A stretch of 64,000 bases of DNA from NCBI RefSeq assembly GCF_012271785.1, contig NZ_JAAWVT010000001.1:62001-126000 (forward strand), read 5' to 3'. Below the pieces are notes generated by a model, which was not told the DNA's origin, did no database searches, and saw only the letters and a list, made by a program, of their open reading frames with translations. Positions within the stretch are counted from its first letter, which is position 1. Every line of letters begins with the position of its first letter. A program made the translations under genes and the position numbers. Source of the DNA: Paeniglutamicibacter terrestris. Its GTDB lineage: Bacteria; Actinomycetota; Actinomycetes; Actinomycetales; Micrococcaceae. Below, one piece after another: positions 1 to 64,000 of this stretch.

Positions 1-2
1 AC

Positions 3-1316
3 CAGCCATCCGCTCGGATCGAACTGCCTAACCCGTTAGATCCCGAAGAAACCATGAGCCGCGATCAGATCGAATCGATCCAGCTCACTCGCCTGCAGGA
101 CACGCTGGCCTATGCCTACGACCGCGTTCCGTTGTACAAGGAAAAGTACGACACCGCCGGCGTGCACCCGAGCGATTTGAAGGAACTGGCCGACCTTGCC
201 AAGTTCCCCTTTACCGAAAAAGAAGACCTGCGCAAGACCTACCCGTTTGGCATGTTTGCCGTCCCACAGCACGAGGTAGCCCGCATTCACGCCTCCTCCG
301 GCACCACGGGGCGAGCCACGGTGGTCGGATACACCCAACAGGATTTGGATGACTGGGCCAAGTTGGGCGCTCGCTGCCTGCGCATCGCCGGCGTTAAGCC
401 CGGATGGAAGGTTCACAACGCCTACGGCTATGGCCTGTTCACCGGCGGTCTGGGGGCCCACGCTGCGGCCGAACGCCTTGGCACCACGGTGATCCCGATG
501 TCCGGCGGACAGACCGAGAAACAAATCACGCTCATCCAGGACTTCGAACCCGACGCCATCTTGTGCACCCCGACCTATCTGCTGACGATCGGTGATGCGA
601 TGAAGCGCGCCGGACTAGATCCACGTAAAACCTCGTTGAAGACCGCCGTACTTGGCGCCGAACCCTGGACGCAGGAAATGCGTCACGAACTCGAGGTCAT
701 GTTCAACATCGACGCCTGCGACATCTACGGATTATCCGAAGTGATGGGCCCTGGCGTTGCCGGGGAATCAAATCAAACCAAGGACGGCAGCCACATCTGG
801 GAGGATCACTTCCGCCCGGAGATCATTGACGCCTTTGACCCGACCAAGGTCCTGGGCGACGGGGAGCACGGTGAGCTGGTCTTCACCTCGCTCACCAAGC
901 AAGCGCTGCCGATCATCCGCTACCGCACCCACGACCTCACGCGGTTGCTGCCCGGCTCCGCACGTCCTGGCCATCGCCGCATGGGACGCATCACCGGGCG
1001 CAGCGACGACATGATAATCCTGCGCGGGGTCAATCTCTTCCCCTCGCAGATCGAAGAGATCGCCCTGCGGATTGACGGCCTCTCCCCGCACTTCCAGTTG
1101 GAGATCACCCGCCCCGGGCGCATGGACCAACTTGCCGTGCGCATCGAGCGTCGCGAGGAATGCAGCACCGAGCGGGCCCAGGCAGCGGCCAAGGAACTTG
1201 CCGCTCAAATCAAGATCCATGTGGGTTCCTCCTGCGCCATCGACATCGTGGAGCCGGGCACACTCGCGCGGTCCTCGGGCAAGCTGCGCCGCATCTACGA
1301 TCTGCGCAATAAGTAG
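3..1316 (+). CDS. paaK: Phenylacetate-CoA ligase, 5'-truncated by the window edge
   Basis: Cytoplasmic ATP-dependent ligase that makes phenylacetyl-CoA, the first step of aerobic phenylacetate breakdown. The reading frame is open leftwards past the ATG at 54 to the window edge. The residues encoded there (ELPNPLDPEET) match the usual PaaK N-terminus, so the true start lies outside and the ATG at 54 is internal. Visible adenylate-forming motifs are SSGTTGRA (P-loop), YGLSEVMGPGVAGE, the RYRTHD segment and the C-terminal GRSDDMIILRGVNLFPSQIE hinge. The visible 438 codons are close to full length for the family. A TetR regulator follows 110 bp downstream on the same strand. The family is clear; only the 5' end is missing. 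Confidence 0.93.
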   Translation, partial: QPSARIELPNPLDPEETMSRDQIESIQLTRLQDTLAYAYDRVPLYKEKYDTAGVHPSDLKELADLAKFPFTEKEDLRKTYPFGMFAVPQHEVARIHASSGTTGRATVVGYTQQDLDDWAKLGARCLRIAGVKPGWKVHNAYGYGLFTGGLGAHAAAERLGTTVIPMSGGQTEKQITLIQDFEPDAILCTPTYLLTIGDAMKRAGLDPRKTSLKTAVLGAEPWTQEMRHELEVMFNIDACDIYGLSEVMGPGVAGESNQTKDGSHIWEDHFRPEIIDAFDPTKVLGDGEHGELVFTSLTKQALPIIRYRTHDLTRLLPGSARPGHRRMGRITGRSDDMIILRGVNLFPSQIEEIALRIDGLSPHFQLEITRPGRMDQLAVRIERREECSTERAQAAAKELAAQIKIHVGSSCAIDIVEPGTLARSSGKLRRIYDLRNK

Positions 1317-1398
1317 CGCAGCGGACACCAACATGGGCGGGCGGGAGATGGGTCACCGTTTCCCGCCCCTTGGTTTCTCACCCATCGCCATTTTCCGA

Positions 1399-1414
1399 CC
1401 GACCGATCGTGAGA
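1399..1414. promoter_or_regulatory. Putative TetR (PaaR-like) operator before the regulator gene
   Basis: The sequence around GACCGATCGT shares its core with the palindrome between paaZ and paaI at 13012-13027. It ends about 12 bp before the TetR start codon, a position suited to autorepression. The right arm is degenerate, so this is weaker than the 13012 site. Assignment to the neighbouring TetR protein is inference. Confidence 0.4.
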
Positions 1415-1426
1415 GAATGAGCAATT

Positions 1427-2044
1427 ATGACTGTCAGCGTTAATAACTCTTCACCGACCAAGCGGGGACGTCCCGGATACGACCAGGACTCCGTGCTCTC
1501 TATCGCCGTGGAGCTATTCAACAAGCATGGCTTTGATGCCACCTCGATGGGCAAGCTCGCGGAGAGCCTAGGCATCAGCAAGTCCGCTATCTACCACCAC
1601 GTTCCCTCCAAGGGTGATCTGCTGCGCTTGGCCCTCGATGAGGCGTTGATTCCCTTAGAGGCCATCGCCGAGGACGAGCGCGCCACCGTTGGCACCGCGG
1701 AGGAGCGCCTGAAGTTCTTCCTCCGCTCCACGATTCAGGTCCTCGTTAAGCGCCAGAGGTACGTGACGCTGCTGCTTCGACTGCGTGGCAATACCGAGAT
1801 TGAACGTGACGCCCTGGAACGTCGCCGCGCGGTGGACCGCCGGGTATCGGATCTTGTGGTCGAGGCCCAGCAAGAGGGCTCCCTGCGAAGCGACATCGAC
1901 GCACGCACCACCACGCGCCTGCTCTTTGGCACCATCAACTCGCTGGTCGAGTGGTTCAGAGAAGATGGAAACGTCACGGCCGAACAGGTCGAAGAGCACG
2001 CCATCACCATGATGTTCGATGGCTTACACAGGAACACGAAATAG
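1427..2044 (+). CDS. TetR family transcriptional regulator, probable PaaR
   Basis: A 205-residue DNA-binding repressor. The N-terminal TetR helix-turn-helix is plain at about residues 20-65 (VELFNKHGFDATSMGKLAES followed by LGISKSAIYHHVPSKGDLL). The C-terminal half is the helical ligand and dimer domain. It lies just downstream of paaK on the same strand, and related actinobacterial regulators bind phenylacetyl-CoA and repress paa genes. A GACCGATCGT-containing site immediately upstream suggests autoregulation, and similar sites occur before paaZ/paaI and the thiolase operon. The ligand and the name PaaR are inferred from context; a fatty-acyl-CoA regulator is the main alternative. Confidence 0.85.
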   Translation: MTVSVNNSSPTKRGRPGYDQDSVLSIAVELFNKHGFDATSMGKLAESLGISKSAIYHHVPSKGDLLRLALDEALIPLEAIAEDERATVGTAEERLKFFLRSTIQVLVKRQRYVTLLLRLRGNTEIERDALERRRAVDRRVSDLVVEAQQEGSLRSDIDARTTTRLLFGTINSLVEWFREDGNVTAEQVEEHAITMMFDGLHRNTK

Positions 2045-2114
2045 GGTACGTCTCAGCAAGTCGCGCTACGATCAGTAGCTGAGGCAGCACAACGCACCCC
2101 CACCGTTTTTCTTT

Positions 2115-2837
2115 GTGAATAGGCAGTCATTCTTCGTGGACGTAATTTTTTACAATCTTTTTTCTCAGGCACCCGGGACCGATTCAGGCACCCAGGTAGC
2201 ACTCTTTGCGATTTCGACCCTGCTCAGCTGCATTGCTCTGGTGGTACTGGCCAGAGGCAATGATCTCGGCTGGTGGGCCCAGATTCTGGCGATCTTCGCC
2301 GGCCCATTGGTGATCGCGCTGCAGTACGAAGCCTCATTACTCTTCTACGCGGTGCCGGCGTTGCTCGCTGCGGCCTTTGGTCTCTGGCGGTTCTCCCGCT
2401 TTGATGCGGCGGGGAAGTTTGGACGCAAGGTCCTCGTCCAAGGATTCAGCATCAAGTCGCTGCTGATCGGCCTGGCCCTCGTCGTCATCTTCACCGCCCT
2501 GCGTATGGGCCGCATGCTGACCGAAGGATTCATCTTCGGCGACGGAAACGCTTCGATCTGGATGTCGTTTATCGCCGAGGCAACTCTGGTGGTTGCCTTC
2601 ATCGGCATCGCCTGCGGATACCGCTGGGCATGGTTGGCTGCCACCGTAGCTGGCATTGTTTATGTCTCAGTGCTCTTCGGCAACAATCCGGCGCTCGCAC
2701 TGCTGGGACTGAACGTCTTCCAGGCATTGGTCGGCATCTACGGTTGGATTTCCTGGCGCTCCCTGCCCGTGGCCGGCAGCGCGGATAATACCGCCGCCGC
2801 AGACGCGAAGTACCCGCCGAGCCCGTACTCCGCTTAG
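2115..2837 (+). CDS. Multipass membrane protein, PnuC-like nicotinamide riboside/nucleotide transporter
   Basis: A 240-residue integral membrane protein with about seven hydrophobic segments and a short polar tail. Two similar blocks can be seen: GNDLGWWAQI...LLFYAVPALLAAAFGLWRFS, and NNPALALLGLNVFQALVGIYGWISW. They resemble the repeated aromatic, GW-containing bundle halves of PnuC-type vitamin transporters, so uptake of an NAD precursor is a reasonable guess. The start is uncertain: GTG at 2115 and GTG at 2136 are both in frame, neither has a strong ribosome binding site, and the 5' end is unusually AT-rich. The substrate is not shown by the sequence. Confidence 0.5.
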   Translation: MNRQSFFVDVIFYNLFSQAPGTDSGTQVALFAISTLLSCIALVVLARGNDLGWWAQILAIFAGPLVIALQYEASLLFYAVPALLAAAFGLWRFSRFDAAGKFGRKVLVQGFSIKSLLIGLALVVIFTALRMGRMLTEGFIFGDGNASIWMSFIAEATLVVAFIGIACGYRWAWLAATVAGIVYVSVLFGNNPALALLGLNVFQALVGIYGWISWRSLPVAGSADNTAAADAKYPPSPYSA

Positions 2838-2909
2838 CCAAGAACCTCGGCCACAACGTCGAATCTAGGGACTCCAGCCTTTGGCGCTGGGATCCCTTGT
2901 TGTATGTCG

Positions 2910-3497
2910 CTACACTGGCACGTTCACGATCTCGAGCGCGGTGATCTTCGGTGCTGGATCGGTACGTAGTCGTGCGAGCGTTTGCACGTCAAAGCGCACG
3001 GGCTCCCCCATTTCATTGAGGTACATGAGCTTTTCTCGCTCCAGCCCTTCAACGAGGAAGCCGGCCGTCAGCGCCACCCTCCCCGACGCAGGGTTGTTGG
3101 TGCGGTGAGCCAATTCCAGACGGTGCAGGCCTAAGGTCCCGAAGCAATGCTCGGCCAACGTCGCTAGCGCCGCCGAAGCCAGACCTTTTCCTCGCCCACG
3201 AGGTGAGACCCAATAAGAGATCCAGGCAGTTTGATGACGCCGATCAATGGCACCGGCCATGACATGGCCGAATGCCGTTCCGCCACAGTCGATGGCAAAG
3301 GCCACCACGTGGGAGCTATCGGGTTCGAGCCAGGGTGCCAGCCAACGTCTGGCCGCATTCTCACCATTGATGGGTTCTGCGGCCTGGGCAGCCATGTCAT
3401 CAGCCTCAAAGGCGGTGATGACTGCATCAATGTCGGCGTCCGAGTCTGTCCAGGGCCGCAAGCGGGCACCTGTTGCGGGTTTCTCTTCCTTGCTCAT
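2910..3497 (-). CDS. GNAT family N-acetyltransferase (RimJ/RimL type)
   Basis: A 195-residue acetyl-CoA-dependent acetyltransferase. The acetyl-CoA pyrophosphate loop is visible as VSPRGRGKGLASAAL in the middle of the protein, followed by the C-terminal GNAT pattern HRLELAHRTNNPASGRVALTAGF. This arrangement is typical of enzymes that acetylate protein N-termini or small amines such as antibiotics. Nothing in the sequence or neighbourhood fixes the acceptor. It is transcribed alone and convergent with the PnuC-like gene. Confidence 0.8.
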   Translation of the reverse strand: MSKEEKPATGARLRPWTDSDADIDAVITAFEADDMAAQAAEPINGENAARRWLAPWLEPDSSHVVAFAIDCGGTAFGHVMAGAIDRRHQTAWISYWVSPRGRGKGLASAALATLAEHCFGTLGLHRLELAHRTNNPASGRVALTAGFLVEGLEREKLMYLNEMGEPVRFDVQTLARLRTDPAPKITALEIVNVPV

Positions 3498-3847
3498 GAA
3501 ACCACCCTAGCCGCGGGATTTTTGCCGCGGCCTCCTCACTCATGCTCAACCACGCCGACCGGCTACAAATCAGGCCACACCCCGGCGTGTTCGCTGCTGA
3601 AAGTCGCACCGGGGCAACCATGCCCGGGTGCGGGCAAGCAAATCGGGGTATTTCGCGATGAAAACAAGTCATTGTGATCAACGACCCAATATGACAGAAG
3701 CGTTTCGTCCCATAATGCAGGCTTGTGGCGCGCATCATGTACATTTGCTGAAACTTGAGAATTCGTTCGACAGTGTGCGGCACAACGTAGTACCGCCCAC
3801 TGCAACACTTGTCCCGCACTCCACGGAGACAGCAAGGAGCACACGCC
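3498..3847. other. Intergenic region between divergent genes
   Basis: About 350 bp without a supported gene. It holds a 7-bp-stem hairpin (GCCGCGG at 3510-3516, CCGCGGC at 3525-3531) just upstream of the acetyltransferase start, and at its right end the AAGGAG ribosome binding site of the ThDP enzyme. Both genes must have their promoters here, but no convincing -35/-10 pair was found. Confidence 0.5.
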
Positions 3848-5524
3848 ATGAGCGCCCAAACGCTAGAAGTACAGACCGACGCCCAGAACACGGCCAATAA
3901 ATCAGCTGGTCACATCATTGTGGACACCCTGGTGGCCCACGGTGTGGAACGCACCTATGTCATTCCGGGTGAAAGCTACCTCGAGGTTCTCGATGGGCTG
4001 CACCAGTCCCCCATCGAAACCATCGTCTGCCGCCACGAGGGCGGGGCCGCCTACATGGCCGAGGCAGACGGCAAGATGCACCAGCGCCCCGGCATCGCCA
4101 TGGTGACCCGCGGACCCGGCGCGGCCAACGCCCACGTAGGTCTGCACACCGCATGGCAGGACTCGACGCCGATGGTGCTCTTTGTCGGCCTGATCCCCTT
4201 CGCCCACCGTGACCGCGAGGCCTTCCAGGAATTCGACATCAAGGGCTGGTTTGATACCGGCGCCAAGCGCGTGATGGTCCTTGACCACCCGGAACGCGCC
4301 TCGGAGATTGTTGCCGAAGCGATGTTCGCCGCCATGAGCGGTCGCCCGGGCCCCGTCGTTGTTGGCCTCCCCGAAGACATTATTCGCGAAATGGTCGACC
4401 CCGCCTTGCACCCGGTCATCCCGGTGGCCACCGGCGGCATGACGGTTACCGACTGGAAGCAGCTCAAGGCAGCCCTGGAAGAATCCACCAAGCCGCTGTT
4501 TGTTCTGGGTGGCAACGACTGGACCCAGGAAGGCACCACCGCTCTGACCTCGTGGCTCGAAGAGCACCACTTGCCCGCAGCCGTCGAGTGGCGTTGCGAA
4601 GGAACCATCCCCTTCAGCTCCCCGTCCTATGTTGGCCCGATCGGCTATGGCCGCCCGAAGCCCACCTATGACCTGCTCGAGGAAACCGACCTGTTGGTCT
4701 TCGTGGGCACCGTCCCGGGCGACGTTATCACCGATGGATTCCTTGTCCGCCAGGACTGGACTAAGAAGAACTTCCTAGTCACCATCGACCCGTCCCTGCG
4801 CGGTCGTTCGGGCCCGGTTTCACACCAGATCGTTTCCAAGCCCGACGTCTTCGTGCGTGATCTGGTCATGATGGACCTGGCTGACAAGCCGGAATGGAAG
4901 TCCTTCACCGATCGCATGCGCGGCGAGCAGGAAAAGTTTGCCGTTTTGCCCTCCGCCACTCCCACCGATGGCCAGGCACGCATGGACACCATGATGGCCA
5001 ACCTAGTGGCCGGCCTGCCGCACGACGCCATGATCACCTTGGGTGCCGGCGAGCACACGAACTGGGCGCACCGCTACTTCCCCACCGAGGTCTACGCGGC
5101 CATGATTTCTGCACGTAACGGTTCCATGGGTTACTCGGTGCCCTCGGCCATTGCCGCTTCACTGAACTTCCCGGGCCGCCGCGTGGTCACGATTGCCGGC
5201 GATGGCGAGTTCCTCATGAACGGCCAGGAATTGGCCACCGCGGCGCAGTATGGTGCCACCCCGCTGGTCATCGTGATGGACAACCAGGAGTACGGAACCA
5301 TCCGTACTCACCAGGAACGCCACTACCCCGATCGTGTTTCCGGCACTCAGCTTAAGAACCCCGACTTCGCCCTGATGGCCCAGGCCTTTGGCGGATTCGG
5401 CGTGCGCGTCGAGAAAGACAGCGACGTCCCGGCAGCACTGCAGGCAGCCCTCGAAGCCATTGATGAGAAGGGCCAGTTCGCGCTCATCCACCTGATCGTG
5501 GAACAGCGCGTCAAGGCCTATTAG
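3848..5524 (+). CDS. Thiamine diphosphate-dependent enzyme, acetolactate synthase-like
   Basis: A 558-residue cytoplasmic ThDP enzyme of the acetolactate synthase / oxalyl-CoA decarboxylase superfamily. The N-terminal PYR domain carries the cofactor-activating Glu in CRHEGGAAYMAEA. The C-terminal PP domain has the ThDP/Mg motif GDGEFLMNGQELATAAQYGA ending at MDNQEYG. The ATG at 3848 is chosen because AAGGAG lies 8-9 bases upstream; an in-frame TTG further upstream has no such signal. It is monocistronic and closed by a strong terminator. No small acetolactate synthase subunit and no ilv genes are adjacent, so a catabolic 2-oxoacid or aldehyde-forming role is as likely as valine synthesis. Substrate unknown. 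Confidence 0.85.
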   Translation: MSAQTLEVQTDAQNTANKSAGHIIVDTLVAHGVERTYVIPGESYLEVLDGLHQSPIETIVCRHEGGAAYMAEADGKMHQRPGIAMVTRGPGAANAHVGLHTAWQDSTPMVLFVGLIPFAHRDREAFQEFDIKGWFDTGAKRVMVLDHPERASEIVAEAMFAAMSGRPGPVVVGLPEDIIREMVDPALHPVIPVATGGMTVTDWKQLKAALEESTKPLFVLGGNDWTQEGTTALTSWLEEHHLPAAVEWRCEGTIPFSSPSYVGPIGYGRPKPTYDLLEETDLLVFVGTVPGDVITDGFLVRQDWTKKNFLVTIDPSLRGRSGPVSHQIVSKPDVFVRDLVMMDLADKPEWKSFTDRMRGEQEKFAVLPSATPTDGQARMDTMMANLVAGLPHDAMITLGAGEHTNWAHRYFPTEVYAAMISARNGSMGYSVPSAIAASLNFPGRRVVTIAGDGEFLMNGQELATAAQYGATPLVIVMDNQEYGTIRTHQERHYPDRVSGTQLKNPDFALMAQAFGGFGVRVEKDSDVPAALQAALEAIDEKGQFALIHLIVEQRVKAY

Positions 5525-5542
5525 GCCAGCTGCGCTCCTTTC

Positions 5543-5609
5543 GCGGAGGCCCACCTCCCCCACCGATTTCATTGAAAGCGGGCTGGGTGAGGTGGGCCTC
5601 CGCGTTTTT
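5543..5609 (+). terminator. Rho-independent terminator after the ThDP gene
   Basis: A perfect 15-bp inverted repeat (gcggaggcccacctc at 5543-5557, its complement at 5589-5603) with a 31-base loop, followed by G and five T. It lies 18 bp past the stop codon. Confidence 0.85.
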
Positions 5610-5714
5610 CTCTCACGATGCTCCTGATCGGAGATTCGGCGTCTTCCCGCCCTCGATAAATTGCTCGATGATCTGGGCCTCTTGGTCTGCCCGCACCCCA
5701 GAACTTGGCTTCTC

Positions 5715-6176
5715 ATGTGGGTCTCATCAATATCGGCAATACTGGTTGTCATGGGATTGGGAAGATGGGGCAAGTGGGCGGCCGGATTGGCTGCCCTTTT
5801 GGTGTTGGGGTTTACCGCCTTTTGGGTATCCTCCGAATTATCCAATCCGCCGTCGGTAAATCTGGGGCCCGCGATCACGCTCGAGCCTGGCACGGCTACG
5901 GCCAGCCCAACGCCTTTGCCGACCACGGCCTCGCCCTCATCGACTAAGCCCAGCCCATCACCGTCGAGCAGCTCAGCCGCTCCCTCAACCTCCGCCGCGC
6001 CCGAGACCACCTCGAAGCCACAGTCCACCCCCGCGCCTCAGACCACTTCCAAGCCGAAGTCCACACCCTTGCCGACCAAGCGGGCACCGGTAAAACCGCT
6101 TCCGCCCTCCGACGCGGACGACGATGATGACGATGACGGCGATGACGATGACGACGGGGATGACGCTGATGATTAG
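5715..6176 (+). CDS. Membrane-anchored Pro/Ser/Thr-rich protein with poly-Asp tail
   Basis: About 153 residues. One hydrophobic segment (WAAGLAALLVLGFTAFW) is followed by roughly 80 residues of low-complexity Pro/Ser/Thr/Ala, a basic stretch (KRAPVKPLPP) and a C-terminal run made almost only of Asp. This looks like a single-pass or secreted protein with a wall-spanning spacer and an acidic, possibly cation-binding tip; that role is inference. Starts at 5661, 5715 and 5751 are possible and none has a good ribosome binding site. Its last codons overlap the sensor kinase start out of frame, so it is probably co-expressed with the two-component system. No family was recognised. Confidence 0.55.
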   Translation: MWVSSISAILVVMGLGRWGKWAAGLAALLVLGFTAFWVSSELSNPPSVNLGPAITLEPGTATASPTPLPTTASPSSTKPSPSPSSSSAAPSTSAAPETTSKPQSTPAPQTTSKPKSTPLPTKRAPVKPLPPSDADDDDDDDGDDDDDGDDADD

Positions 6177-7683
6177 CCTCAAGAATCCCGTTAAGTTGCT
6201 GTCCGCTACAGATAAAAAGGTACGGACCCCGCGCCGCGGATTCTCTGTGCGCGCCCGTGTTTTGGCCGGCATGCTCGGGTTAATCACGCTGGCCTTCGCC
6301 GTCACCGGAACGGTGGTCTACCTCTTGCAGGTTAGCTCCATGGATGCTCGTATTGACGACTCACTCAAGCGCAGCGTGCAAGAATTCCAGGTCTTGACCG
6401 ATCGAAGCAGCCAGATGGCGACAACCGTCGAACCGCTCACGGCCGAGGCACTCCTGTATGCCGCAATGCAACAGACCTTGCCCGCGAAAAATGAGGGAAT
6501 GCTGAGTCTGCTTAACGGTTCGGTGCGCTGGACAGCCCCCGAGATTGTGAAGATGCGTCCGGAAAATGACCCGGGGTTCATCGACTGGGCAGTGCATCAG
6601 GCCCCAACCGACCGCGTGATGCTTCAGACGGTGCCGACCAGTCAATCCATCTATCGGGTGGTGAGCATTCCGCTATCCCTTGAACGCGATCAATCGACTC
6701 CACACTTGTTCTTTGCCTACGATTACACGGCCGAAAAGCGCGCTTTGAATCAGGGCTTCATGATGTACCTGCTGGTCGGGCTCGTCATTCTGCTGGGAGC
6801 CGGAGCCGTCGGCTGGCTACTGGTTGGCCGCCTCTTGCGCCCCGTTACGCTATTGCGCGACACCGCCCGGCAGATCTCCGAATCCGATCTGTCCCAACGC
6901 ATCGAAGTGGTTGGCCGGGATGATTTGGCTGAGCTCACGATCACCGTCAACGCCATGCTGGACCGCGTTCAAAACGCGATGATGTCCAAACGCCAGCTCC
7001 TGGACGATGTTGGCCACGAGCTCCGAACACCCGTCACCGTGATCCAGGGTCATTTAGAACTGATGGATGTTAATGACCCCCATGATGTTGGCCAGGCACG
7101 TGAGATCGCGATGGCGGAACTGGACAGAATGTCTTTCCTCATCAATGATCTGGTCACCCTCGCCACCTCCAACAGCGACGGCTTTGTCCAGCTCGCACCC
7201 ACCAATGTCGGAACCCTGCTCGATGACTTACTGGACAAGGCCCGGACGCTTGGTCAGCGCAATTGGCGCATCGGAAACAGGGTGGAAGCCACCGCCGATC
7301 TTGATGCCCAGCGCATCACCCAAGCGATGCTTCAGCTGTGTTCCAACGCGGTGAAATTCTCCGCCGTCGGGTCCACAATTACCTTCGGAACTAACATCGC
7401 CACCGAGCAGCACAACGGATCGGTACTGCGTTTCTGGGTACGCGACGAGGGAATCGGCATAGATGCATCCGACCAAGATCGCATCTTCGAACGGTTCGGG
7501 CGCGGTCAGAATTCCAAACGAACCGAAGGTTCCGGCCTGGGTTTGAACATTGTCTCGGCCATTGCCGAAGCTCACCGTGGAACCGTTGGGGTCAGCTCCG
7601 ATGTCGGCATCGGTTCAACATTCGTCATAGAGATCCCCACAACACCGCAGAAAGAAGAAGATGAGCCGAATACTGATCATTGA
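6169..7683 (+). CDS. Sensor histidine kinase
   Basis: A 504-residue membrane kinase of a two-component system. It has two membrane helices (VLAGMLGLITLAFAVTG near the start and MMYLLVGLVILLGAGAVGWL in the middle) bracketing an extracytoplasmic sensor region of about 150 residues. These are followed by a HAMP linker, a HisKA domain with the phospho-acceptor His at about residue 283 (DVGHELRTPV) and a HATPase domain with DEGIGI and GSGLGLNIV. The ATG at 6169 is preferred: it overlaps the stop of the upstream gene and GGGGA lies about 8 bases before it. Several ATGs further upstream exist only because the poly-Asp codons read as ATG/ACG in this frame. The regulator gene overlaps its 3' end by 23 bp. 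Confidence 0.9.
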   Translation: MISLKNPVKLLSATDKKVRTPRRGFSVRARVLAGMLGLITLAFAVTGTVVYLLQVSSMDARIDDSLKRSVQEFQVLTDRSSQMATTVEPLTAEALLYAAMQQTLPAKNEGMLSLLNGSVRWTAPEIVKMRPENDPGFIDWAVHQAPTDRVMLQTVPTSQSIYRVVSIPLSLERDQSTPHLFFAYDYTAEKRALNQGFMMYLLVGLVILLGAGAVGWLLVGRLLRPVTLLRDTARQISESDLSQRIEVVGRDDLAELTITVNAMLDRVQNAMMSKRQLLDDVGHELRTPVTVIQGHLELMDVNDPHDVGQAREIAMAELDRMSFLINDLVTLATSNSDGFVQLAPTNVGTLLDDLLDKARTLGQRNWRIGNRVEATADLDAQRITQAMLQLCSNAVKFSAVGSTITFGTNIATEQHNGSVLRFWVRDEGIGIDASDQDRIFERFGRGQNSKRTEGSGLGLNIVSAIAEAHRGTVGVSSDVGIGSTFVIEIPTTPQKEEDEPNTDH

Positions 7684-8329
7684 GGACGAAAGTCGGATTA
7701 GCTCCTTTGTTGCCAAGGGACTCAAGGCTGCCGGCTATATACCGACAGTGGCCGACACGGGCAAGGAGGGTGGCTATCTAGCCCAAATTGGCGACTTCGA
7801 ACTTATCATCCTTGATATCGGGCTGCCCGACGAGGACGGATTCTCCGTCCTGTCACGCATTCGAAGCACCAACGTTGACACCCCTGTCATCATCCTGACT
7901 GCCCGTTCGAGCATCGAGGACACCGTGGCTGGGCTCGAAGGTGGAGCGGATGACTACATGGCTAAGCCATTCCGCTTCGAAGAACTCTTGGCCAGGGTCC
8001 GCCTGCGGTTACGTCCGCAGGCCACTGCCATGGAAGACCAAGTGATACGAGTGGGACCACTGGAACTTGATTGTGGCAGCCGCCGCACCCGCTTGAACGG
8101 TCATGAGATTGACCTCTCCGCCAGGGAATTCGGTCTGGCCGAGGCATTCATGCGGAACCCGGGCCAAGTCCTCAGCCGTGAGCAGCTGCTCTCCCGTGTG
8201 TGGGGCTACGACTTTGACCCCGGATCAAACGTCGTGGACGTTTACGTGCGCTATCTGCGCAACAAATTGGGCGCAGAATGGTTCACCACAGTTCGGGGTA
8301 TGGGTTATCGTTTCGAGGACCCCTCCTAA
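7661..8329 (+). CDS. Response regulator, OmpR/PhoB family
   Basis: A 222-residue transcription factor. The receiver domain has the acidic pocket (IEDE), the phosphorylated Asp52 in LIILDIGLPD, the conserved Thr in ILTA and Lys in AKPF. A winged-helix DNA-binding domain follows (SAREFGLAEAFMRNPGQVLS, then VDVYVRYLRNKLG and VRGMGYRF). It overlaps the kinase gene by 23 bp with an AGAAAGAAGAAG ribosome binding site inside the kinase frame, so the two are translationally coupled. The poly-Asp protein encoded upstream may be part of the stimulus-sensing arrangement; this is inference. Confidence 0.93.
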   Translation: MSRILIIEDESRISSFVAKGLKAAGYIPTVADTGKEGGYLAQIGDFELIILDIGLPDEDGFSVLSRIRSTNVDTPVIILTARSSIEDTVAGLEGGADDYMAKPFRFEELLARVRLRLRPQATAMEDQVIRVGPLELDCGSRRTRLNGHEIDLSAREFGLAEAFMRNPGQVLSREQLLSRVWGYDFDPGSNVVDVYVRYLRNKLGAEWFTTVRGMGYRFEDPS

Positions 8330-8488
8330 AAAGGCTCCTCATCCCGATGGCATGATCCCCTGACCACCGACGTATCATCCCAAAATAGCGACCGCGACGA
8401 CCAAATATGGTTGTTGGGTCATCGTGCCAGCAATTGAATTATCTCGAGAATGATGTCTTGCGCAAACGGCAGATCGATGACAAATTAG

Positions 8489-8821
8489 TCAATCTTGCGG
8501 AGCCCGATCGTCAAGGCTTTCACGCAACATTTGCGTGTTTCTTGAGGAGTATTTCAGCCGCTCAAAGAAGCCAAGACCTTCAAGTAGTGGATGCCCTTTC
8601 CATAAAATTCCTGGAGCTACGAGCGCGCCGGTAATCCCTGAAATTCCAAACAACGTCGACTGGTTTGAATTCAGTGCAGGAATAAGGTTGATGAAGTAGA
8701 TGCACGCCAGCATAACCACCGTTGCTGCGATCATCGGCACTAAGCGGAATTTGGGGATCTGAGTGCTAACCCAGAGCATGCCAACGGACAGCCCAACGAT
8801 TATTATCAAGGCGTAGCTCAT
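8489..8821 (-). CDS. Small membrane protein of unknown function
   Basis: A 110-residue protein with three predicted membrane segments: SYALIIIVGLSVGMLWVS at the N-terminus, VPMIAATVVMLACIYFI, and LFGISGITGALVAPGIL. A charged cytoplasmic-type tail (FFERLKYSSRNTQMLRESLDDR) follows. I do not recognise the family. It is convergent with the response regulator and shares its strand with the repeat protein further upstream. The hydrophobic pattern supports a real gene, although its base composition is more AT-rich than its neighbours. Confidence 0.6.
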   Translation of the reverse strand: MSYALIIIVGLSVGMLWVSTQIPKFRLVPMIAATVVMLACIYFINLIPALNSNQSTLFGISGITGALVAPGILWKGHPLLEGLGFFERLKYSSRNTQMLRESLDDRAPQD

Positions 8822-8942
8822 GCAGTCACCCTACCCTTTGGCATGCTCGGCAATCCGCTAAATAGTTCCGGGCCATCCGATCACACGCGTCAGGCCGGAG
8901 TCCGCTGCTCACCTTTGGCGTGTACGTCCTTGCCTCTAGTCG

Positions 8943-9320
8943 CTATGCAGCGCTTGCTGCAGACGGGGCTGATACCGGCGAAACAGGTGACTGTGCAGAA
9001 ACGGGCGACACCGGCGAAACAGGTGACTGTGCAGAAACGGGCGACACCGGCGAAACTGCTGACTTTGCAGAAACGGGCGACACCGCAGTCTGGGCCGACA
9101 CCGGAGACGTCGCTGATTTCGCAGACACGGCCGACGGTGCAGAAGTTTCCGCCGCGGCGGTCATTTGTCCTGAGGCCGAGGAATTCTGCTGTATTGACTG
9201 CTCTTGGACAACCACCGACTCTTTGACGGGAACAGCTGGCTGGGCGACGGCGGCACCGGCTCCGATGGCAACTACGCCCAGCGCTCCGGTAATGGACCAA
9301 AATGTGCGTGACTTCTTCAT
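8943..9320 (-). CDS. Secreted low-complexity protein with SPVSPVSAQ repeats
   Basis: A 125-residue protein with a clear Sec signal peptide (basic MKKSR, hydrophobic core ITGALGVVAIGAGAAVA, probable cleavage after AVA). The mature part is mostly Ser, Ala, Val, Pro and Gln. Its C-terminal half is built from a 12-residue unit containing SPVSPVSAQ, mirrored in DNA by 36-base repeats. A GAAGGG ribosome binding site 9 bases upstream supports the ATG at 9320. The opposite strand is also open here, but the signal peptide and ribosome binding site favour the minus strand. An extended cell-wall or extracellular spacer is plausible; no family recognised. Confidence 0.7.
   Translation of the reverse strand: MKKSRTFWSITGALGVVAIGAGAAVAQPAVPVKESVVVQEQSIQQNSSASGQMTAAAETSAPSAVSAKSATSPVSAQTAVSPVSAKSAVSPVSPVSAQSPVSPVSPVSAQSPVSPVSAPSAASAA
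8974..9135. repeat. 36-base tandem repeats within the secreted protein gene
   Basis: Two identical 36-base units (8974-9009, 9010-9045), a third with a few changes (9046-9081), an 18-base half unit (9082-9099) and a diverged fourth (9100-9135). The unit is a whole number of codons, so copy number can change without a frameshift. Confidence 0.9.
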
Positions 9321-9426
9321 GGTGTCTAACCCTTCATTCGTGGCGATGTTCTTATGATGTTTCCATCATGGCCAATGAAGATGAGGTGAAAGGGAGAGCC
9401 GAATGAGAAGCTTCTCATCTTTCTCG

Positions 9427-10644
9427 CTAGCTGGCCCGAACCAAGAATTCCTCGGCTAGTTTCAAGCGATCCATGGCTACGTCGTGCCAGTCGGGATTCG
9501 TTTCATCACGGGCGCCTGCCACGAGGGACAAGACCACGCACCCCGCCCGGGCATACAACCCCTGCGCTGCTACGCCACGTGATTCCAGCTCCCGCCCAAA
9601 GAATTGGGCATAGCGCTCCAGGTAATCGTCCACCCGCTTGTATCGCGCGTCCAAGCTGGGCAGCACCGCCAGATGACCGAGGAAGCAGGCCAGATCATCA
9701 ACGAGATAGCCGGGACCTGCTGAGTCGATGTCCAAGAGCCCCGAAATCTGTCCGCTCGTGACAAAGATATTGGCCTCATAAAAGTCCCCATGGCTGGGCA
9801 CTAATTTCCCGCGGTTTGCGGTTTTTAGGACCATGGCCAGTTCTTGGCTCAGGGCACCGATGCGCGCCGCCTGATCGGGCACGGCGGTTTGCGCAGCATG
9901 GCCGTACCAATCCATGCGGTCGGACCAAGCCGGCCGAGCGGGAAATTCCATGAGTGCTTCCGGTAGTGAGTCAAGGAGCTCGATGATGTGTTGCGGGTCT
10001 AACGACAGGTCGGCTGCTGCCATCAGGTCTTCGGCCAGCGGCACCCCGTTAGCCCGATGAAAAGCCACAACGCCCTGCACCGGCGGCCCAGCGGGTCGAG
10101 ATGCCGGGATTCCAGCACGCAGTAGTGTCAGGTGCTTGTCGTAGAGAAGCTGTGCGTCCTTGCGCAGGACCTTGAGAAACAGGTCGTCTCCGTCATCGAA
10201 GTGCGCCAGCAGGACCGCACGGCGCAGCGGGCGGTAGGCCAAGGTCTGCAGCTTCGACAGGGACTGGCCGTTACCCCAGTTCGCTTCGACGAGTTCGGGG
10301 GTAGTGGCCAGCGCCAGACCCGGCAGCAGCGGGTCTGCCGGATGCAACCAGATGATGACGGTTCCCCGTCCGCTGTCCAGTTGTACGGTGCCGGCGGGTA
10401 CGGAGCTGAGGGCTTCTGCGGTAGCCCCAAGATAGAGATTTGTTGAGCCGTTGGTGGCTGTGAAGACCCCCGATACCCCGGCTCCGGGCCGGTGGTGTAG
10501 CTCCGCGAGGGTGACGGTGGCTTCGTCGAGGCCCATGGGACGGACCACGTCGGTCAAGATTTCGGTGAATTCGACGGATTCGAAGAAGTCGATCTGCTCG
10601 CGTTCTGTCCACGAGGTAGCTTCGTGAAGCGCTTGTGAATTCAT
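9427..10644 (-). CDS. Aminoglycoside phosphotransferase (APH) family protein
   Basis: A 405-residue kinase-fold phosphotransferase. The catalytic loop is visible as SHGDFYEANIFV and the metal-binding segment as GLLDIDSAGPGYLVDDLACF, both in the C-terminal half; LYLGATAEAL and the LAHFDDGDDLFLKVLR lysine belong to the N-lobe. The family includes antibiotic kinases, choline/homoserine kinases and many metabolic enzymes, so resistance should not be assumed. It is transcribed alone on the minus strand. Confidence 0.75.
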   Translation of the reverse strand: MNSQALHEATSWTEREQIDFFESVEFTEILTDVVRPMGLDEATVTLAELHHRPGAGVSGVFTATNGSTNLYLGATAEALSSVPAGTVQLDSGRGTVIIWLHPADPLLPGLALATTPELVEANWGNGQSLSKLQTLAYRPLRRAVLLAHFDDGDDLFLKVLRKDAQLLYDKHLTLLRAGIPASRPAGPPVQGVVAFHRANGVPLAEDLMAAADLSLDPQHIIELLDSLPEALMEFPARPAWSDRMDWYGHAAQTAVPDQAARIGALSQELAMVLKTANRGKLVPSHGDFYEANIFVTSGQISGLLDIDSAGPGYLVDDLACFLGHLAVLPSLDARYKRVDDYLERYAQFFGRELESRGVAAQGLYARAGCVVLSLVAGARDETNPDWHDVAMDRLKLAEEFLVRAS

Positions 10645-10784
10645 TAACCCTCGTTCCTGGTGCCAACGGTCGGTTCGCTCGGTTCGCGGACCGTGTGCAT
10701 TCGTGTTCTCTGTCGTTACCCTCTCACATCCGACACACCCGCGGACACGGCGAGCAGTGTGGGCGCGTCACGATGGCTGATGGG

Positions 10785-10843
10785 AACAACAAAGGCTGGC
10801 CGCGCGCACTCCAGAGGGGTGCTGGCGGCCAGCCACTGTTGTT
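10785..10843 (-). terminator. Hairpin between paaZ and the phosphotransferase gene
   Basis: Arms at 10785-10803 and 10825-10843 pair over 17 of 19 positions (core GGCTGGCCGC). Reading on the minus strand, the stem ends in a T-rich stretch (TTTGTTGTT). It lies just past the paaZ stop and probably ends its transcript. Confidence 0.7.
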
Positions 10844-10870
10844 GTCCGGCGAGGTGAGGCAGCCAGGTGC

Positions 10871-12997
10871 CTAGGCCCAGTTGGCGTAGGTGGTGTTTTC
10901 CTTTTCCACGAGAGTCAACACATCATAGGTAGCCACGATCTCGCCGTCTTGGTTGTTGATCACGGCATCCCAGGCAACCTCTCCGTATTCGTCGGTGACG
11001 CGCGGGGTGATCTTCTTGGCCGTTAGCGTGACTCGGATGGAGTCGCCATCCGGCACCGGGGTGATGAAGCGCAGGTTCTCCAGGCCGTAGTTGGCCAGCA
11101 CGGGTCCCGGTGCTGGCTGGACAAAGAGTCCCGCCGCCCACGAGACCAAGAGGTATCCGTGCGCCACGATGCCCGGGAAGAACGGGTTGGCTTCAGCGGC
11201 GGCACGGTCGGTATGCGCGTAAAAAGTGTCTCCGGTTTCGTTGGCAAATGCGGTGATTTCTTCGAGGCTGACCACACGCAGCGGCGAGGCGAAGGCATCT
11301 CCGATCCGTAGTTCGGCCAACGACTTACGGAAGGGGTGAATGGCCCCTTCCACGGCGCCAAACGCAGCATCCCCAGCGATCACGCGGTCGGCACCGGTGT
11401 GCCAGATACCGGTGACGGCGGTAAGCATGTTGGGCGAGCCTTGGATGGCGGTGCGCTGCATGTGGTGCTTGACCGAGCGGATGCCGCCGAGTTCCTCGCC
11501 GCCGCCGGCGCGACCCGGTCCACCATGAACCAGATGCGGAACCGGGGAGCCATGGCCGGTGGAGCTGCGCGCGGTTTCACGGTTAAGCATGTGGACACGG
11601 CCGTGGTGCGAGGCAATGCCGGTGGTGAGGACGCGCGCAGTATCGGGATCATTGGTGCACACGGTGGCCACTAGCGATCCCGAGCCCTTGGCGGCCAAGC
11701 GGATGGCGTCCTCGAGGTCCGAATAACCAATGACAGAGGACACCGGTCCGAATGCTTCGAGGCTGTGTACCGCTTCGTTTTCGACGTCGTCCCAGGTCAA
11801 CAGCAGTGGAGACATGAACGCTCCCGCATCAACCGTTTTTTCCTCGCCGTGCGTGGTGCGGACCACCGGGGCGTCGAGTGTGCCGTAGGCGATTTCGCCG
11901 CCTGCTGCGATCATGGCTTCGACTGCGGCTCGCACGTCTCGCAACTGCTCCAATGATGCCAAGGCGCCCATGGTGACGCCTTCGGCGCGCGGATCACCAA
12001 TGACTACGCGCTCGTTGAGGCGATCGCCCACCGCCTTGACCACATCGTCAACCAGCGCAGCTGGCACAATGTTGCGGCGGATGGCCGTGCACTTCTGACC
12101 GGCCTTGGAGGTCATCTCCGTGGTGACGGCCTTAACGAAAGCGTCGAATTCCGGGGTGCCCAGCACCGCGTCGGGACCCAAGATAGCGGCATTAAGCGAG
12201 TCCGTTTCGGCGGTGAAGCGCACTCCCCCATTAATGACGTTGGTGTGGGATTTTAATGCGGAGGCGGTGGAGGCGGAACCGGTGAACGAGAGCATGTCGC
12301 GGTAGTCCAGCACGTCAAGCAGGGTGCGGGCGGATCCGGAGATTAGTTGGAGCGAGCCCTCGGGCAGGATTCCTGACTCAACGATCAGGCGCACGGCGGC
12401 CTCGGCGACATAGCCGGTGGGTGTGGCTGGCTTGGCAATGGTCGGCACTCCGGCGATAAAGGCGGGTGCGAACTTCTCGAGCATGCCCCAGACCGGGAAG
12501 TTGAATGCATTAATTTGGGCCGCGACCCCGGGGATGCGGGTGTAGATGTGTTCGCCGGCGAAGGATCCGTCGCGGGAGAGCACCTCCATGGGCCCGTCGA
12601 GGATGACGTTGGAGTTTGGCAGTTCGCGTCGCCCCTTGGAGGAGAAGGTGAACAGCACGCCGATGCCGCCGTCGATGTCGACCATCGAGTCAAATTTGGT
12701 GGCGCCGGTTTGGTAGGAGAGTATATAGAGCTCTTCGCGGCGTTCGTTGAGGAACTGCGCCAACTCCTTGAGCTTTAGTGCTCGTTCGTGCAGGCTGAGT
12801 TTGCCCAGTTCGCGCTGGCCGACGGTGCGACCATAGTCAACAACTGCCGCCAAATCAAGCCCGTCGCTGTTGACCGTGACCAGTTCCGATCCGGTGTTGG
12901 CGTCAAGTACAGCGGTGCCGCCGGTGATCTCGGCGGGGGTCCACCACGAGTTTTGGATGAAGCTGGGAACCAGTGGAGCCATGGGAGTTGTCGTCAT
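10871..12997 (-). CDS. paaZ: Bifunctional PaaZ: semialdehyde dehydrogenase fused to oxepin-CoA hydrolase
   Basis: A 708-residue two-domain enzyme that opens the oxepin-CoA ring of phenylacetate catabolism and oxidises the resulting semialdehyde. The N-terminal aldehyde dehydrogenase domain (about residues 1-510) has the catalytic Cys303 in GQKCTAIRR and the PAF-type FNFPVWGMLEKFAPA segment. The C-terminal MaoC-like hot-dog hydratase domain contains ETGDTFYAHTD and FFPGIVAHGYLLVSWAAGL. The ATG at 12997 has AGGAAGG 9 bases upstream; an in-frame TTG at 13036 does not. A palindromic operator overlaps the presumed transcription start. paaI diverges from the same 113-bp intergenic region. Confidence 0.93.
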   Translation of the reverse strand: MTTTPMAPLVPSFIQNSWWTPAEITGGTAVLDANTGSELVTVNSDGLDLAAVVDYGRTVGQRELGKLSLHERALKLKELAQFLNERREELYILSYQTGATKFDSMVDIDGGIGVLFTFSSKGRRELPNSNVILDGPMEVLSRDGSFAGEHIYTRIPGVAAQINAFNFPVWGMLEKFAPAFIAGVPTIAKPATPTGYVAEAAVRLIVESGILPEGSLQLISGSARTLLDVLDYRDMLSFTGSASTASALKSHTNVINGGVRFTAETDSLNAAILGPDAVLGTPEFDAFVKAVTTEMTSKAGQKCTAIRRNIVPAALVDDVVKAVGDRLNERVVIGDPRAEGVTMGALASLEQLRDVRAAVEAMIAAGGEIAYGTLDAPVVRTTHGEEKTVDAGAFMSPLLLTWDDVENEAVHSLEAFGPVSSVIGYSDLEDAIRLAAKGSGSLVATVCTNDPDTARVLTTGIASHHGRVHMLNRETARSSTGHGSPVPHLVHGGPGRAGGGEELGGIRSVKHHMQRTAIQGSPNMLTAVTGIWHTGADRVIAGDAAFGAVEGAIHPFRKSLAELRIGDAFASPLRVVSLEEITAFANETGDTFYAHTDRAAAEANPFFPGIVAHGYLLVSWAAGLFVQPAPGPVLANYGLENLRFITPVPDGDSIRVTLTAKKITPRVTDEYGEVAWDAVINNQDGEIVATYDVLTLVEKENTTYANWA

Positions 12998-13011
12998 CGA
13001 CGAAATCCTTC

Positions 13012-13027
13012 CTGAACGATCGGTCAG
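13012..13027. promoter_or_regulatory. Palindromic operator between paaZ and paaI, probable PaaR site
   Basis: CTGAACGATCGGTCAG is a 16-base near-palindrome centred on CGATCG. On the paaZ side it sits directly after a TAATAC -10-like element, so bound repressor would block initiation. The core matches the sites at 1399-1414 and 28489-28504 and resembles CCGNNCG-type operators known for actinobacterial PaaR. Factor assignment is inference. Confidence 0.65.
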
Positions 13028-13110
13028 TATTAGCAACCACAGTACAGTATGAGTTGAAACACCACGAGCCTCGGGCTTGATCCAGCCCTAACATTCAGGA
13101 GAAGTACAGC

Positions 13111-13551
13111 ATGAACGCAGTGCAACCAACCGCACCTACCGCAGCATCCTCCATTGATGGGGTCTGGCAAATTGCCCTAGGTGAATTGGATATCAAGATG
13201 GGCATCAAGATCATCGAGGAATCGGTTGAGCGTGTGATCGCCACGATGCCGGTGGAGGGAAATCGCCAATCCTTCGGACTGCTGCACGGAGGCGCATCGT
13301 TGGCAGTAGGTGAAGCCGTGGGTTCCTGGGCTGCGGTGAAACACGCTTCAACGATGGGGAAATCGGCGGTGGGCGTTGATGTGTCGGCAACTCATCACAA
13401 GAGTGCCCGCAGCGGTCTGATCACCATTACGGCGACACCCATCAGCCTGGGTCGGCGCATGGCCAGTCATGAGGTCATCATCGAGAACGAGGCAGGCGAG
13501 CGTTTGTGCACCCTGCGGATCACGAACCTGATCATCGACATCAAGAAGTAG
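13111..13551 (+). CDS. paaI: PaaI-type hot-dog thioesterase
   Basis: A 146-residue acyl-CoA thioesterase of the PaaI family. Such enzymes hydrolyse ring-hydroxylated phenylacetyl-CoA or stalled pathway thioesters to recycle CoA. The diagnostic motif is RQSFGLLHGGASLAVGEAVG, followed by the typical GVDVSATHHKSARSG strand. AGGAG lies 9 bases before the ATG. It diverges from paaZ across the shared operator, which argues for the phenylacetate role over the similar menaquinone-pathway thioesterase. Confidence 0.85.
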   Translation: MNAVQPTAPTAASSIDGVWQIALGELDIKMGIKIIEESVERVIATMPVEGNRQSFGLLHGGASLAVGEAVGSWAAVKHASTMGKSAVGVDVSATHHKSARSGLITITATPISLGRRMASHEVIIENEAGERLCTLRITNLIIDIKK

Positions 13552-13603
13552 TTCAAATTCCGAATCCATCAACTTGATCATGTGATTGACAAAATTCAAT
13601 GAC

Positions 13604-13628
13604 TTGTGGTGTTCTAGGAACACCACAA
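13604..13628. promoter_or_regulatory. Perfect 11-bp-arm palindrome before the RIO kinase
   Basis: TTGTGGTGTTC and GAACACCACAA flank a 3-base centre. A TTGACA box lies 13 bp upstream (13586-13591), so the palindrome would cover the -10/+1 region. The 3-base centre and lack of a T tract fit a protein-binding site better than a terminator for paaI, although the latter is possible. Confidence 0.45.
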
Positions 13629-13654
13629 TAAGCAACTATCCAAGGAGGAACCCG

Positions 13655-13756
13655 ATGAGTGTCCTAACGATGACCCCGGTACTTACTCTTCTTTCCTCCA
13701 GGAGTTGCTCAAGCAATGCAGAAAAACCGAAACACCTTCTCTCCAGAAACCTTTGA
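13655..13756 (+). CDS. Short upstream reading frame overlapping the RIO kinase start
   Basis: A 33-codon frame (MSVLTMTPVLTLLSS...) with the strongest ribosome binding site in the area (AAGGAGGA at 13642-13649, 5-6 bases from the ATG). It runs 41 bp into the kinase gene in another frame. It may act as a translational-coupling or leader frame. No homologue is recognised, and whether it is translated is unknown. Confidence 0.4.
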   Translation: MSVLTMTPVLTLLSSRSCSSNAEKPKHLLSRNL

Positions 13757-14603
13757 ACCTCGTTCACCCGGCAACCGAACTAAACGTTCGGATCGTGCGG
13801 ACGACTGGAATTACCTTGATGATCAGCTGTCCGAAGACCAACGCTGGTCGACGTGGCCGGCAACGGAAAAACTCATGCGTGGCCCCGCGCCCTATCCGGA
13901 ATTTGTCATCGAAGACGCCGGCGCCATCGATACCGAACTCGGCATTCTCAAAACGGGCAAGGAAGCAGACGTCTTTCTGATAGAGCGAGCTACACCCGAG
14001 TACGGAACGCTACTGGCAGCCAAACGTTACCGTGGCCTCGAGGAACGAACCTTCACCAGATCCTCTACCTACACCGAGGGCAGGAGCGTGAAGCGCTCGC
14101 GTGATGCCCGCGCCCTGAAAAATGGCAGCACCTACGGTCGACTGGTGGAGGCATCACGATGGGCCGATTCCGAGTGGCGATTCCTGCGAATGTGCTTCGA
14201 AGCAGGAGCTCCTGTTCCCTATCCGGTGCAAATCATGGGCACCGAGATCCTGATGGAATTTGTCGAGGACCCAGAATTCCCCGGGGCGGCAGCACCGCGG
14301 TTGCAAAACACCCATCCCGACCCACAACGTCTGCAACGATACTGGGACCAAATCGTCGCGGCCATGTTGGTTTTTGCCCGGCTCGGCTTTGCGCATGGCG
14401 ACCTTTCGCCATACAACATCTTGGCCGCCGGTGACCGGATCGTGGTCATAGATCTTCCACAATGTGTTGATCTAGCGGGTAACGATCGAGGCACCGAGTT
14501 ACTTGACCGTGACTGTCAGAATATCTGCACGTGGTTCCAGTCCCGCGGCCTAAAAGTGGACAGTGACGAGCTGCTGGCGGAGTTACTGGCGGAGGCTTGG
14601 TGA
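13716..14603 (+). CDS. RIO-type serine protein kinase
   Basis: A 295-residue RIO-family atypical kinase. Key motifs are the flexible loop GILKTGKEADVFLIER with ATP-binding Lys in LLAAKRYRG, the catalytic loop FAHGDLSPYNIL and the metal-binding VIDLPQ. RIO kinases are linked to ribosome maturation in archaea and eukaryotes; the bacterial substrates are poorly known. The ATG at 13716 has AGGAG about 11 bases upstream, but a short frame with a stronger site overlaps it. The N-terminal 60 residues are polar and probably unstructured. Confidence 0.87.
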   Translation: MQKNRNTFSPETFEPRSPGNRTKRSDRADDWNYLDDQLSEDQRWSTWPATEKLMRGPAPYPEFVIEDAGAIDTELGILKTGKEADVFLIERATPEYGTLLAAKRYRGLEERTFTRSSTYTEGRSVKRSRDARALKNGSTYGRLVEASRWADSEWRFLRMCFEAGAPVPYPVQIMGTEILMEFVEDPEFPGAAAPRLQNTHPDPQRLQRYWDQIVAAMLVFARLGFAHGDLSPYNILAAGDRIVVIDLPQCVDLAGNDRGTELLDRDCQNICTWFQSRGLKVDSDELLAELLAEAW

Positions 14604-14827
14604 GGTAGTCGAGTCGTGCCGCCGAACGGACAGCTTTAAGCCACCTTTGACAGCTCAACCGTGCTGGTATCGGTGTCAGTGGAGGACTATGGTTGTGCCA
14701 CCATTCTGCTTGGGCCGCCCATACGGAACTTTCCACTCGCACCCAGCTGTTGAGGCAGCGGCCACGTGGCCCCGATCGGCCTTCACTCAGTAAGCACCTT
14801 GAGCAATTTCCAGAAAGGACTTTTACC

Positions 14828-15256
14828 TTGCGTACCGCATACAAGGTTGTTGCTCACATCATTGCCGCATTTGTTGTGGTCCAGGCCGCGTTAATCGCCT
14901 GGGGCACGTTTGACGTTATTGGAATGATTACCGCCGGAAATGTTCCGGACGGCCCACCGCTGGCCGGAATCATGCATGGCATGGTAGGGATGTACGTAGT
15001 CCCGGTGTTGGCGCTAGTCTTGTTGGTCATCGCACTTTTGGCCCACGCCGGTCTGAAGTGGTCCTTGTGGCTACTGCTCGCCGTCGCGCTGCAAATTTCT
15101 TTGGCTTTCATGGCATTCGAGGTCGCTTGGGTGGGGATCCTGCATGGCTTGAACGCCTTTGCCGTGATTGCCTTGGCCGAGGTTGGCGCACGGGCCGTGG
15201 CACATGCCCCGGTACATGTGCCTCATGCTCGGAAGATCATGCGACCGGCCGTGTAG
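14828..15256 (+). CDS. Four-helix membrane protein, DUF6220-like
   Basis: A 142-residue integral membrane protein. Four hydrophobic helices are separated by short loops: VVAHIIAAFVVVQAALIAWG, GMYVVPVLALVLLVIALLAH, WSLWLLLAVALQISLAFMAF and ILHGLNAFAVIALAEVGARA. His residues sit near helix ends (HGMVG, LHGLNA). The TTG at 14828 is chosen for its AGAAAGGA ribosome binding site 7 bases upstream. The pattern resembles DUF6220-type proteins; function unknown. Its last 20 bp overlap the convergent ABC-F gene. Confidence 0.65.
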   Translation: MRTAYKVVAHIIAAFVVVQAALIAWGTFDVIGMITAGNVPDGPPLAGIMHGMVGMYVVPVLALVLLVIALLAHAGLKWSLWLLLAVALQISLAFMAFEVAWVGILHGLNAFAVIALAEVGARAVAHAPVHVPHARKIMRPAV

Positions 15257-16901
15257 TGCCTCGTTGCATTTCCCATTCACGATCCGTGGCCAGCGCGGCG
15301 AGGAATTCCTCGTCGTGGCTGGCCACCACCATGGCACCGGCAAATGATTCCAACGCCGAGAGCAGCTGCTCAATGGTGATCATGTCAAGATTGTTGGTCG
15401 GCTCATCGAGTATCAGCAACTGCGGGGCAGGCTCGGCCAGCAGAATCATCGCCAGCGCCACCCGGAACCGCTCCCCGCCCGACAGCTGAGCTACCGGTTC
15501 ATCAACGCGCGCTCCCCGAAAATGGAACGCTGCTAACTTATCCCGCAAGAACCGCGGCTCCACACCTGGCGCGGAAAGCCGGAGGTTTTCCAACATACTC
15601 ATTCCGTCATGGAGCCCCACCCAGTCCTCCCCTCCCCCGGCAGCAAGTCGCTGACGCAGGAATCCGACCGGCACCCGCGATCGCGTCTGGAGCTGATTCA
15701 GCAACGTCGACTTTCCCACGCCGTTTCCACCCACCAGGGTTATGCGTTCTGGTCCCCTGATGCCCAGCATCGAGTCCTCGTCCAGAGGCTCGCCGTCTTC
15801 GAGCACGATGCCGCGACTGATCACAGCGACCGGCAGCTCAACCACGCTGCGCCCGGCGGGAACGCGGGTGTGCGGCAGTTCGATTCCGATGCGCAATTCC
15901 ACGGGTAACCCATTACGGGCCTCTTCGAATTCCGTGCGGGCTTCTGACTCATGAGACTTCATGATGCCGCGGTTCTTCGCCGCGGAAACTTCTGCCTTAT
16001 TGCGCAACGAGTTGGCCAGGATCTTTGGCATGGATTCCGCTGCTTTCTGCCCTTGTTTGGAACGCCGAGCGATTTTGGTTTCGGCCTCGCGGCTCTGCCG
16101 TGTCTCGAGCGCCAACTTGCGGCGCGCATCGCTGAGCCTTCTGGCGGCACCTTCGCGTTCGTGACCCAGGGATTCCTCCCTGGAATCCCAATCGCCGAAG
16201 CGCACCAGATCCATCCTCTCGGCACGCTGGGCGCGCACGTTGACCGGGCGCAGCTCGATGAGGGAATCGAGCATCTTCAGCAGTGTCTTATCGTGGGTGG
16301 AAACCAGCATGGTTCCCGAGAAGCGTTCAATCATCTCGTAGAGTCGGTGGCGGGCGGAACGATCAAGGTTATTCGTCGGCTCATCAAGTAAGGCGATTCC
16401 ACCGCCGCGGATTTCCATGCCGGCCAGCGCCACTGCCATGGTCTCCCCGCCGGACAGGGTACCGACGGTGCGCCGCAGGAATTCGGGTGTCACCTCCGCA
16501 TTCAGGTAGCCGTTTAGCAGTGCGGCTGACCGCTCCTCGAGGTCCCAGTCATCACCAACCAGATCCATATCCTGGGTCAGGTCCTCGGTCCTGTTGTCCA
16601 GAATTCGGTGCAGCGCCGCCAGGGTGTCAGCGATGCCCATCAGGCTTGCCACGCGTCGGCTGGTGTCCAGGACAACGTCCTGCGCCAGGTAGGACGGGCG
16701 CGCGTGAGTATGGACTGTGCCTCGTGTGGGCTCGAGTTCTCCGGCGATCAGCCGAAGCAGCGTGGATTTGCCCGATCCGTTGGGCCCGATCAGGCCCGTG
16801 GTGCCACGGGAGAATGTCGTTGAGACGTCATCAAAGACGGTTCCGCCATCGGGCCATGAAAAGCCTAGGCGGTCAATAATGATGGGGTTTGGGTGTTGCA
16901 T
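15237..16901 (-). CDS. ABC-F family ATPase (ribosome-acting, possible antibiotic-protection type)
   Basis: A 554-residue soluble protein with two ABC ATPase domains and no membrane segment. Domain 1 has GPNGSGKST, LSGGE and LLDEPTNNLD; domain 2 has GGNGVGKST, LSGGERFR and LILDEPTNNLD. They are joined by a long, highly charged linker of about 100 residues, as in ABC-F factors that enter the ribosomal E site. The long linker and an upstream reading frame with hairpins suggest an inducible resistance-type member, but this is inference. ATG at 16901 is preferred over ATG at 16913; neither has a strong ribosome binding site, and a hairpin abuts both. Confidence 0.85.
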   Translation of the reverse strand: MQHPNPIIIDRLGFSWPDGGTVFDDVSTTFSRGTTGLIGPNGSGKSTLLRLIAGELEPTRGTVHTHARPSYLAQDVVLDTSRRVASLMGIADTLAALHRILDNRTEDLTQDMDLVGDDWDLEERSAALLNGYLNAEVTPEFLRRTVGTLSGGETMAVALAGMEIRGGGIALLDEPTNNLDRSARHRLYEMIERFSGTMLVSTHDKTLLKMLDSLIELRPVNVRAQRAERMDLVRFGDWDSREESLGHEREGAARRLSDARRKLALETRQSREAETKIARRSKQGQKAAESMPKILANSLRNKAEVSAAKNRGIMKSHESEARTEFEEARNGLPVELRIGIELPHTRVPAGRSVVELPVAVISRGIVLEDGEPLDEDSMLGIRGPERITLVGGNGVGKSTLLNQLQTRSRVPVGFLRQRLAAGGGEDWVGLHDGMSMLENLRLSAPGVEPRFLRDKLAAFHFRGARVDEPVAQLSGGERFRVALAMILLAEPAPQLLILDEPTNNLDMITIEQLLSALESFAGAMVVASHDEEFLAALATDREWEMQRGTTRPVA

Positions 16902-16980
16902 GGTGGTTCTCATTTCGGCGAAGGATGCGCCGAAACATGACCACAACCTCAAGCTGCCCCGCGTTCGGGGTGGAGATCAT
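16873..16980 (-). CDS. 35-codon upstream reading frame overlapping the ABC-F start
   Basis: An ATG at 16980 with AAGGAAA 4-5 bases upstream opens a 35-residue frame (MISTPNAGQLEVVVMFRRIL...) ending at TGA 16873-16875, 29 bases inside the ABC-F gene in a different frame. Two short hairpins lie within it. The layout is that of a leader peptide controlling translation of the downstream gene; translation is not proven. Confidence 0.5.
   Translation of the reverse strand: MISTPNAGQLEVVVMFRRILRRNENHHATPKPHHY
16914..16934 (-). promoter_or_regulatory. Hairpin abutting the ABC-F start codons
   Basis: TTCGGCG and CGCCGAA form a 7-bp stem with loop CATCCTT (minus-strand sense), ending one base before the ATG at 16913. 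The CCTT loop could pair with the AAGG of the upstream frame's ribosome binding site. A second stem (CCCCG/CGGGG, 16957-16970) lies 22 bases further upstream inside the same frame. Confidence 0.5.
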
Positions 16981-17323
16981 GGTGTTTCCTTGGCGCGATT
17001 AGGCGAAGGCGAGAACTAGCAACACGTCGTGGTCCTGACGAAAGACAATGGGACCCCTCAATCCTGCGGCCGAGAGACCACGACTGTCAAATGTCCGGCC
17101 TGCACAGCCAGGGAATCCACCTAGGTTATCGACCGGCGACCAGCCTCGATTCCTGCTCAGCGCTCGGGCTCGGGCTCGAGCTCGAGATTAGTAAACCGAT
17201 CCCCCGCATCCCAGTGCAGGGGAATGCTCGGTGGGCGTAGCTGGATCCTGCTCAATCCGAAACTGCTCGGATTGTTATCTCAGAGACTCACCAAGGTCAT
17301 CTTTTATTGCCTAGGCTCAGGTC
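16981..17323. other. Intergenic region between ABC-F leader and lipoprotein gene
   Basis: About 340 bp between divergent transcripts. No gene is supported. A local low-complexity stretch of repeated GGGCTC with tandem CTCGAG (around 17163-17186) is the only visible feature. Promoters for both flanking units should lie here. Confidence 0.4.
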
Positions 17324-17929
17324 ATGAACCGAATCCTCTGGATGGTGGCCGGCCTCGCGGGTCTGGGACTGCTGCTGACGGCTTGCGTACCCCTTGACGA
17401 GAATTCGGCGGATCCCATCACCCCTTCCAGTTCCGCGGAACCGGTTCTCCCGCCTCACATCACAGCGTCTTCGCAAGCGCCGGAATTGCCGTCGCAGTTA
17501 AGCCCTACCGCCGGGTTGGAACAACGAATCACCGCATTGCATAAGTCCTCCGTTGCCTACCAAGTGCAACAGGGAAAACACCCTCTCGACTATGCCGTGC
17601 CCGGGAGCGAACGGGTGCTTCTGGCCGAACGCCTTGCCCAAGGCATGCGCTTTGAGTTGCCCGAAAAACAGTCGGGCGACACGATCATCATTGAAATGAC
17701 GTGTTCGGAGAGAACCGATGCTCGTTTTGAGGCCTACGACGTGACGGGGCGGAGTGTCGGAGGCGGTAACTCTTCTTGCTCCCCAGAGGGGCCCTCCGGC
17801 TTTAGCTTCGGCATATCGGAGAATCATCCTGCCCGCCAGATTGAAGTCAGTTACGTGAAGGAGTCCTTCATGGAGTTGAGCGCCACGACCTTCACCTCAG
17901 CTGAGGAGAAACACCCCGCCGGGAACTGA
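17324..17929 (+). CDS. Lipoprotein of unknown function
   Basis: A 201-residue exported lipoprotein. The signal peptide MNRILWMVAGLAGLGLLLTAC ends in a lipobox (LLTAC), giving a lipid-modified Cys at residue 21. A Pro/Ser linker of about 40 residues precedes a folded domain containing SGDTIIIEMTCSERTDA and a second Cys in GGGNSSCSPEG. The pair of cysteines could form a disulfide. No family was recognised. Confidence 0.75.
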   Translation: MNRILWMVAGLAGLGLLLTACVPLDENSADPITPSSSAEPVLPPHITASSQAPELPSQLSPTAGLEQRITALHKSSVAYQVQQGKHPLDYAVPGSERVLLAERLAQGMRFELPEKQSGDTIIIEMTCSERTDARFEAYDVTGRSVGGGNSSCSPEGPSGFSFGISENHPARQIEVSYVKESFMELSATTFTSAEEKHPAGN

Positions 17930-18146
17930 CACGCACATGGCACCACCCGAGGTGAGATCGTGCGGGATGAAGCCTTGGGACAACTTTGCGAAGTGTGACG
18001 CGTGCGTTGGGGCCCACGGCACCCGGTGGTGGGTACAGGTCAGCCGGACGGACACTATTGCCCGCCCGACTAGGGGTTTATTGGTTGTTGATTGAACTTA
18101 AGTTGTATTAACACCCTTTGGCATGCCTTTAATGTCACGTCACGAG

Positions 18147-18165
18147 TTAGGTAAGCATAACCTTT
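18147..18165. promoter_or_regulatory. IdeR/DtxR-type iron box before the siderophore operon
   Basis: TTAGGTAAGCATAACCTTT matches the DtxR/IdeR consensus TTAGGTTAGGCTAACCTAA at about 14 of 19 positions, including both AGGT and TAACCT half-sites. It lies 41 bp upstream of the first siderophore gene. Iron-dependent repression is the expected outcome. Confidence 0.75.
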
Positions 18166-18206
18166 GCTTGCCGTCTCGTGGCGATCCCCGATCTTAAAGG
18201 AGCCCC

Positions 18207-19718
18207 ATGACGCCCCCACGTCCCCTGGCGCAGACCCTGTCCACACCGACCGACATCGCCGCCGAGTATTTGCTCGACAGCAACACCGCCGAACGTATGG
18301 CCGAGGAATTCGGTGCCGCGGCTCAGCTTGCGGCACGATCCATCGCGGCGGCCAGCGGCCCCACTACCGGACCACGTCCCGCTGCATTGCGCGCTCGGCT
18401 TGATGCCGTAGACCTGCGCGCACCACTGGGAAGCACCGCCGCTGCGCTTGATGAAGCGACCGAGCTTTACCTGCGCGACGCCGTGTACTTCCATCATCCG
18501 CGTTATGCAGCGCATTTGAATTGCCCGATCGTGCTTCCCGCCATTGCCGCCGAAGCCCTAGTCACCACCGTGAATACCTCGATGGACACGTGGGATCAGA
18601 GTGCCGGTGCCACACTCATCGAACAGCGTCTGATCGACTGGGCGGCGTCCTTGGCGGGCCTTGGCCCCGACGCCGATGGTGTCTTCACCAGTGGCGGTAC
18701 GGCCTCAAACCTGCAGGCCATGTTGCTGGCCCGCAACACCGCCACGGCACGACTTGTGGGGAGTCTGCCCGAACGACTGACCGGATTGCGGATCTATGCC
18801 TCCGCCGACAGCCACTTCAGCATTTCCACCTCCGCGTCCCTGCTGGGGCTGGGCGCCGAGGCAGTGGTTTCCGTCCCCGTTGACGAGCTTCACCGAATGG
18901 ATGCGCACGCACTGGCACTCGCCCTGGAGGCAGACCGGGCAGCCGGATTCTGCGCCATGGCCATCGTGGCGACGGCCGGTACCACCGACTTCGGGGCGAT
19001 TGATCCCCTGCACGACATTGGTGCCCTCGCGGCCCAGTACGGTGCCTGGTTCCACGTAGATGCCGCCTACGGTGGCGGCTTACTCGCCTCCCCCCGGCAC
19101 CGCGACATGCTTACCGGAATCGAGGCGGCGCACTCCGTGACGGTTGACTTCCACAAGTCGTTCTTCCAGCCCATCGGCTCGAGCGCCATCCTGGTGCGGG
19201 ACCGCGCGGCATTGGCGTTGGTCTCGCACCACGCCGAATACCTCAACCCGGCCGCCGAGGCGGGACGCGCACCCAATCAGGTCGACAAGTCCTTGGCCAC
19301 CACCCGCCGCTTTGACGCGCTGAAACTCTGGGTGACATTGCGAACCCTTGGCGCCGACGCGCTGGGTTCCATGTTTGATACCGTCATGGATTTGGCCACG
19401 GCTGCGGGTGAAATTGTCACCGCGCATCCCGAGCTGGAGTTGGCCGCTGAGATCCAATTGAGCACCGTGGTCTTCCGCTATGTGCCGCAGGTCCCCGAGA
19501 CCGGCGGGGAACCGCTGAGCAATAAGATCCGCAGCGCACTTTATGACTCGGGCGAAGCCATGGTTGCCGCCACCACCATCAATCAGGTGCGCTACCTTAA
19601 GCTAACGCTGTTGAACCCGCAGACCACCATCAACGACGTCACCGCCATCCTTGAGGCCATCGTGAGCCACGGCCGTAGATTGTCCGGCGAGCGCACACCG
19701 ATGGAGGTGTCGGCATGA
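18207..19718 (+). CDS. PLP-dependent decarboxylase, DesA-like (lysine to cadaverine)
   Basis: A 503-residue group II amino-acid decarboxylase, first gene of a three-gene siderophore operon. The PLP-binding Lys is about residue 317 in TVDFHKSFFQPIGSSA, and the cofactor aspartate/histidine region reads WFHVDAAYGGGLL. FTSGGTASNLQAMLLARN is the phosphate-binding segment. In desferrioxamine-type pathways this enzyme decarboxylates lysine; ornithine or 2,4-diaminobutyrate cannot be excluded from sequence alone. An AAAGGAG site precedes the ATG and an iron box lies upstream. Its stop overlaps the next start (ATGA). Confidence 0.87.
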   Translation: MTPPRPLAQTLSTPTDIAAEYLLDSNTAERMAEEFGAAAQLAARSIAAASGPTTGPRPAALRARLDAVDLRAPLGSTAAALDEATELYLRDAVYFHHPRYAAHLNCPIVLPAIAAEALVTTVNTSMDTWDQSAGATLIEQRLIDWAASLAGLGPDADGVFTSGGTASNLQAMLLARNTATARLVGSLPERLTGLRIYASADSHFSISTSASLLGLGAEAVVSVPVDELHRMDAHALALALEADRAAGFCAMAIVATAGTTDFGAIDPLHDIGALAAQYGAWFHVDAAYGGGLLASPRHRDMLTGIEAAHSVTVDFHKSFFQPIGSSAILVRDRAALALVSHHAEYLNPAAEAGRAPNQVDKSLATTRRFDALKLWVTLRTLGADALGSMFDTVMDLATAAGEIVTAHPELELAAEIQLSTVVFRYVPQVPETGGEPLSNKIRSALYDSGEAMVAATTINQVRYLKLTLLNPQTTINDVTAILEAIVSHGRRLSGERTPMEVSA

Positions 19719-21058
19719 GCATCACCGCATTGGATACCGAACGCATCTACGACGCCATTGGCATTGGCGCCGGCCCCTTCAATCTCGGCTTCGCGGCCCT
19801 AGCCGATCCCGTTTACGGGTTGGAGGTGCTGGTGCTCGAGAGTGCCGAGGAATTTGCGTGGCACCCGGGCATGATGCTCGAGGGAACTCACCTGCAGGTT
19901 CCCTTCATGGCTGATCTGGTCACCATGGCCGATCCGGCGAACCCGCTGTCATTCCTGAGCTACCTCAAGGAGAGCGGGCGCCTCTACTCGTTCTACATTC
20001 GCGAGAACTTCTACCCGCTGCGCGAGGAGTACAACAACTACCTGCGCTGGGCCGCGGCCCGCCTGCCCTCGGTACGCTTCGGCGCCCATGTGGCGGCCGC
20101 CCGCTTCGCTGACGGGGTCTACGAGCTCGACGTGCATACCAGCGACGGCGTGCATACCGTACTCACTAAGCATCTGGTGTTGGGTACCGGCACCTCCCCG
20201 TACGTTCCCGCTTCCGTTCCCGAATGTGTGATCTCCTCCCCGGCAGCTGTACATACCAGCGGCTACCGCCCGGCGCGCGAAACGATCGCATCCGGCTCCC
20301 GCATTGCGGTGGTGGGCAGCGGGCAAAGCGCCGCGGAGGTCTTCGCCGACCTGCTCGGAAGTCTGCGCCCGGATCAGCACCTGCAATGGGTAACACGCTC
20401 TGCGCGCTTCTTCCCGCTGGAATACACCAAGCTGACCCTCGAAATGACCTCTCCGGAGTACATCGATCACTTCCACTCACTGCCGCAGGGTACACGCGAT
20501 GCGTTGTCCGCCAGCCAGAAGGGGCTGTACAAGGGCATCAATGCGGATCTGATCGACGAGATCCACGAGATGCTCTACCGCCGACAGGTTTCCGGGCATG
20601 CTCCGGTGACCCTCCGCGCCGCAACAGCCCTGCAAGGGGTGGAGCACCGCGACGGTGCCTTGCACATCAACCTGCGCAATCAGGACGACGGCGGGGAATT
20701 CTCCACCGTCACGGACACCTTGGTATTGGCCACCGGCTATACCTACCGCGAACCGGAATTTCTCACCGGACTCGGGGACCGCGTCAACAGGCTGCCCGAC
20801 GGGCGTCTGGCGGTGGATCGCAACTATGCCATCAGTCCCGCCGGCGACATCCTCGTACAAAATGCCGAGCTGCACACCCACGGTTTTACCGCCCCGGATC
20901 TCGGAATGGGTGCTTACCGCAATGCGGTGATCATCAACCGCATCCTGGGCCGCGAACACTACCTGGTAGAAAAACGCATCGGCTTCCAGCACTTCGGTAG
21001 CCCCGAGGCAGCTACCAGCGCCCAACCTGCCCCCGCACTTTTAGGAGCCAGAGCATGA
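19715..21058 (+). CDS. FAD-dependent amine N-hydroxylase, DesB-like
   Basis: A 447-residue N-hydroxylating monooxygenase of the SidA/IucD/PvdA family, here expected to hydroxylate cadaverine. The FAD-binding motif is AIGIGAGPFNLGF, the NADPH motif is IAVVGSGQSAAEVFADL, and the C-terminal family signature DTLVLATGYTYREPEF and LGMGAYRNAVI is intact. It overlaps the decarboxylase upstream and the synthetase downstream by four bases each (ATGA), so the three are translationally coupled. Confidence 0.92.
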   Translation: MSITALDTERIYDAIGIGAGPFNLGFAALADPVYGLEVLVLESAEEFAWHPGMMLEGTHLQVPFMADLVTMADPANPLSFLSYLKESGRLYSFYIRENFYPLREEYNNYLRWAAARLPSVRFGAHVAAARFADGVYELDVHTSDGVHTVLTKHLVLGTGTSPYVPASVPECVISSPAAVHTSGYRPARETIASGSRIAVVGSGQSAAEVFADLLGSLRPDQHLQWVTRSARFFPLEYTKLTLEMTSPEYIDHFHSLPQGTRDALSASQKGLYKGINADLIDEIHEMLYRRQVSGHAPVTLRAATALQGVEHRDGALHINLRNQDDGGEFSTVTDTLVLATGYTYREPEFLTGLGDRVNRLPDGRLAVDRNYAISPAGDILVQNAELHTHGFTAPDLGMGAYRNAVIINRILGREHYLVEKRIGFQHFGSPEAATSAQPAPALLGARA

Positions 21059-23451
21059 TCTCCACCCTTGAACGTCTCACCATCCCCGCAGCTACGGACT
21101 TCACCCTCCGCCGCTTTGACCCACTCACCGACTCGGCGCTGCTCCACGGCTGGGTGAATACCGAACGTGCCAGCTACTGGGGAATGCTGGGCTGCACCCA
21201 TCAACAGGTGCGCGACGCTTACGAGGCCTTGGAGGCCGACCCGCACCACCACGTACTTCTGGGTCTGGAAACCGCCCACGGGCATGAATCCGCCGCGACC
21301 CCTGCCTTCCTGCTGGAGCACTACGCCCCCGAGCATTCGGTGCTGGCCGGGCGCTACGCCCACCAACACGGTGATGTGGGAATGCATCTGCTGCTCGCTG
21401 GCCCCGGCACCGACGGTCCCCTACCGGGATTCAGCGCAGCGGTCATGGAAGCCGCACTGGCCCACCTCTTTAGCGATCCGGCGGTGCTACGCGTGGTGGT
21501 TGAGCCCGACGCAGCCAACACGGCCATCCACTCGCTGAACTCGCGGCTCGGGTTCCGGGCCCAGCACCGCATCAAGTTGCCGGCCGGCCCCGATACCCCG
21601 GCCAAAACCGCGCTGCTGTCCTGGTGCACTCGTGCCGACTTTGTGGCGGCCACCGGGCGCGCCTCCACCGTCACCGCACACCTATCCGCCGAACGTTGGG
21701 AGGTAGCCAACCGGCATCTGCTAGCCAAGGCCATCGCCGAGTTCACCCATGAGCGGATCCTCACCCCCGAAGCCACCGAGACGGGCTGGCTGGTGAATTA
21801 CGGCGATCATCAATACCGTTTCACCGCCACGCGGCACCAGCTAGAGCATTGGATCATCGACCCGGTTTCGCTCTCTGTACAGATTCAGGGACGGGACGCC
21901 GCGGTTGATGCGGCCGGCTTTATCCTCACCTTCCGCGAAGTCTTGGGCATCTCCGCCGCACAACTGCCGGTGTACCTCGAGGAAATTAGCAGCACCCTCG
22001 CCTCACATTGCTACAAACAATTGCACTCCACGCTCAGTTCCGCCGAGCTGGCCGCCGGCACCGATGACACCATCGTGGATTTCCAGCGCACCGAAGCGGC
22101 CATGACCGAGGGACATCCCTGCTTCGTGGCCAACAACGGACGGTTGGGACTCGGGGCCAACGATTATCTATCCTTCGCTCCGGAAACCGGTGCCGTGATC
22201 GCCTTGGAATGGCTGGCGGCCCACAAATCCCGGGCCCACTTCAGCGCGCTGCCCGGACTTGATATCACTACCCTGCTCACTCAGGAACTTGGAATCCAGC
22301 AACTGGAGCTTTTTGAGGCTCGGATAACCGCGGCCTGTGCCGGTAGCACGCTGGATCCGGCCGATTTCATCCTGCTGCCCATCCACCCTTGGCAGTGGGA
22401 AAACAAGCTTGCGGTGGTATTCGCCGCTGATATCGCCAGCGGGCACCTGCTGCATCTGGGTGCCGGTGAGGATCGCTACCAGCCACAGCAGTCCATCCGT
22501 ACCTTCTTCAACCGCAGCTCTCCGAGCCGCCACTACGTCAAGACGGCATTATCGGTGCTGAACATGGGCTTTATGCGCGGACTATCGGCCGCCTACATGG
22601 CAGGCACTCCGGCCATCAACCTGTGGCTTTCGGAGCTCTTCGCGGGCGATGCTGAGCTCAACGGGGAGAACCTGGGCCTCTTACGCGAGATTGCCGCTGT
22701 CGGGTATTCCACCCCGCTCTTCGAGGCGGCAGGTGCCAATGCTCCGCAGCGCAAAATGCTCGCAGCTTTGTGGCGCGAGTCCCCCGCCGCACTCATCAAG
22801 CCCACCCAACAGTTGGCCACGATGGCCTCGCTGCTGCATATCGACGCCGCCGGCGCCTCACTAACCGCTGCGCACATCCGGCGTTCGGGACTCTCTGCCT
22901 CCGAATGGCTCACGCGCTACTTCGACGCCTACCTCGTGCCCCTGGTTCACTGCCTGTGCCGTTATGACCTGGCGTTTATGCCGCATGGGGAAAACGTCAT
23001 CCTGGTCTTGGAGAATTCGGTGCCGGTGCGCGTGCTGCACAAGGATCTCGCCGAGGAGGTGGCGGTGCTCGGCAACGACCAGGACCTGCCGCCCGAGGTT
23101 GAACGGATCCGCGCCCAGGTCTCTGGCCCGGAACGGCGACTGGTCATCTTTACCGATGTGGTGGACTGCTTCTTGCGGTTCTTGGCTCCCGCACTGAATC
23201 GTGAGGGCGTGTGCTCAGAGGATGAGTTCTGGGGCACCGCGGCGGATCGACTGCTCGCCTACCGCAACCGGAACCCGGAAACCGCCGAGGCCTTTGACGC
23301 GCTCGAGTTGTTCGCCGATTCCTTCGAGCTTTCCTGCCTGAACCGGCTTCAGCTGCGTAATAACGCGCAGATGCTTGATCTCACCGACCAGTCCGGCGGC
23401 CTGATCTACGCCGGCACGTTGGCCAACCCGTTGGCCGGTCGCGGGCTCTAA
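21055..23451 (+). CDS. Fused acyltransferase and NIS siderophore synthetase (DesC-DesD type)
   Basis: A 798-residue fusion. Residues about 10-195 form a GNAT domain like the IucB/AlcB/DesC acylases that acylate the hydroxyamine (LRVVVEPDAANTAIHSLNSR, LGF, KTALLSWCTR). Residues about 280-790 are an IucA/IucC-family NRPS-independent synthetase with TEGHPCFVANNGRLGLGAND, LLPIHPWQWENKL, and SIRTFFNRSSPSRHYVKTAL, closest in style to DesD. In Streptomyces these activities are separate proteins. The enzyme would acylate N-hydroxycadaverine, then oligomerise it to a desferrioxamine-like hydroxamate. No exporter or receptor gene is adjacent. Confidence 0.88.
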   Translation: MISTLERLTIPAATDFTLRRFDPLTDSALLHGWVNTERASYWGMLGCTHQQVRDAYEALEADPHHHVLLGLETAHGHESAATPAFLLEHYAPEHSVLAGRYAHQHGDVGMHLLLAGPGTDGPLPGFSAAVMEAALAHLFSDPAVLRVVVEPDAANTAIHSLNSRLGFRAQHRIKLPAGPDTPAKTALLSWCTRADFVAATGRASTVTAHLSAERWEVANRHLLAKAIAEFTHERILTPEATETGWLVNYGDHQYRFTATRHQLEHWIIDPVSLSVQIQGRDAAVDAAGFILTFREVLGISAAQLPVYLEEISSTLASHCYKQLHSTLSSAELAAGTDDTIVDFQRTEAAMTEGHPCFVANNGRLGLGANDYLSFAPETGAVIALEWLAAHKSRAHFSALPGLDITTLLTQELGIQQLELFEARITAACAGSTLDPADFILLPIHPWQWENKLAVVFAADIASGHLLHLGAGEDRYQPQQSIRTFFNRSSPSRHYVKTALSVLNMGFMRGLSAAYMAGTPAINLWLSELFAGDAELNGENLGLLREIAAVGYSTPLFEAAGANAPQRKMLAALWRESPAALIKPTQQLATMASLLHIDAAGASLTAAHIRRSGLSASEWLTRYFDAYLVPLVHCLCRYDLAFMPHGENVILVLENSVPVRVLHKDLAEEVAVLGNDQDLPPEVERIRAQVSGPERRLVIFTDVVDCFLRFLAPALNREGVCSEDEFWGTAADRLLAYRNRNPETAEAFDALELFADSFELSCLNRLQLRNNAQMLDLTDQSGGLIYAGTLANPLAGRGL

Positions 23452-23469
23452 GCGAACTCAGCGGATTCT

Positions 23470-23517
23470 CCGGGTGTCCCAAGCAGCACCGTCATTGGCG
23501 GTTCTTGGGCCACCCGG
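23470..23517 (+). terminator. Hairpin after the siderophore operon
   Basis: Arms 23470-23483 and 23504-23517 pair over 13 of 14 bases (CCGGGTG...CCCAAG). There is no T tract. It lies 18 bp past the synthetase stop and also faces the convergent acetyltransferase gene. Confidence 0.6.
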
Positions 23518-23574
23518 ATTCCGTGGTGAGCCTCCCGGGCAGCCCTTTGGGTTCAAGGAATAGCTCCGAAGACG

Positions 23575-24180
23575 CTACGTCGCGGATTCCAGATGCCGCT
23601 TGAGCCGGTACTGAAGAGCGGAGCGGACCTGGGGCCATTCGGAGGCGATGATCGAATAAACGCAGGTGTCGCGCAGCGAGCCATCGGCCATGCGCCGATG
23701 CGCACGCAGCACCCCGTCAAGTTTTGCCCCGAGCCGCTCGATCGCCGCCCGGGAGGCCATGTTCATCCAGTGCGTGCGGAATTCCACCGCTGGGCAGCCC
23801 AGGACCTCGAAGGCGTGGGTGAGTAGCAAAAGCTTGGAATCAACGTTAGTCCCGGTCCCGCTCACCGAGGCTCGGTTCCAGGTCGAACCGATCTCGAGTC
23901 TCGGTAGGGTCGGGTCGATGTCCATGTAGGTTGTCATGCCCAGCACCAGGGAATCCGCATTGCGCCGGGCCACAAATGGCAGCATCGATCCGGCTTCTTG
24001 CAACGCCAATCTGCGATCGATCTCGACGCGCATCAGCTGCGGTGTGGGCACCGCCGTGTACCAAAGCTTGTAGACCTCCCCGTCGCGCACCGCCTCGCTC
24101 AGTTCATCATGGTGCTCGTGTCGCAGCGGTTCCAGTGTCACCAGGGGACCGCGCAACACCAACGGTTCAATCTTTGTCAT
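23575..24180 (-). CDS. GNAT family N-acetyltransferase (RimJ/RimL type)
   Basis: A 201-residue GNAT enzyme. It opens with the typical LRGPLVTLEPLRHEHHDEL strand, has MTTYMDIDPTLPRLEIGSTW before the acetyl-CoA loop SVSGTGTNVDSKLLLL, and ends with the ASRAAIERLGAKLDGVLRAHR segment characteristic of the RimJ/RimL subgroup. It is convergent with the siderophore operon. The substrate is unknown; a link to siderophore synthesis is not supported since the operon has its own acylase domain. Confidence 0.82.
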   Translation of the reverse strand: MTKIEPLVLRGPLVTLEPLRHEHHDELSEAVRDGEVYKLWYTAVPTPQLMRVEIDRRLALQEAGSMLPFVARRNADSLVLGMTTYMDIDPTLPRLEIGSTWNRASVSGTGTNVDSKLLLLTHAFEVLGCPAVEFRTHWMNMASRAAIERLGAKLDGVLRAHRRMADGSLRDTCVYSIIASEWPQVRSALQYRLKRHLESAT

Positions 24181-24223
24181 GGCACTAGCCTAAGACGCGG
24201 CCTGGGCACGCTTCCGCTCTGAC

Positions 24224-24919
24224 TCACACCATCTTTTGTTTGATGGCTTCCAACTCGTCAGGGTGTAGCCCGTTCTCCAACAGGAAAGATTCCACACCGA
24301 GGGAGTCGAGAAAGACTCCGAGCGCTTCCAAGCGCTCGTTCAACGGAGCGATGAGATCAGGCTCCTCGATGTAGGACTCGTGCGGATGCTTCACCGGGCT
24401 GATCTTGTGCCACTCGTTGATCCCTCGCAGTGATGCAGCATATTGGGATTCGAGCAGATCGGTCCGATTCGCCAGTTTGAGCAGCATGGACACAATTAAT
24501 CCGGTGCGGTCACGCCCGGCCGAGCAATGCAGCACGATCTTTCCTCGGGCCGCAGCGATCTGGTGGAACACCTCGGTTATGCGTTCGGGGAAAATCTCGA
24601 GGTTCACCGGATACATCCGCGGATGGTTCATATAGGGCACGGCCAGCCGCTCGAAGACCGGATGTCCGGGTTCCTCGGTGGGGGCATTAATAATGAGGAT
24701 TCCGGCGGTGGCCGCCTCATCAATCTGCGGATCGGTGGGACGCCGACGTACCTCCTCGGGGTTCCTCAGGTCAATGACCGTTTCTACGCCGTCGGCGTGG
24801 GCTTGTTGCCAGCCAACATTGGTGAGCCACTCGCGTCGGCCCATGCGATAGATGCTGCCCAGCACGTGGCGTGCGTTGACTGCGCCCTCCCACTGCGGCT
24901 CGTCCCCGGATTGAATCAT
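24224..24919 (-). CDS. Tyrosine-protein phosphatase (Y_phosphatase3 family)
   Basis: A 231-residue cysteine-based phosphatase. The signature P-loop is VLHCSAGRDRTGLIVSMLL, with the catalytic Cys and Arg intact. The N-terminal ARHVLGSIYRMGRREWLT and ETVIDLRNPEEV segments are typical of the PtpB/IphP-like group that acts on phosphotyrosine or phosphoinositides. It ends 43 bp before the GNAT gene and starts 18 bp past the monooxygenase gene on the same strand, so the three may share a transcript. Confidence 0.87.
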   Translation of the reverse strand: MIQSGDEPQWEGAVNARHVLGSIYRMGRREWLTNVGWQQAHADGVETVIDLRNPEEVRRRPTDPQIDEAATAGILIINAPTEEPGHPVFERLAVPYMNHPRMYPVNLEIFPERITEVFHQIAAARGKIVLHCSAGRDRTGLIVSMLLKLANRTDLLESQYAASLRGINEWHKISPVKHPHESYIEEPDLIAPLNERLEALGVFLDSLGVESFLLENGLHPDELEAIKQKMV

Positions 24920-24937
24920 GACGCTGCTCCGTCGTTT

Positions 24938-25309
24938 CTAGGCCGGTGTACCGTCAAATGTTTCGAGGCGGGTGTGGTGCTCCGGCCCGGTGGCAGGTCG
25001 CGGGTCTGAGGTCTCGGCCGGTGCCACGGGGCTCGAAGCTGCCGGGTTCGAAGGTTCCTGTGTCGTGGCGCCGGGGCGGCCGTGCGAGGTGCGAAAAGCT
25101 TCGGAATCGCGCCAGATAATAAAATCTGACTCCGCGACAAATTCCATGGTCACCTTGTAGGCGGCCGCGGGATCTACCGGCTTATCAAGGGTCGCGCGCG
25201 ATAGGCCCTGAACCTTGGGGAGATTATTACGCATGTTGGAAATGAAACGCTCTTCGAAAGCTGCCGCGCGTTCAGCGGGAACCTCAATGCGGTTGGTGAC
25301 GACGTACAT
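24938..25309 (-). CDS. ABM-domain monooxygenase, HmoA/IsdG-like haem-degrading type
   Basis: A 123-residue protein. The first 80 residues form an antibiotic-biosynthesis-monooxygenase domain (MYVVTNRIEVPAERAAAFEE, then FIIWRDSEAFRTSHGRPG). The Trp and His pattern is that of IsdG/HmoA enzymes that cleave haem and release iron. The last 40 residues are Pro/Ser/Thr-rich and probably disordered. Position 1.5 kb from an iron-regulated siderophore operon fits an iron-supply role, but no iron box was seen in front of it. Confidence 0.75.
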   Translation of the reverse strand: MYVVTNRIEVPAERAAAFEERFISNMRNNLPKVQGLSRATLDKPVDPAAAYKVTMEFVAESDFIIWRDSEAFRTSHGRPGATTQEPSNPAASSPVAPAETSDPRPATGPEHHTRLETFDGTPA

Positions 25310-25416
25310 GGTGATTGCCTTCCACTCTGGTCGCCACTGTGCCCAGACGACTCTGCCACCACGCTACCGAATACTTAGGCGCCGACCCATTTTCGCCCCG
25401 ATGTATCACGCCGGAT

Positions 25417-25466
25417 GAAGCATGGGTGCCGCGTTGCGCCGAGGCGCAACGCGGCACCCATGCTTC
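25417..25466. terminator. 24-bp perfect inverted repeat between paaH-like and monooxygenase genes
   Basis: Arms 25417-25440 and 25443-25466 are fully complementary with only two bases between. It lies 13 bp past the hydroxyacyl-CoA dehydrogenase stop. There is no T tract; such long GC-rich hairpins commonly end transcripts in actinobacteria. Confidence 0.75.
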
Positions 25467-25479
25467 TGGCCATCACGTG

Positions 25480-26355
25480 CTAACTCGCGGACTCGGACCA
25501 GTCGTAGAAGCCGCGCCCAGTCTTGCGGCCCAGGTGTCCCTGCTCCACCAAGTCGCGCAGGATCTGCGGCGGGGCAAAGCGGTCACCGAGGGTCTGATGC
25601 AGGTATTCGGCGATGCCTAGACGCACATCCAGCCCGACAATGTCCGTAGTCTTGAGCGGACCGGTCGGGTGCTTGTAGCCCAGCACCATGGCGTTGTCGA
25701 TGTCCTCGGCGCTCGCCACGCCCTCCTCGACCATGCGCATGGCTTCCAAGGCAATGGCCACGCCCAAGCGTGAGCTGGCGAACCCCGGTGCGTCGTTAAC
25801 GACCACGGCGGTCTTTCCCAGCCCGGCAACCCAGCCGCGGGAGCGCTCAATCAACTCGGGTGCACTCTGCTTGGCAATGACCACCTCGATGAGCGTGGAG
25901 GCGGGTACCGGGTTGAAGAAGTGCAGGCCCAAGAAATTTTCCGGACGCTGCAGTTCGGCGGCCAGCCCACTCATCGACAATGAGGAGGTGTTGGAGGCTA
26001 GGATCGCGTCGGTCCTGAGGTTCTCCTCAACCTTCTTCAGCGAGGAGACCTTCAGGTCCCAGATCTCGGGAACGGCCTCGACGACGAGCCCGCGGTCGGC
26101 AAAGGCCGCGTAGTCCACCGAAACATCGAACCGGGTCAGCATCTCGCCGAGGTTCCCGTCGACCGATCCTCGCTCGATCGACTTGGCTGCCGCAGACTCC
26201 ACACGTTCCCGGGCGCCCTGGGCGGAAGCCTCATCACGCTCAACGACCACGACGTCGCAGCCATTAATTAAGAAGGCGTGGGCAATGCCGGCGCCCATCC
26301 GGCCGCCGCCGAGCACGCCGACCTTGGCGGGCAGCGAGTTGGGAAGTGTTTCCAT
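25480..26355 (-). CDS. paaH: 3-hydroxyacyl-CoA dehydrogenase, PaaH-like
   Basis: A 291-residue NAD-dependent dehydrogenase. The Rossmann motif is VGVLGGGRMGAGIAHAF, the catalytic His lies in LGLHFFNPVP, and the C-terminal GYKHPTGPLKTTDIVGLDVR block is typical of 3-hydroxybutyryl/3-hydroxyadipyl-CoA dehydrogenases. It is the last gene of a three-gene operon with thiolase and enoyl-CoA hydratase; its ATG overlaps the hydratase stop by one base (TAATG). An operator-like site shared with paaZ/paaI supports the phenylacetate role, but a short-chain fatty acid role is possible. Confidence 0.83.
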   Translation of the reverse strand: METLPNSLPAKVGVLGGGRMGAGIAHAFLINGCDVVVVERDEASAQGARERVESAAAKSIERGSVDGNLGEMLTRFDVSVDYAAFADRGLVVEAVPEIWDLKVSSLKKVEENLRTDAILASNTSSLSMSGLAAELQRPENFLGLHFFNPVPASTLIEVVIAKQSAPELIERSRGWVAGLGKTAVVVNDAPGFASSRLGVAIALEAMRMVEEGVASAEDIDNAMVLGYKHPTGPLKTTDIVGLDVRLGIAEYLHQTLGDRFAPPQILRDLVEQGHLGRKTGRGFYDWSESAS

Positions 26356-27140
26356 TATTTTTTCTTCCTATCCAAGAAGGCCTGCATGCGGTCGAATTTT
26401 GCCTGGGATTCAAAAAGCATTCCTTGGGCCAGGGTGTCGATGACGGGGTGTGCCTCTCGCGGGGCATGGAACACCGACTTGGTGATGCGTACCGCCAACG
26501 GGTCCTGCTTGCCGATCCGGTCGGACAGAGCCGAAGCCGCTGCCAGCAATTCGGCACCGGGAACCAATTCGGTGATGAGTCCAGCCTTCAGGCATTCTTC
26601 GCCCGTGAGCACCTTGCCCGCGAGCAGGATCTCCTTGGCTAGCGGCTCGCCCACCAGTTCCTTCAGGCGCCAGGTGGCTCCCGCTGCGGCCATGATGCCG
26701 AGTCCGGTCTCCGGATTGCCCATGCGCAGTTCGGGGGTGCCGATCCGGAAGTCCGCAGCGTAAGCCAGCTCGGCGCCGCCACCCAGGGCGAATCCGTCGA
26801 GAGCGGCGATGACGGGCATCGGCAGCTTGGCGATACGGTCAAAAATGCCCGAGTTGATTCCTGCCAAGGCATCGTCGCGGCGGCGTTCACGCAGCTGCGC
26901 GATGTCGGCGCCGGAGGCGAAGATGCCCTTGGCACCGGATTCCGAGTCGGCCGGGGTGCCCGAGAGCACCATGATCTTCGGGGTGCGTTCCAGGTAGGCG
27001 CACACCGCGTGCAGCTCATCGACCATTGCCTGGTCGATGGCGTTCTTGACCTCGGGACGGTCAAGCTGTACTTCCAGCCGGTCGAGGGTCTCGGTGACCT
27101 TCAGCGCCTGAAAGCCGGTCGTGTCCAAGGTGCCACCCAC
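26355..27140 (-). CDS. Enoyl-CoA hydratase/isomerase, PaaF/PaaG-like
   Basis: A 261-residue crotonase-fold enzyme. The oxyanion-hole segments are SGAKGIFASGADIAQLRERR and ALDGFALGGGAELAYAADFR; the catalytic-Glu region is MGNPETGLGIMAAAGATWRL. The GTG at 27140 is chosen because it begins two bases after the thiolase stop with GAGGGAG upstream; longer in-frame extensions overlap the thiolase gene. It is the middle gene of the beta-oxidation-like operon. Hydratase (PaaF) versus ring isomerase (PaaG) cannot be decided by eye. Confidence 0.85.
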   Translation of the reverse strand: MGGTLDTTGFQALKVTETLDRLEVQLDRPEVKNAIDQAMVDELHAVCAYLERTPKIMVLSGTPADSESGAKGIFASGADIAQLRERRRDDALAGINSGIFDRIAKLPMPVIAALDGFALGGGAELAYAADFRIGTPELRMGNPETGLGIMAAAGATWRLKELVGEPLAKEILLAGKVLTGEECLKAGLITELVPGAELLAAASALSDRIGKQDPLAVRITKSVFHAPREAHPVIDTLAQGMLFESQAKFDRMQAFLDRKKK

Positions 27141-27142
27141 GC

Positions 27143-28366
27143 CTAAACTCCCTCGATGAGCAAGGCTGCGCCCTGGCCAACGCCGACGCACATGGTGGCC
27201 AGCCCGAGCTTGGACCCGCCCTCCTTGGCTTCGCGCTCCAGACGGCCTAACAGGGTGATCACGATGCGGGAGCCGGAGGAACCCAGCGGGTGGCCGAGCG
27301 CGATGGCGCCGCCGTCGTTGTTCACGATCTCTGGGTCGATGCCCAGTTCGCGCATGGAGGCCAGCGACTGCGAGGCGAAGGCCTCGTTGAGTTCGACCGC
27401 GGCCAGGTCCTCGATCTTGTAGCCGGAGCGCTCCATCACCTTGCGGGTGGCCGGAACCGGGCCGACGCCCATGATCTCCGGGGCCAGGCCGGCGGAGGCG
27501 CCGTCGATGATGCGGGCACGCGCCACCAGCCCGTACTTCTTGATGGCCGCCGCGGAAGCGACGATGATCGCTGAGGCGCCGTCGTTGAGGGTTGAGGCGT
27601 TGCCTGCGGTGACCACGGTGCCGCCCTTGACCACGGGGCGCAATGCGGAGAGCACCTCGAAGGTGGTGCCGGGGCGCGGGCCCTCGTCGGTGTCGACGAC
27701 GCTCTCACCTTTGCGGGTCTTGACGATGACCGGGACGATTTCGTCCTTGAAGTGCCCGGCCGCGATGGCGGCCAGTGCACGTTCGTGGGAGCGCACGGCG
27801 AAGGCGTCGCAGTCCTCACGGCTGGTGTTGAAAACTCGGGCAACTTCTTCGGCGGTTTCCGGCATCGAGAAGGTGGCCTTGCCCTCGCGGGAGAGCTCTC
27901 CGGAGACGAACTCGGGGTTCGGGAAGCGCCAGCCGATCGAGGTGTCGTAGCTGGCACCGGGCTTGGCGAAGGCCTTGTCCGGCTTTTCCATGACCCACGG
28001 CGCGCGACTCATGGACTCGACCCCGCCAGCGACGACGATGTCGGCGGCACCGGCCTTGATCATATGGCTGGCCATGGTGATGGCGCTCATGCCTGAGGCG
28101 CAGAGGCGGTTCACCGTAATGCCCGGGACGGTGTCCTCGAACCCGGCCAGCAGCCAGGCCATGCGAGCGACGTTGCGGTTTTCCTCCCCGGCACCGTTGG
28201 CGTTGCCGAAGATCACCTCGTCAACGTCAGCCGGATCGATGCCGGCGCGCTCTACAGCGGCCCGAATCGCGAGTGCGGCCAAGTCATCCGGGCGCACGCT
28301 GCTCAATGCTCCGCCGTAGCGTCCCACCGGGGTGCGGGCTCCGCCCACCAAGTATGCCTCGGTCAT
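27143..28366 (-). CDS. Acetyl-CoA C-acyltransferase, PaaJ/PcaF-like thiolase
   Basis: A 407-residue degradative thiolase that would cleave 3-oxoadipyl-CoA or another 3-oxoacyl-CoA. The nucleophilic Cys is in [12 protein letters not shown], the general-base His in [14 protein letters not shown] and the second Cys in [14 protein letters not shown]. The ATG at 28366 has AAGGAG 6 bases upstream. It is the first gene of an operon with enoyl-CoA hydratase and hydroxyacyl-CoA dehydrogenase. An operator-like sequence lies about 125 bp upstream. Confidence 0.88.
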
Positions 28367-28488
28367 CACAACTCCTTTGTCGTTCGGCGCACGGCAGGGT
28401 CCCTCCGGTTGGTTTGTCCAGCGGAAGGACCGGTTCGTGGGCCGTTTAGTGGTCCGGTTTGCCGTCCCGCGTGGAGACGCCATAATTA

Positions 28489-28504
28489 CCGACCATTCGT
28501 TCAC
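28489..28504. promoter_or_regulatory. Putative PaaR-like operator upstream of the thiolase operon
   Basis: Read on the minus strand, GTGAACGAATGGTCGG matches the paaZ/paaI palindrome CTGAACGATCGGTCAG at 12 of 16 positions. The distance to the thiolase start implies an untranslated leader of about 100 bases or more. It also lies about 220 bp upstream of the divergent MFS gene. Confidence 0.45.
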
Positions 28505-28724
28505 TAATTGAATCACACCTAGAATCCCATGGTGCCACATGTGTGGTCAATCACCTCGGGACACAAATCCGCACACGTTGACGCGGGCCATGGGCAGGCG
28601 TATTGTCTTCCACTTGACCGACTCCGGGGCTCCCCCTGGATCGTGGACCGTCACCGTCAGGGACCGTGACAGGGAACCAGACGGGCATCCGGTCGACGGA
28701 AAGCTGAATAGCAACGGAGCAGTA

Positions 28725-30143
28725 ATGCAACCGGACACCAGCCAACCCAACCACCCCGCAACACCGACTCCGGTGGATCTGAGCCAGGGCATCGGACCCG
28801 ACCTGGGCACCGCGGCAGGACGCCGAGAAATCCGCAATGCCACTGCCGCTTCGGCGATGGGCAACCTGACAGAATGGTTCGACTACGGCGTGTACGCCGT
28901 CGCAGTTTCCTACATTGCCGTCCACTTTTTCCCCACCGAGGGCGGAACCCTCATGGCGCTGGGCACCTTTGCCTTGTCCTTCCTCGTCCGGCCGCTGGGC
29001 GGACTGGTGTGGGGGCCGCTGGGCGATCGGATGGGCCGCAAGCACATCCTCGCGCTGACCATTTTGATGATGTCTCTCGCGACATTCTTGATCGGCGTGA
29101 TGCCTACCTTCGATCAGGTTGGCGTGCTCGCACCCGTCCTTCTGGTGCTCCTGCGCATGGTTCAGGGGTTCTCCACCGGGGGTGAATATGGCGGTGCCGC
29201 CACCTTCATGGCCGAGTACTCCCCGGACAAGAAGCGCGGCTTCTTCGGGTCCTTCCTGGAATTCGGGACGCTCGGCGGTTTCGCTCTGGGAACCGCGGTC
29301 ATGCTCGGTTTCCAGGTGGCCCTGAGCGAGGAGGCCATGATGGCCTGGGGCTGGCGCGTGCCCTTCATGCTCGCCCTGCCCATGGGTCTGATCGGCCTTT
29401 ACCTCAGGAACAAGCTCGAAGACACCCCGGTGTTCCAGGAGCTCGAGGAACGCGGCGAAGTCCAGGAACGGAGTTCGCTCTTTGAACTCATCCGTACCTA
29501 TTGGCGCCCGATGCTCATCATGAGCGGCTTGGTCATCGCCCTGAACGTCGTGAACTACACGCTGCTGAGCTACATGCCGACCTACCTCGAGGGCCAGCTG
29601 GGCCTGGATCCGAAGGCGTCGCTGATGGTGATCCTGATCGGCGAGGTCGCCATGATGGCAGTCATCCCCTTTGCCGGATCACTCTCTGACAAGGTAGGCC
29701 GGAAACCGCTATGGTTTGCATCGCTGATCGGTCTGTTCGTGCTGGCGCTGCCGCTGTTCTGGCTCATGGGCAGAAGTTTCCCGCTCGCGATACTTGGCTT
29801 CGCCATCCTGGGCCTGCTCTACATCCCGCAACTTGCCACGATCACCGCGACCTTCCCGGCCATGTTCCCATCACATGTCAGATTCGCCGGCTTTGCGGTG
29901 ACCTACAACGTCGCAACAGCGATCTTCGGAGGCACCGCGGCCATGGTCAACGAGGCGGTCATCAACAAGACCAGCTTCCTGCTGTTCCCGGCCGTCTACA
30001 TGATGGTCGCCTGCGCTATCGGTCTGGTGGCCACACGCTACCTGCCGGAAACCGCCGGGGCATCGCTGCGCGGTACGCAGATCCCCGATGCCCACGAGAC
30101 GGGAATCCTGGCCGACACCGGCGCGGCCGACGCCCGGACCTAA
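28725..30143 (+). CDS. MFS transporter, metabolite:H+ symporter (ProP/ShiA-like)
   Basis: A 472-residue, 12-helix major facilitator. Signature features are the N-terminal NLTEWFDYGVYAVAVSYIAV helix, the loop GDRMGRKHILA between helices 2 and 3, RMVQGFSTGGEYGGAATFMA, and SDKVGRKPLW in the second half. This is the MHS subfamily, which imports osmolytes (proline, betaine) or organic acids. ATG at 28725 has GGAG 6 bases upstream. Divergence from the thiolase operon, with an operator-like site between, makes an aromatic or dicarboxylic acid substrate possible but not shown. Confidence 0.87.
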   Translation: MQPDTSQPNHPATPTPVDLSQGIGPDLGTAAGRREIRNATAASAMGNLTEWFDYGVYAVAVSYIAVHFFPTEGGTLMALGTFALSFLVRPLGGLVWGPLGDRMGRKHILALTILMMSLATFLIGVMPTFDQVGVLAPVLLVLLRMVQGFSTGGEYGGAATFMAEYSPDKKRGFFGSFLEFGTLGGFALGTAVMLGFQVALSEEAMMAWGWRVPFMLALPMGLIGLYLRNKLEDTPVFQELEERGEVQERSSLFELIRTYWRPMLIMSGLVIALNVVNYTLLSYMPTYLEGQLGLDPKASLMVILIGEVAMMAVIPFAGSLSDKVGRKPLWFASLIGLFVLALPLFWLMGRSFPLAILGFAILGLLYIPQLATITATFPAMFPSHVRFAGFAVTYNVATAIFGGTAAMVNEAVINKTSFLLFPAVYMMVACAIGLVATRYLPETAGASLRGTQIPDAHETGILADTGAADART

Positions 30144-30189
30144 CCGGGCCGAATCCTCGCTCATGGGTCAAAGCGGGCACCAACAAAAA

Positions 30190-30236
30190 GGTGGGTGGGT
30201 TGCTCCCGAAAATTCTCCGGGAACGACCCACCCACC
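30190..30236 (-). terminator. Terminator of the amino-acid permease gene
   Basis: Arms GGTGGGTGGGT (30190-30200) and its complement (30226-30236), with an inner TCCCG/CGGGA pair, followed on the minus strand by five T. It also separates the convergent MFS gene. Confidence 0.8.
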
Positions 30237-30273
30237 GTCTTGCCCCGGCGAACCGTGGCTTTCCGCCGCTTAC

Positions 30274-31725
30274 CTAGGAGTAGAGCTCGCTCTTGGCCGT
30301 ATTGTGCTTGGCCTTCTGCCAGCCAATCCACAACCCAATGGCAATCAGCGGAATGCAGGCAATGGTGTAGAGACCGAGGTGAAAGACCTCGCCGTCGGGA
30401 CCGGTCAGCGTGTCGAAACCGATCAGCACGGTGATCACGAGCAGAGCGATCAGGCCCGCCCAGCTGGTGTACGGTGACCCGGGCATGGGCAGCGAAGAAA
30501 CCTTGCCGCGCTTTTTGCGCAGCATCAGCTGGCAGGCGAAGATCGAGGCCCAGGTGAACAGCACGCCGATCGAGGCGGTGTTCAGCGCCAGGTCAAAGGC
30601 GTAGGTTCCGCCCAGCCAGACGTTGAGGATGATGCCTACGAAGTACACGCCGGCGATCGCCAGGATGCCCGCGTAGGGAACGTAGCGCTTGTTCATTTTG
30701 GTCAGCCACCTCGGTGCGTGGCCGTTGTTGGCCATGGCGCGGAAGATGCGCCCGATTGAGTACAGGCCCGAGTTGCAGGAACTGAGGGCGGCGGTGATGA
30801 CCACAAAGTTCATCACGCCGCCGATCCAGCCCCAGCCGAGCTGGTCGAAGACTGTGACAAACGGGCTTTCCCCGGCCTTGTATTGGTTCCACGGCACGAT
30901 CATGGCCAGCAGGGTCACCGAACCGACGTAGAAAACGACGATACGAACCACCACGGCCCGGATGGCGGCCGGCACTTCCTTGGCTGGGTCTTCCATTTCC
31001 CCGGCGGTGATACCGACCAGTTCAATGGCGTTGTAGGCGAAGATGACGGCGTTGAGGACCAGGATGGTGATCATGAACCCGCGGGGGAACATGCCACCCT
31101 CGCCGGCAAAGAGGTTGGACACCGAAGCATGTCCGTCACCGACCTGGGCGTTGGTCACCACCAAGTAAATGCCGATGCACAGGAAGAGCACAATCGCCGC
31201 AACCTTCAGGAACGATGCCCAGAACTCGAACTCGGCAAACGCCTTGGCGCTGAATAGGTTCACCGCAACCAGCAGGCCCAGGGCGCACAGCGCCGCGGCT
31301 TCGACGGGAACTCCGGGGAAGAAGTAGGTGAAGTACAACCCGATGGCGATGAGTTCGGCAATGCCAGTCATGGCCCAGTTCAGGACATACATCCACCCGG
31401 AGAGGAAGGCGCCCTTGGCGCCGAAGAGCTCGCCGGCGTAGGACACAAAGGATCCCGAGGACTGGCGGTACATGATGAGCTCGCCCAGCGCACGCATCAG
31501 GAAGTAGGCGATGACCCCGGCAATGGCGTAAGAGAAAATCAGGGCGGGGCCGGTGGTGGCCAACCGGCCACCAGCTCCCATGAACAGACCAACACCAATC
31601 GCGCCGCCCATGGCAATCATCTGGACGTGACGTCGAGTCAGGGTTTTCTTATATCCCTCCGCCGTGACTCCTGCGTCTTGGGTCGAGGTGTGGTGCTGGT
31701 GTTCGTTCACATTGCGTGATTCCAA
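30274..31725 (-). CDS. Amino acid permease, APC superfamily (AnsP/CycA-like)
   Basis: A 483-residue, 12-helix proton-coupled amino acid importer. The N-terminal signature TLTRRHVQMIAMGGAIGVGL with the GGxxxxGLF-type unwound helix 1 is clear, as is FAYNAIELVGITAGEMEDPA in helix 6. The subgroup includes asparagine, D-serine/D-alanine/glycine and GABA permeases; the substrate is open. The start is a TTG at 31725 with AAAGGAG 7 bases upstream. A terminator follows, so it is monocistronic. Confidence 0.9.
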   Translation of the reverse strand: MESRNVNEHQHHTSTQDAGVTAEGYKKTLTRRHVQMIAMGGAIGVGLFMGAGGRLATTGPALIFSYAIAGVIAYFLMRALGELIMYRQSSGSFVSYAGELFGAKGAFLSGWMYVLNWAMTGIAELIAIGLYFTYFFPGVPVEAAALCALGLLVAVNLFSAKAFAEFEFWASFLKVAAIVLFLCIGIYLVVTNAQVGDGHASVSNLFAGEGGMFPRGFMITILVLNAVIFAYNAIELVGITAGEMEDPAKEVPAAIRAVVVRIVVFYVGSVTLLAMIVPWNQYKAGESPFVTVFDQLGWGWIGGVMNFVVITAALSSCNSGLYSIGRIFRAMANNGHAPRWLTKMNKRYVPYAGILAIAGVYFVGIILNVWLGGTYAFDLALNTASIGVLFTWASIFACQLMLRKKRGKVSSLPMPGSPYTSWAGLIALLVITVLIGFDTLTGPDGEVFHLGLYTIACIPLIAIGLWIGWQKAKHNTAKSELYS

Positions 31726-32185
31726 CGCGTGACTCCTTTATCACTGAAAAATCCCGCTTGGATAAAGGCAGGAGGCGCCCACTAGGTCAGACTGAGAGTG
31801 GCCGGTCACACGGCTAGGGACGCAATCGGCAAACTTACACCATGTGCGGTCGCGTAATATACAACCATGTGTTACGAGCCACATCACCGGCCCCTCAAGT
31901 TCAGGCCCAGTAATCGCACAACGTATCAGGTGAAAGGCTGTTTTTTCGTCGTATGTGTGGCAGGGTAACGTTCGACGAATAGTGTTCAAATCGTCCCTCG
32001 AGCCACCGACTTGGACCCCGTCGCGACGGCAGGATCGATGTTCTGGTACCTCGGCTCCGGCCACGACCGCGAGGTCCCTAAAAAACTAACAGCGAATCGA
32101 CCCCGACCCCGCGCGACGGAGAGCATCGATCGCGCTATCCGCTCATTTCGCCCGAGCAACGGGTAAGGCACTAGCATTCATCATT
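31726..32185. other. Divergent intergenic region between permease and menB
   Basis: About 460 bp, lower in GC than its surroundings, with no supported gene. It contains the permease ribosome binding site (AAAGGAG near 31733-31739) and a TAGCAT element at 32172-32177, 8 bases before the menB GTG. No palindromic operator was recognised. Confidence 0.45.
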
Positions 32186-33151
32186 GTGAGCATCGTTGAA
32201 TCAAACACCCAGCTGCCAGCCAAAGTCTCCGATATTTTTGACCCCACGCGTTGGCGTGTGGTCGAAGGTTTTGAGCTTGAAGACATGACCTATCACCGTC
32301 AGGTGGAACGAGATGCCGGTGGGAAGATCATTCGCGATCTCCCCACCGTCCGCATCGCGTTTGACCGCCCAGAGATCCGCAATGCGTTCCGCCCCGGCAC
32401 GGTTGATGAGCTCTACCGCATCATGGACCACGCCCGGATGAGCTCGGACGTGGCCACGGTGCTCCTCACCGGCAACGGCCCCTCCCCCAAGGACGGCGGG
32501 CATTCCTTCTGCTCCGGCGGGGACCAGCGCATCCGCGGCCGCGACGGCTACCGCTACGCCGAGGGCGAGACGGCAGACTCCATTGACCCCGCCCGCGCCG
32601 GACGCCTCCACATTCTTGAGGTTCAGCGTCAGATGCGCACCATGCCCAAGGTGGTCATCGCCGTGGTTAACGGTTGGGCAGCCGGCGGCGGACACTCGCT
32701 GCACGTGGTCTCGGACCTGACCATCGCCTCCCGCGAGCACGGCAAGTTCAAGCAGACGGATGCGACGGTTGGGTCCTTCGACGCCGGATACGGCTCCGCC
32801 CTGCTGGCCCGCCAAATTGGACAGAAGGCAGCCCGGGAAATTTTCTTCTTGGCCCGCGAATACTCCGCCGAGGACATGGTGCGCATGGGAGCTGTCAACG
32901 AGGCCGTGGATCACGCACGGCTGGAAGAGGTTGCCCTGGAATATGCGGCAGACATCGCACGTCAGTCCCCGCAGGCCATCCGCATGCTGAAATTTGCCTT
33001 CAACTTAGCCGACGACGGTCTGGCAGGCCAGCAGGTCTTTGCCGGGGAAGCCACACGCTTGGCGTACATGACCGATGAAGCGGTCGAGGGCCGTGATGCG
33101 TTCTTGGAAAAGCGCGATCCGGACTGGTCCGGGCACCCGTACTACTTCTAA
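32186..33151 (+). CDS. menB: 1,4-dihydroxy-2-naphthoyl-CoA synthase
   Basis: A 321-residue crotonase-fold enzyme that cyclises o-succinylbenzoyl-CoA in menaquinone synthesis. MenB hallmarks are the long insert GGHSFCSGGDQRIRGRDGYR, VNGWAAGGGHSLHVVSDLTI with the DATVGSFDAGYGS segment, and the C-terminal GRDAFLEKRDPDWSGHPYYF that completes the neighbouring active site. It begins with GTG and lacks a nearby ribosome binding site; a TAGCAT box 8 bases upstream suggests a leaderless message. menE and menA follow. Confidence 0.94.
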   Translation: MSIVESNTQLPAKVSDIFDPTRWRVVEGFELEDMTYHRQVERDAGGKIIRDLPTVRIAFDRPEIRNAFRPGTVDELYRIMDHARMSSDVATVLLTGNGPSPKDGGHSFCSGGDQRIRGRDGYRYAEGETADSIDPARAGRLHILEVQRQMRTMPKVVIAVVNGWAAGGGHSLHVVSDLTIASREHGKFKQTDATVGSFDAGYGSALLARQIGQKAAREIFFLAREYSAEDMVRMGAVNEAVDHARLEEVALEYAADIARQSPQAIRMLKFAFNLADDGLAGQQVFAGEATRLAYMTDEAVEGRDAFLEKRDPDWSGHPYYF

Positions 33152-33216
33152 GCGGTACTCCCTCCCCTGCTCGGCTAACCAGTCCCCCACCTGTACAAAG
33201 GCAGCTCAACTCCTCC

Positions 33217-34344
33217 ATGAATCCAGAACTCGCACTCCAGGCCCTCACCGCATCGCTTAACGGCGAGGGCGCTGCCGTGGAAATCCTTCCCGGGAGAACC
33301 GGCAATCATTACCTGATTGAAGAGGTACCGAGTGCGGAGCTAGTGGATTATCAGGAGATCGCCGCGGTGGTTCGCACCTCGGGCTCCACCGGCACGCCCA
33401 AGCGCACCGCGCTGTCCGTCGAGGCCCTCGCTTCGTCATCGATGGCCACCGCGGAGCACTTGGGTTTCGAGGGGCAGTGGCTGCTGGCCCTGCCACTGCA
33501 TTTTGTGGCAGGCCTTGCCGTACTCACACGCAGTCTCTACGCCGGGACTCGCCCCTGGGCGATGGATCTGGAGCAGAGTTTCGCCGCACAGGGGTTTAAC
33601 GACGCTGCCTCCGCGTTGACCGATCGCCGGCGACTGGTATCTATGGTCCCCACCCAGCTGCAGCGTCTGCTCACGGATCCCGACGCACAAACGATCTCCA
33701 CGCTGCAGCGCTTTGACGCGATCCTTCTTGGCGGTGCCCGGGCACCGCGTGCGGTGCTTGCGGAGGCGGCCAAGCACTCACTTAATCTGCACCTCACCTA
33801 TGGCTCCAGCGAGACTGCGGGAGGGTGTGTGTACGACGCCAAAGCGCTGCCCGGGGTACAGGTCAAGGTCATCGACGGGCGGATCATGCTGGGCGGTCCC
33901 ACCATTGCCGCTGGCTACCTCGGAAACCCCGAGCTCACGCAACAGCATTTCAGCACCGATGCCGCGGGCACACGGTGGTACGCCACCGACGATCTGGGAA
34001 GCTACACGGACGGGGTGCTCTCGGTCAGTGGCCGCGCGGACGATGTGATCATCACCGGCGGCGTCAAGGTTTCGGCCGCGGCGGTCCAACGCATTATCGA
34101 ATCCGTACCAGGTGTGAGCGCGGTTCAGGTTGTTGCTGTGCCCGATGCCCAATGGGGCCAGCAGATCGGCGCGGCCTACGCTGGCACCGCCAGCCCCGAT
34201 TCCTTGGCCGACGCGGTGCGTGAATCACTCGGTGCCGCAGCGGTTCCTCGTCGCGTGCAAAGGCTCGACGAGTTGCCGTTGCTACCCAATGGAAAAATTG
34301 ACCGGATGTTGCTCGCCGCACTGCTGGCGGCCAGCGCCGGCTAA
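33217..34344 (+). CDS. menE: o-Succinylbenzoate-CoA ligase
   Basis: A 375-residue adenylate-forming enzyme that activates o-succinylbenzoate for MenB. The P-loop is VVRTSGSTGTPKRTALS, the central motif TYGSSETAGGCVYDA, the hinge GRADDVIITGGVKVSA, and the catalytic C-terminal Lys lies in LPNGKIDRMLL. It is short, lacking most of the usual N-terminal AMP-binding lobe, as is common for actinobacterial MenE. It lies between menB and menA on the same strand. Confidence 0.9.
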   Translation: MNPELALQALTASLNGEGAAVEILPGRTGNHYLIEEVPSAELVDYQEIAAVVRTSGSTGTPKRTALSVEALASSSMATAEHLGFEGQWLLALPLHFVAGLAVLTRSLYAGTRPWAMDLEQSFAAQGFNDAASALTDRRRLVSMVPTQLQRLLTDPDAQTISTLQRFDAILLGGARAPRAVLAEAAKHSLNLHLTYGSSETAGGCVYDAKALPGVQVKVIDGRIMLGGPTIAAGYLGNPELTQQHFSTDAAGTRWYATDDLGSYTDGVLSVSGRADDVIITGGVKVSAAAVQRIIESVPGVSAVQVVAVPDAQWGQQIGAAYAGTASPDSLADAVRESLGAAAVPRRVQRLDELPLLPNGKIDRMLLAALLAASAG

Positions 34345-34353
34345 ATCGCTAAT

Positions 34354-34382
34354 TTCTCCCCCACTGGTGGGAAGGGGGAGAA
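34354..34382. repeat. Inverted repeat between menE and menA
   Basis: TTCTCCCCC and GGGGGAGAA flank an 11-base loop. The T-rich side is on the left, so it is not a canonical terminator for menE; it may be a weak attenuator or RNA stabiliser before menA. Confidence 0.5.
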
Positions 34383-34420
34383 TGAATGCTGCACGTTTTT
34401 TGTAAGTAGCGAGAGGACAG

Positions 34421-35311
34421 ATGGTGGCTACGATTGCCCAATGGGTTGCTGGCGCACGCTTGCGAACCCTTCCCATTGTGATTGCCCCGGTGGTTATTGG
34501 TACGGCTGCGGCAGTGGACGTCACCGGCAAGCTCGCTTGGTTCGAAGCGCTCTTGGCACTGATTGTTGGTCTGCTGTTGCAGATCGGTGTTAACTACTCC
34601 AACGACTACTCGGACGGAATCAGGGGCACAGACGATGTCCGCGTTGGACCCCTGCGGCTGACGGGATCGGGACTGGCCAAGCCAACATCCGTGCGAAATG
34701 CCGCCTTCGGCTGCTTTGGTATTGCCGGAATCGTTGGCGCTTTCCTAGTCGTATACACCGCTTCATGGCCGCTGCTGTTGGTTGGCGTTGCGGCAATTTT
34801 TGCCGCTTGGGGCTACACCGGTGGCAAGAACCCCTACGGCTACCGCGGGCTGGGCGAAGTTTTCGTTTTCATCTTCTTTGGTCTCGTGGCCACCTTGGGA
34901 ACCACGTTTACACAGATTCACGAGCTCACGCTGGGCTCCTATGTGGGGGCCGTAGGCACCGGTCTCATCGGCACCGCGCTACTGATGGCCAACAACATCC
35001 GCGATATTCCTACCGACAAAGAAGTCGGCAAGATGACGTTGGCCGTGCGGCTGGGCGATCCGGCGGCACGCATTAGCTACGTCATGATGCTGGCCATCGC
35101 CATCCTGTTGCCTTTGGTCATGGTCGCCACCCACCCCTGGATGTGGATCATCCTGCTCACCATGTTGGTGAGCATCTTCCCGTGCTGGACGGTGCTACGC
35201 AACCACGAACGAGGTGCCCTGATCCCGGTACTGAAGCAGACCGGCATTATCAATATGGTTTATGCCGCGCTCTTCACCGTGGCCATCCTCATGGAGATCG
35301 TCCTCAAATAG
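34421..35311 (+). CDS. menA: 1,4-dihydroxy-2-naphthoate polyprenyltransferase
   Basis: A 296-residue UbiA-family membrane enzyme that attaches the polyprenyl chain to DHNA, giving demethylmenaquinone. The first Asp-rich motif is NYSNDYSDGIRGTDD; the second is NNIRDIPTDKEVGKMTLAVR. About eight membrane helices are evident. AGAGGA precedes the ATG. It follows menE by 76 bp and is closed by a hairpin, so menB-menE-menA probably form one unit. Confidence 0.94.
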   Translation: MVATIAQWVAGARLRTLPIVIAPVVIGTAAAVDVTGKLAWFEALLALIVGLLLQIGVNYSNDYSDGIRGTDDVRVGPLRLTGSGLAKPTSVRNAAFGCFGIAGIVGAFLVVYTASWPLLLVGVAAIFAAWGYTGGKNPYGYRGLGEVFVFIFFGLVATLGTTFTQIHELTLGSYVGAVGTGLIGTALLMANNIRDIPTDKEVGKMTLAVRLGDPAARISYVMMLAIAILLPLVMVATHPWMWIILLTMLVSIFPCWTVLRNHERGALIPVLKQTGIINMVYAALFTVAILMEIVLK

Positions 35312-35357
35312 TTCGCACAATAATGGCTGGCCCCAGAAGCCCAGTCATGAAGATCCT

Positions 35358-35383
35358 AGGGCTCGGTCGTTGCTGACCGGGCC
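35358..35383 (+). terminator. Terminator after menA
   Basis: GGGCTCGGTC (35358-35367) and GACCGGGCCC (35374-35383) pair with one G-U and a 6-base loop, followed by TTCGTGTT. It lies 46 bp past the menA stop. Confidence 0.65.
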
Positions 35384-35706
35384 CTTCGTGTTGGCATGAG
35401 CCGAGGCGGGACTCGAGGAATTGGCGGGCCGCGGAGGTTCGACGCGACAGAACAGACACTCAAGCCGCTGGGCTGGCGTCATTCACACGCATTTGCCCCC
35501 ACGGAGACTGTCGCGAGCGCCTCGGGCCTGATGATTTACGACAGAAACGTCCACGTCGAGGACGTGGAGCTGTGGCGTCGCGTCCCGTCAGCGCTGCTAT
35601 GGCGCAGCGAGATGACCCGAACACGTCGTCGATTTATATTGACCGCTATTGCAGCGGCGCCCGCGGTACATCAACCAGCGATCTGGCTCACGGGGAGGTA
35701 CTGAGG
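35384..35706. other. Intergenic region downstream of menA
   Basis: About 320 bp without a supported gene. Two small hairpins are visible: CCACGTC/GACGTGG at 35551-35567, and CGCTGC/GCAGCG near 35600. Both lie downstream of the DUF4229 gene on the minus strand and may help end it. A 102-codon plus-strand frame here has no recognisable features and is not called. Confidence 0.4.
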
Positions 35707-35979
35707 CTACTTACCGCCGTCGAGGAAACGGTCTTCGGCTTCTTCGTCGTCCAAATCGTGTTTGGACTTCTTGGGGCCGCGGGAGGCAAACATCTGTTGC
35801 ACATCCGCACTGGCTGCCAATCGCATTTTGTTGAGGAAGAGATAGCTCAACGCAAAGGCAAACACGAGGCCAACGAGGCCGGCCGTGAAAACGGGCCAGC
35901 GCAGAAAATAGACCAAGGGTAGGAATACTACGAAGAAGATGACCAACCGAATCAGGGAGAATTTTAGGAACTGCACCAC
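35707..35979 (-). CDS. DUF4229 family membrane protein
   Basis: A 90-residue protein with two adjacent membrane helices (LIRLVIFFVVFLPLVYFL and FTAGLVGLVFAFALSYLFL) and a charged tail (KKSKHDLDDEEAEDRFLDGG). This matches the DUF4229 family, which in actinobacteria sits beside menA and a PLDc_N protein as here. Function unknown; a role in the quinone or respiratory membrane is only suggested by neighbourhood. GTG starts at 35979 and 35976 are equivalent. Confidence 0.8.
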   Translation of the reverse strand: MVQFLKFSLIRLVIFFVVFLPLVYFLRWPVFTAGLVGLVFAFALSYLFLNKMRLAASADVQQMFASRGPKKSKHDLDDEEAEDRFLDGGK

Positions 35980-36028
35980 TCCAGTCTAGACGCAGCTGGT
36001 ACACAGATAAATTCACTAGACTATAGCT

Positions 36029-36445
36029 ATGGTCCGGAACTTTATCTTTTTGGCGTTGGTTGCACTCGCAGTAACCATCTATGCCTTGATCGAATGCGTG
36101 CGAGCGCGTCCGAACGACGTCCGTTCGCTGCCCAAGATGGCCTGGGTGGCGGTCATCATTCTGCTGCCCCTGCTGGGTGCAGGGTTGTGGTTCTGGTTGG
36201 GCAGGCCACCGGCGTCCGCTTACAGCAACCCAAAAAAAGAAACGCGTGCCGCAACCGGCGCTCCGGACGATGATCCGGAGTTCCTTCGAAACCTCGAAGT
36301 ACAGCGACGCCAGAAGGCGCGCGAGGAGGAATTGCGCCGCAAGGAGGCCGAACTTCAGGCCCGTGAAGGCAAGGCCGAGGAGACCGGGGACCAGAGCGAC
36401 GAAGGCGGCAACCCCACCGAGGACACCCCTCGGCACACTCCGTAG
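36029..36445 (+). CDS. PLDc_N-domain membrane protein
   Basis: A 138-residue protein. An N-terminal PLD-nuclease N-terminal-type domain has two helices (FIFLALVALAVTIYALIE and AWVAVIILLPLLGAGLWFWLG) with the conserved R-LPK-W spacing (RSLPKMAWV) and GLWFWLGRP. The last 70 residues are charged and coiled-coil-like (RRQKAREEELRRKEAELQAR). No catalytic PLD domain is present. A TAGACT box 6 bases before the ATG and no ribosome binding site suggest a leaderless message. It diverges from DUF4229. Confidence 0.8.
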   Translation: MVRNFIFLALVALAVTIYALIECVRARPNDVRSLPKMAWVAVIILLPLLGAGLWFWLGRPPASAYSNPKKETRAATGAPDDDPEFLRNLEVQRRQKAREEELRRKEAELQAREGKAEETGDQSDEGGNPTEDTPRHTP

Positions 36446-36472
36446 TTTCATTCATTTAGACCGAGGACAGCC

Positions 36473-36517
36473 AAGGGGCTGGGTGGGCCAGCATAGTTCT
36501 GACCCACCCAGCCCCTT
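36473..36517 (+). terminator. Terminator between PLDc_N gene and rtcB remnant
   Basis: A perfect 15-bp stem (AAGGGGCTGGGTGGG at 36473-36487, complement at 36503-36517) with a 15-base loop. It sits between convergent genes and could serve both; rtcB ends 15 bp to the right. Confidence 0.8.
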
Positions 36518-36531
36518 AGACTTAATGGCCC

Positions 36532-36921
36532 CTAATCGCCCTTGACGTTAATGATCTGTCGTAGCTTGTGCCGCACGTTCACGAGGTCGGCAGCATCCTC
36601 CATGACCTGGTCAATCGGCTTGTAGGCTCCGGGAATCTCGTCAAGGAAGGCGTCGGTATCCCTGTACTCGATGCCTGTCATAGCAATACGCAGCTGGTCG
36701 ATGGTAAACGCCTTGCGTGCGGCCGTGCGGGAGTATTCCCGTCCTGCCCCATGCGGTGACGAGCACAGCGCCACCGGGTTCCCCCTGCCAACAACAACGT
36801 AAGACGCGGTGCCCATTGAGCCCGGAATCAAGCCAGGGTCCCCCTCGCGGGCACGGATGGCGCCTTTACGGGACAGCCATACCGACTTTCCAAAGTGCGT
36901 TTCGCGCTCCGTAAAGTTGTG
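36532..36921 (-). pseudogene. rtcB: rtcB 3' fragment (RNA ligase), separated by an insertion sequence
   Basis: The C-terminal third of the RtcB 3'-phosphate RNA ligase, about 129 codons. Reading leftwards from the insertion-sequence edge, the frame gives NFTERETHFGKSVWLSRKGA and continues to SPHGAGREYSR. That segment contains the His that is guanylylated during catalysis. Joined to the fragment at 39611-40390 the protein would be about 388 residues, normal for the family, with the INCHH-NFTE junction restored. Alone, this fragment has no natural start and cannot be an enzyme. Confidence 0.9.
36918..36921. repeat. Target-site duplication, left copy (TGTG)
   Basis: TGTG directly flanks the left end of the insertion sequence and is repeated at 39610-39613. 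Removing the element and one copy restores the rtcB reading frame exactly. Confidence 0.85.
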
Positions 36922-36935
36922 TGCTGAATAGCGTC
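36922..36935 (+). repeat. IS21-type left terminal inverted repeat
   Basis: TGCTGAATAGCGTC, perfectly complementary to the right end at 39596-39609. Confidence 0.95.
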
Positions 36936-36949
36936 AGACGGTACGTCTG

Positions 36950-36990
36950 TTCTGGCTTGTTGGTACTGCTGTTCTGGGAACACGGTACCG
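36950..36990 (+). repeat. Left subterminal transposase-binding repeats
   Basis: Two 19-base copies, TTCTGGCTTGTTGGTACTG (36950-36968) and TTCTGGGAACACGGTACCG (36972-36990), share the pattern TTCTG, variable centre, GGTAC. Inverted copies occur at the right end. They are expected IstA-binding sites. Confidence 0.8.
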
Positions 36991-37069
36991 TTCGAGGACC
37001 TTTTGTGATCCTCTGATCTGGTCGCCACACAACACGGTGCGGCGAATTGATCAGAGGAGAAATCCCTTG

Positions 37070-38656
37070 GTGGATTATCAAGCCATAATGTCCTTGGTGT
37101 TCAAAGGCCTCACCTATGAGGAAATCAGCGATTCGGTGGGCTGTTCACGTCGTGATGTCTCGGCCGTGAAGAAAACCGTCACCACAGCCGGCATCTCCGC
37201 CGAACGCTTTGCAACGATGACAGCAGCAGACATTGAGCAGCTCTTCCCGGACGGGCGCAAGACCGTTTCCCAGGACTATGCGGACCCGCATTTCGTTTCA
37301 GTCGTCGAAGAGATGAAACACAACCGGTACTTCACCTTGCAGCAGGGCTGGGTGAAATACCTCGGCTCAACCAGCGAGCAGAAGAAATACAGTTACTCCC
37401 AATACTGCGCACTATTCAGCCGGTTCGCCGCCGTCACCGACGTCGTGGCCACCCTGCAACACGAACCGGGCAAAGCAATGTTCGTGGACTGGGTCGGCCC
37501 CACGCTACCGGTGGTGGACACCGTGACCGGGGAAGTCAGCAAGGCGTACTTTTTCGTCGCTTCGCTACCGTACTCAGGGTTGGTGTTCTGCCAGGCGTTC
37601 AGCACCATGAAACAGGAAGCGTGGAACCAGGCGCTTGTGAACGCGCTGGCATTCATCGGCGGCGTCCCGCAGCTGATCGTCCCCGACAATGCCCGCACCG
37701 CCACCCATAAGCGCACCCGGGCAGATAACGAGTTGGTGGTGACCAAGTCCTACCGTCAATTGGCGGAGCATTACCAAACAGCAATCGTGCCGGCGAGATC
37801 AAATAAGCCACGTGACAAGGCACATGTCGAGCGAATGGTTCAAGCGGTGGAGAGCCGAGTCATCGGTTATCTCGCCTCCCAGACCTGAACCTCGTTCGAG
37901 GAACTCAACGACGCCGTGCAGGAACGACTGCTGGATCTGAACGAACAACTACGCCGGGTCAACGGGACCACGCGGCGAGAAGTCTTTGACGCCGAGGAAG
38001 CAGCGTTGCTACAGCCCCTGCCGGATCATCCGTTTGAATCGGTGGAATATAAGCAGTTGAAGGTCGGGCGGAACTATCACGTCACCAGCGACTACCAACA
38101 CTATTCGGTGCCGTATGAGTTGGCCGGCAAGATTCTTTCAGTCCGGATCACCGCAACCACCGTGAGCATCTTTGACGGGCAAGCCAAAATTTGTGAGCAC
38201 CCGCGCAAGCTCGGGCGCCGGGGTCAATATTCCTCGGAGTTATCGCATGCTCCCAAGCATCACCAGCAGGTTCAGGGGTTGTGGTCCAGGGAGTGGTTCT
38301 TGAACCGTGCCCGGAATTATGGACCGGCTACCGTGCAAGTCATCACGCAGATTTTGGACCGGAGCAAGATTGAAGCCCAAGCCTTCTTGGCGTGCCGCAA
38401 TATCCTCTCGGAGTTGGGCGGGAAGAAATCCTCGTTGGAGGAAGCGTGCCAGGAAATGCTGAACATCAACGGGTATCCCAACTACACCTCGCTCAAACGA
38501 GTGATGGCGACGTTGGCCGCGGCCAAGGCCCAACCGGCTGCGGCAGCTCCGGCAGCGCAGAACGTGAAGAATCTGAAGGACGTCCAGAACCTGTCCGGAG
38601 TGTTTGTTCGCGATGCGGCGCACTACAAGGGGTTCGGTGGTTCCCATGCTGAATAG
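37070..38656 (+). pseudogene. istA: istA transposase with in-frame TGA
   Basis: The IS21 DDE transposase, about 528 codons if read through. It begins at GTG 37070 (or TTG 37067) after AGAGGAG. An N-terminal helix-turn-helix (YEEISDSVGCSRRDVSAVKK) is followed by an rve integrase core with MFVDWVG, IVPDNAR and DKAHVERMV supplying the D, D and E. At 37886-37888 a TGA stands where related proteins have Trp (YLASQT-stop-TSFEELND); the frame then continues unchanged to TAG at 38654. The catalytic core lies entirely before the stop, so a truncated product might keep some activity, but the family C-terminal domain would be lost. Confidence 0.88.
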
Positions 38657-39413
38657 TGAAGATCATCAGAAGATCAAGGATCTTCGACTCACCACGTTTG
38701 CCGACAAGTTCTTGGAGCTGACCAACGACGAAGCCAACGACACGTTGCTGCCGGAGGAAGTGTTCATGCAGGCGGTCAACCATTCCTTGGATCTGCGCCG
38801 ATCGAACAAGATCGACAAACTCATCAAACAGGCACGGTTTCCCCTACCGGGCGCATCGATTGCCGAGCTGCATTATGTTCCGGGTCGCAAGATCGATGAG
38901 GCACGGATGAAACGCTACGCGATGCATCAGTGGCGAGATGATCCGACGAACTTGTTGATCATCGCCCCCAGCGGTGGAGGCAAAACCTATATCGCCTGCG
39001 CGATAGGGATTGCTGCCTGCCATAGCGAGCACTCGGTGTTTTACACGCGGATGGACGTCCTGGCCAGAAAGCTGCTCATCGCACGCGGTGATAGCAAAGT
39101 TCATGATGCCCTGCTTGAAAAGTTACGGGAGGCAGATGTGTTGATCATTGACGACTTTTTGACCGTGGGTATCGATCAGAACATTGCCAGTGACCTGTTC
39201 GGGGTTTTGGCTGATCGGGAGCATCGGTTGCCGACGGCGATTGTCAGCCAGACCGATCCGGCGTATTGGGTTCAGGTACTACCTGACCGCGTGGCTGGGG
39301 ATTCGATTGTGAATCGGCTGGCCAATAACACCAGGTGGCTCGTGCTGGGAGATACCGACATGCGCAAGCTCAAACATGAAAAGGCCCGGGACTCAACTAA
39401 TTTTTGGGAATAG
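38646..39413 (+). CDS. istB: IstB helper ATPase of the IS21 element
   Basis: A 255-residue DnaA/IstB-type AAA+ ATPase that selects target DNA and stimulates the transposase. The Walker A motif is APSGGGKTY at about residues 107-115, Walker B is VLIIDDF, and sensor I/arginine regions (TAIVSQTDPAYWVQ, GDSIVNRLANN) are present. The ATG at 38646 overlaps the istA stop by 11 bp, so the two are coupled. The gene appears intact. Confidence 0.93.
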   Translation: MLNSEDHQKIKDLRLTTFADKFLELTNDEANDTLLPEEVFMQAVNHSLDLRRSNKIDKLIKQARFPLPGASIAELHYVPGRKIDEARMKRYAMHQWRDDPTNLLIIAPSGGGKTYIACAIGIAACHSEHSVFYTRMDVLARKLLIARGDSKVHDALLEKLREADVLIIDDFLTVGIDQNIASDLFGVLADREHRLPTAIVSQTDPAYWVQVLPDRVAGDSIVNRLANNTRWLVLGDTDMRKLKHEKARDSTNFWE

Positions 39414-39463
39414 GTTTGCAGTCCGTTCCTGAACAGCTAACTCCCGAGCCTTCCCCCTAAATA

Positions 39464-39502
39464 GTATTGGCCAAGAGCCCGTCATCGGTTCTTGGCCAAT
39501 AC
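39464..39502 (+). terminator. Hairpin after istB
   Basis: A 13-bp perfect stem (GTATTGGCCAAGA at 39464-39476, complement at 39490-39502) with a 13-base loop and A-rich trailing sequence. It would stop istAB transcripts and shield the element from read-through. Confidence 0.7.
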
Positions 39503-39517
39503 AACAAAAGCTCGATG

Positions 39518-39581
39518 CGGTACCACTTCGCCAGAAAGTCAGTACCAGCAACGCGGCGGGTGCGGTACCAAGTCGTCAGAA
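39518..39581 (-). repeat. Right subterminal transposase-binding repeats
   Basis: Minus-strand copies TTCTGACGACTTGGTACCG (39563-39581) and TTCTGGCGAAGTGGTACCG (39518-39536), matching the left-end repeats in inverted orientation. Confidence 0.8.
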
Positions 39582-39595
39582 CATAGGTACCAACA

Positions 39596-39609
39596 GACGC
39601 TATTCAGCA
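39596..39609 (-). repeat. IS21-type right terminal inverted repeat, with adjoining target duplication
   Basis: GACGCTATTCAGCA, the perfect complement of the left end. The second TGTG target copy follows at 39610-39613. Confidence 0.95.
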
Positions 39610-39610
39610 T

Positions 39611-40390
39611 GTGGTGGCAGTTGATGCGTTCAATTTCCTGTACCTCTGCTCCCACCCATTCGGTAAACTGCCGGATCACCCGATCCATCATTTCCTCACG
39701 GTTCAGCAAGGCGAAGTGCTGAGCCCAACGCAGTTCGCGGATGTAAGAATCGAATTCCTCCGTCCCTTCCACCAGGTACGCAAGGTCGGGATCGGGCAAA
39801 TCGATCCAGTACTTCTTGGCGACCTGCTGGGCGACCTTGATGTGCTTGGTAGCAATCCGGTTTCCAACGCCACGCGAGCCCGAGTGCAAAAAGAGCCACA
39901 CGTTATTGTCCTCATCCAGCGACACCTCGATGAAGTGGTTCCCCGAGCCCAGTGTGCCAAGCTGAAGTTCCCAATTCTTGGCGTAGTCCCCCGGGTCAAA
40001 TCCCGCAGTTTCGGCCAACGCCTTCAGCGCGGCAATGCGCGGTGCAGCCGTGGCTACGATCTTGCGGTTGTACTTACCCGCGGAGAGTGGAATGGCGCGT
40101 TCGATCTCCTCACGAAGGCTCTTACGGTCCTTCGGAAGCTGCTCATCGGTGTACTGGGTCTTTACCGCGATCATGCCGCAACCGATGTCGACGCCCACGG
40201 CGGCGGGGATGATGGCACCGAGAGTTGGGATCACCGACCCGACGGTGGCTCCCTTACCCAGATGCGCATCGGGCATGAGGGCAAGGTGGGGGAAGATAAA
40301 TGGCATCTTCGCGGTGGTGATGGCCTGCTCACGGGTCTTTTCATCCAGGATGGACGCCCAGTTCTTGAGCCGGCTGTTGATGGTCTCCAC
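39611..40390 (-). pseudogene. rtcB: rtcB 5' fragment (RNA ligase), interrupted by an insertion sequence
   Basis: The N-terminal 260 codons of RtcB, which joins RNA 3'-phosphate or cyclic phosphate ends to 5'-OH using GTP and Mn. Metal and substrate motifs seen are LMPDAHLGKGATVGSVIPT, GVDIGCGMIAVKT, LGSGNHFIEVS, LHSGSRGVG and INCHH. GTG at 40390 with AAAGAGAAA upstream fits the family N-terminus (INSRLKNWASILDEKTREQA). Translation would run into the insertion sequence for 24 more codons. The product lacks the guanylylated His found in the 3' fragment, so the gene is inactivated. Confidence 0.92.
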
Positions 40391-40467
40391 GATTTCTCTT
40401 TCTGATGAGGTCTTTTGCCATGGCGATTCCGCGGCAAAGGGATAGATTCGGGGAGACAATCGGATCC

Positions 40468-40507
40468 AAAAAAGAAACCCCGAACCATGGTGTGGTTGCG
40501 GGGTTTT
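40468..40507 (-). terminator. Terminator between the 32-residue gene and rtcB
   Basis: On the minus strand AAACCCCG pairs with CGGGGTTT, extended by inner AACCA/TGGTT with one bulge, then a run of T (TTTCTTTTTT). It is a strong intrinsic terminator placed 24 bases after the small frame and 78 bases before rtcB, so it could end the small gene or act as an attenuator for rtcB. Confidence 0.8.
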
Positions 40508-40530
40508 GATATCTGCTGGCATGCAGAGAT

Positions 40531-40629
40531 CTAAAGCGTGAGCAACCGTAGGCCTAGTTCTTGCTGGTACTGGCGCTTAAACGCGCGCAGGGAGAAAGTA
40601 TCAAGTTGAGTCGCTTGCAATTTCAACAT
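40531..40629 (-). CDS. Unrecognised 32-residue small protein gene
   Basis: A short frame coding a basic, amphipathic peptide (MLKLQATQLDTFSLRAFKRQ and continuing YQQELGLRLL). A GAAGGGAAA ribosome binding site lies 5 bases before the ATG, a plausible promoter with an overlapping palindrome lies 70-110 bp upstream, and a strong terminator lies just downstream. This complete transcription unit argues for a real small gene or a leader peptide for rtcB. No homologue is recognised and its function is unknown. Confidence 0.5.
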   Translation of the reverse strand: MLKLQATQLDTFSLRAFKRQYQQELGLRLLTL

Positions 40630-40699
40630 GTTACTTTCCCTTCAGTTCGGGCCGGTTCCCGTGGATCGGGATGTTTATTCGTCAGCGTTGAGCTCAGGC

Positions 40700-40741
40700 C
40701 AACAATTGTTGAGCATAACAGCCCAAATTGAAATGTTGCAA
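40700..40741 (-). promoter_or_regulatory. Promoter with overlapping 12-bp palindrome, small gene upstream of rtcB
   Basis: Minus-strand TTGCAA (40736-40741), an 18-base spacer and TATGCT (40712-40717) form a sigma-70-like promoter. The perfect palindrome CAACAATTGTTG (40700-40711) covers the expected transcription start, suggesting repressor control. Confidence 0.5.
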
Positions 40742-40931
40742 GGAATCAAGCAATTCTCGGCATTAATGTGGTTCATTGGACCTCGACGAGATGATGAGAT
40801 GTCGGGTTTATTTTAGGATCTTTCACCAATTAATTGGCAGAAATTTAGCCCGGGCACATTGCCTCGAATCTGCGGAACGGCACGTTTGCTCTGGCTCCAG
40901 CGTCGGCGGGCGGCGATTCACGGCTTAAACC

Positions 40932-40970
40932 AAATGATCCACTCTCCCGAATCAGGAGAGTGGATCATTT
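40932..40970 (-). terminator. Terminator of the initiator tRNA gene
   Basis: A perfect 16-bp stem (40932-40947 with 40955-40970) with a 7-base loop, starting 6 bp past the tRNA 3' end on the minus strand and followed by GGTTT. Confidence 0.85.
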
Positions 40971-40976
40971 TCTTTG

Positions 40977-41050
<74 letters not shown>

Positions 41051-41698
41051 TCGGTAGATACAACAATAACAGTGGATTGCCCAGTCACCTAATCGAGGGG
41101 TCAATTCGTCGACATCCCCTAGGGAATCACCTTTTTTAGACGATCGAGTGACCTTCTGGGCAACATTTCGCACGCTCAGCGGCTAAAACATAGAATTTCC
41201 AACAGTGAGCCTCGTCACGAGCCATCGTTGATTTCTGCCCCTCCGGGAGCTGTGGCCGGTAGCCAGCCGCAGACCCGATGTTTAAACCGTTGCCATCGAG
41301 TGCTGCCTGGACCTCAGGACGCAATCCCCTGGCTTCGATATTGCACCCACGATTCACCATCTCCCCTACCCAGCGAATCGGGAAGATCTTGTGGCAGAGA
41401 CACTTCTGTGCCGTCGCCGCAACTCTCCAAACGCTCGAGAAGTGACAAAACCCGTTGGTCGTCGATGGGGGGCGCATAACAATGCGCGCCACTGAGATTC
41501 CTCACGGATAAAGACTTCCGTTAGAAAGTGCGTCGGTTCAGGAGCGATCGAGTTGACGACCAGACAGGTGCCCTCGGGCGATTCTCTGCGCCAGGCCGTG
41601 GGATTTCGACTGATCTTCATTTCGCTGCATACCTTCGGCCAACGCTTTCAGGACCTTTGGCCACAGGGTAGCAGCCGCCATTTGGCCGGGGCTTAACG
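41051..41698. other. Gene-poor stretch with broken minus-strand coding traces
   Basis: About 650 bp between the initiator tRNA and the cytochrome c operon. No intact gene. On the minus strand three consecutive frames carry protein-like pieces (for example LKALAEGMQRNEDQSKSHGL, then PTHFLTEVFIREESQWRAL, then VLSLLERLESCGDGTEVSLP), suggesting a frameshifted remnant. I do not recognise it, and chance cannot be excluded. Confidence 0.3.
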
Positions 41699-41746
41699 CA
41701 CTGGTGGCTCCGTACCCGCCGTAGGGAGGGTACGGAGCCACCAGTG
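41699..41746 (-). terminator. Terminator of the cytochrome c maturation operon
   Basis: A perfect 19-bp stem (41699-41717 with 41728-41746) and 10-base loop, 13 bp past the ccsB stop. No T tract follows. Confidence 0.75.
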
Positions 41747-41759
41747 TGGAACGCGTGGC

Positions 41760-42791
41760 TTAGAGGCCCGCGTACGAGTGAAGTCCATTGAAGTAGATGT
41801 TCACTACGGTGAAGTTGAAGATGATGCAGAGGTAGCCGATGATGCTCAGCCATGCCGAGCGAGCGCCCGTCCAGCCACCGGTTGCGCGGGCGTGCAGGTA
41901 ACCTGCGTAGACAACCCAGATCACGAAGCTCCAGACCTCCTTAGTGTCCCAGCCCCAGTAGCGGCCCCATGCGGCTTCTGCCCAAATGGCGCCCGCCATC
42001 ACGGTGAAGGTCCACATCACGAAGGCCACCGCATTGATCCGGTATGCGAAGTTCTCCAGCGCAGCAGCTCCAGGAACAAGCTTCATGAACGGGAACTTGT
42101 CCGGCTTACCGGCAGCGAGGGCATCAATTCGAGCATGTTGCAACAGCTGAAGAACGTTCATGGCAAAGGTGATGGTGAACAAAGAAGAGGCCAGCACGGC
42201 GATGGAAACGTGAATAATCAGCCAGTAACTCTGCAGGGCCGGTACTAGGTGCGCGACAGGCGTCGGGAAGCCCATGGTTGCTCCGCAAAGCATCACCGTC
42301 ACCAGACCGATGACGAAGGTACCCATGAAACGCAGGTCTTTTTTCAGCAATACGAGTGAGAAGACCAAAGCCACTAGGAAGGAGCCGGTCGAAAGGAACT
42401 CATACATATTTCCCCACGGCACACGGTGTGCAGCTACCCCTCGGGAGATCACAGCAAAGGCTTGCATGATGACGCCGAGCCAAGTCAAAGCGACAGCAAC
42501 CTTAGCCGCACCGCGCTTCTTTGAAGCAACCGTGTAGGTCATTGCGTCATTCACCAACGCATTATTTGACGTACTGTCCGCAGCCGGAGCCTGAACCGAC
42601 CCCGCAGCAACAAGGAGCTTCTTTTCGGAAGCTACCGTCGCAGCGTCAATTTCTTGGATGAGCTTGCTGGACTTGGCTAAATCCCAGGCGAAGGCAATAA
42701 AGGCCGAGGCATAGACCATTGCTGCGAGCAACATGAACAGGTCACTGTACTGTCCTAAGACCACATCAATGGTGGGTGTGTTGATATCCAT
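41760..42791 (-). CDS. ccsB: Cytochrome c biogenesis protein CcsB (ResC/CcsA type)
   Basis: A 343-residue membrane protein of the system II haem lyase. It moves haem across the membrane and, with ResB, attaches it to apocytochromes c. The WWD-type haem-handling motif is visible as AEAAWGRYWGWDTKEVWSF; His residues flank it (AHRVPWGNMYEF, IIHVSIAV). About eight membrane helices are present. AGGAG precedes the ATG 8 bases after the resB stop. It is the last gene of a five-gene operon. Confidence 0.93.
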   Translation of the reverse strand: MDINTPTIDVVLGQYSDLFMLLAAMVYASAFIAFAWDLAKSSKLIQEIDAATVASEKKLLVAAGSVQAPAADSTSNNALVNDAMTYTVASKKRGAAKVAVALTWLGVIMQAFAVISRGVAAHRVPWGNMYEFLSTGSFLVALVFSLVLLKKDLRFMGTFVIGLVTVMLCGATMGFPTPVAHLVPALQSYWLIIHVSIAVLASSLFTITFAMNVLQLLQHARIDALAAGKPDKFPFMKLVPGAAALENFAYRINAVAFVMWTFTVMAGAIWAEAAWGRYWGWDTKEVWSFVIWVVYAGYLHARATGGWTGARSAWLSIIGYLCIIFNFTVVNIYFNGLHSYAGL

Positions 42792-42799
42792 AAGTTCTC

Positions 42800-44419
42800 C
42801 TAAACTCCGGCTCGCTCAACGGCGGGCCACTGCTGCTCAAGGAGCTTACGCAATTCCTTGGCTTCGGAATCAAGCCGGTGGTCTTCACCACGGGCAAGCA
42901 GTCCGTATTCGATTATGCGCTCTTCACGGCCAGAATCGTCAACCGTCGTCTTGACCTTCACCCAGACACGACGACGCGGGGTGAAGAGCGAGATGGTTAG
43001 ACCCAAGAGCGCCAAGGCAGCAAAGATTGCCACTGGCTTCTTGCTCGGGTCATAGGCGACGTCAACGCCGATGAAGCGTTTGAGCCCGTCGAAGGAGATG
43101 CTCCCCTTACCGTCGGGCAAATCATAGGTCTGGCCGGCGCTCAGCACGATGCCGCCCGCGTCCAGGTTCCTGCTGTTGAGCTCCTTGAGCTGATCGGTTT
43201 CAAGGACGTAGACGTTCTGCGGATTTCCGTCGTCCAAGCCCAGATCGCCGTAGAAAGAGTTCAGCTGCAGTTGTGGGTTGATGGCGTTCGGATCACCGGA
43301 AATGGCAAACCCTGTTTCGTCCGTCATGGCGGTCGGCAACAGGAATCCTTGGAAAGCCAGCTGGTCAGGTGTCGCATCGGGAACCTTGATGACCATCAAC
43401 GAGGTGTACATGCCATCCTGTGGCACCGAAATAACAGGACCGCTAAAGGCGATATCTCCCTTGCCGTCTCGGACCGTGACCACCGGGGCGTAGCCGTTGC
43501 CCACGAGGTAAACATCGGCGCCATCAATGCGCAGCGGATGGTTAACCCGAAGGAGCTCCTTTACCGGTTCGGCGTCAGGTCCTCGCCGGGTCTCTACCTC
43601 GGCAGTGAAATCGATGGGCTGACCGAAGTGTGTGGTCGATTCACGATCGAAGGTGATGTTGAATTTATCCAGCTTGACCGAATATGGGTCAAGGGAATCG
43701 TCCTTGAATAAGTTCCCCGGTGTGAAGCTGTCGTAGGAAACTAACGAGTTCACGAAGGTTTCCCCTTCGACCAGCGCACGCTGACCGCTGTATCCAAAAG
43801 CGCCACCGATGCCTACCGAAGCCAGCAGGCCCACGAGCGAAATATGGAACAGCAAGTTGCCGATTTCTCGGGTATATCCACGTTCGGCACCCACCGAAGG
43901 GTTGGAACCCTTCGTCCGGGCTTCCGACCGGTAACCGCGCTTCTTCAGGAGCTTGGTAACCTGTTGGACGATATTTACGTCACTCAGACCCGACTTTTCA
44001 GCCGACTGGATCTCGATGGTTCCGTACTCAGGCAGTCGGTTTAACCGTGACGGTGTTCGTGGCGGTGGCGTGCGCAGGGCCTTCGCATGCTTCTTAACAC
44101 GCGGCAGGATGCAGCCGATCAACGAGATGAACAGCAATAGATAGATTGCCGAGAACCACACCGAGGAATAGACGTCGAAGAGCTGGAAGCGATCAAGCCA
44201 TTCGCCCAGCGTCGGCTTGTTCGCCAAGTAAGTGGTGACATCTTCTGGATTGATCGACCGCTGCGGGAACAGGGAGCCGGGCACAGCTGCCACGGCCAAG
44301 AGCAACAGCAGGAAAAGTGCCGTTCGCATGCTCGTCAGCTGAGTCCATGCCCAGCGGATCATCCCTAGGAAACCGAGTGCTGGAACGGCAACATCTTTTT
44401 TCATGTCTTGCTTTTTCAT
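42800..44419 (-). CDS. resB: Cytochrome c biogenesis protein ResB
   Basis: A 539-residue membrane protein, partner of CcsB. Three N-terminal helices (SMRTALFLLLLLAVAAVPGS, SVWFSAIYLLLFISLIGCI and LLFHISLVGLLASVGIGG) lead to a large extracytoplasmic domain of roughly 260 residues. A final helix (PVAIFAALALLGLTISLF) precedes a charged cytoplasmic tail. Motifs VPGSLFPQR and GCILPRVKKH are typical. Its ATG shares one base with the ccdA stop (TAATG). Confidence 0.93.
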   Translation of the reverse strand: MKKQDMKKDVAVPALGFLGMIRWAWTQLTSMRTALFLLLLLAVAAVPGSLFPQRSINPEDVTTYLANKPTLGEWLDRFQLFDVYSSVWFSAIYLLLFISLIGCILPRVKKHAKALRTPPPRTPSRLNRLPEYGTIEIQSAEKSGLSDVNIVQQVTKLLKKRGYRSEARTKGSNPSVGAERGYTREIGNLLFHISLVGLLASVGIGGAFGYSGQRALVEGETFVNSLVSYDSFTPGNLFKDDSLDPYSVKLDKFNITFDRESTTHFGQPIDFTAEVETRRGPDAEPVKELLRVNHPLRIDGADVYLVGNGYAPVVTVRDGKGDIAFSGPVISVPQDGMYTSLMVIKVPDATPDQLAFQGFLLPTAMTDETGFAISGDPNAINPQLQLNSFYGDLGLDDGNPQNVYVLETDQLKELNSRNLDAGGIVLSAGQTYDLPDGKGSISFDGLKRFIGVDVAYDPSKKPVAIFAALALLGLTISLFTPRRRVWVKVKTTVDDSGREERIIEYGLLARGEDHRLDSEAKELRKLLEQQWPAVERAGV

Positions 44420-45213
44420 TAAATGGGCAACTTCACTTCGTTAGCGAACCAGTCTTGCAATTGCGTAACCCACACGCCCCACAGGCCGGTGGCCATGAGA
44501 ATTCCGAGAAGAATCAGCATGCCCCCGCCGAAGCGCATAATCGCGAGCTGGTGACGGCGGAAAAATTTCATGGCTCCCATGCCACGGCGAAGAGCCATGG
44601 CGATGAACAGGAATGGCAGCCCAAGACCCATGCAGTAGAAGAACGTCAATAAAGCGCCCTTCGCGGGGTTCGGGTCAACGCCCGTGCTCATGGCCAGAAC
44701 GGCAGCCAACGTAGGACCGATGCAGGGGGCCCATCCCAAGCCGAAGGTGACTCCCAAGACCGGGGCTCCCCAGAGGCCGGCCGGTGGCTTCCTGTGGATC
44801 TTCGCATCGCGTTGCATGAACGAAAAACCGCCCAAGAAGACCACGCCCATGAGGATTACGACCACTCCAAGAATCTGGGTGATCCAGGAACCCTTGAACT
44901 GCATCCACGCGGCTACCTGTGAAAAGACCACACCCGCCATGACAAACACGGCAGTAAAGCCAAGAATAAACAGGCCAATGCCTGCCACCATGCGCCCACG
45001 CTTCTGATCGGCAAGGTCGGCACCGGACAACCCCGTCACATAACCCAGATATCCAGGCACGAGGGGCAATACGCAGGGGGAAAGAAAGGAGACTAAACCG
45101 GCAAGAATGGCGACGGGAACGGCAAGAACCAGCGAGCCATCTTGAACGATCTCGGCGAACTGGTTTCCTTGGGCAGGAAGCATCATCGCATTGACCAGCG
45201 CGGGGCTGATCAC
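44419..45213 (-). CDS. ccdA: Thiol-disulfide transporter CcdA
   Basis: A 264-residue membrane protein that passes electrons from cytoplasmic thioredoxin to extracytoplasmic thioredoxin-like proteins. The paired reactive cysteines are in FLSPCVLPLVPGYLGYVTG and LGWAPCIGPTLAAVLAMS. Six membrane helices can be traced. The GTG start overlaps the TGA of the tlpA-like gene upstream, so reductant shuttle and substrate are co-translated. It keeps haem-binding cysteines of apocytochrome c reduced. Confidence 0.93.
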   Translation of the reverse strand: MISPALVNAMMLPAQGNQFAEIVQDGSLVLAVPVAILAGLVSFLSPCVLPLVPGYLGYVTGLSGADLADQKRGRMVAGIGLFILGFTAVFVMAGVVFSQVAAWMQFKGSWITQILGVVVILMGVVFLGGFSFMQRDAKIHRKPPAGLWGAPVLGVTFGLGWAPCIGPTLAAVLAMSTGVDPNPAKGALLTFFYCMGLGLPFLFIAMALRRGMGAMKFFRRHQLAIMRFGGGMLILLGILMATGLWGVWVTQLQDWFANEVKLPI

Positions 45214-45836
45214 AATGACTCGGTCAGTGCCGTATTGATCAGAGCCTTGAGCGTCGTTTTATCCGCCGCGCCAAGCACTCGAGCCGAGACTCTGCCCTGT
45301 TTGTCCAGAACAAGAGTGGTCGGTACCGCCTTAAGGGGAACGTACTTGGTCATCGCCAGCTGGATGGATCCCTCGGTGTCCTGCACCGAGGGGTACTTGA
45401 TACCGAAGTTTCGCTCAAAGGCTTCCGCAGCGTCTTTCTCATCTCGGACATTGATGCCGATGAACTGAGCTTTGTCGCCAAATTCCTTATTCAACTCCAC
45501 CATGTGTGGGGCCTCGATGCGGCACGGAGCGCAGGCTGCATACCAAAAGTTCAAGATGGTGGCTTGGCCAGCCCAATCAGCCGAATCAATCGCAGATCCG
45601 TCATAGGCAACTGCCTTTATTTCAACCGGTGCAGTGCGGGATTCCGGAGCATATTCCTCGACCGATCCGTCGCCGGCAATGTAGTTCTTGTTATTGCCTT
45701 CACGGGCCTGCTTGGCCAGCGGGTCTTCTTCGCCGACGCATGCAGCCAACGGGATGATCGCTGCGCCGAGCACGACAGCACGCAACAGTGTTCGTCGTCC
45801 CAAGCGCGCGGCTTGTGACGAGGTGGGATCGGTCAT
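45210..45836 (-). CDS. TlpA/ResA-like thioredoxin lipoprotein
   Basis: A 208-residue extracytoplasmic thiol-disulfide oxidoreductase that reduces apocytochrome c. After an Arg-Arg-containing signal (RLGRRTLLRAVVLGAAIIP) comes a lipobox LAAC. The thioredoxin fold has the CxxC active site in LNFWYAACAPCRIEAPHM, and the cis-Pro in KAVPTTLVLD. The twin Arg is suggestive but not a full Tat consensus. ATG at 45836 starts 4 bases after the phosphatase stop. Confidence 0.9.
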   Translation of the reverse strand: MTDPTSSQAARLGRRTLLRAVVLGAAIIPLAACVGEEDPLAKQAREGNNKNYIAGDGSVEEYAPESRTAPVEIKAVAYDGSAIDSADWAGQATILNFWYAACAPCRIEAPHMVELNKEFGDKAQFIGINVRDEKDAAEAFERNFGIKYPSVQDTEGSIQLAMTKYVPLKAVPTTLVLDKQGRVSARVLGAADKTTLKALINTALTESL

Positions 45837-45840
45837 GATC

Positions 45841-46503
45841 TCAAGCTCCAGGGATGTTCGCAGCGTTGACCAAAAGATCCACGCTAGGTTCTGCATAACG
45901 GACTGCGACCAGACTTTCACCTTCAAAGTCCAGACTAGTCACGGAGGTGAGAGTGCATTCGCGTTTCCGCGGATCATGCCACAGGGCGTTGCCCTCGGCA
46001 GAGCGGCGTGTCACCCAAATGGGCAGCTGATGGCTGACCAGGATGGCTTGCGCGCCCGGGCCACCAAGTTCTACCGCACGATCGCGGTGTTCAACTATGG
46101 CGGTCATCATTCGTTCCACCTGGTCCCGGTAGGGCTCCCCCCAGGATGGTCGGAATGGATTGACGACGTAGGACCAGTACTTTGGTTCCTTGAGTCGACG
46201 CTTAATTTGAGAAAGACCTTGGAAGCGATTCGCTGCCTCGATAATTCGATCATCCGTAACAATATCGAGGCCCAAGGCATCAGACGTGGGCTTGGCTGTT
46301 TCCTGCGCACGAACCAGCGGAGAAGACACCAAATGGGTGATGTTTGCTCCAGCGTTCCGTTGCGCCGTGAAATACTCGGCCGCCCTGTCGGCCATTTGGT
46401 GGCCAAGATCGGAAAGATGAAATTCAGGTAGACGACCGTAAAGCACCCTGTCCGGGTTATACACTTCGCCGTGACGCAGCAGGTGAACGGTGGCAGTCGA
46501 CAT
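45841..46503 (-). CDS. Histidine phosphatase family protein
   Basis: A 220-residue phosphoglycerate-mutase-like phosphatase. The catalytic RHG motif is LLRHGEVYNPDRVLYGR; the acid/base region is ILVSHQLPIW and the second Arg lies in SSPLVRAQETA. It is the first gene of the ccs operon, an arrangement common in actinobacteria, but its substrate and any role in cytochrome maturation are unknown. Assignment as a glycolytic mutase is not supported. Confidence 0.87.
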   Translation of the reverse strand: MSTATVHLLRHGEVYNPDRVLYGRLPEFHLSDLGHQMADRAAEYFTAQRNAGANITHLVSSPLVRAQETAKPTSDALGLDIVTDDRIIEAANRFQGLSQIKRRLKEPKYWSYVVNPFRPSWGEPYRDQVERMMTAIVEHRDRAVELGGPGAQAILVSHQLPIWVTRRSAEGNALWHDPRKRECTLTSVTSLDFEGESLVAVRYAEPSVDLLVNAANIPGA

Positions 46504-46773
46504 GGCTTAAGTGTCTCAAAACTTTGTTCTGTAACCTAAACAGGCCTATCGCGGCCTTCGGCGCGCGCGGCGGTCCACCTTGCTGGTGACAACACGGAGC
46601 TCATCGCCTCCGTACTATCGGAATATGGCCATATTGGGCGAATTATTGCGGATGTTGACCTCGGAGTGATTTCACCTCGCCCAAGAAAAACCATCCTTTT
46701 GGAGGGGGCCTAAACCAATCTCTAACCGATATCGTGAGTAGTAAGTCATAGTTTCCAACACGAGGAGCATCTC

Positions 46774-47484
46774 ATGTCCACCCCAGAGAACAATCCCCAG
46801 AACCCACAGACTCCGTCCGGAGATCCCACCCCGCCGCAGTATGGGCAACGCGCGCCGCTTGATCCCAACGCTGCTGGGCAGACACCACAGTTTGGCGCTC
46901 AACAGCCAAACCCGTATGGCCAGAATCCTAACCCGTACGGCCAGCCGGAGCAGTCCAATAGCCCCTACGGACAGCAGCCGTATCCGGGTGGATTCCAGGT
47001 ACCACCGCAGGGCAACTTCCCCGCTCCTCAGATGCCAACCCAACGTCCCAAGGAGCTGGACAGGTCGTTCTGGGCTATCTTGGCCGCCGGCGTCTTCTTC
47101 CTCGCCTCGATGGTTCTCACCCTGACCGACTCGGCCATCCGCGATTCGCTCACGATGACACCCGGAATGGACGATCTGCTCGCCCAGTCCGGCAGCAGCT
47201 TGGAACAGATGATTCCCATGGTGAGAATCTTTGTGATCGTCTTCGGGCTCATCGGCCTGGGAATCTACGTCTTGCTCGCGTTCATGGTTCGCAAGGGTAG
47301 CAACGTTGCCCGGATCTTCGCGACAGTACTCGCCGCTCTGTCGCTGTTCAACCTCGCTGGTGGTCTGATCATGGTCGTCTCGGTAATCCTCGGCATCGTC
47401 GGCGTCGTGTTCGCTTGGTTGCGTCCCTCCAGCCAGTACATCGCCGCACGTCGGGCCGCACGGGCAGCTGGCTTCCGCGGCTAA
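46774..47484 (+). CDS. Membrane protein with Pro/Gln/Tyr-rich N-terminus
   Basis: A 236-residue protein. The first 90 residues are disordered and rich in Pro, Gln, Asn and Gly-Tyr (NPYGQNPNPYGQPEQ). Three or four membrane helices follow (FWAILAAGVFFLASMVLTL, VRIFVIVFGLIGLGIYVLL, NVARIFATVLAALSLFNLAG, MVVSVILGIVGVVFAWL). AGGAG lies before the ATG. Proteins of this shape are common in actinobacteria near cell-envelope functions; the role here is unknown. A strong terminator follows. Confidence 0.75.
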   Translation: MSTPENNPQNPQTPSGDPTPPQYGQRAPLDPNAAGQTPQFGAQQPNPYGQNPNPYGQPEQSNSPYGQQPYPGGFQVPPQGNFPAPQMPTQRPKELDRSFWAILAAGVFFLASMVLTLTDSAIRDSLTMTPGMDDLLAQSGSSLEQMIPMVRIFVIVFGLIGLGIYVLLAFMVRKGSNVARIFATVLAALSLFNLAGGLIMVVSVILGIVGVVFAWLRPSSQYIAARRAARAAGFRG

Positions 47485-47499
47485 GCGTCCCTAACAAGC

Positions 47500-47550
47500 A
47501 AGTGGTCCGTGACCTCGCCAAAAAACTTGGCGTGGTCACGGACCACTTTT
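47500..47550 (+). terminator. Terminator after the PQ-rich membrane protein
   Basis: A 15-bp stem (AAGTGGTCCGTGACC at 47500-47514, complement 47534-47548) with an inner CGCCAA/TTGGCG pair, ending in TTTT. It may serve the convergent rex gene as well. Confidence 0.85.
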
Positions 47551-47595
47551 CGTTTGACCCGGCACCTTGAACATGCCAGTCCATGGCTGTGGGCC

Positions 47596-48339
47596 CTAAG
47601 CTTCTAGATTCTGGGCGTGGTAAGCCAAGATTTGTAGCTCCGTGGCTAAATCGACTCTGCGCAAATTCACTCCGGCTGGGACGTTGAGTACCACTGGGGC
47701 AAAGCTCAAGATGCTTCGCACCCCGCAGTCCACCAGTTTGTCGCACAAATCCTGGGCAGAAATGCCCGGAACAGATAACACTGCCATATTGGCCTTAGAC
47801 CGTTGGACGATACTTTCTAGGTCGGCAATATCTTGGACCTCCATGTCACCCACGGTGGTACCAATAACCTCCGGTGCCGCATCTAATAGCGCCGCGATTT
47901 CGAATCCTCTACTACGGAATCCGCCGTATCCGGACAACGCACGCCCCAAGTTACCCGCACCAATGATGGCAACACGCCACTGCTGCAACAAACCGAGCGC
48001 CTTAGAAATATGCTCGGTCAGTTCAACCACCACATATCCCACGCCCCGGGTCCCATACGAGCCCAGCAAAGAAAGATCCTTGCGCAAGATCGCCGGATTG
48101 ACTCCGGCCGCCGTTGCCAGCACCCCCGAAGATGTCCGGAGTTCGCCGCTGGCCTTCAATTTGATGAGGGCCCGTAGATACTGGGTCAGACGCGCCAACG
48201 TCGCCTCGGGCAGGATCCGCGTAAGCGAAGCAGTGACTGGCTGAGCTGACGCCTGGTCCAGCGACTGACCGTGCGCGGCCGGCAGTTCCGTGACACCCGC
48301 AGGGACTCCATTGTCTTCGGTGTGGTCCTCGGTGGACAT
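47596..48339 (-). CDS. rex: Redox-sensing transcriptional repressor Rex
   Basis: A 247-residue NADH/NAD+ sensor. A winged-helix N-domain (LPEATLARLTQYLRALIKLK, then GVNPAILRKDLSLLGSYGTR) is followed by a Rossmann domain with GAGNLGRALSGYGGFRSRGF. Binding of NADH releases DNA, derepressing respiratory genes. It is extended by about 35 disordered N-terminal residues. A glutaredoxin-like gene lies 67 bp upstream on the same strand. No clear Rex operator was found in the window. Confidence 0.93.
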   Translation of the reverse strand: MSTEDHTEDNGVPAGVTELPAAHGQSLDQASAQPVTASLTRILPEATLARLTQYLRALIKLKASGELRTSSGVLATAAGVNPAILRKDLSLLGSYGTRGVGYVVVELTEHISKALGLLQQWRVAIIGAGNLGRALSGYGGFRSRGFEIAALLDAAPEVIGTTVGDMEVQDIADLESIVQRSKANMAVLSVPGISAQDLCDKLVDCGVRSILSFAPVVLNVPAGVNLRRVDLATELQILAYHAQNLEA

Positions 48340-48406
48340 TGTGTTCTAACTCAATTCATTGGATAACAACAACTTTTACCAACCACCCTCATCGGTGGCA
48401 CCACGG

Positions 48407-48661
48407 TTAGCTGGACAGCAAGGACTCCAAGCGTTGCGGATCGATCACCCAAAAGTCCCGGACCCGTCCGTCAACTACGAGCACGGGAACTTCTTCGGAG
48501 TGTTTGGATAAGAGATCCGCGTCCTGATCAATATCAACACTTTTCCAGCTGTACCCCAGTCTGCTGGTGACCTCATCAAGGGTAATTTTAGCCGCTGTGC
48601 ACAAATGGCATCCCGAACGAACCAACAGAACTATTTCTCGGGGTCTCTTCACGCTGCTCAT
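48407..48661 (-). CDS. Glutaredoxin-like protein
   Basis: An 84-residue thioredoxin-fold protein of the DUF836/glutaredoxin group. The redox motif is RSGCHLCTAA (CxxC) near the N-terminus, and the cis-Pro segment is EEVPVLVVDG. It precedes rex on the same strand and diverges from a HAD phosphatase 50 bp away, a conserved actinobacterial grouping. Confidence 0.87.
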   Translation of the reverse strand: MSSVKRPREIVLLVRSGCHLCTAAKITLDEVTSRLGYSWKSVDIDQDADLLSKHSEEVPVLVVDGRVRDFWVIDPQRLESLLSS

Positions 48662-48710
48662 GAACCAACGCTACCGCTATGGTCAAAAAAGTTTGCAATA
48701 GACTGGGCGG

Positions 48711-49523
48711 ATGCCCTCCACCCTTCCTTCCCCATCCGAGCTCGGGCATGAACCCGCCCAGCCAGTCGCAGCTGCGGCCTTTTTCGACGTGGATAACACC
48801 ATGATGCGCGGGGCATCGCTTTTCGCGGTGGCCCGAAAACTCTATCAACGCCGCGCCTTTACGCTGCGTGAGGTCCTCTGGTTCGCCATCCACCAATTGC
48901 GGTTTTTGACCCGAGGAGAAAACCTCGGAGACATTCATGCCATCCGTGACCGTGCGCTTTTAATGGCAGCAGGATTCTCCGTTGAGGACATGGTTGCGCT
49001 GGGAGACGAGATTTATGACGAGTTCATTGAGTCGAAGATCTGGCCCGGAACTCGCGCCATCGCCGAACAGCACCTACACGCCGGTCGCCAGGTCTGGCTC
49101 GTAACAGCCACTCCTCTTGAAGTCGCTTCGGTCATGGCGCGAAGACTGGGTCTCAGTGGCGCGCTAGGGACCAGCGTTGAACATGTTGAGGGGGCCTACA
49201 CCGGTCGGCTCGTCGGCGAGATCCTCCATGGAGCAGCGAAGGCGACAGCCGTGCGAGAGCTAGCCAAGGAACACGGCCTAGATCTTGAACATTGCTGGGG
49301 GTACAGCGACTCGCAAAACGACATTCCGTTGTTGGAGGCAGTGGGACACCCGGTAGCCATTAATGCCGATCGCAGGCTGCGTCGTTACGCCATGGACCGA
49401 AGCTGGCCGACCTACGATTTCCGGACCGGACGCAAAGCTGCGGCCTTTGGCCTGAAGGCGGCAGGAGTCTCCGGTGCTCTTTGGGGACTATGGCGAAGCA
49501 TTAGCGCCATTCGCGGGCGCTGA
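48711..49523 (+). CDS. HAD-IB family hydrolase (SerB-like phosphatase)
   Basis: A 270-residue HAD phosphatase. Motif I is FFDVDNTMM, motif II is WLVTATPLEVA, and motif III/IV reads GYSDSQNDIPLLEAVG. The cap region and lipid-like C-terminal hydrophobic stretch resemble actinobacterial SerB2-like or lysophosphatidic-acid-type phosphatases; serine phosphate is not certain. There is no good ribosome binding site; a TAGACT box lies 6 bases before the ATG, suggesting a leaderless message. Confidence 0.87.
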   Translation: MPSTLPSPSELGHEPAQPVAAAAFFDVDNTMMRGASLFAVARKLYQRRAFTLREVLWFAIHQLRFLTRGENLGDIHAIRDRALLMAAGFSVEDMVALGDEIYDEFIESKIWPGTRAIAEQHLHAGRQVWLVTATPLEVASVMARRLGLSGALGTSVEHVEGAYTGRLVGEILHGAAKATAVRELAKEHGLDLEHCWGYSDSQNDIPLLEAVGHPVAINADRRLRRYAMDRSWPTYDFRTGRKAAAFGLKAAGVSGALWGLWRSISAIRGR

Positions 49524-49544
49524 ATTTCAGTTACCGAATAAATG

Positions 49545-49584
49545 AAAAAGGTGTGTTTCCCCCGAGGGGGAAACACACCTTTTT
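49545..49584. terminator. Bidirectional terminator between HAD and bS22 genes
   Basis: A perfect 19-bp inverted repeat (AAAAAGGTGTGTTTCCCCC and complement) separated by two bases, with T tracts on both strands. It serves the convergent HAD phosphatase and bS22 genes. Confidence 0.92.
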
Positions 49585-49620
49585 ACATACTCAACTCCGG
49601 GCAAGCCCGGAAACTGGTAT

Positions 49621-49719
49621 TTACTTCTTATTACGACGCTGGTGGCGGGTCTTACGAAGCAATTTACGGTGCTTCTTCTTAGCCATACGCTTGCGGCGCT
49701 TCTTAATAACAGAGCCCAT
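49621..49719 (-). CDS. Ribosomal protein bS22-type (AURKAIP1/COX24 domain)
   Basis: A 32-residue, extremely basic protein starting MGSVIKKRRKRMAKKKHRKL and ending RNKK. It belongs to the small actinobacterial AURKAIP1/COX24-domain family, known in mycobacteria as ribosomal protein bS22 of the small subunit. GAGGAA lies about 6 bases before the ATG and a terminator follows. The helix-turn-helix gene upstream on the same strand is its usual neighbour. Its size makes it easy to miss in gene calling. Confidence 0.9.
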   Translation of the reverse strand: MGSVIKKRRKRMAKKKHRKLLRKTRHQRRNKK

Positions 49720-49863
49720 ACTGGTTCCTCACAAACTGATTCGATTGCCGACTACTACTACCGCGGCACCAAGGCACCAGAATAGCCAACTGGACGTTAA
49801 ACGTTCCTTAACAGATTACCTGCTTCCAGAGCGGATTCTGACCACTCGTGAAAACCTCCGGAA

Positions 49864-50076
49864 TTAACCGGTGTTGAAGTCTCGACCGAATCCGGCTGCC
49901 CGCAGGTATTCCTGCACGGCGTTCTCTGGGACTCGGTAGGAGCGACCGAAGCGAACGGCCGGCAAATCACCGGAATGGACGAGTCGATAAACCGTCATCT
50001 TTGAAACACGCATCACATCGGCAACCTCGGCCACCGTCATGAAACGCGCGCTGGCAAAGTTTTGCGATTCGACCAT
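49864..50076 (-). CDS. Helix-turn-helix protein, excisionase/BldC-like
   Basis: A 70-residue DNA-binding protein consisting almost wholly of a MerR/excisionase-type winged helix: FMTVAEVADVMRVSKMTVYR, then LVHSGDLPAVRFGRSYRVPENAVQEYL. Such proteins lie next to the bS22 gene in many actinobacteria. AGGAG lies about 10 bases before the ATG. Targets are unknown; phage excisionase function is unlikely in this conserved housekeeping setting. Confidence 0.85.
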   Translation of the reverse strand: MVESQNFASARFMTVAEVADVMRVSKMTVYRLVHSGDLPAVRFGRSYRVPENAVQEYLRAAGFGRDFNTG

Positions 50077-50269
50077 TCCTTGATTCTCCTGACAATATTC
50101 ACATAGCAGTCATGCCGTGGCTCGGACGTCGGAATACTCCGGTCCGTGCCAACACCCCAAGATACCCTATGTCCTTTAGTGTTACTTTAGTGGCTCGCGG
50201 GGCCAATGTGAACGATTCTCACCCGTTATGAGCCATCAATCGGTTGCATTTCGTCTGCAAGTCACAGAA

Positions 50270-51382
50270 CTAGCATGCAGCGCGCACCGCTGCGGCCAAG
50301 GTGTCCAGCAAGTCGGAGCTAGTTTCCCAGTTCATGCACGCATCGGTGACCGACTGGCCGTAACGCAACCCACCGAGCACATCAGCGCCCACTGCCACTG
50401 CGTCGGGATCGTGCTTCTGCGCGCCCGCCACAAGGAAACTTTCAGCCATGATCCCGGCTATGCTCTGATCGCCGGCGGCAATGCGGGCCGCCAGTTCGCC
50501 GATAACCTCGGCCTGGCGAACCTCTGATTTTCCGGAGTTCGCGTGGCTTGCATCGACGATCAGACGCGGATTCATACCGGATCCGGCCATGGCCGCGGAC
50601 GCCGCAGCAACCTGCTCGACACCGTAGTTTGGCCCATCCGCTCCTCCACGCAGAATCAAGTGGGAGTCCTGGTTTCCCGTGGTCGTCACGATCGCGGTGC
50701 GACCGTCATCACTAATACCAAGGAACGATTGCGGGGCACTAGCGGCCTGGCAGGCGTCAATCGCGACCTGAACCGATCCGTCGGTGCCGTTCTTGAAGCC
50801 CACCGGCATCGAAAGGCCAGAGACCAACTGCCGATGCGTTTGGCTTTCGGTGGTGCGGGCCCCGATGGCTCCCCAACTCATCACATCAGCGAGGTACTGA
50901 GCGCTCAGCGGTTCGAGGAACTCGGTGGCCAACGGTAGCCCCAAGTTGCTGGCGGCGAGGGTGAATTCGCGGGCGGCACGTAAGCCGGCGGCCATGTCGT
51001 GGCTACCGTCAAGGTGGGGATCATTAACCAGACCCTTCCAGCCCACCGTGGTGCGTGGCTTTTCGAAGTAGCTTCGCATGACCACCAGCAACTCACCTTC
51101 ATGCGTCTTGGCAGCAGCAGCGAGCTTTGCAGCGTATTCAAGGCCCGCTACGGGGTCATGAATGGAGCATGGTCCGATGATCACCAGCAGGCGCTGATCA
51201 AGGCCTGAGAGCACCGCACGGACCTCCTGACGGGCCCTCATGATGCGGTAGCCCTGTGCGTCCCCCACCGGGAGCTCGGTTATCAGTTCCGCGGGGGTTG
51301 GCAGCTCAGTAATGGAGGTGATGCGCTCGTTGGTGTTGAAGCGCGGTTGTTCTTTTACGGCGGGGCTGATGTTGGTGCTCAT
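50270..51382 (-). CDS. aroG: 3-deoxy-7-phosphoheptulonate (DAHP) synthase, class I
   Basis: A 370-residue enzyme joining PEP and erythrose-4-phosphate, the first step to aromatic amino acids. The AroFGH-type motifs are VIIGPCSIHDP, MRSYFEKPRTTVGWKGLVND, GARTTESQTHRQL, VGFKNGTDGS and VDASHANSGK. ATG at 51382 with GAAAGG upstream is chosen; longer in-frame starts run into the regulatory leader. Upstream lie a promoter, a short Trp/Tyr/Phe-rich leader frame and alternative hairpins, so expression is probably attenuated by aromatic amino acid supply. The paralogue letter (F, G or H) is arbitrary. Confidence 0.93.
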   Translation of the reverse strand: MSTNISPAVKEQPRFNTNERITSITELPTPAELITELPVGDAQGYRIMRARQEVRAVLSGLDQRLLVIIGPCSIHDPVAGLEYAAKLAAAAKTHEGELLVVMRSYFEKPRTTVGWKGLVNDPHLDGSHDMAAGLRAAREFTLAASNLGLPLATEFLEPLSAQYLADVMSWGAIGARTTESQTHRQLVSGLSMPVGFKNGTDGSVQVAIDACQAASAPQSFLGISDDGRTAIVTTTGNQDSHLILRGGADGPNYGVEQVAAASAAMAGSGMNPRLIVDASHANSGKSEVRQAEVIGELAARIAAGDQSIAGIMAESFLVAGAQKHDPDAVAVGADVLGGLRYGQSVTDACMNWETSSDLLDTLAAAVRAAC

Positions 51383-51414
51383 GATCGGTGGCCTTTCGGT
51401 GAGACCCCGCGATT

Positions 51415-51525
51415 CAACGGGGGCCGAGTAGTTTGTTTGCGGCCCCGTTGATCCTCGCTGCAATTCCTTCAGGGCCGCTATCGTGAAAATAGCGAAGGGC
51501 CTGCAAGCAATAGCTTGCGGCCCTT
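51415..51525 (-). promoter_or_regulatory. Attenuator-like hairpins between leader peptide and DAHP synthase
   Basis: Three stems on the minus strand: AAGGGCCGCAAGC with GCTTGCAGGCCCTT (51495-51525, one bulge), CGCTAT with ATAGCG (51476-51494), and CAACGGGG-CCG with CGG-CCCCCGTTG (51415-51450). GGGCCGC in the first stem can instead pair with GCGGCCC further downstream, giving mutually exclusive folds as in ribosome-controlled attenuators. Confidence 0.6.
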
Positions 51526-51552
51526 GTCGACTCTGAAGGTGGGTATGCGAAT

Positions 51553-51612
51553 TTACCGCGTCCTAGGCTCCTCCAGAGCCGACACAAAATACGCATACCA
51601 ACGATTAGTCAT
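51553..51612 (-). CDS. Aromatic-amino-acid leader peptide of the DAHP synthase gene
   Basis: A 19-residue frame beginning MTNRWYAYF, so residues 5-9 are Trp-Tyr-Ala-Tyr-Phe, one or more codons for each end product of the pathway. It has no ribosome binding site; its ATG falls about where the promoter predicts transcription to begin, implying leaderless translation. Alternative hairpins follow before the structural gene. This is the expected design of a ribosome-stalling attenuator. Confidence 0.75.
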   Translation of the reverse strand: MTNRWYAYFVSALEEPRTR

Positions 51613-51619
51613 GGGTTGA

Positions 51620-51648
51620 AACATACAACCGCGAAGAACGATTGACAA
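51620..51648 (-). promoter_or_regulatory. Promoter of the DAHP synthase leader transcript
   Basis: Minus-strand TTGTCA (51643-51648), a 17-base spacer and TATGTT (51620-51625). The leader ATG begins 8 bases after the -10 element, which places it at or next to +1. Confidence 0.75.
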
Positions 51649-51693
51649 ATACTGCCCGCAGGCAGGGCTTCACAATTCGTCACTGATACACAA

Positions 51694-51745
51694 AAGCGGG
51701 TTGGAAGGAGTTGAACATCGCTGTTCCATTCCTTCCAACCCGCTT
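51694..51745 (-). terminator. Terminator of gdhA
   Basis: A perfect 16-bp stem (51694-51709 with 51730-51745), 20-base loop and TTTTG tail on the minus strand, 34 bp past the gdhA stop. Confidence 0.88.
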
Positions 51746-51779
51746 CAAATGCCAGTCGTTTTTAGCTGGTGCTACCGAC

Positions 51780-53126
<1,347 letters not shown>

Positions 53127-53313
53127 TTATTCTCCTCATCACTTGGGGCAGGCATAAGGGCACGCTTACGCCGTCTCTGGCAACGCTGCCCCGAACGAGA
53201 ATGTCATGACGCCACGGGTTGGGCATAACCGGGCGTCATCAATAATGCATCAGGACGTAACGTACTCGACACAAAAGAGTGCTCAAATACTCCGGTAATT
53301 GGTGCCGCTGAGC

Positions 53314-53772
53314 CTAGCGCTTTCGCCCAAATTTGCGTTTCGGAAAGCGCTCGAGGAAGTCCTGGGCACGGCCGGTCACCTGCTCAAGGGAACGGCCGAC
53401 AGTTCTACCCAATTGTGCCGCTGCCACCGTCGCGCCGCTTGTCACGTCGTGGGACGAAGCGTGCACCTCCACCTGATTCTTCTCGGGAACCACAACCAGC
53501 TCGGGCGCAGCGGGAAGGTATCCACTAAGCCAGGTCTGCAGCTCGAGGAAGGTCTCGGTTTCCAAGGCATAAAAGCGGCGCTGTCCATCGGCGCGCATGG
53601 AGACCAGCCCGGCCTCTCGCAGGACCTTAAGGTGTTTGGAAACGGTCGGCTGGGAAACACCCAATTCTTCGACCAAGGATCCTACGGACAGCGATTCTTC
53701 GCGCAGGGTATCGACCAACCGTCGTCTGGTCGGGTCGGCCAGCGCGGTAAAAATATCATCATGAGCCACCAC
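53314..53772 (-). CDS. ArsR family transcriptional regulator
   Basis: A 152-residue winged-helix repressor. The helix-turn-helix is DIFTALADPTRRRLVDTLRE then GVSQPTVSKHLKVLREAGLV, with the wing MRADGQRRFYAL. The usual metal-binding Cys box of ArsR/SmtB is absent, so it is more like the ligand- or partner-responsive ArsR members that control toxin, SRPBCC or biofilm genes. The C-terminal 60 residues are extended and basic. It starts with tandem GTG codons, 44 bp from the acuC stop on the same strand. Confidence 0.85.
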   Translation of the reverse strand: MVAHDDIFTALADPTRRRLVDTLREESLSVGSLVEELGVSQPTVSKHLKVLREAGLVSMRADGQRRFYALETETFLELQTWLSGYLPAAPELVVVPEKNQVEVHASSHDVTSGATVAAAQLGRTVGRSLEQVTGRAQDFLERFPKRKFGRKR

Positions 53773-53815
53773 ATAACCCTATCTGCATATACGCGTGGGG
53801 GCATCTTCGTGCGTC

Positions 53816-55018
53816 CTAGTCGAACCAGGGATCCAGCCCAAAGAGCGGGAAGATCTCCTTGCGGGTGGCCATGATGCTGCGGTCCACCGGATCTGCCGGG
53901 TCATAACCGACTTCCCAGCTACGCCACCACAATTCGGCGTTATCCCCCATGAATTCCGGCGGCCAAATACCATAGCGCTCATGAACATAGACACGCCAAG
54001 GACCGGGGACGGGTGTTGCCAAGGGCACAGGTTTGCCCGAGGCAATAGCCACCAGATGGCTCCAGGCTCGCGGGGCCACGGCGGTGATGTTGTATCCGCC
54101 GCCACCGGTGGCAATCCAGCGTCCGGCACATAACCGCTCCGCCAACTCGCAAATATCCAACGCGTTCTGCCGCTGCCCGTCAACACTCAGGCGAAGGTTG
54201 GACAACTCGTCATCCTTATGTCCATCACAACCGTGTTGGGAAACGATGACCTCCGGGGCAAAGGCCTGAGCCAATTGCGGAACCACCGCATGGAAGGCGC
54301 GCAGCCACCCCGCATCCCCCGTACGTGGTGGCACGGCGATGTTCACGGCCGTGCCCTGCGCCGCCGGCCCGCCGATCTCATTGGCGTAGCCGGTGCCGGG
54401 GAAGAGAGACATGCCGGTTTCATGGAGGGAGATCGTCATGACGCGCGGATCGTCCCAGAAGATCGATTCTGTACCGTCCCCATGATGGGCATCAACATCG
54501 ATGTACAGGACCTTGGAGACCCCACCGTCAAGCAATCGCTGAATCGCCAAGGCGGTGTCGTTGTAGATGCAGAAGCCGCTGGCCTTGCCTCGGGCCGCAT
54601 GGTGCATGCCGCCGCCAAAGTTCACCACATGCAGGGCACGTTCTTCGAGGATCGCAGTGGCCCCCTGCAGTGAGCCGCCGGCGAGTCTGGCGCTGGCCTC
54701 ATGGATCCCTTCGTAGGCGGGATTGTCCTCGGTACCCAGCCCACGGGCTTCATTGGGAATCTCGGGGTGCGCGCTGACGGCACGCACCGCGGTGATGTAT
54801 TCGGGCTCATGAACGCGGCCAAGCTCATCGTCGGTGGCGAGTCGCGGGGCAACAACACGCAGATTCTCCCGATCAAAAAGGCCAAGGTCACCGCACAGTC
54901 GTGCGGTGAGCTCCAGCCTGAGCGGGTGCATCGGATGAGTTTCACTAAAGCGATAGGCCAGCATCTCATCGCTCCAGATCACCTGGGTGGGAGGCGCGGG
55001 CTTGGTATCAGAAAACAC
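53816..55018 (-). CDS. acuC: Acetoin utilisation protein AcuC-like deacetylase
   Basis: A 400-residue class I/II histone-deacetylase-fold zinc hydrolase. Catalytic residues lie in FGGGMHHAARGKASGFCIYN (His-His dyad), YIDVDAHHGDGTE (zinc-binding Asp/His) and SQHGCDGHKDDELSNL; the C-terminal GGGGYN loop is present. Bacterial AcuC deacetylates acetyl-CoA synthetase and other proteins, which ties it to acetate use. The GTG start has GAAGGG unusually close, so the exact N-terminus is uncertain. Confidence 0.88.
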   Translation of the reverse strand: MFSDTKPAPPTQVIWSDEMLAYRFSETHPMHPLRLELTARLCGDLGLFDRENLRVVAPRLATDDELGRVHEPEYITAVRAVSAHPEIPNEARGLGTEDNPAYEGIHEASARLAGGSLQGATAILEERALHVVNFGGGMHHAARGKASGFCIYNDTALAIQRLLDGGVSKVLYIDVDAHHGDGTESIFWDDPRVMTISLHETGMSLFPGTGYANEIGGPAAQGTAVNIAVPPRTGDAGWLRAFHAVVPQLAQAFAPEVIVSQHGCDGHKDDELSNLRLSVDGQRQNALDICELAERLCAGRWIATGGGGYNITAVAPRAWSHLVAIASGKPVPLATPVPGPWRVYVHERYGIWPPEFMGDNAELWWRSWEVGYDPADPVDRSIMATRKEIFPLFGLDPWFD

Positions 55019-55172
55019 CCCTTCAGGCTACGCGATCGGTGAGGCGTGTGTGTGCCAAGACACCCAGTGGGGCCATGCTAAGGACCAAAGACCCGTCATG
55101 GTTTATTGTGGGAACTTGCGGGGCAGGGCCTCCGCACCGAAGATGTCGACGTCTTGGAGCCGAGCTATCACC

Positions 55173-56612
55173 ATGGGAATCACTCCCTCTACCGCCGCAA
55201 CACGACGGCCAACCACCGAATCCGGTGCACCGGCCCCGTGGCGCAAGCGACTGGGCCTCTGGCGGCGAATGATTGCGGATTTCACCGTCCGCTCCCCCGC
55301 CCGTCTGGCGCTCTTCGCCTTTGTTCTGGTCATCGCGCTGTTCGCTTCCCTGTTATCACTTCCTGCGGCATCGGCTAGCGGCGAACGCACGGCCTTTGTT
55401 GACGCCTTCTTTACGGCCGTCTCGGCCGTCTGTGTCACGGGCCTTACCGTTGTCTCGACCGCCACCCACTGGTCGTTCTTTGGCCAATTGGTGATGATCA
55501 TCGCGGTCTTTGTTGGTGGTTTGGGCATCCTGACCCTCGCCTCGGTGCTCTCCTTGGCGGTATCCAAACGTCTGGGCGTCCGCGGCAAGCTCATGGCGCA
55601 GAACTCGATGAATACCTCCGCTGCATCCACCCTGGGCGAGGTCGGCTCGCTGCTGCGCATCGTGATCACCACCTCGGTGGCCATCGAGGTGGCGCTGGCG
55701 TTGATGCTGATCCCGCGCTTTTTGATCCTCGGTGAGCCGTTTGGCCAGGCCCTCTGGCATGGCGTTTTCTACTCGATCTCCGCCTTTAACAACGCAGGCT
55801 TCACACCCCACTCCGACGGGCTGGTCCCCTACGAGATGGACCTGTGGATCCTGGTGCCGCTGATGCTCGGCGTGTTCTTGGGCTCGCTCGGCTTCCCGGT
55901 GCTGATGGTGCTGCTGGCCCACCGCTTCAACTCCAAGAAGTGGACGCTGCACGCCAAGCTGACCTTGCTGGTGACCGGCATCCTGCTGGTGGGCGGCACG
56001 TTGCTCTGGGCCGCCGCGGAATGGAGTAATCCCAACACTATCGGCGGCCTAAACGCCGGGGATAAGGTCATCCACTCGGTCTTCGCCTCCGTGATGACCC
56101 GCTCCGGCGGCTTTAACCTGGTGGATCAGGGTGAGATGAATCAGGTGACGATGCTGCTCACCAACGCCCTGATGTTTGCCGGTGGTGGCTCGGCGTCAAC
56201 CGCCGGCGGCATCAAGGTCACCACGATCGCGGTGATGTTCCTGGCGATCTTCGCCGAGGCCCGCGGTGACACAGATCTGCGCGCCTTTGGCCGGCGCATC
56301 CCGGAGGGAACCATGCGCGTGGCCATCTCGGTCATCGTCCTTGGTGCCACACTGGTGATGCTGGCGACGGCCTCCCTGCTGATCATCAGCGGCACCTCAC
56401 TCTCCCGTGCGCTCTTCGAGTCCATCTCGGCCTTCGCCACCGTGGGGCTGAGCACCAATCTGTCGGCCGAAATGCCGCCCTCGGGCAAATACGTGCTCGC
56501 CGCACTGATGTTTGCCGGTCGCATCGGTACGATTACCCTGGCATCCGCGCTGACCTTGCGCCAACGCAACCAGCTCTACCACTTCCCCGAAGAGAGGCCC
56601 ATCATTGGCTGA
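55173..56612 (+). CDS. Potassium uptake channel subunit TrkH/KtrB
   Basis: A 479-residue K+ channel subunit with four P-loop repeats; selectivity-filter segments are AVSAVCVTGLTV, ISAFNNAGFTPH, VMTRSGGFNL and ISAFATVGLSTN. The polar N-terminus could begin at 55143 or 55173; 55173 is given, neither has an ideal ribosome binding site. It works with the RCK subunit encoded by the overlapping downstream gene. It diverges from acuC. No cyclic-di-AMP riboswitch was seen. Confidence 0.9.
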   Translation: MGITPSTAATRRPTTESGAPAPWRKRLGLWRRMIADFTVRSPARLALFAFVLVIALFASLLSLPAASASGERTAFVDAFFTAVSAVCVTGLTVVSTATHWSFFGQLVMIIAVFVGGLGILTLASVLSLAVSKRLGVRGKLMAQNSMNTSAASTLGEVGSLLRIVITTSVAIEVALALMLIPRFLILGEPFGQALWHGVFYSISAFNNAGFTPHSDGLVPYEMDLWILVPLMLGVFLGSLGFPVLMVLLAHRFNSKKWTLHAKLTLLVTGILLVGGTLLWAAAEWSNPNTIGGLNAGDKVIHSVFASVMTRSGGFNLVDQGEMNQVTMLLTNALMFAGGGSASTAGGIKVTTIAVMFLAIFAEARGDTDLRAFGRRIPEGTMRVAISVIVLGATLVMLATASLLIISGTSLSRALFESISAFATVGLSTNLSAEMPPSGKYVLAALMFAGRIGTITLASALTLRQRNQLYHFPEERPIIG

Positions 56613-57276
56613 GAAAAACACCGACCACAACGCCCCGGTGCTGGTCATTGGGCTGGGCCGCTTTGGCGCCTCGGTGGCCGAACAATTGGTCAAACAGGGC
56701 CGCGAAGTCCTGGCCATCGAACGGAACCAGGAACTGGTGCAGAAGTGGGCCTCGGTGCTGACCCACGTCGTGGAGGCAGATGCGACAAACATCGATGCCT
56801 TGCGCCAGCTCGGAGCCCAGGAATTCGCCTCGGCCGTGGTGGGGGTGGGTACCTCCATCGAATCCTCGGTGCTGATCACCGTGAACCTGGTGGACCTGGG
56901 GATCGAGCACCTGTGGGTCAAGGCCATTACGCCCTCCCACGGCAAGATCCTCACGCGCATCGGCGCCAACCACGTGATCTATCCGGAGGCCGATGCCGGA
57001 GTCCGTGCCGCCCACCTGGTCGGCGGACGGATGCTTGACTTCATCGAGTTCGACGATGGCTTCGCGATCGTGAAAATGTACCCGCCGAAGGAAACGCAGG
57101 GCTTCACGCTGGCCGAATCCCAGGTCCGCTCCAAGTACGGAATCACCGTGGTGGGCGTCAAGTCCCCCGGCGAGGACTTCACCTACGCCCAGCCCGATAC
57201 CAAGGTGACCCGGCGCGACGTGCTGATCGTCTCGGGCCACGTGGATTTGCTCGAACGCTTCGCCGCACGGCCCTAA
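56605..57276 (+). CDS. Potassium uptake regulatory subunit TrkA/KtrA
   Basis: A 223-residue RCK protein that gates the TrkH/KtrB channel. The Rossmann motif is VLVIGLGRFGASVAEQLVKQ with the adenine-ribose acidic residue in LAIERN; the C-terminal TrkA_C domain follows. It starts at a TTG eight bases inside the channel gene with GAGAGG upstream, so translation is coupled. A perfect bidirectional terminator follows. Confidence 0.92.
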   Translation: MAEKNTDHNAPVLVIGLGRFGASVAEQLVKQGREVLAIERNQELVQKWASVLTHVVEADATNIDALRQLGAQEFASAVVGVGTSIESSVLITVNLVDLGIEHLWVKAITPSHGKILTRIGANHVIYPEADAGVRAAHLVGGRMLDFIEFDDGFAIVKMYPPKETQGFTLAESQVRSKYGITVVGVKSPGEDFTYAQPDTKVTRRDVLIVSGHVDLLERFAARP

Positions 57277-57329
57277 AAGAGCTCGGCACCCACCGCTCCG
57301 AGCCTAACCCGCAAGACACCACCGGCAGC

Positions 57330-57375
57330 ACAAAAGCATGGTCCCCTCGTTCGAACGAGGGGACCATGCTTTTGT
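57330..57375. terminator. Bidirectional terminator between trkA and proC
   Basis: A 46-base perfect palindrome with 23-base arms (ACAAAAGCATGGTCC...), T tracts on both strands, between convergent genes. Confidence 0.93.
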
Positions 57376-57394
57376 TAAGCTAGTGCCGTGGTGC

Positions 57395-58255
57395 TTAAGC
57401 CAGTTCCTTGGTGATGGCAGCGGCACGTGCGGCTGCTGCTGCCGCCCCGCGGGCAATGATCTGAGAAAGGTTCGTCTCATCAAAGGCCGCGATGGCCCGC
57501 TCGGTGGTGCCGTTGGGGCTGGTGACGCCCCGACGCAGAGCAGAAGGGTCCGCCTGCGCATCGGAAAGCATCTTTCCCGCCCCGGCAACGGTGGCACGGG
57601 CCAAATCGGTGGCCAGAGCGGGCTCCAGGCCCAGTTCGACGCCCGCCGCAGCCATGGCCTCGGCTAGGTAGAACACGTACGCCGGTCCCGAGCCGCTGAT
57701 TGCGGATACTGCGTCCTGCTGCGACTCCGGAACCACGTGCACCACACCGGATCCGGCAAACAGCTGCACGACGGCCTCCAGCGCGTCCGCGGAGACGGAT
57801 TCCCCGGCGCTAACGCCCACCGCGCCGGCACCAACCTTCAGCGGCGTATTGGGCATCGAACGCACCACGGGCTGTCCCGGATTCAGGTGCTCGGCCATCA
57901 TGCTGATGGTGATGGCCGCGGCAACCGACACGATAACGGCGGTGGGCTTCAGGGCATCCTTGATTTCGTCACACAACGCGGTGATGCCCACGGGCTTTAC
58001 ACCCAAGAAGACGATGTCGGCATCCTGCACCGCCTTGAGGTTGGCCTCTGGATCTTGGGCACCAATCAACACCGTGACACCGGTTTCGGCGCGCAAGGCC
58101 TCGGCCTTGTCATCGCTGCGCAGGGTGGCAGTAATCGCCTGCGGGTCATATCCGGAGGCGATGATGCCGCGCAGCACCGCCCCATTCATGGAACCGGTGC
58201 CCAGGAAGGCAAGTTTGTTCTCGATACGGGCAGAAGTTGAAGGCGCTGAAGTCAT
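57395..58255 (-). CDS. proC: Pyrroline-5-carboxylate reductase
   Basis: A 286-residue NAD(P)H enzyme for the last step of proline synthesis. The nucleotide-binding motif is LAFLGTGSMNGAVLRGII, the conserved IVFLGVKP segment follows, and the C-terminal signature is AVSAISGSGPAYVFYLAEAM and LRRGVTSPNGTTERAI. A 15-residue N-terminal extension precedes the fold. It lies downstream of topA, ppx and a TIM-barrel gene on the same strand with short gaps. Confidence 0.94.
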   Translation of the reverse strand: MTSAPSTSARIENKLAFLGTGSMNGAVLRGIIASGYDPQAITATLRSDDKAEALRAETGVTVLIGAQDPEANLKAVQDADIVFLGVKPVGITALCDEIKDALKPTAVIVSVAAAITISMMAEHLNPGQPVVRSMPNTPLKVGAGAVGVSAGESVSADALEAVVQLFAGSGVVHVVPESQQDAVSAISGSGPAYVFYLAEAMAAAGVELGLEPALATDLARATVAGAGKMLSDAQADPSALRRGVTSPNGTTERAIAAFDETNLSQIIARGAAAAAARAAAITKELA

Positions 58256-58285
58256 CTGCCCATTCTTCCACGGCTTCCCGGGAGC

Positions 58286-59125
58286 CTAGATCGAATGTGT
58301 CCCGCTCTGCGCGCCGGTGCTCACCTGGGATAGGTGGCGACGAGCAAATTCCAGCGTCTCGCCCAGCCAGGCCTCGCGCTCTCCGGCGCCCTTGGCCTTA
58401 CGGGTGGAGACCTCCACGGCCACCACACCGTCCCAGGCGGCATCACGGAGGTACTGAATCGCTTCGATCACCGGTTGGGTGCCGCGGCCGGGCACCAGGT
58501 GCTCGTCCTTGCCGTTGTCCATCCCGTCGCACAGGTGCACGTGGCTCAGTCGTTGCCCCAGCTCGCGGAAGGCCACGGCCGAGTCCATGTCGGCGATCGC
58601 CGAATGGGAGAAATCCCAGGTGACAAACTCATAGGGTTCGGGGATCGGGTTCCAGTGCGGCAGATACATCTTTGCCTCGCGTCCCCTCGCGCGCCACGGG
58701 TACATGTTCTCCACCGCGATCTTCACCCCGTACTCCTCCATGATCCGGCGGATGCCGGTGGCGAATTCGGTGGCGTAGGTACCCTGCCAACGGAAGGGCG
58801 GGTGGGCCACCACCACATCACAACCCACCTCAACGGCCATCGCTGCCGCCGATTCGATCTTGTTCCACGCGGTGCCCCAGACCTGCTGGGTCAGTAGGAG
58901 CGTGGGCGCGTGGATGGCCATGATGGGTTGTTCGTAGCGTTCGGCTAACCGATTCAGCGCCGCGGCATCCTGCGAGATCTGGTTTCCGGTGACCAAGACC
59001 TCCACTCCGTCGTAGCCCAAATCGTGGGCCACGGAGAAGGCGTCATGGACGTTCAGCGGATAAACCGAGGCGCTGGAGAGCGCAACGGGAATGGGGGCGC
59101 TGCCCTGTGTACCTGAATCAATCAT
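58286..59125 (-). CDS. Sugar phosphate isomerase/epimerase-like TIM-barrel protein
   Basis: A 279-residue AP-endonuclease-2/xylose-isomerase-like barrel. Metal-ligand segments are visible: VAHPPFRWQG, IAVENMYPW, VTWDFSHSAIAD, LSHVHLCDGMDNGKDEHLVPGRG and VAVEVSTRK. The substrate is unknown. It sits between ppx and proC in an order frequent in actinobacteria. AAGGGG lies 9 bases before the ATG. Confidence 0.85.
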   Translation of the reverse strand: MIDSGTQGSAPIPVALSSASVYPLNVHDAFSVAHDLGYDGVEVLVTGNQISQDAAALNRLAERYEQPIMAIHAPTLLLTQQVWGTAWNKIESAAAMAVEVGCDVVVAHPPFRWQGTYATEFATGIRRIMEEYGVKIAVENMYPWRARGREAKMYLPHWNPIPEPYEFVTWDFSHSAIADMDSAVAFRELGQRLSHVHLCDGMDNGKDEHLVPGRGTQPVIEAIQYLRDAAWDGVVAVEVSTRKAKGAGEREAWLGETLEFARRHLSQVSTGAQSGTHSI

Positions 59126-59150
59126 GGAACGTGCCCCTTATATTTCGGTC

Positions 59151-60176
59151 CTAAAGAACGGTGCTTCCCTGCGCCAAGGACAGAGCCGAGGCCCTACCCA
59201 AGGCAACTTCACCAACACCCACGCTACTACTGAGCGGCGCAGTGGAGTCAAATAAAACGTGGTCAAAACGGCGCAACATCAGACCCTCACGCAGTGCCCA
59301 CGGGCAGATCCGCAGGGATTTAACCTTCAGCGCGTTCATGGCTTCCAGAGCGACGACGGCACCGGCGAGCAGCTGCGGGGCACGGATCGCCGAGACTCCC
59401 GGCAATTCCACCCGCTCATCCCAGCTCATCGCGGTCAGCCGGTTGGTCCACAGCTTGAGCGAATCGGCGCGCAGCACGCGCTTCACATAGGGTCCATCGG
59501 CGCTGGGCGCAGCACCGGTGATCCGGGCCAGGGATCTGAAGGTTTTGGAGGTGCCGGTGACCATGGACGGCTTGCCAAATTGGCGCAGCTCCTCCGCGGG
59601 TTCGGCCAAAACCTCGCGCACATAGTGGCGCATTTCCTTGAGCCGTTGGATCGATGGACGATCCTCGGGCAGCCATTCGCGGGTCAACCGTCCAGCACCC
59701 AGTGGTACCGAGTGCGCCACGGTGGGAAATTCGTCTCCGCCCAGGGCGAGTTCGAAGGAACCGCCACCCATGTCCAGGTTCAAGATGGTGTCGGCACTCC
59801 AGCCAAACCAGCGGCGCACCGCGTGGAAGGTCATGCCGGCTTCCTGTTCACCGGTGAGCTCGGTGAGCTGGACACCGGTCTCATTTACGACCCGAGCCAG
59901 CACCATCTCACCATTGGCCGATTCACGGATGGCGGAGGTGCAGAAGGCCAACAGGTCCTCGGCATGATGATTGATGGCAAATTGTGCGGCCTCATGCACG
60001 AAGTCCAACAACTCGGTTTGCCCGGCGTCGTTGATGGCCCCGTTTTCATCCAGGAAAGACACCAACGACAGGGCCCGCTTGTGCGAGGCAAAGGGCACGG
60101 GGCGGGCGCCCGGATAGGCATCAACCAACAACAGATGGACCGTGTTCGATCCAATATCCAGTACGCCCAGCCTCAT
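59151..60176 (-). CDS. ppx: Exopolyphosphatase / guanosine pentaphosphatase (Ppx/GppA)
   Basis: A 341-residue member of the actin-like ASKHA phosphatases that hydrolyse polyphosphate and/or pppGpp. Motifs are VLDIGSNTVHLLLVDA (phosphate 1), GQTELLDFVHEA, AFCTSAIRESANG, LTGEQEAGMTF and LDMGGGSFELALG. It is the short, single-unit form without the C-terminal HD domain. AAGGGC lies before the ATG; topA ends 42 bp upstream. Confidence 0.9.
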   Translation of the reverse strand: MRLGVLDIGSNTVHLLLVDAYPGARPVPFASHKRALSLVSFLDENGAINDAGQTELLDFVHEAAQFAINHHAEDLLAFCTSAIRESANGEMVLARVVNETGVQLTELTGEQEAGMTFHAVRRWFGWSADTILNLDMGGGSFELALGGDEFPTVAHSVPLGAGRLTREWLPEDRPSIQRLKEMRHYVREVLAEPAEELRQFGKPSMVTGTSKTFRSLARITGAAPSADGPYVKRVLRADSLKLWTNRLTAMSWDERVELPGVSAIRAPQLLAGAVVALEAMNALKVKSLRICPWALREGLMLRRFDHVLFDSTAPLSSSVGVGEVALGRASALSLAQGSTVL

Positions 60177-60218
60177 TCTGTGCCCTTCATGCTCTTGCTC
60201 GGTCCTCGCTAGCGAGGG

Positions 60219-63002
60219 CTACTTGCTAGTTTTCTTGGCCGCTGGCTTTTTGGCCGGAGCCTTCTTGGCGGCCGGCTTTTTGGCAGGGGCTTTGGCAGCG
60301 GTCTTGCGCTTGACCGGTCCACGGGCGCGCTTGTCGGCCAATAGCTCGATGGCCCGCTCCCGGGTCAGCTCCTCCAGCGTGGTGTCCCGCGGGATGGTGA
60401 TGTTGGTGACGCCGTCGGTGATGTAGGCACCAAAACGTCCCTCCTTGACCACGATGTTCTTCTCCGACACCGGATCCACACCAAACTCGGCCAGCGGCGG
60501 CACGGCCGCCCGCGCGCCACGAACCTTCGGCGTTGCGTAAATCTCCAACGCTTCTTCCAGCGTGATGGTGAAGATTTCTTCCTCGGTGCCGATGGAGCGC
60601 GAGTCGGTGCCCTTTTTCAGGTAGGGCCCGAAGCGGCCGTTCTGCACCGTGATTTCCACACCCTCGGCGTCGACTCCCAGCACCCGCGGCAGCGAAATCA
60701 GGCGCAGTGCCTCCTCCAGCGTGACCGATTCCACGCTCATGGTCTTGAACAGCGAACCGGTGCGCGGCTTGGCCTTAACGGGCTTCTTCGGCGGCTTGGG
60801 CTTGCCGTTTTTGTAGTACTCAACGGGCAGTGCGGCCAATTCCTCGACCGTGGGCTCCACGATGACCTCGGTGACGTAGGCGCCGTAGCGTCCGTCGCGG
60901 GCCACAATGGTGCGCCCGGTCTCCGGGTCAACACCGAGCACGTTTTCGCTCGGACCCTGCTGCTCCATCAGCTCGATGGCCTTTTCGGCAGTGAGCTCGT
61001 CCGGAGCCAGATCCTCTGGCACATTGGCACGCTGCGGGTCGGTGCCCTCGGGGGCATCGGCGGGCAACGGCTTTTCAAGGTACGGGCCAAACTTGCCCAC
61101 GCGCAATACGATGCCCGGGGCGATGTCGATGGAGTTGATGGCGCGAGCGTCGATGTCACCCAGGTTGTTCACCACCGATTCCAGGCCGGCCTCGCCGGTG
61201 GCCTCGGAACCGAAGTAGAAGTCCTTCAGCCAGGCGGTGCGATGTTTCTGGCCGTGCGCAATCTCATCCAGGTCATCTTCCAGGCGTGCGGTGAAGTCGT
61301 AGTCGACGTACTTGCCGAAGTGCTCCTCCAGCAGGCGCACCACGGAGAACGCGATCCAGCTGGGCACCAGGGCGCCGCCACGCTTGGTCACGTATCCGCG
61401 ATCCATGATGGTGGAGATGGTCGGGGCGAAGGTCGAGGGGCGACCGATCTCGCGGGCTTCAAGCTCCGCGACGATCGAGGCTTCGGTGTAGCGCGCCGGC
61501 GGGGAGGTGGTGTGGGAGATGGCGTCGATGCCGGTGCCAGCCAACGGGTCGGCGACCTTGAGCTGGGGCAGGCGTGCTTCCTCTGCCGCGTCGGCAGCCT
61601 CGGCCTCGCGGGCTGCGTCCCGGCCTTCCTCATAGGCGGCCATGAAGCCGCGGAAGGTGATCACGGTGCCGGAGGCGGAGAACTCTGCGACCTGCCCCGT
61701 GGTGGCTTCACCGGCCAGCTTGATGGTGGCGGTGAAGCCCTTGGCGTCCGACATCTGCGAGGCGACGGTGCGCTTCCAGATCAGTTCGTAGAGCCTAAAC
61801 TCATCGGCCGAGAGCTGGGCACGGACGGTGGCCGGGCGGCGGAAGGAGTCACCGGCGGGGCGGATGGCCTCGTGGGCTTCCTGCGCCGCTGCACTCTTGG
61901 CCTTGTAAACGCGTGGCTTATCCGGCACCGAATCGGTTCCGTAGAGTTCTGCAGCCTGCTTGCGGGCGGCGTTCACTGCCTCGTTGGACAGGAATACCGA
62001 GTCGGTACGCATGTAGGTGATGTAGCCGTTTTCATACAGGCGCTGGGCGACCTGCATGGTCGACTTTGAGCTCCAGCGCAGCTTGCGGCTGGCTTCCTGC
62101 TGCAGCGTTGAGGTGGTGAATGGAGCCGCGGGTCGACGGGTGTAGGGCTTTTCATCCACCGAGGTCACGGCAAAATCGGCCTCGGCCAGGCCGTTGGACA
62201 GTGCCGTGGCACCGGCCTCGTCCAGGTGAGCGACGGAGCCGGACTTAGGGGTCTTCAGTTCGCCGCGGTCGGTGAAGTCGCGGCCGGTGGCCACGCGGGC
62301 ACCGTCAACGCTGGAGAGCTTTGCGCCGAAGGATTCGCCGGCATTCGTGGCGAAGGTTCCGGTCAAGTCCCAGTAGGAGGCGTTGCGGAACGCCATGCGT
62401 TCGCGTTCGCGCTCGACCACCAGGCGAGTTGCCACTGACTGCACGCGACCGGCGGACAGTCCACGGGCCACCTTGCGCCAGAGCACCGGGGAGATCTCGT
62501 AACCGTAAAGACGATCCAGCACTCGACGGGTTTCCTGGGCATTAACCAGGTCGGTGTCGAGTTCGCGGATATTTTCCATGGCACGGTTGATGCCCTCTTG
62601 GGTGATCTCCGTGAAGGCCATGCGGTAGACCGGAACCTTGGGCTTAAGCACCTCAAGTAGGTGCCACGCGATGGCTTCGCCTTCGCGGTCCGCATCGGTT
62701 GCGAGATAAAGTGCGTCGGCATTTTTGAGCTTCGCTTTGAGCTCGGCCACACGCTTCTTCTTATCCGGGTATACGACGTAGTAGGGGTCGAAGTCGTTGG
62801 TGACATCCACGGCAAATTTGCCGTACGGACCCTTTTTCATCTCCGTGGGCAGATCGGCGGGTTGCGCCAAATCGCGAATGTGCCCCACCGAGGCATCAAC
62901 TTCAAATCCATCGCCCAAATACTTGGCGATAGATTTGCTCTTAGCAGGAGACTCCACGATCACGAGCTTCATACCGGTCTTTTCCTTGGCCTTGGCGGGC
63001 AC
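60219..63002 (-). CDS. topA: DNA topoisomerase I (type IA)
   Basis: A 927-residue topoisomerase that relaxes negative supercoils. The TOPRIM domain begins MKLVIVESPAKSKSIAKYLG and contains the metal-binding ATDADREGEAIAWHL. The catalytic Tyr is in GYITYMRTDSVFLS. The C-terminal part has four non-zinc topo-C repeats (for example ILRVGKFGPYLEKPLP and VEITVQNGRFGPYLKK) and a Lys/Ala/Pro tail with PAAKKAPAKK repeats, as in actinobacterial enzymes. GTG at 63002 with AGGAG close upstream is chosen; ATG at 62972 is an alternative. Confidence 0.95.
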   Translation of the reverse strand: MPAKAKEKTGMKLVIVESPAKSKSIAKYLGDGFEVDASVGHIRDLAQPADLPTEMKKGPYGKFAVDVTNDFDPYYVVYPDKKKRVAELKAKLKNADALYLATDADREGEAIAWHLLEVLKPKVPVYRMAFTEITQEGINRAMENIRELDTDLVNAQETRRVLDRLYGYEISPVLWRKVARGLSAGRVQSVATRLVVERERERMAFRNASYWDLTGTFATNAGESFGAKLSSVDGARVATGRDFTDRGELKTPKSGSVAHLDEAGATALSNGLAEADFAVTSVDEKPYTRRPAAPFTTSTLQQEASRKLRWSSKSTMQVAQRLYENGYITYMRTDSVFLSNEAVNAARKQAAELYGTDSVPDKPRVYKAKSAAAQEAHEAIRPAGDSFRRPATVRAQLSADEFRLYELIWKRTVASQMSDAKGFTATIKLAGEATTGQVAEFSASGTVITFRGFMAAYEEGRDAAREAEAADAAEEARLPQLKVADPLAGTGIDAISHTTSPPARYTEASIVAELEAREIGRPSTFAPTISTIMDRGYVTKRGGALVPSWIAFSVVRLLEEHFGKYVDYDFTARLEDDLDEIAHGQKHRTAWLKDFYFGSEATGEAGLESVVNNLGDIDARAINSIDIAPGIVLRVGKFGPYLEKPLPADAPEGTDPQRANVPEDLAPDELTAEKAIELMEQQGPSENVLGVDPETGRTIVARDGRYGAYVTEVIVEPTVEELAALPVEYYKNGKPKPPKKPVKAKPRTGSLFKTMSVESVTLEEALRLISLPRVLGVDAEGVEITVQNGRFGPYLKKGTDSRSIGTEEEIFTITLEEALEIYATPKVRGARAAVPPLAEFGVDPVSEKNIVVKEGRFGAYITDGVTNITIPRDTTLEELTRERAIELLADKRARGPVKRKTAAKAPAKKPAAKKAPAKKPAAKKTSK

Positions 63003-63136
63003 AGCACTCCTATTAGCAACCAGTGGTGCACCAAAGTGGGCGCACAGCACATTCCCTGATCTAGGTTAGCCGCAATTTTGCGCACCTCGGCAAGCTGGGA
63101 ACCTCAAATAGCGTTTTCCCGGCCCACAAGAGGAAC

Positions 63137-63781
63137 CTAGTCACCCATTTCGGGGCGGATCTCGGGGAGAAATGAAAGCATATAGTAGAGCCGGTCCCCA
63201 TCCACGCCACGGGCCTCGGGTTCAGCCAAATCCTCGTACTCATACAGCAGGTCGTAGACCTTCTTGATGAATTCCTTGCGCTGAGTCTCGGAGAGGAACA
63301 CCACACCGGTGGTCAGTACCGGAGCACGATCCGGCGCAGGTTCGTGACCTTCCTTGCGTTCTTTATCACGACGGTTAATCTCCGCCGAAAGTCGGTCACG
63401 GAAGGCGTTGAGCTGCACGTTGAGGTAGGCGTTCTTCGCACTGGTCGAGTCCGAGAGTGAGCCGAGCACCAGTTGGCTGCCGGCTGCCTTCCAGCGGCGT
63501 TCGCGGCCATCACCCTCGCTTGCCGCACGGATCACGTAACCGTATTTCTCCAGGGCACGCAGGTGATAACTCATGGCGCTCGGAGTCAGAGCACAGCGCG
63601 TGGCCAGTTCCGTAGCGGTGCGTGTTGCCTGCGATGCAAAAAGTTCTTCCAGCACCGTCAGTCTCGCCTCGTGGGCAAGGGCGCGGATGGCTTGCGGGTC
63701 GCTAATCGACACCGGTGCGGCGGGCGCCGGGGACACGCTGACGGTTTTTACGCCTGCCTCCGGGGATGTGTTCTGACTCAT
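63137..63781 (-). CDS. ArsR-type winged-helix regulator with long C-terminal region
   Basis: A 214-residue regulator. After a Pro/Ala-rich N-terminus comes an HTH_20/ArsR winged helix (DPQAIRALAHEARLTVLEEL, then CALTPSAMSYHLRALEKYGY, wing GDGRERRWKA). The C-terminal half (QLNAFRDRLSAEINRRDKER and beyond) is helical and charged, containing EFIKKVYDLLYEYEDLA. This resembles actinobacterial regulators with DUF-type effector domains. The ligand is unknown. It lies upstream of topA and downstream of a methyltransferase on the same strand. Confidence 0.82.
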   Translation of the reverse strand: MSQNTSPEAGVKTVSVSPAPAAPVSISDPQAIRALAHEARLTVLEELFASQATRTATELATRCALTPSAMSYHLRALEKYGYVIRAASEGDGRERRWKAAGSQLVLGSLSDSTSAKNAYLNVQLNAFRDRLSAEINRRDKERKEGHEPAPDRAPVLTTGVVFLSETQRKEFIKKVYDLLYEYEDLAEPEARGVDGDRLYYMLSFLPEIRPEMGD

Positions 63782-63792
63782 ATCAAAAAACT

Positions 63793-64000
63793 TTAGCGGT
63801 TGTTTCGCATCTCCAAAAGAAACCCGTGCTTAATAAGCCGGACAACTCCTTCATGTAGCCGCGATGAAAACTCAGGATCGCCCTCGCCAATCAACGAATT
63901 AAGCGCGATGACTAGTGACGATACGCTCAAATCACCATCGCAGGCAGAAACAAACCCGGTCAGTGCGGTGTCCAATATTTCGGTTCGCCGTAAACCTGCA
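63793..64000 (-). CDS. C-terminal end of a probable methyltransferase, truncated by the window edge
   Basis: The last 68 codons of a gene running off the right edge; the frame is open to position 64000. The visible end (TALTGFVSACDGDLSVSSLV and HEGVVRLIKHGFLLEM) resembles the C-terminal helical region of actinobacterial HemK-like/DUF7059 methyltransferases, which often lie near topA. No catalytic motif is inside the window, so the call depends on resemblance and context only. Confidence 0.45.
   Translation of the reverse strand, partial: AGLRRTEILDTALTGFVSACDGDLSVSSLVIALNSLIGEGDPEFSSRLHEGVVRLIKHGFLLEMRNNR

Follow-up and report, generated by a model that had tools for sequence, protein, structure and literature searches.

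A conserved aroR-type leader element precedes the DAHP synthase gene of Paeniglutamicibacter terrestris and is predicted to sense mainly phenylalanine

The DAHP synthase gene of Paeniglutamicibacter terrestris is preceded by a leader element, consisting of a short reading frame with aromatic control codons and a set of alternative RNA helices, that is conserved in several families of one class. We consider it probable that the element controls DAHP synthase by ribosome-mediated attenuation of the aroR type. An earlier reading of the leader as a sensor of overall aromatic charging is corrected here, the evidence from ribosome-masked folding favoring a device that would respond mainly to Phe with some input from Tyr. 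The window analyzed is the whole 64,000-nt stretch of contig NZ_JAAWVT010000001.1 (positions 62,001 to 126,000), and all coordinates below refer to it. The features of the locus, listed in the direction of transcription, are as follows.

51643–51648, minus strand: −35 element TTGTCA; TTG or TGA lies 16–19 nt from the −10 element in 33/53 relatives.
51620–51625, minus strand: −10 element TATGTT, with the leader ATG 7 nt on; TANNNT stands at 6–8 nt in 53/53 leaders.
51553–51612, minus strand: leader ORF MTNRWYAYFVSALEEPRTR plus stop, putatively leaderless (sequence, conservation, −10 spacing).
51590–51603, minus strand: region a (CGTTGGTATGCGTA), reaching from Arg4 into the beginning of codon Tyr8 and complementary to a' (shuffle test).
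51570–51584, minus strand: region b, helix strand 1 (TGTCGGCTCTGGAGG), 3' of the leader control codons (pairing in relatives).
51540–51549, minus strand: region a' (CGCATACCCA), directly past the stop codon (window fold, complementarity).
51526–51539, minus strand: region b', helix strand 2 (CCTTCAGAGTCGAC), partner of b or d (pairing, duplex energies).
51495–51525, minus strand: hairpin c, present in both states, with a conserved imperfect T-rich tail (pairing, masked folding).
51476–51494, minus strand: small hairpin f (CGCTAT...ATAGCG); 91.5% of cells paired in relatives.
51466–51478, minus strand: region d, helix strand 3 (GCGGCCCTGAAGG), partner of b' or e' (window folds, conserved complementarity).
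51439–51447, minus strand: region e', helix strand 4 (CGGGGCCGC), partner of d (pairing in relatives, window fold).
51392–51397, minus strand: candidate Shine-Dalgarno sequence GAAAGG of the DAHP synthase gene (sequence).
50270–51382, minus strand: type I 3-deoxy-7-phosphoheptulonate (DAHP) synthase, ATG at 51382 (NCBIfam TIGR00034, Pfam PF00793).

The initial annotation had described a TTGTCA-17-TATGTT promoter within 8 bases of an ATG, a 19-codon frame with Trp-Tyr-Ala-Tyr-Phe at residues 5–9, and DAHP synthase as the structural gene that follows. Each of these is found on the minus strand. The promoter hexamers (51648–51643 and 51625–51620) are separated by 17 nt, and the −10 element ends 7 nt before the leader ATG (51612–51610); 19 sense codons, including Trp5, Tyr6, Ala7, Tyr8 and Phe9, are read directly up to the TAA at 51555–51553; and the gene product is a type I enzyme scoring 451 bits against TIGR00034 (cut-off 173) and 267 bits against PF00793. 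The promoter word by itself is at chance level (1 found, 0.9 expected in shuffles), and the case therefore rests on its position and conservation. Upstream, between glutamate dehydrogenase (51780–53123) and the leader promoter, lies a probable gdhA terminator (51690–51752, minus strand), a strong hairpin followed by CTTTTGTGT, whose U-rich tail contrasts with hairpins c and e'. A 70-aa excisionase-family DNA-binding protein is encoded on the same strand just 3' of DAHP synthase (49864–50076, minus). No Rfam family, the T-box included, reached its gathering score in window positions 51300–51800 or in eight relatives. A plus-strand match to the CPEB3 (HDV-like) ribozyme at 51484–51558 scored 21.3 bits against a gathering score of 35, was unlisted in the eight relatives (E up to 1), and is probably a chance product of the stems.

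The leader had also been proposed to be translated without a ribosome binding site. Among 53 leaders located through the enzyme and its orthologues and not through the leader itself, TANNNT ends 6–8 nt before the start codon in every case, as compared with 11 of 326 random ATG/GTG codons in the same loci that have TANNNT 4–9 nt upstream; an SD-like word between −15 and −4 is found in none of the 53. The adjacent promoter and the missing ribosome binding site thus hold at the level of sequence, for the window leader as for its relatives. The −10 spacing and the lack of an SD support, without proving, a transcript that would begin at the leader start codon, and it is from these features that we infer the leaderless start.

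Relatives were found by the enzyme, the leader not being used as a query. Each of the 15 genus genomes, the window's own counted, carries the leader with nearly unchanged DNA. In a draw from the family the enzyme was found in 22 of 61 genomes, representing 13 of 32 genera, and the leader was present in all 22 of these (three of the window's genus and 19 others) with CGTTGGTATGCGTATTTT unaltered; RWYAYF and ALEG/ALEE are kept in the family loci read. The leader codons, whose conservation across Micrococcaceae had been put forward as a check, are accordingly kept at every enzyme locus of the genus and family sets. Scanning named genomes with CGTTGGTATGCGTATTTT and GGCTCTGGAG returned at least 116 stretches; the genera among the matches listed include Arthrobacter, Pseudarthrobacter, Paenarthrobacter, Sinomonas, Paeniglutamicibacter, Zhihengliuella, Microbacterium and others, and the enzyme lies downstream in 78 of the 80 matches listed, the other two running off the end of the locus. 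A stricter peptide pattern with Val10 and Ser/Thr11 matched just 9 of 149 family genomes because those two residues vary. Draws from the order and phylum yielded the element's leader in 19 of 40 loci, which belong to families f1, f8, f11, f13 and f19 of the same order and family f22 of the class; it was missing from nine f4 loci and from 12 loci outside the class. In a draw from the class it preceded the enzyme in 5/5 f22 loci and 1/2 f81 loci, and in none of the 11 f79 loci read (a twelfth lies at a contig end). All 30 f22 loci read, the best-scoring of about 100 matches, carry it. On the opposite strand, a comparable frame was found in none of 40 loci.

Several loci merit separate description. 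Three of the 12 loci outside the class (L203–L205, family f32) have, about 350 nt before the enzyme match, a frame reading Phe-Tyr-Tyr-Phe (MIAGHGMNVRFYYFIRRALRRDGPAGGVHPA) whose ATG follows a TAGAAT at 7 nt; downstream stands a strong hairpin with the tail TTTCGTTTG. By its sequence this leader resembles the element without being evidently homologous to it, and a b/b' core is not evident. The f4 genomes (L193–L201) each carry two type I DAHP synthase paralogues without such a leader, save for a doubtful TTG frame in L197 and L199 (MYAYRYVKARE..., preceded at 7 nt by a TANNNT); this frame overlaps what appears to be the start of the gene and seems fortuitous. The names of L072 (Sporosarcina), L126 (a Nocardioides MAG) and L110 (Kocuria) seem ill-matched to the Micrococcaceae-type leader they carry, possibly through mislabeling or contamination. 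In L048/L226 (G132), L068 and L117 the leader frame runs to a shifted end as a result of single-base differences, as with MTNRWYAYFSLCSGGARV in L048. A single TGA is read through by the enzyme match in seven f22 cases (G844, G860, G909, G922, G848, G894 and G938), perhaps because the match extends 5' of the true start.

Codon choice in the leaders is extreme. All 89 Tyr codons in the 53 leaders are TAT and 50 of the 55 Phe codons are TTT, as against 6/284 (2%) and 14/388 (4%), respectively, in the downstream genes; the counts come from related sequences and are hence not independent, but the contrast is very large. The f22 frames (30 loci, one frame spurious) use TAT in 30 of 31 and TTT in 32 of 37 cases. 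The final aromatic codon is Phe in 51/53 leaders, and its distance to the b core is 8 nt in 48 and 11 nt in the remaining five. Trp, Tyr and Phe codons are all kept in the window's family; 14 of the 19 f81 DAHP synthase leaders read have no Trp ahead of the core.

From 5' to 3' the element comprises a and b within the ORF, the stop codon, a', b', hairpin c, hairpin f, d and e'. The 231-nt RNA from the leader ATG to the gene folds with z = −5.46, none of 200 shuffles being as stable. Alternative hairpins ahead of the structural gene had been proposed, and two structures are indeed obtained: folded from the ATG, the window RNA forms a:a' and b':d, and folded from b onward it forms b:b' and d:e'. 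Their conservation was evaluated on 45 representative leaders, of which 38 were aligned (MAFFT, alignment A1) and 31 were kept for pair counts (A2); the seven rows dropped from A2, the window and the other members of its genus (four rows in all) among them, had c or d shifted by MAFFT, and the consensus structure was drawn on a single row (L028). On A2, 95.4% of the cells of b:b', c and d:e' are paired, compared with 36–56% in a slid register, with individual values of 94.9% for b:b' (both-side changes in 4/14 pairs) and 95.6% for d:e'. The covarying stems sought in the initial annotation are present in these 31 sequences: 14 pairs of b:b', c and d:e' are changed on both sides, as compared with 6.7 in shuffles, none of 500 of which reached that number. 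The competing helix b':d is paired in 93.5% of A2 cells and in 22–48% when slid; in the MAFFT register its covariation in the 31 sequences does not exceed that of shuffles. Its duplex energies over all 45 leaders are better within than across families in 8/8 groups and fall in the lowest 5% of shuffles in 34/45. Region a was compared with the linker holding a' in the Micrococcaceae and Microbacterium-like set, and for 26 of its 31 leaders the complementarity lies within the lowest 5% of shuffles. The element thus has mutually exclusive 1:2, 2:3 and 3:4 helices, with covariation for 1:2 and 3:4 and conserved complementarity only for 2:3. The window leader has both d and e'; no d is visible in L327, a small-genome f22 relative.

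To recover the element by its RNA structure, a covariance model (R1) was built from 28 sequences beginning at codon 10, the control codons thus being excluded. Run on 297 genomes of the order, R1 gave matches in 49 at E 1e-3, of which two later proved false; on 296 genomes of the class it gave matches in 44 at E 0.01, of which four later proved false. The window's genome itself contains a single match. The 57 best loci were fetched, 11 of them from training genomes; the element precedes a type I DAHP synthase in 53 and a DAHP-synthase-like/chorismate mutase fusion in four. Of 20 further matches, 14 are real (11 synthase, three fusion), and an aromatic-pathway gene comes next in 12/12 of the further matches below E 1e-4; the six false ones (E 1.2e-4 to 9e-3) lack a leader as well as an aromatic gene. 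The fusion loci (L259, L267, L268, L270 and L281–L283) encode a weak DAHP synthase domain together with a type II chorismate mutase, the domains having been shown in the first four and assigned by similarity in L281–L283. All seven fusion-gene leaders contain Phe, sometimes Tyr, and none contains Trp, which fits the branch controlled.

Which amino acid the leader would sense was addressed by thermodynamic (not co-transcriptional) folding of the 45 leaders with a ribosome masking 17 nt upstream and 10–14 nt downstream of the A-site codon. When the A-site is placed on the codon lying 8 nt 5' of the b core (Phe in 42/45), b':d forms in 39/45 leaders, compared with 6/45 when the ribosome is at the stop codon and 15/45 without a ribosome. 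A ribosome stalled on Phe at 8 nt from the core causes the flip in 26/42, 37/42 and 38/42 leaders at downstream reaches of +10, +12 and +14, respectively; for Tyr at 11 nt the numbers are 2/34, 15/34 and 24/34. Stalls at Tyr 17 nt and Trp 20 nt from the core flip only 2/39 and 2/38 leaders at all three footprints. Because a Phe stall flips the switch and stalls at Trp5 and Tyr6 do not, the folding model favors mainly Phe sensing with some Tyr input over sensing of overall aromatic charging. The predicted switch is imperfectly reproduced by the leader of the window itself: its 185-nt leader gives a mixed fold upon a Phe9 stall, with four b':d pairs (threshold five), and its 231-nt untranslated RNA already prefers a:a' with b':d.

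A single tri-aromatic sensor, in which shortage of Trp, Tyr or Phe would each derepress, was the reading of the initial annotation. It draws on the retention of all three codons in the window's family, on the effect of a longer footprint on Tyr8 (24/34 at +14), and on other families in which Trp lies closer, a stall at 11 nt flipping 1/3 (+12) and 3/3 (+14) leaders and one at 14 nt 2/8 (+12) and 3/8 (+14). It is displaced as the leading reading by the footprint series, in which stalls at the distant Trp and first Tyr codons leave b free, and it is further opposed by the f81 leaders that have no Trp ahead of the core and by the relevant passage of a review, in which aroF of Corynebacterium glutamicum is stated to respond when Phe is limiting and to be unaffected by Tyr availability (PMC11802643). 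We regard it as improbable; the mainly-Phe reading fits the review's statement. An ordered codon gate is a further, rather unlikely possibility that we put forward tentatively. Phe, and partly the adjacent Tyr, would switch the gene on; a:a' would check that the leader is translated; and the output would require no intrinsic terminator. Stalling at the far-upstream Trp and first Tyr would let b:b' form and the gene stay off, so that these codons would act as vetoes.

In the mechanism that we propose for attenuation with mainly Phe sensing, a ribosome would start at the AUG at or near the transcript 5' end. With charged Phe-tRNA (and, more weakly, charged tRNA for Tyr8) it would reach the stop codon, b:b' would pair, d would be free for e', and expression would be low. 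Were the ribosome to stall at the Phe codon, a rare UUU lying 8 nt ahead of the b core, its leading edge would cover b, allowing b' to capture d, so that d:e' would be blocked and the gene expressed. The U-ending Tyr and Phe codons would probably slow decoding and raise sensitivity.

The output of such a switch is less straightforward. Hairpin c forms in 45/45 leaders in every state tested, ruling it out as a switched terminator. Since no U-tract follows c (0–6 T in the 15-nt tail) and no T run follows e' by eye in the sequences read, neither c nor d:e' is, as judged from sequence, a canonical intrinsic terminator; the 3:4 hairpin thereby departs from the trp-type intrinsic terminator with a U-tract, T counts having been made for the c tail only. 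By analogy with C. glutamicum, where aroR control is described as transcriptional in the pertinent passages of PMC11802643 and PMC6892785, a transcriptional output is favored. A possible but less probable alternative is that the same stalling leader acts on DAHP synthase translation, with d:e' or downstream hairpins hindering the 30S subunit, or on Rho-dependent termination. The missing U-tracts are compatible with such an output, as are, by eye, the many relatives in which e' lies shortly before the enzyme SD and d resembles the SD complement, and aroR control, with both Phe and Tyr named, is called translational where PMC7356990 mentions it. Computed SD accessibility stands against sequestration: among 43 leaders (gene starts were taken by a simple rule, and L039 and L174 of the 45 were dropped as no start was found) it shows no systematic change between stalled and stop states, rising by more than 0.1 in six and falling in two.

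Two further explanations fare worse than attenuation by codon-specific stalling. Arrest of the ribosome by the conserved nascent peptide, independent of tRNA charging, could account for the retention of RWYAYF and ALEG/ALEE in the family loci read, but the peptide varies across families where codon choice and spacing stay constant, and ALEGP is accounted for by helix strand b; we hold this to be very unlikely. Recognition of the invariant DNA by a DNA-binding regulator, as its operator and with the ORF incidental, would agree with the invariance of synonymous sites near the promoter and with an LtbR consensus at the −10 of C. glutamicum trpL mentioned in a passage of PMC11802643. We give this least credence of all, as conservation, compensatory changes included, runs on through the stop codon, b', c, d and e', and the frame is intact in nearly all relatives, with exceptions such as L048, L068 and L117.

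The aroR leader of C. glutamicum aroF is said to have been reported by Neshat et al. in 2014. Like it, the window element has a short ORF with Phe and Tyr codons directly before DAHP synthase. Going by the descriptions of aroR, both would operate through an aromatic-codon leader peptide and ribosome-mediated attenuation, the window leader reading Trp-Tyr-Ala-Tyr-Phe and aroR Phe-Tyr-Phe in the passages that describe it (PMC4046766, PMC11802643). A leaderless tri-aromatic attenuator on DAHP synthase had been put forward as something that would be notable; with aroR, the kind is already known. Two f22 genomes of 2.4–2.7 Mb (L316 and L327) have leaders, MRNWRFYFEWGSGR and MRMWRFYFSKAPEAETS, with the Phe-Tyr-Phe run of aroR in a similar RNA context, and because the run is identical, aroR very probably belongs to the same leader family as the window element; f22 is presumably Mycobacteriaceae and the two genomes presumably corynebacteria.

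Enterobacterial pheL and trpL have SD-led leaders, U-tract terminators and consecutive control codons, and the window leader differs from them in these respects. The 1:2, 2:3, 3:4 topology is shared with them, as outlined in part of PMC11802643. The trp attenuators of Corynebacterium and Streptomyces are alike in their leader peptide, control codons and alternative helices, and the S. lividans trp leader peptide is leaderless, as the window leader is predicted to be (relevant sections of PMC1262725 and PMC8079986); unlike the window element, whose control codons are mainly Phe and Tyr, they have a GC-rich terminator followed by poly-U in the account of PMC1262725. PMC1262725 also describes the LEU element of actinobacterial leuA, which likewise couples a leader peptide to a conserved alternative RNA structure without an obvious terminator. 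There, the control codon run pairs with the Shine-Dalgarno sequence of the gene, whereas in the window its partner is a', just past the leader stop. The aroF genes of E. coli and Shewanella are tabulated with a tRNA-Tyr-sensing attenuator, with older E. coli work cited (a table of PMC2659441); these are Gammaproteobacteria with a predicted motif, and no leaderless leader is described in that part of the source. A 2005 survey of Actinobacteria (PMC1262725) reports, in the pertinent passages, no conserved RNA structure ahead of genes for Phe or Tyr; no aro leader figures among those listed for S. lividans in the portion concerned of PMC8079986. Within the open PMC literature, we found no description of this element in Micrococcaceae.

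Taken together, aroR, described in one industrial species, is now linked to an RNA element of several families that is unmatched in Rfam. The leaders rely almost exclusively on codons that the downstream genes very seldom use and so make a clean natural case of attenuator codon choice, and the relatives with a shifted frame end (L048/L226, L068 and L117) are natural variants usable for testing. The model specifies which amino acid would be read through the distance from codon to helix.
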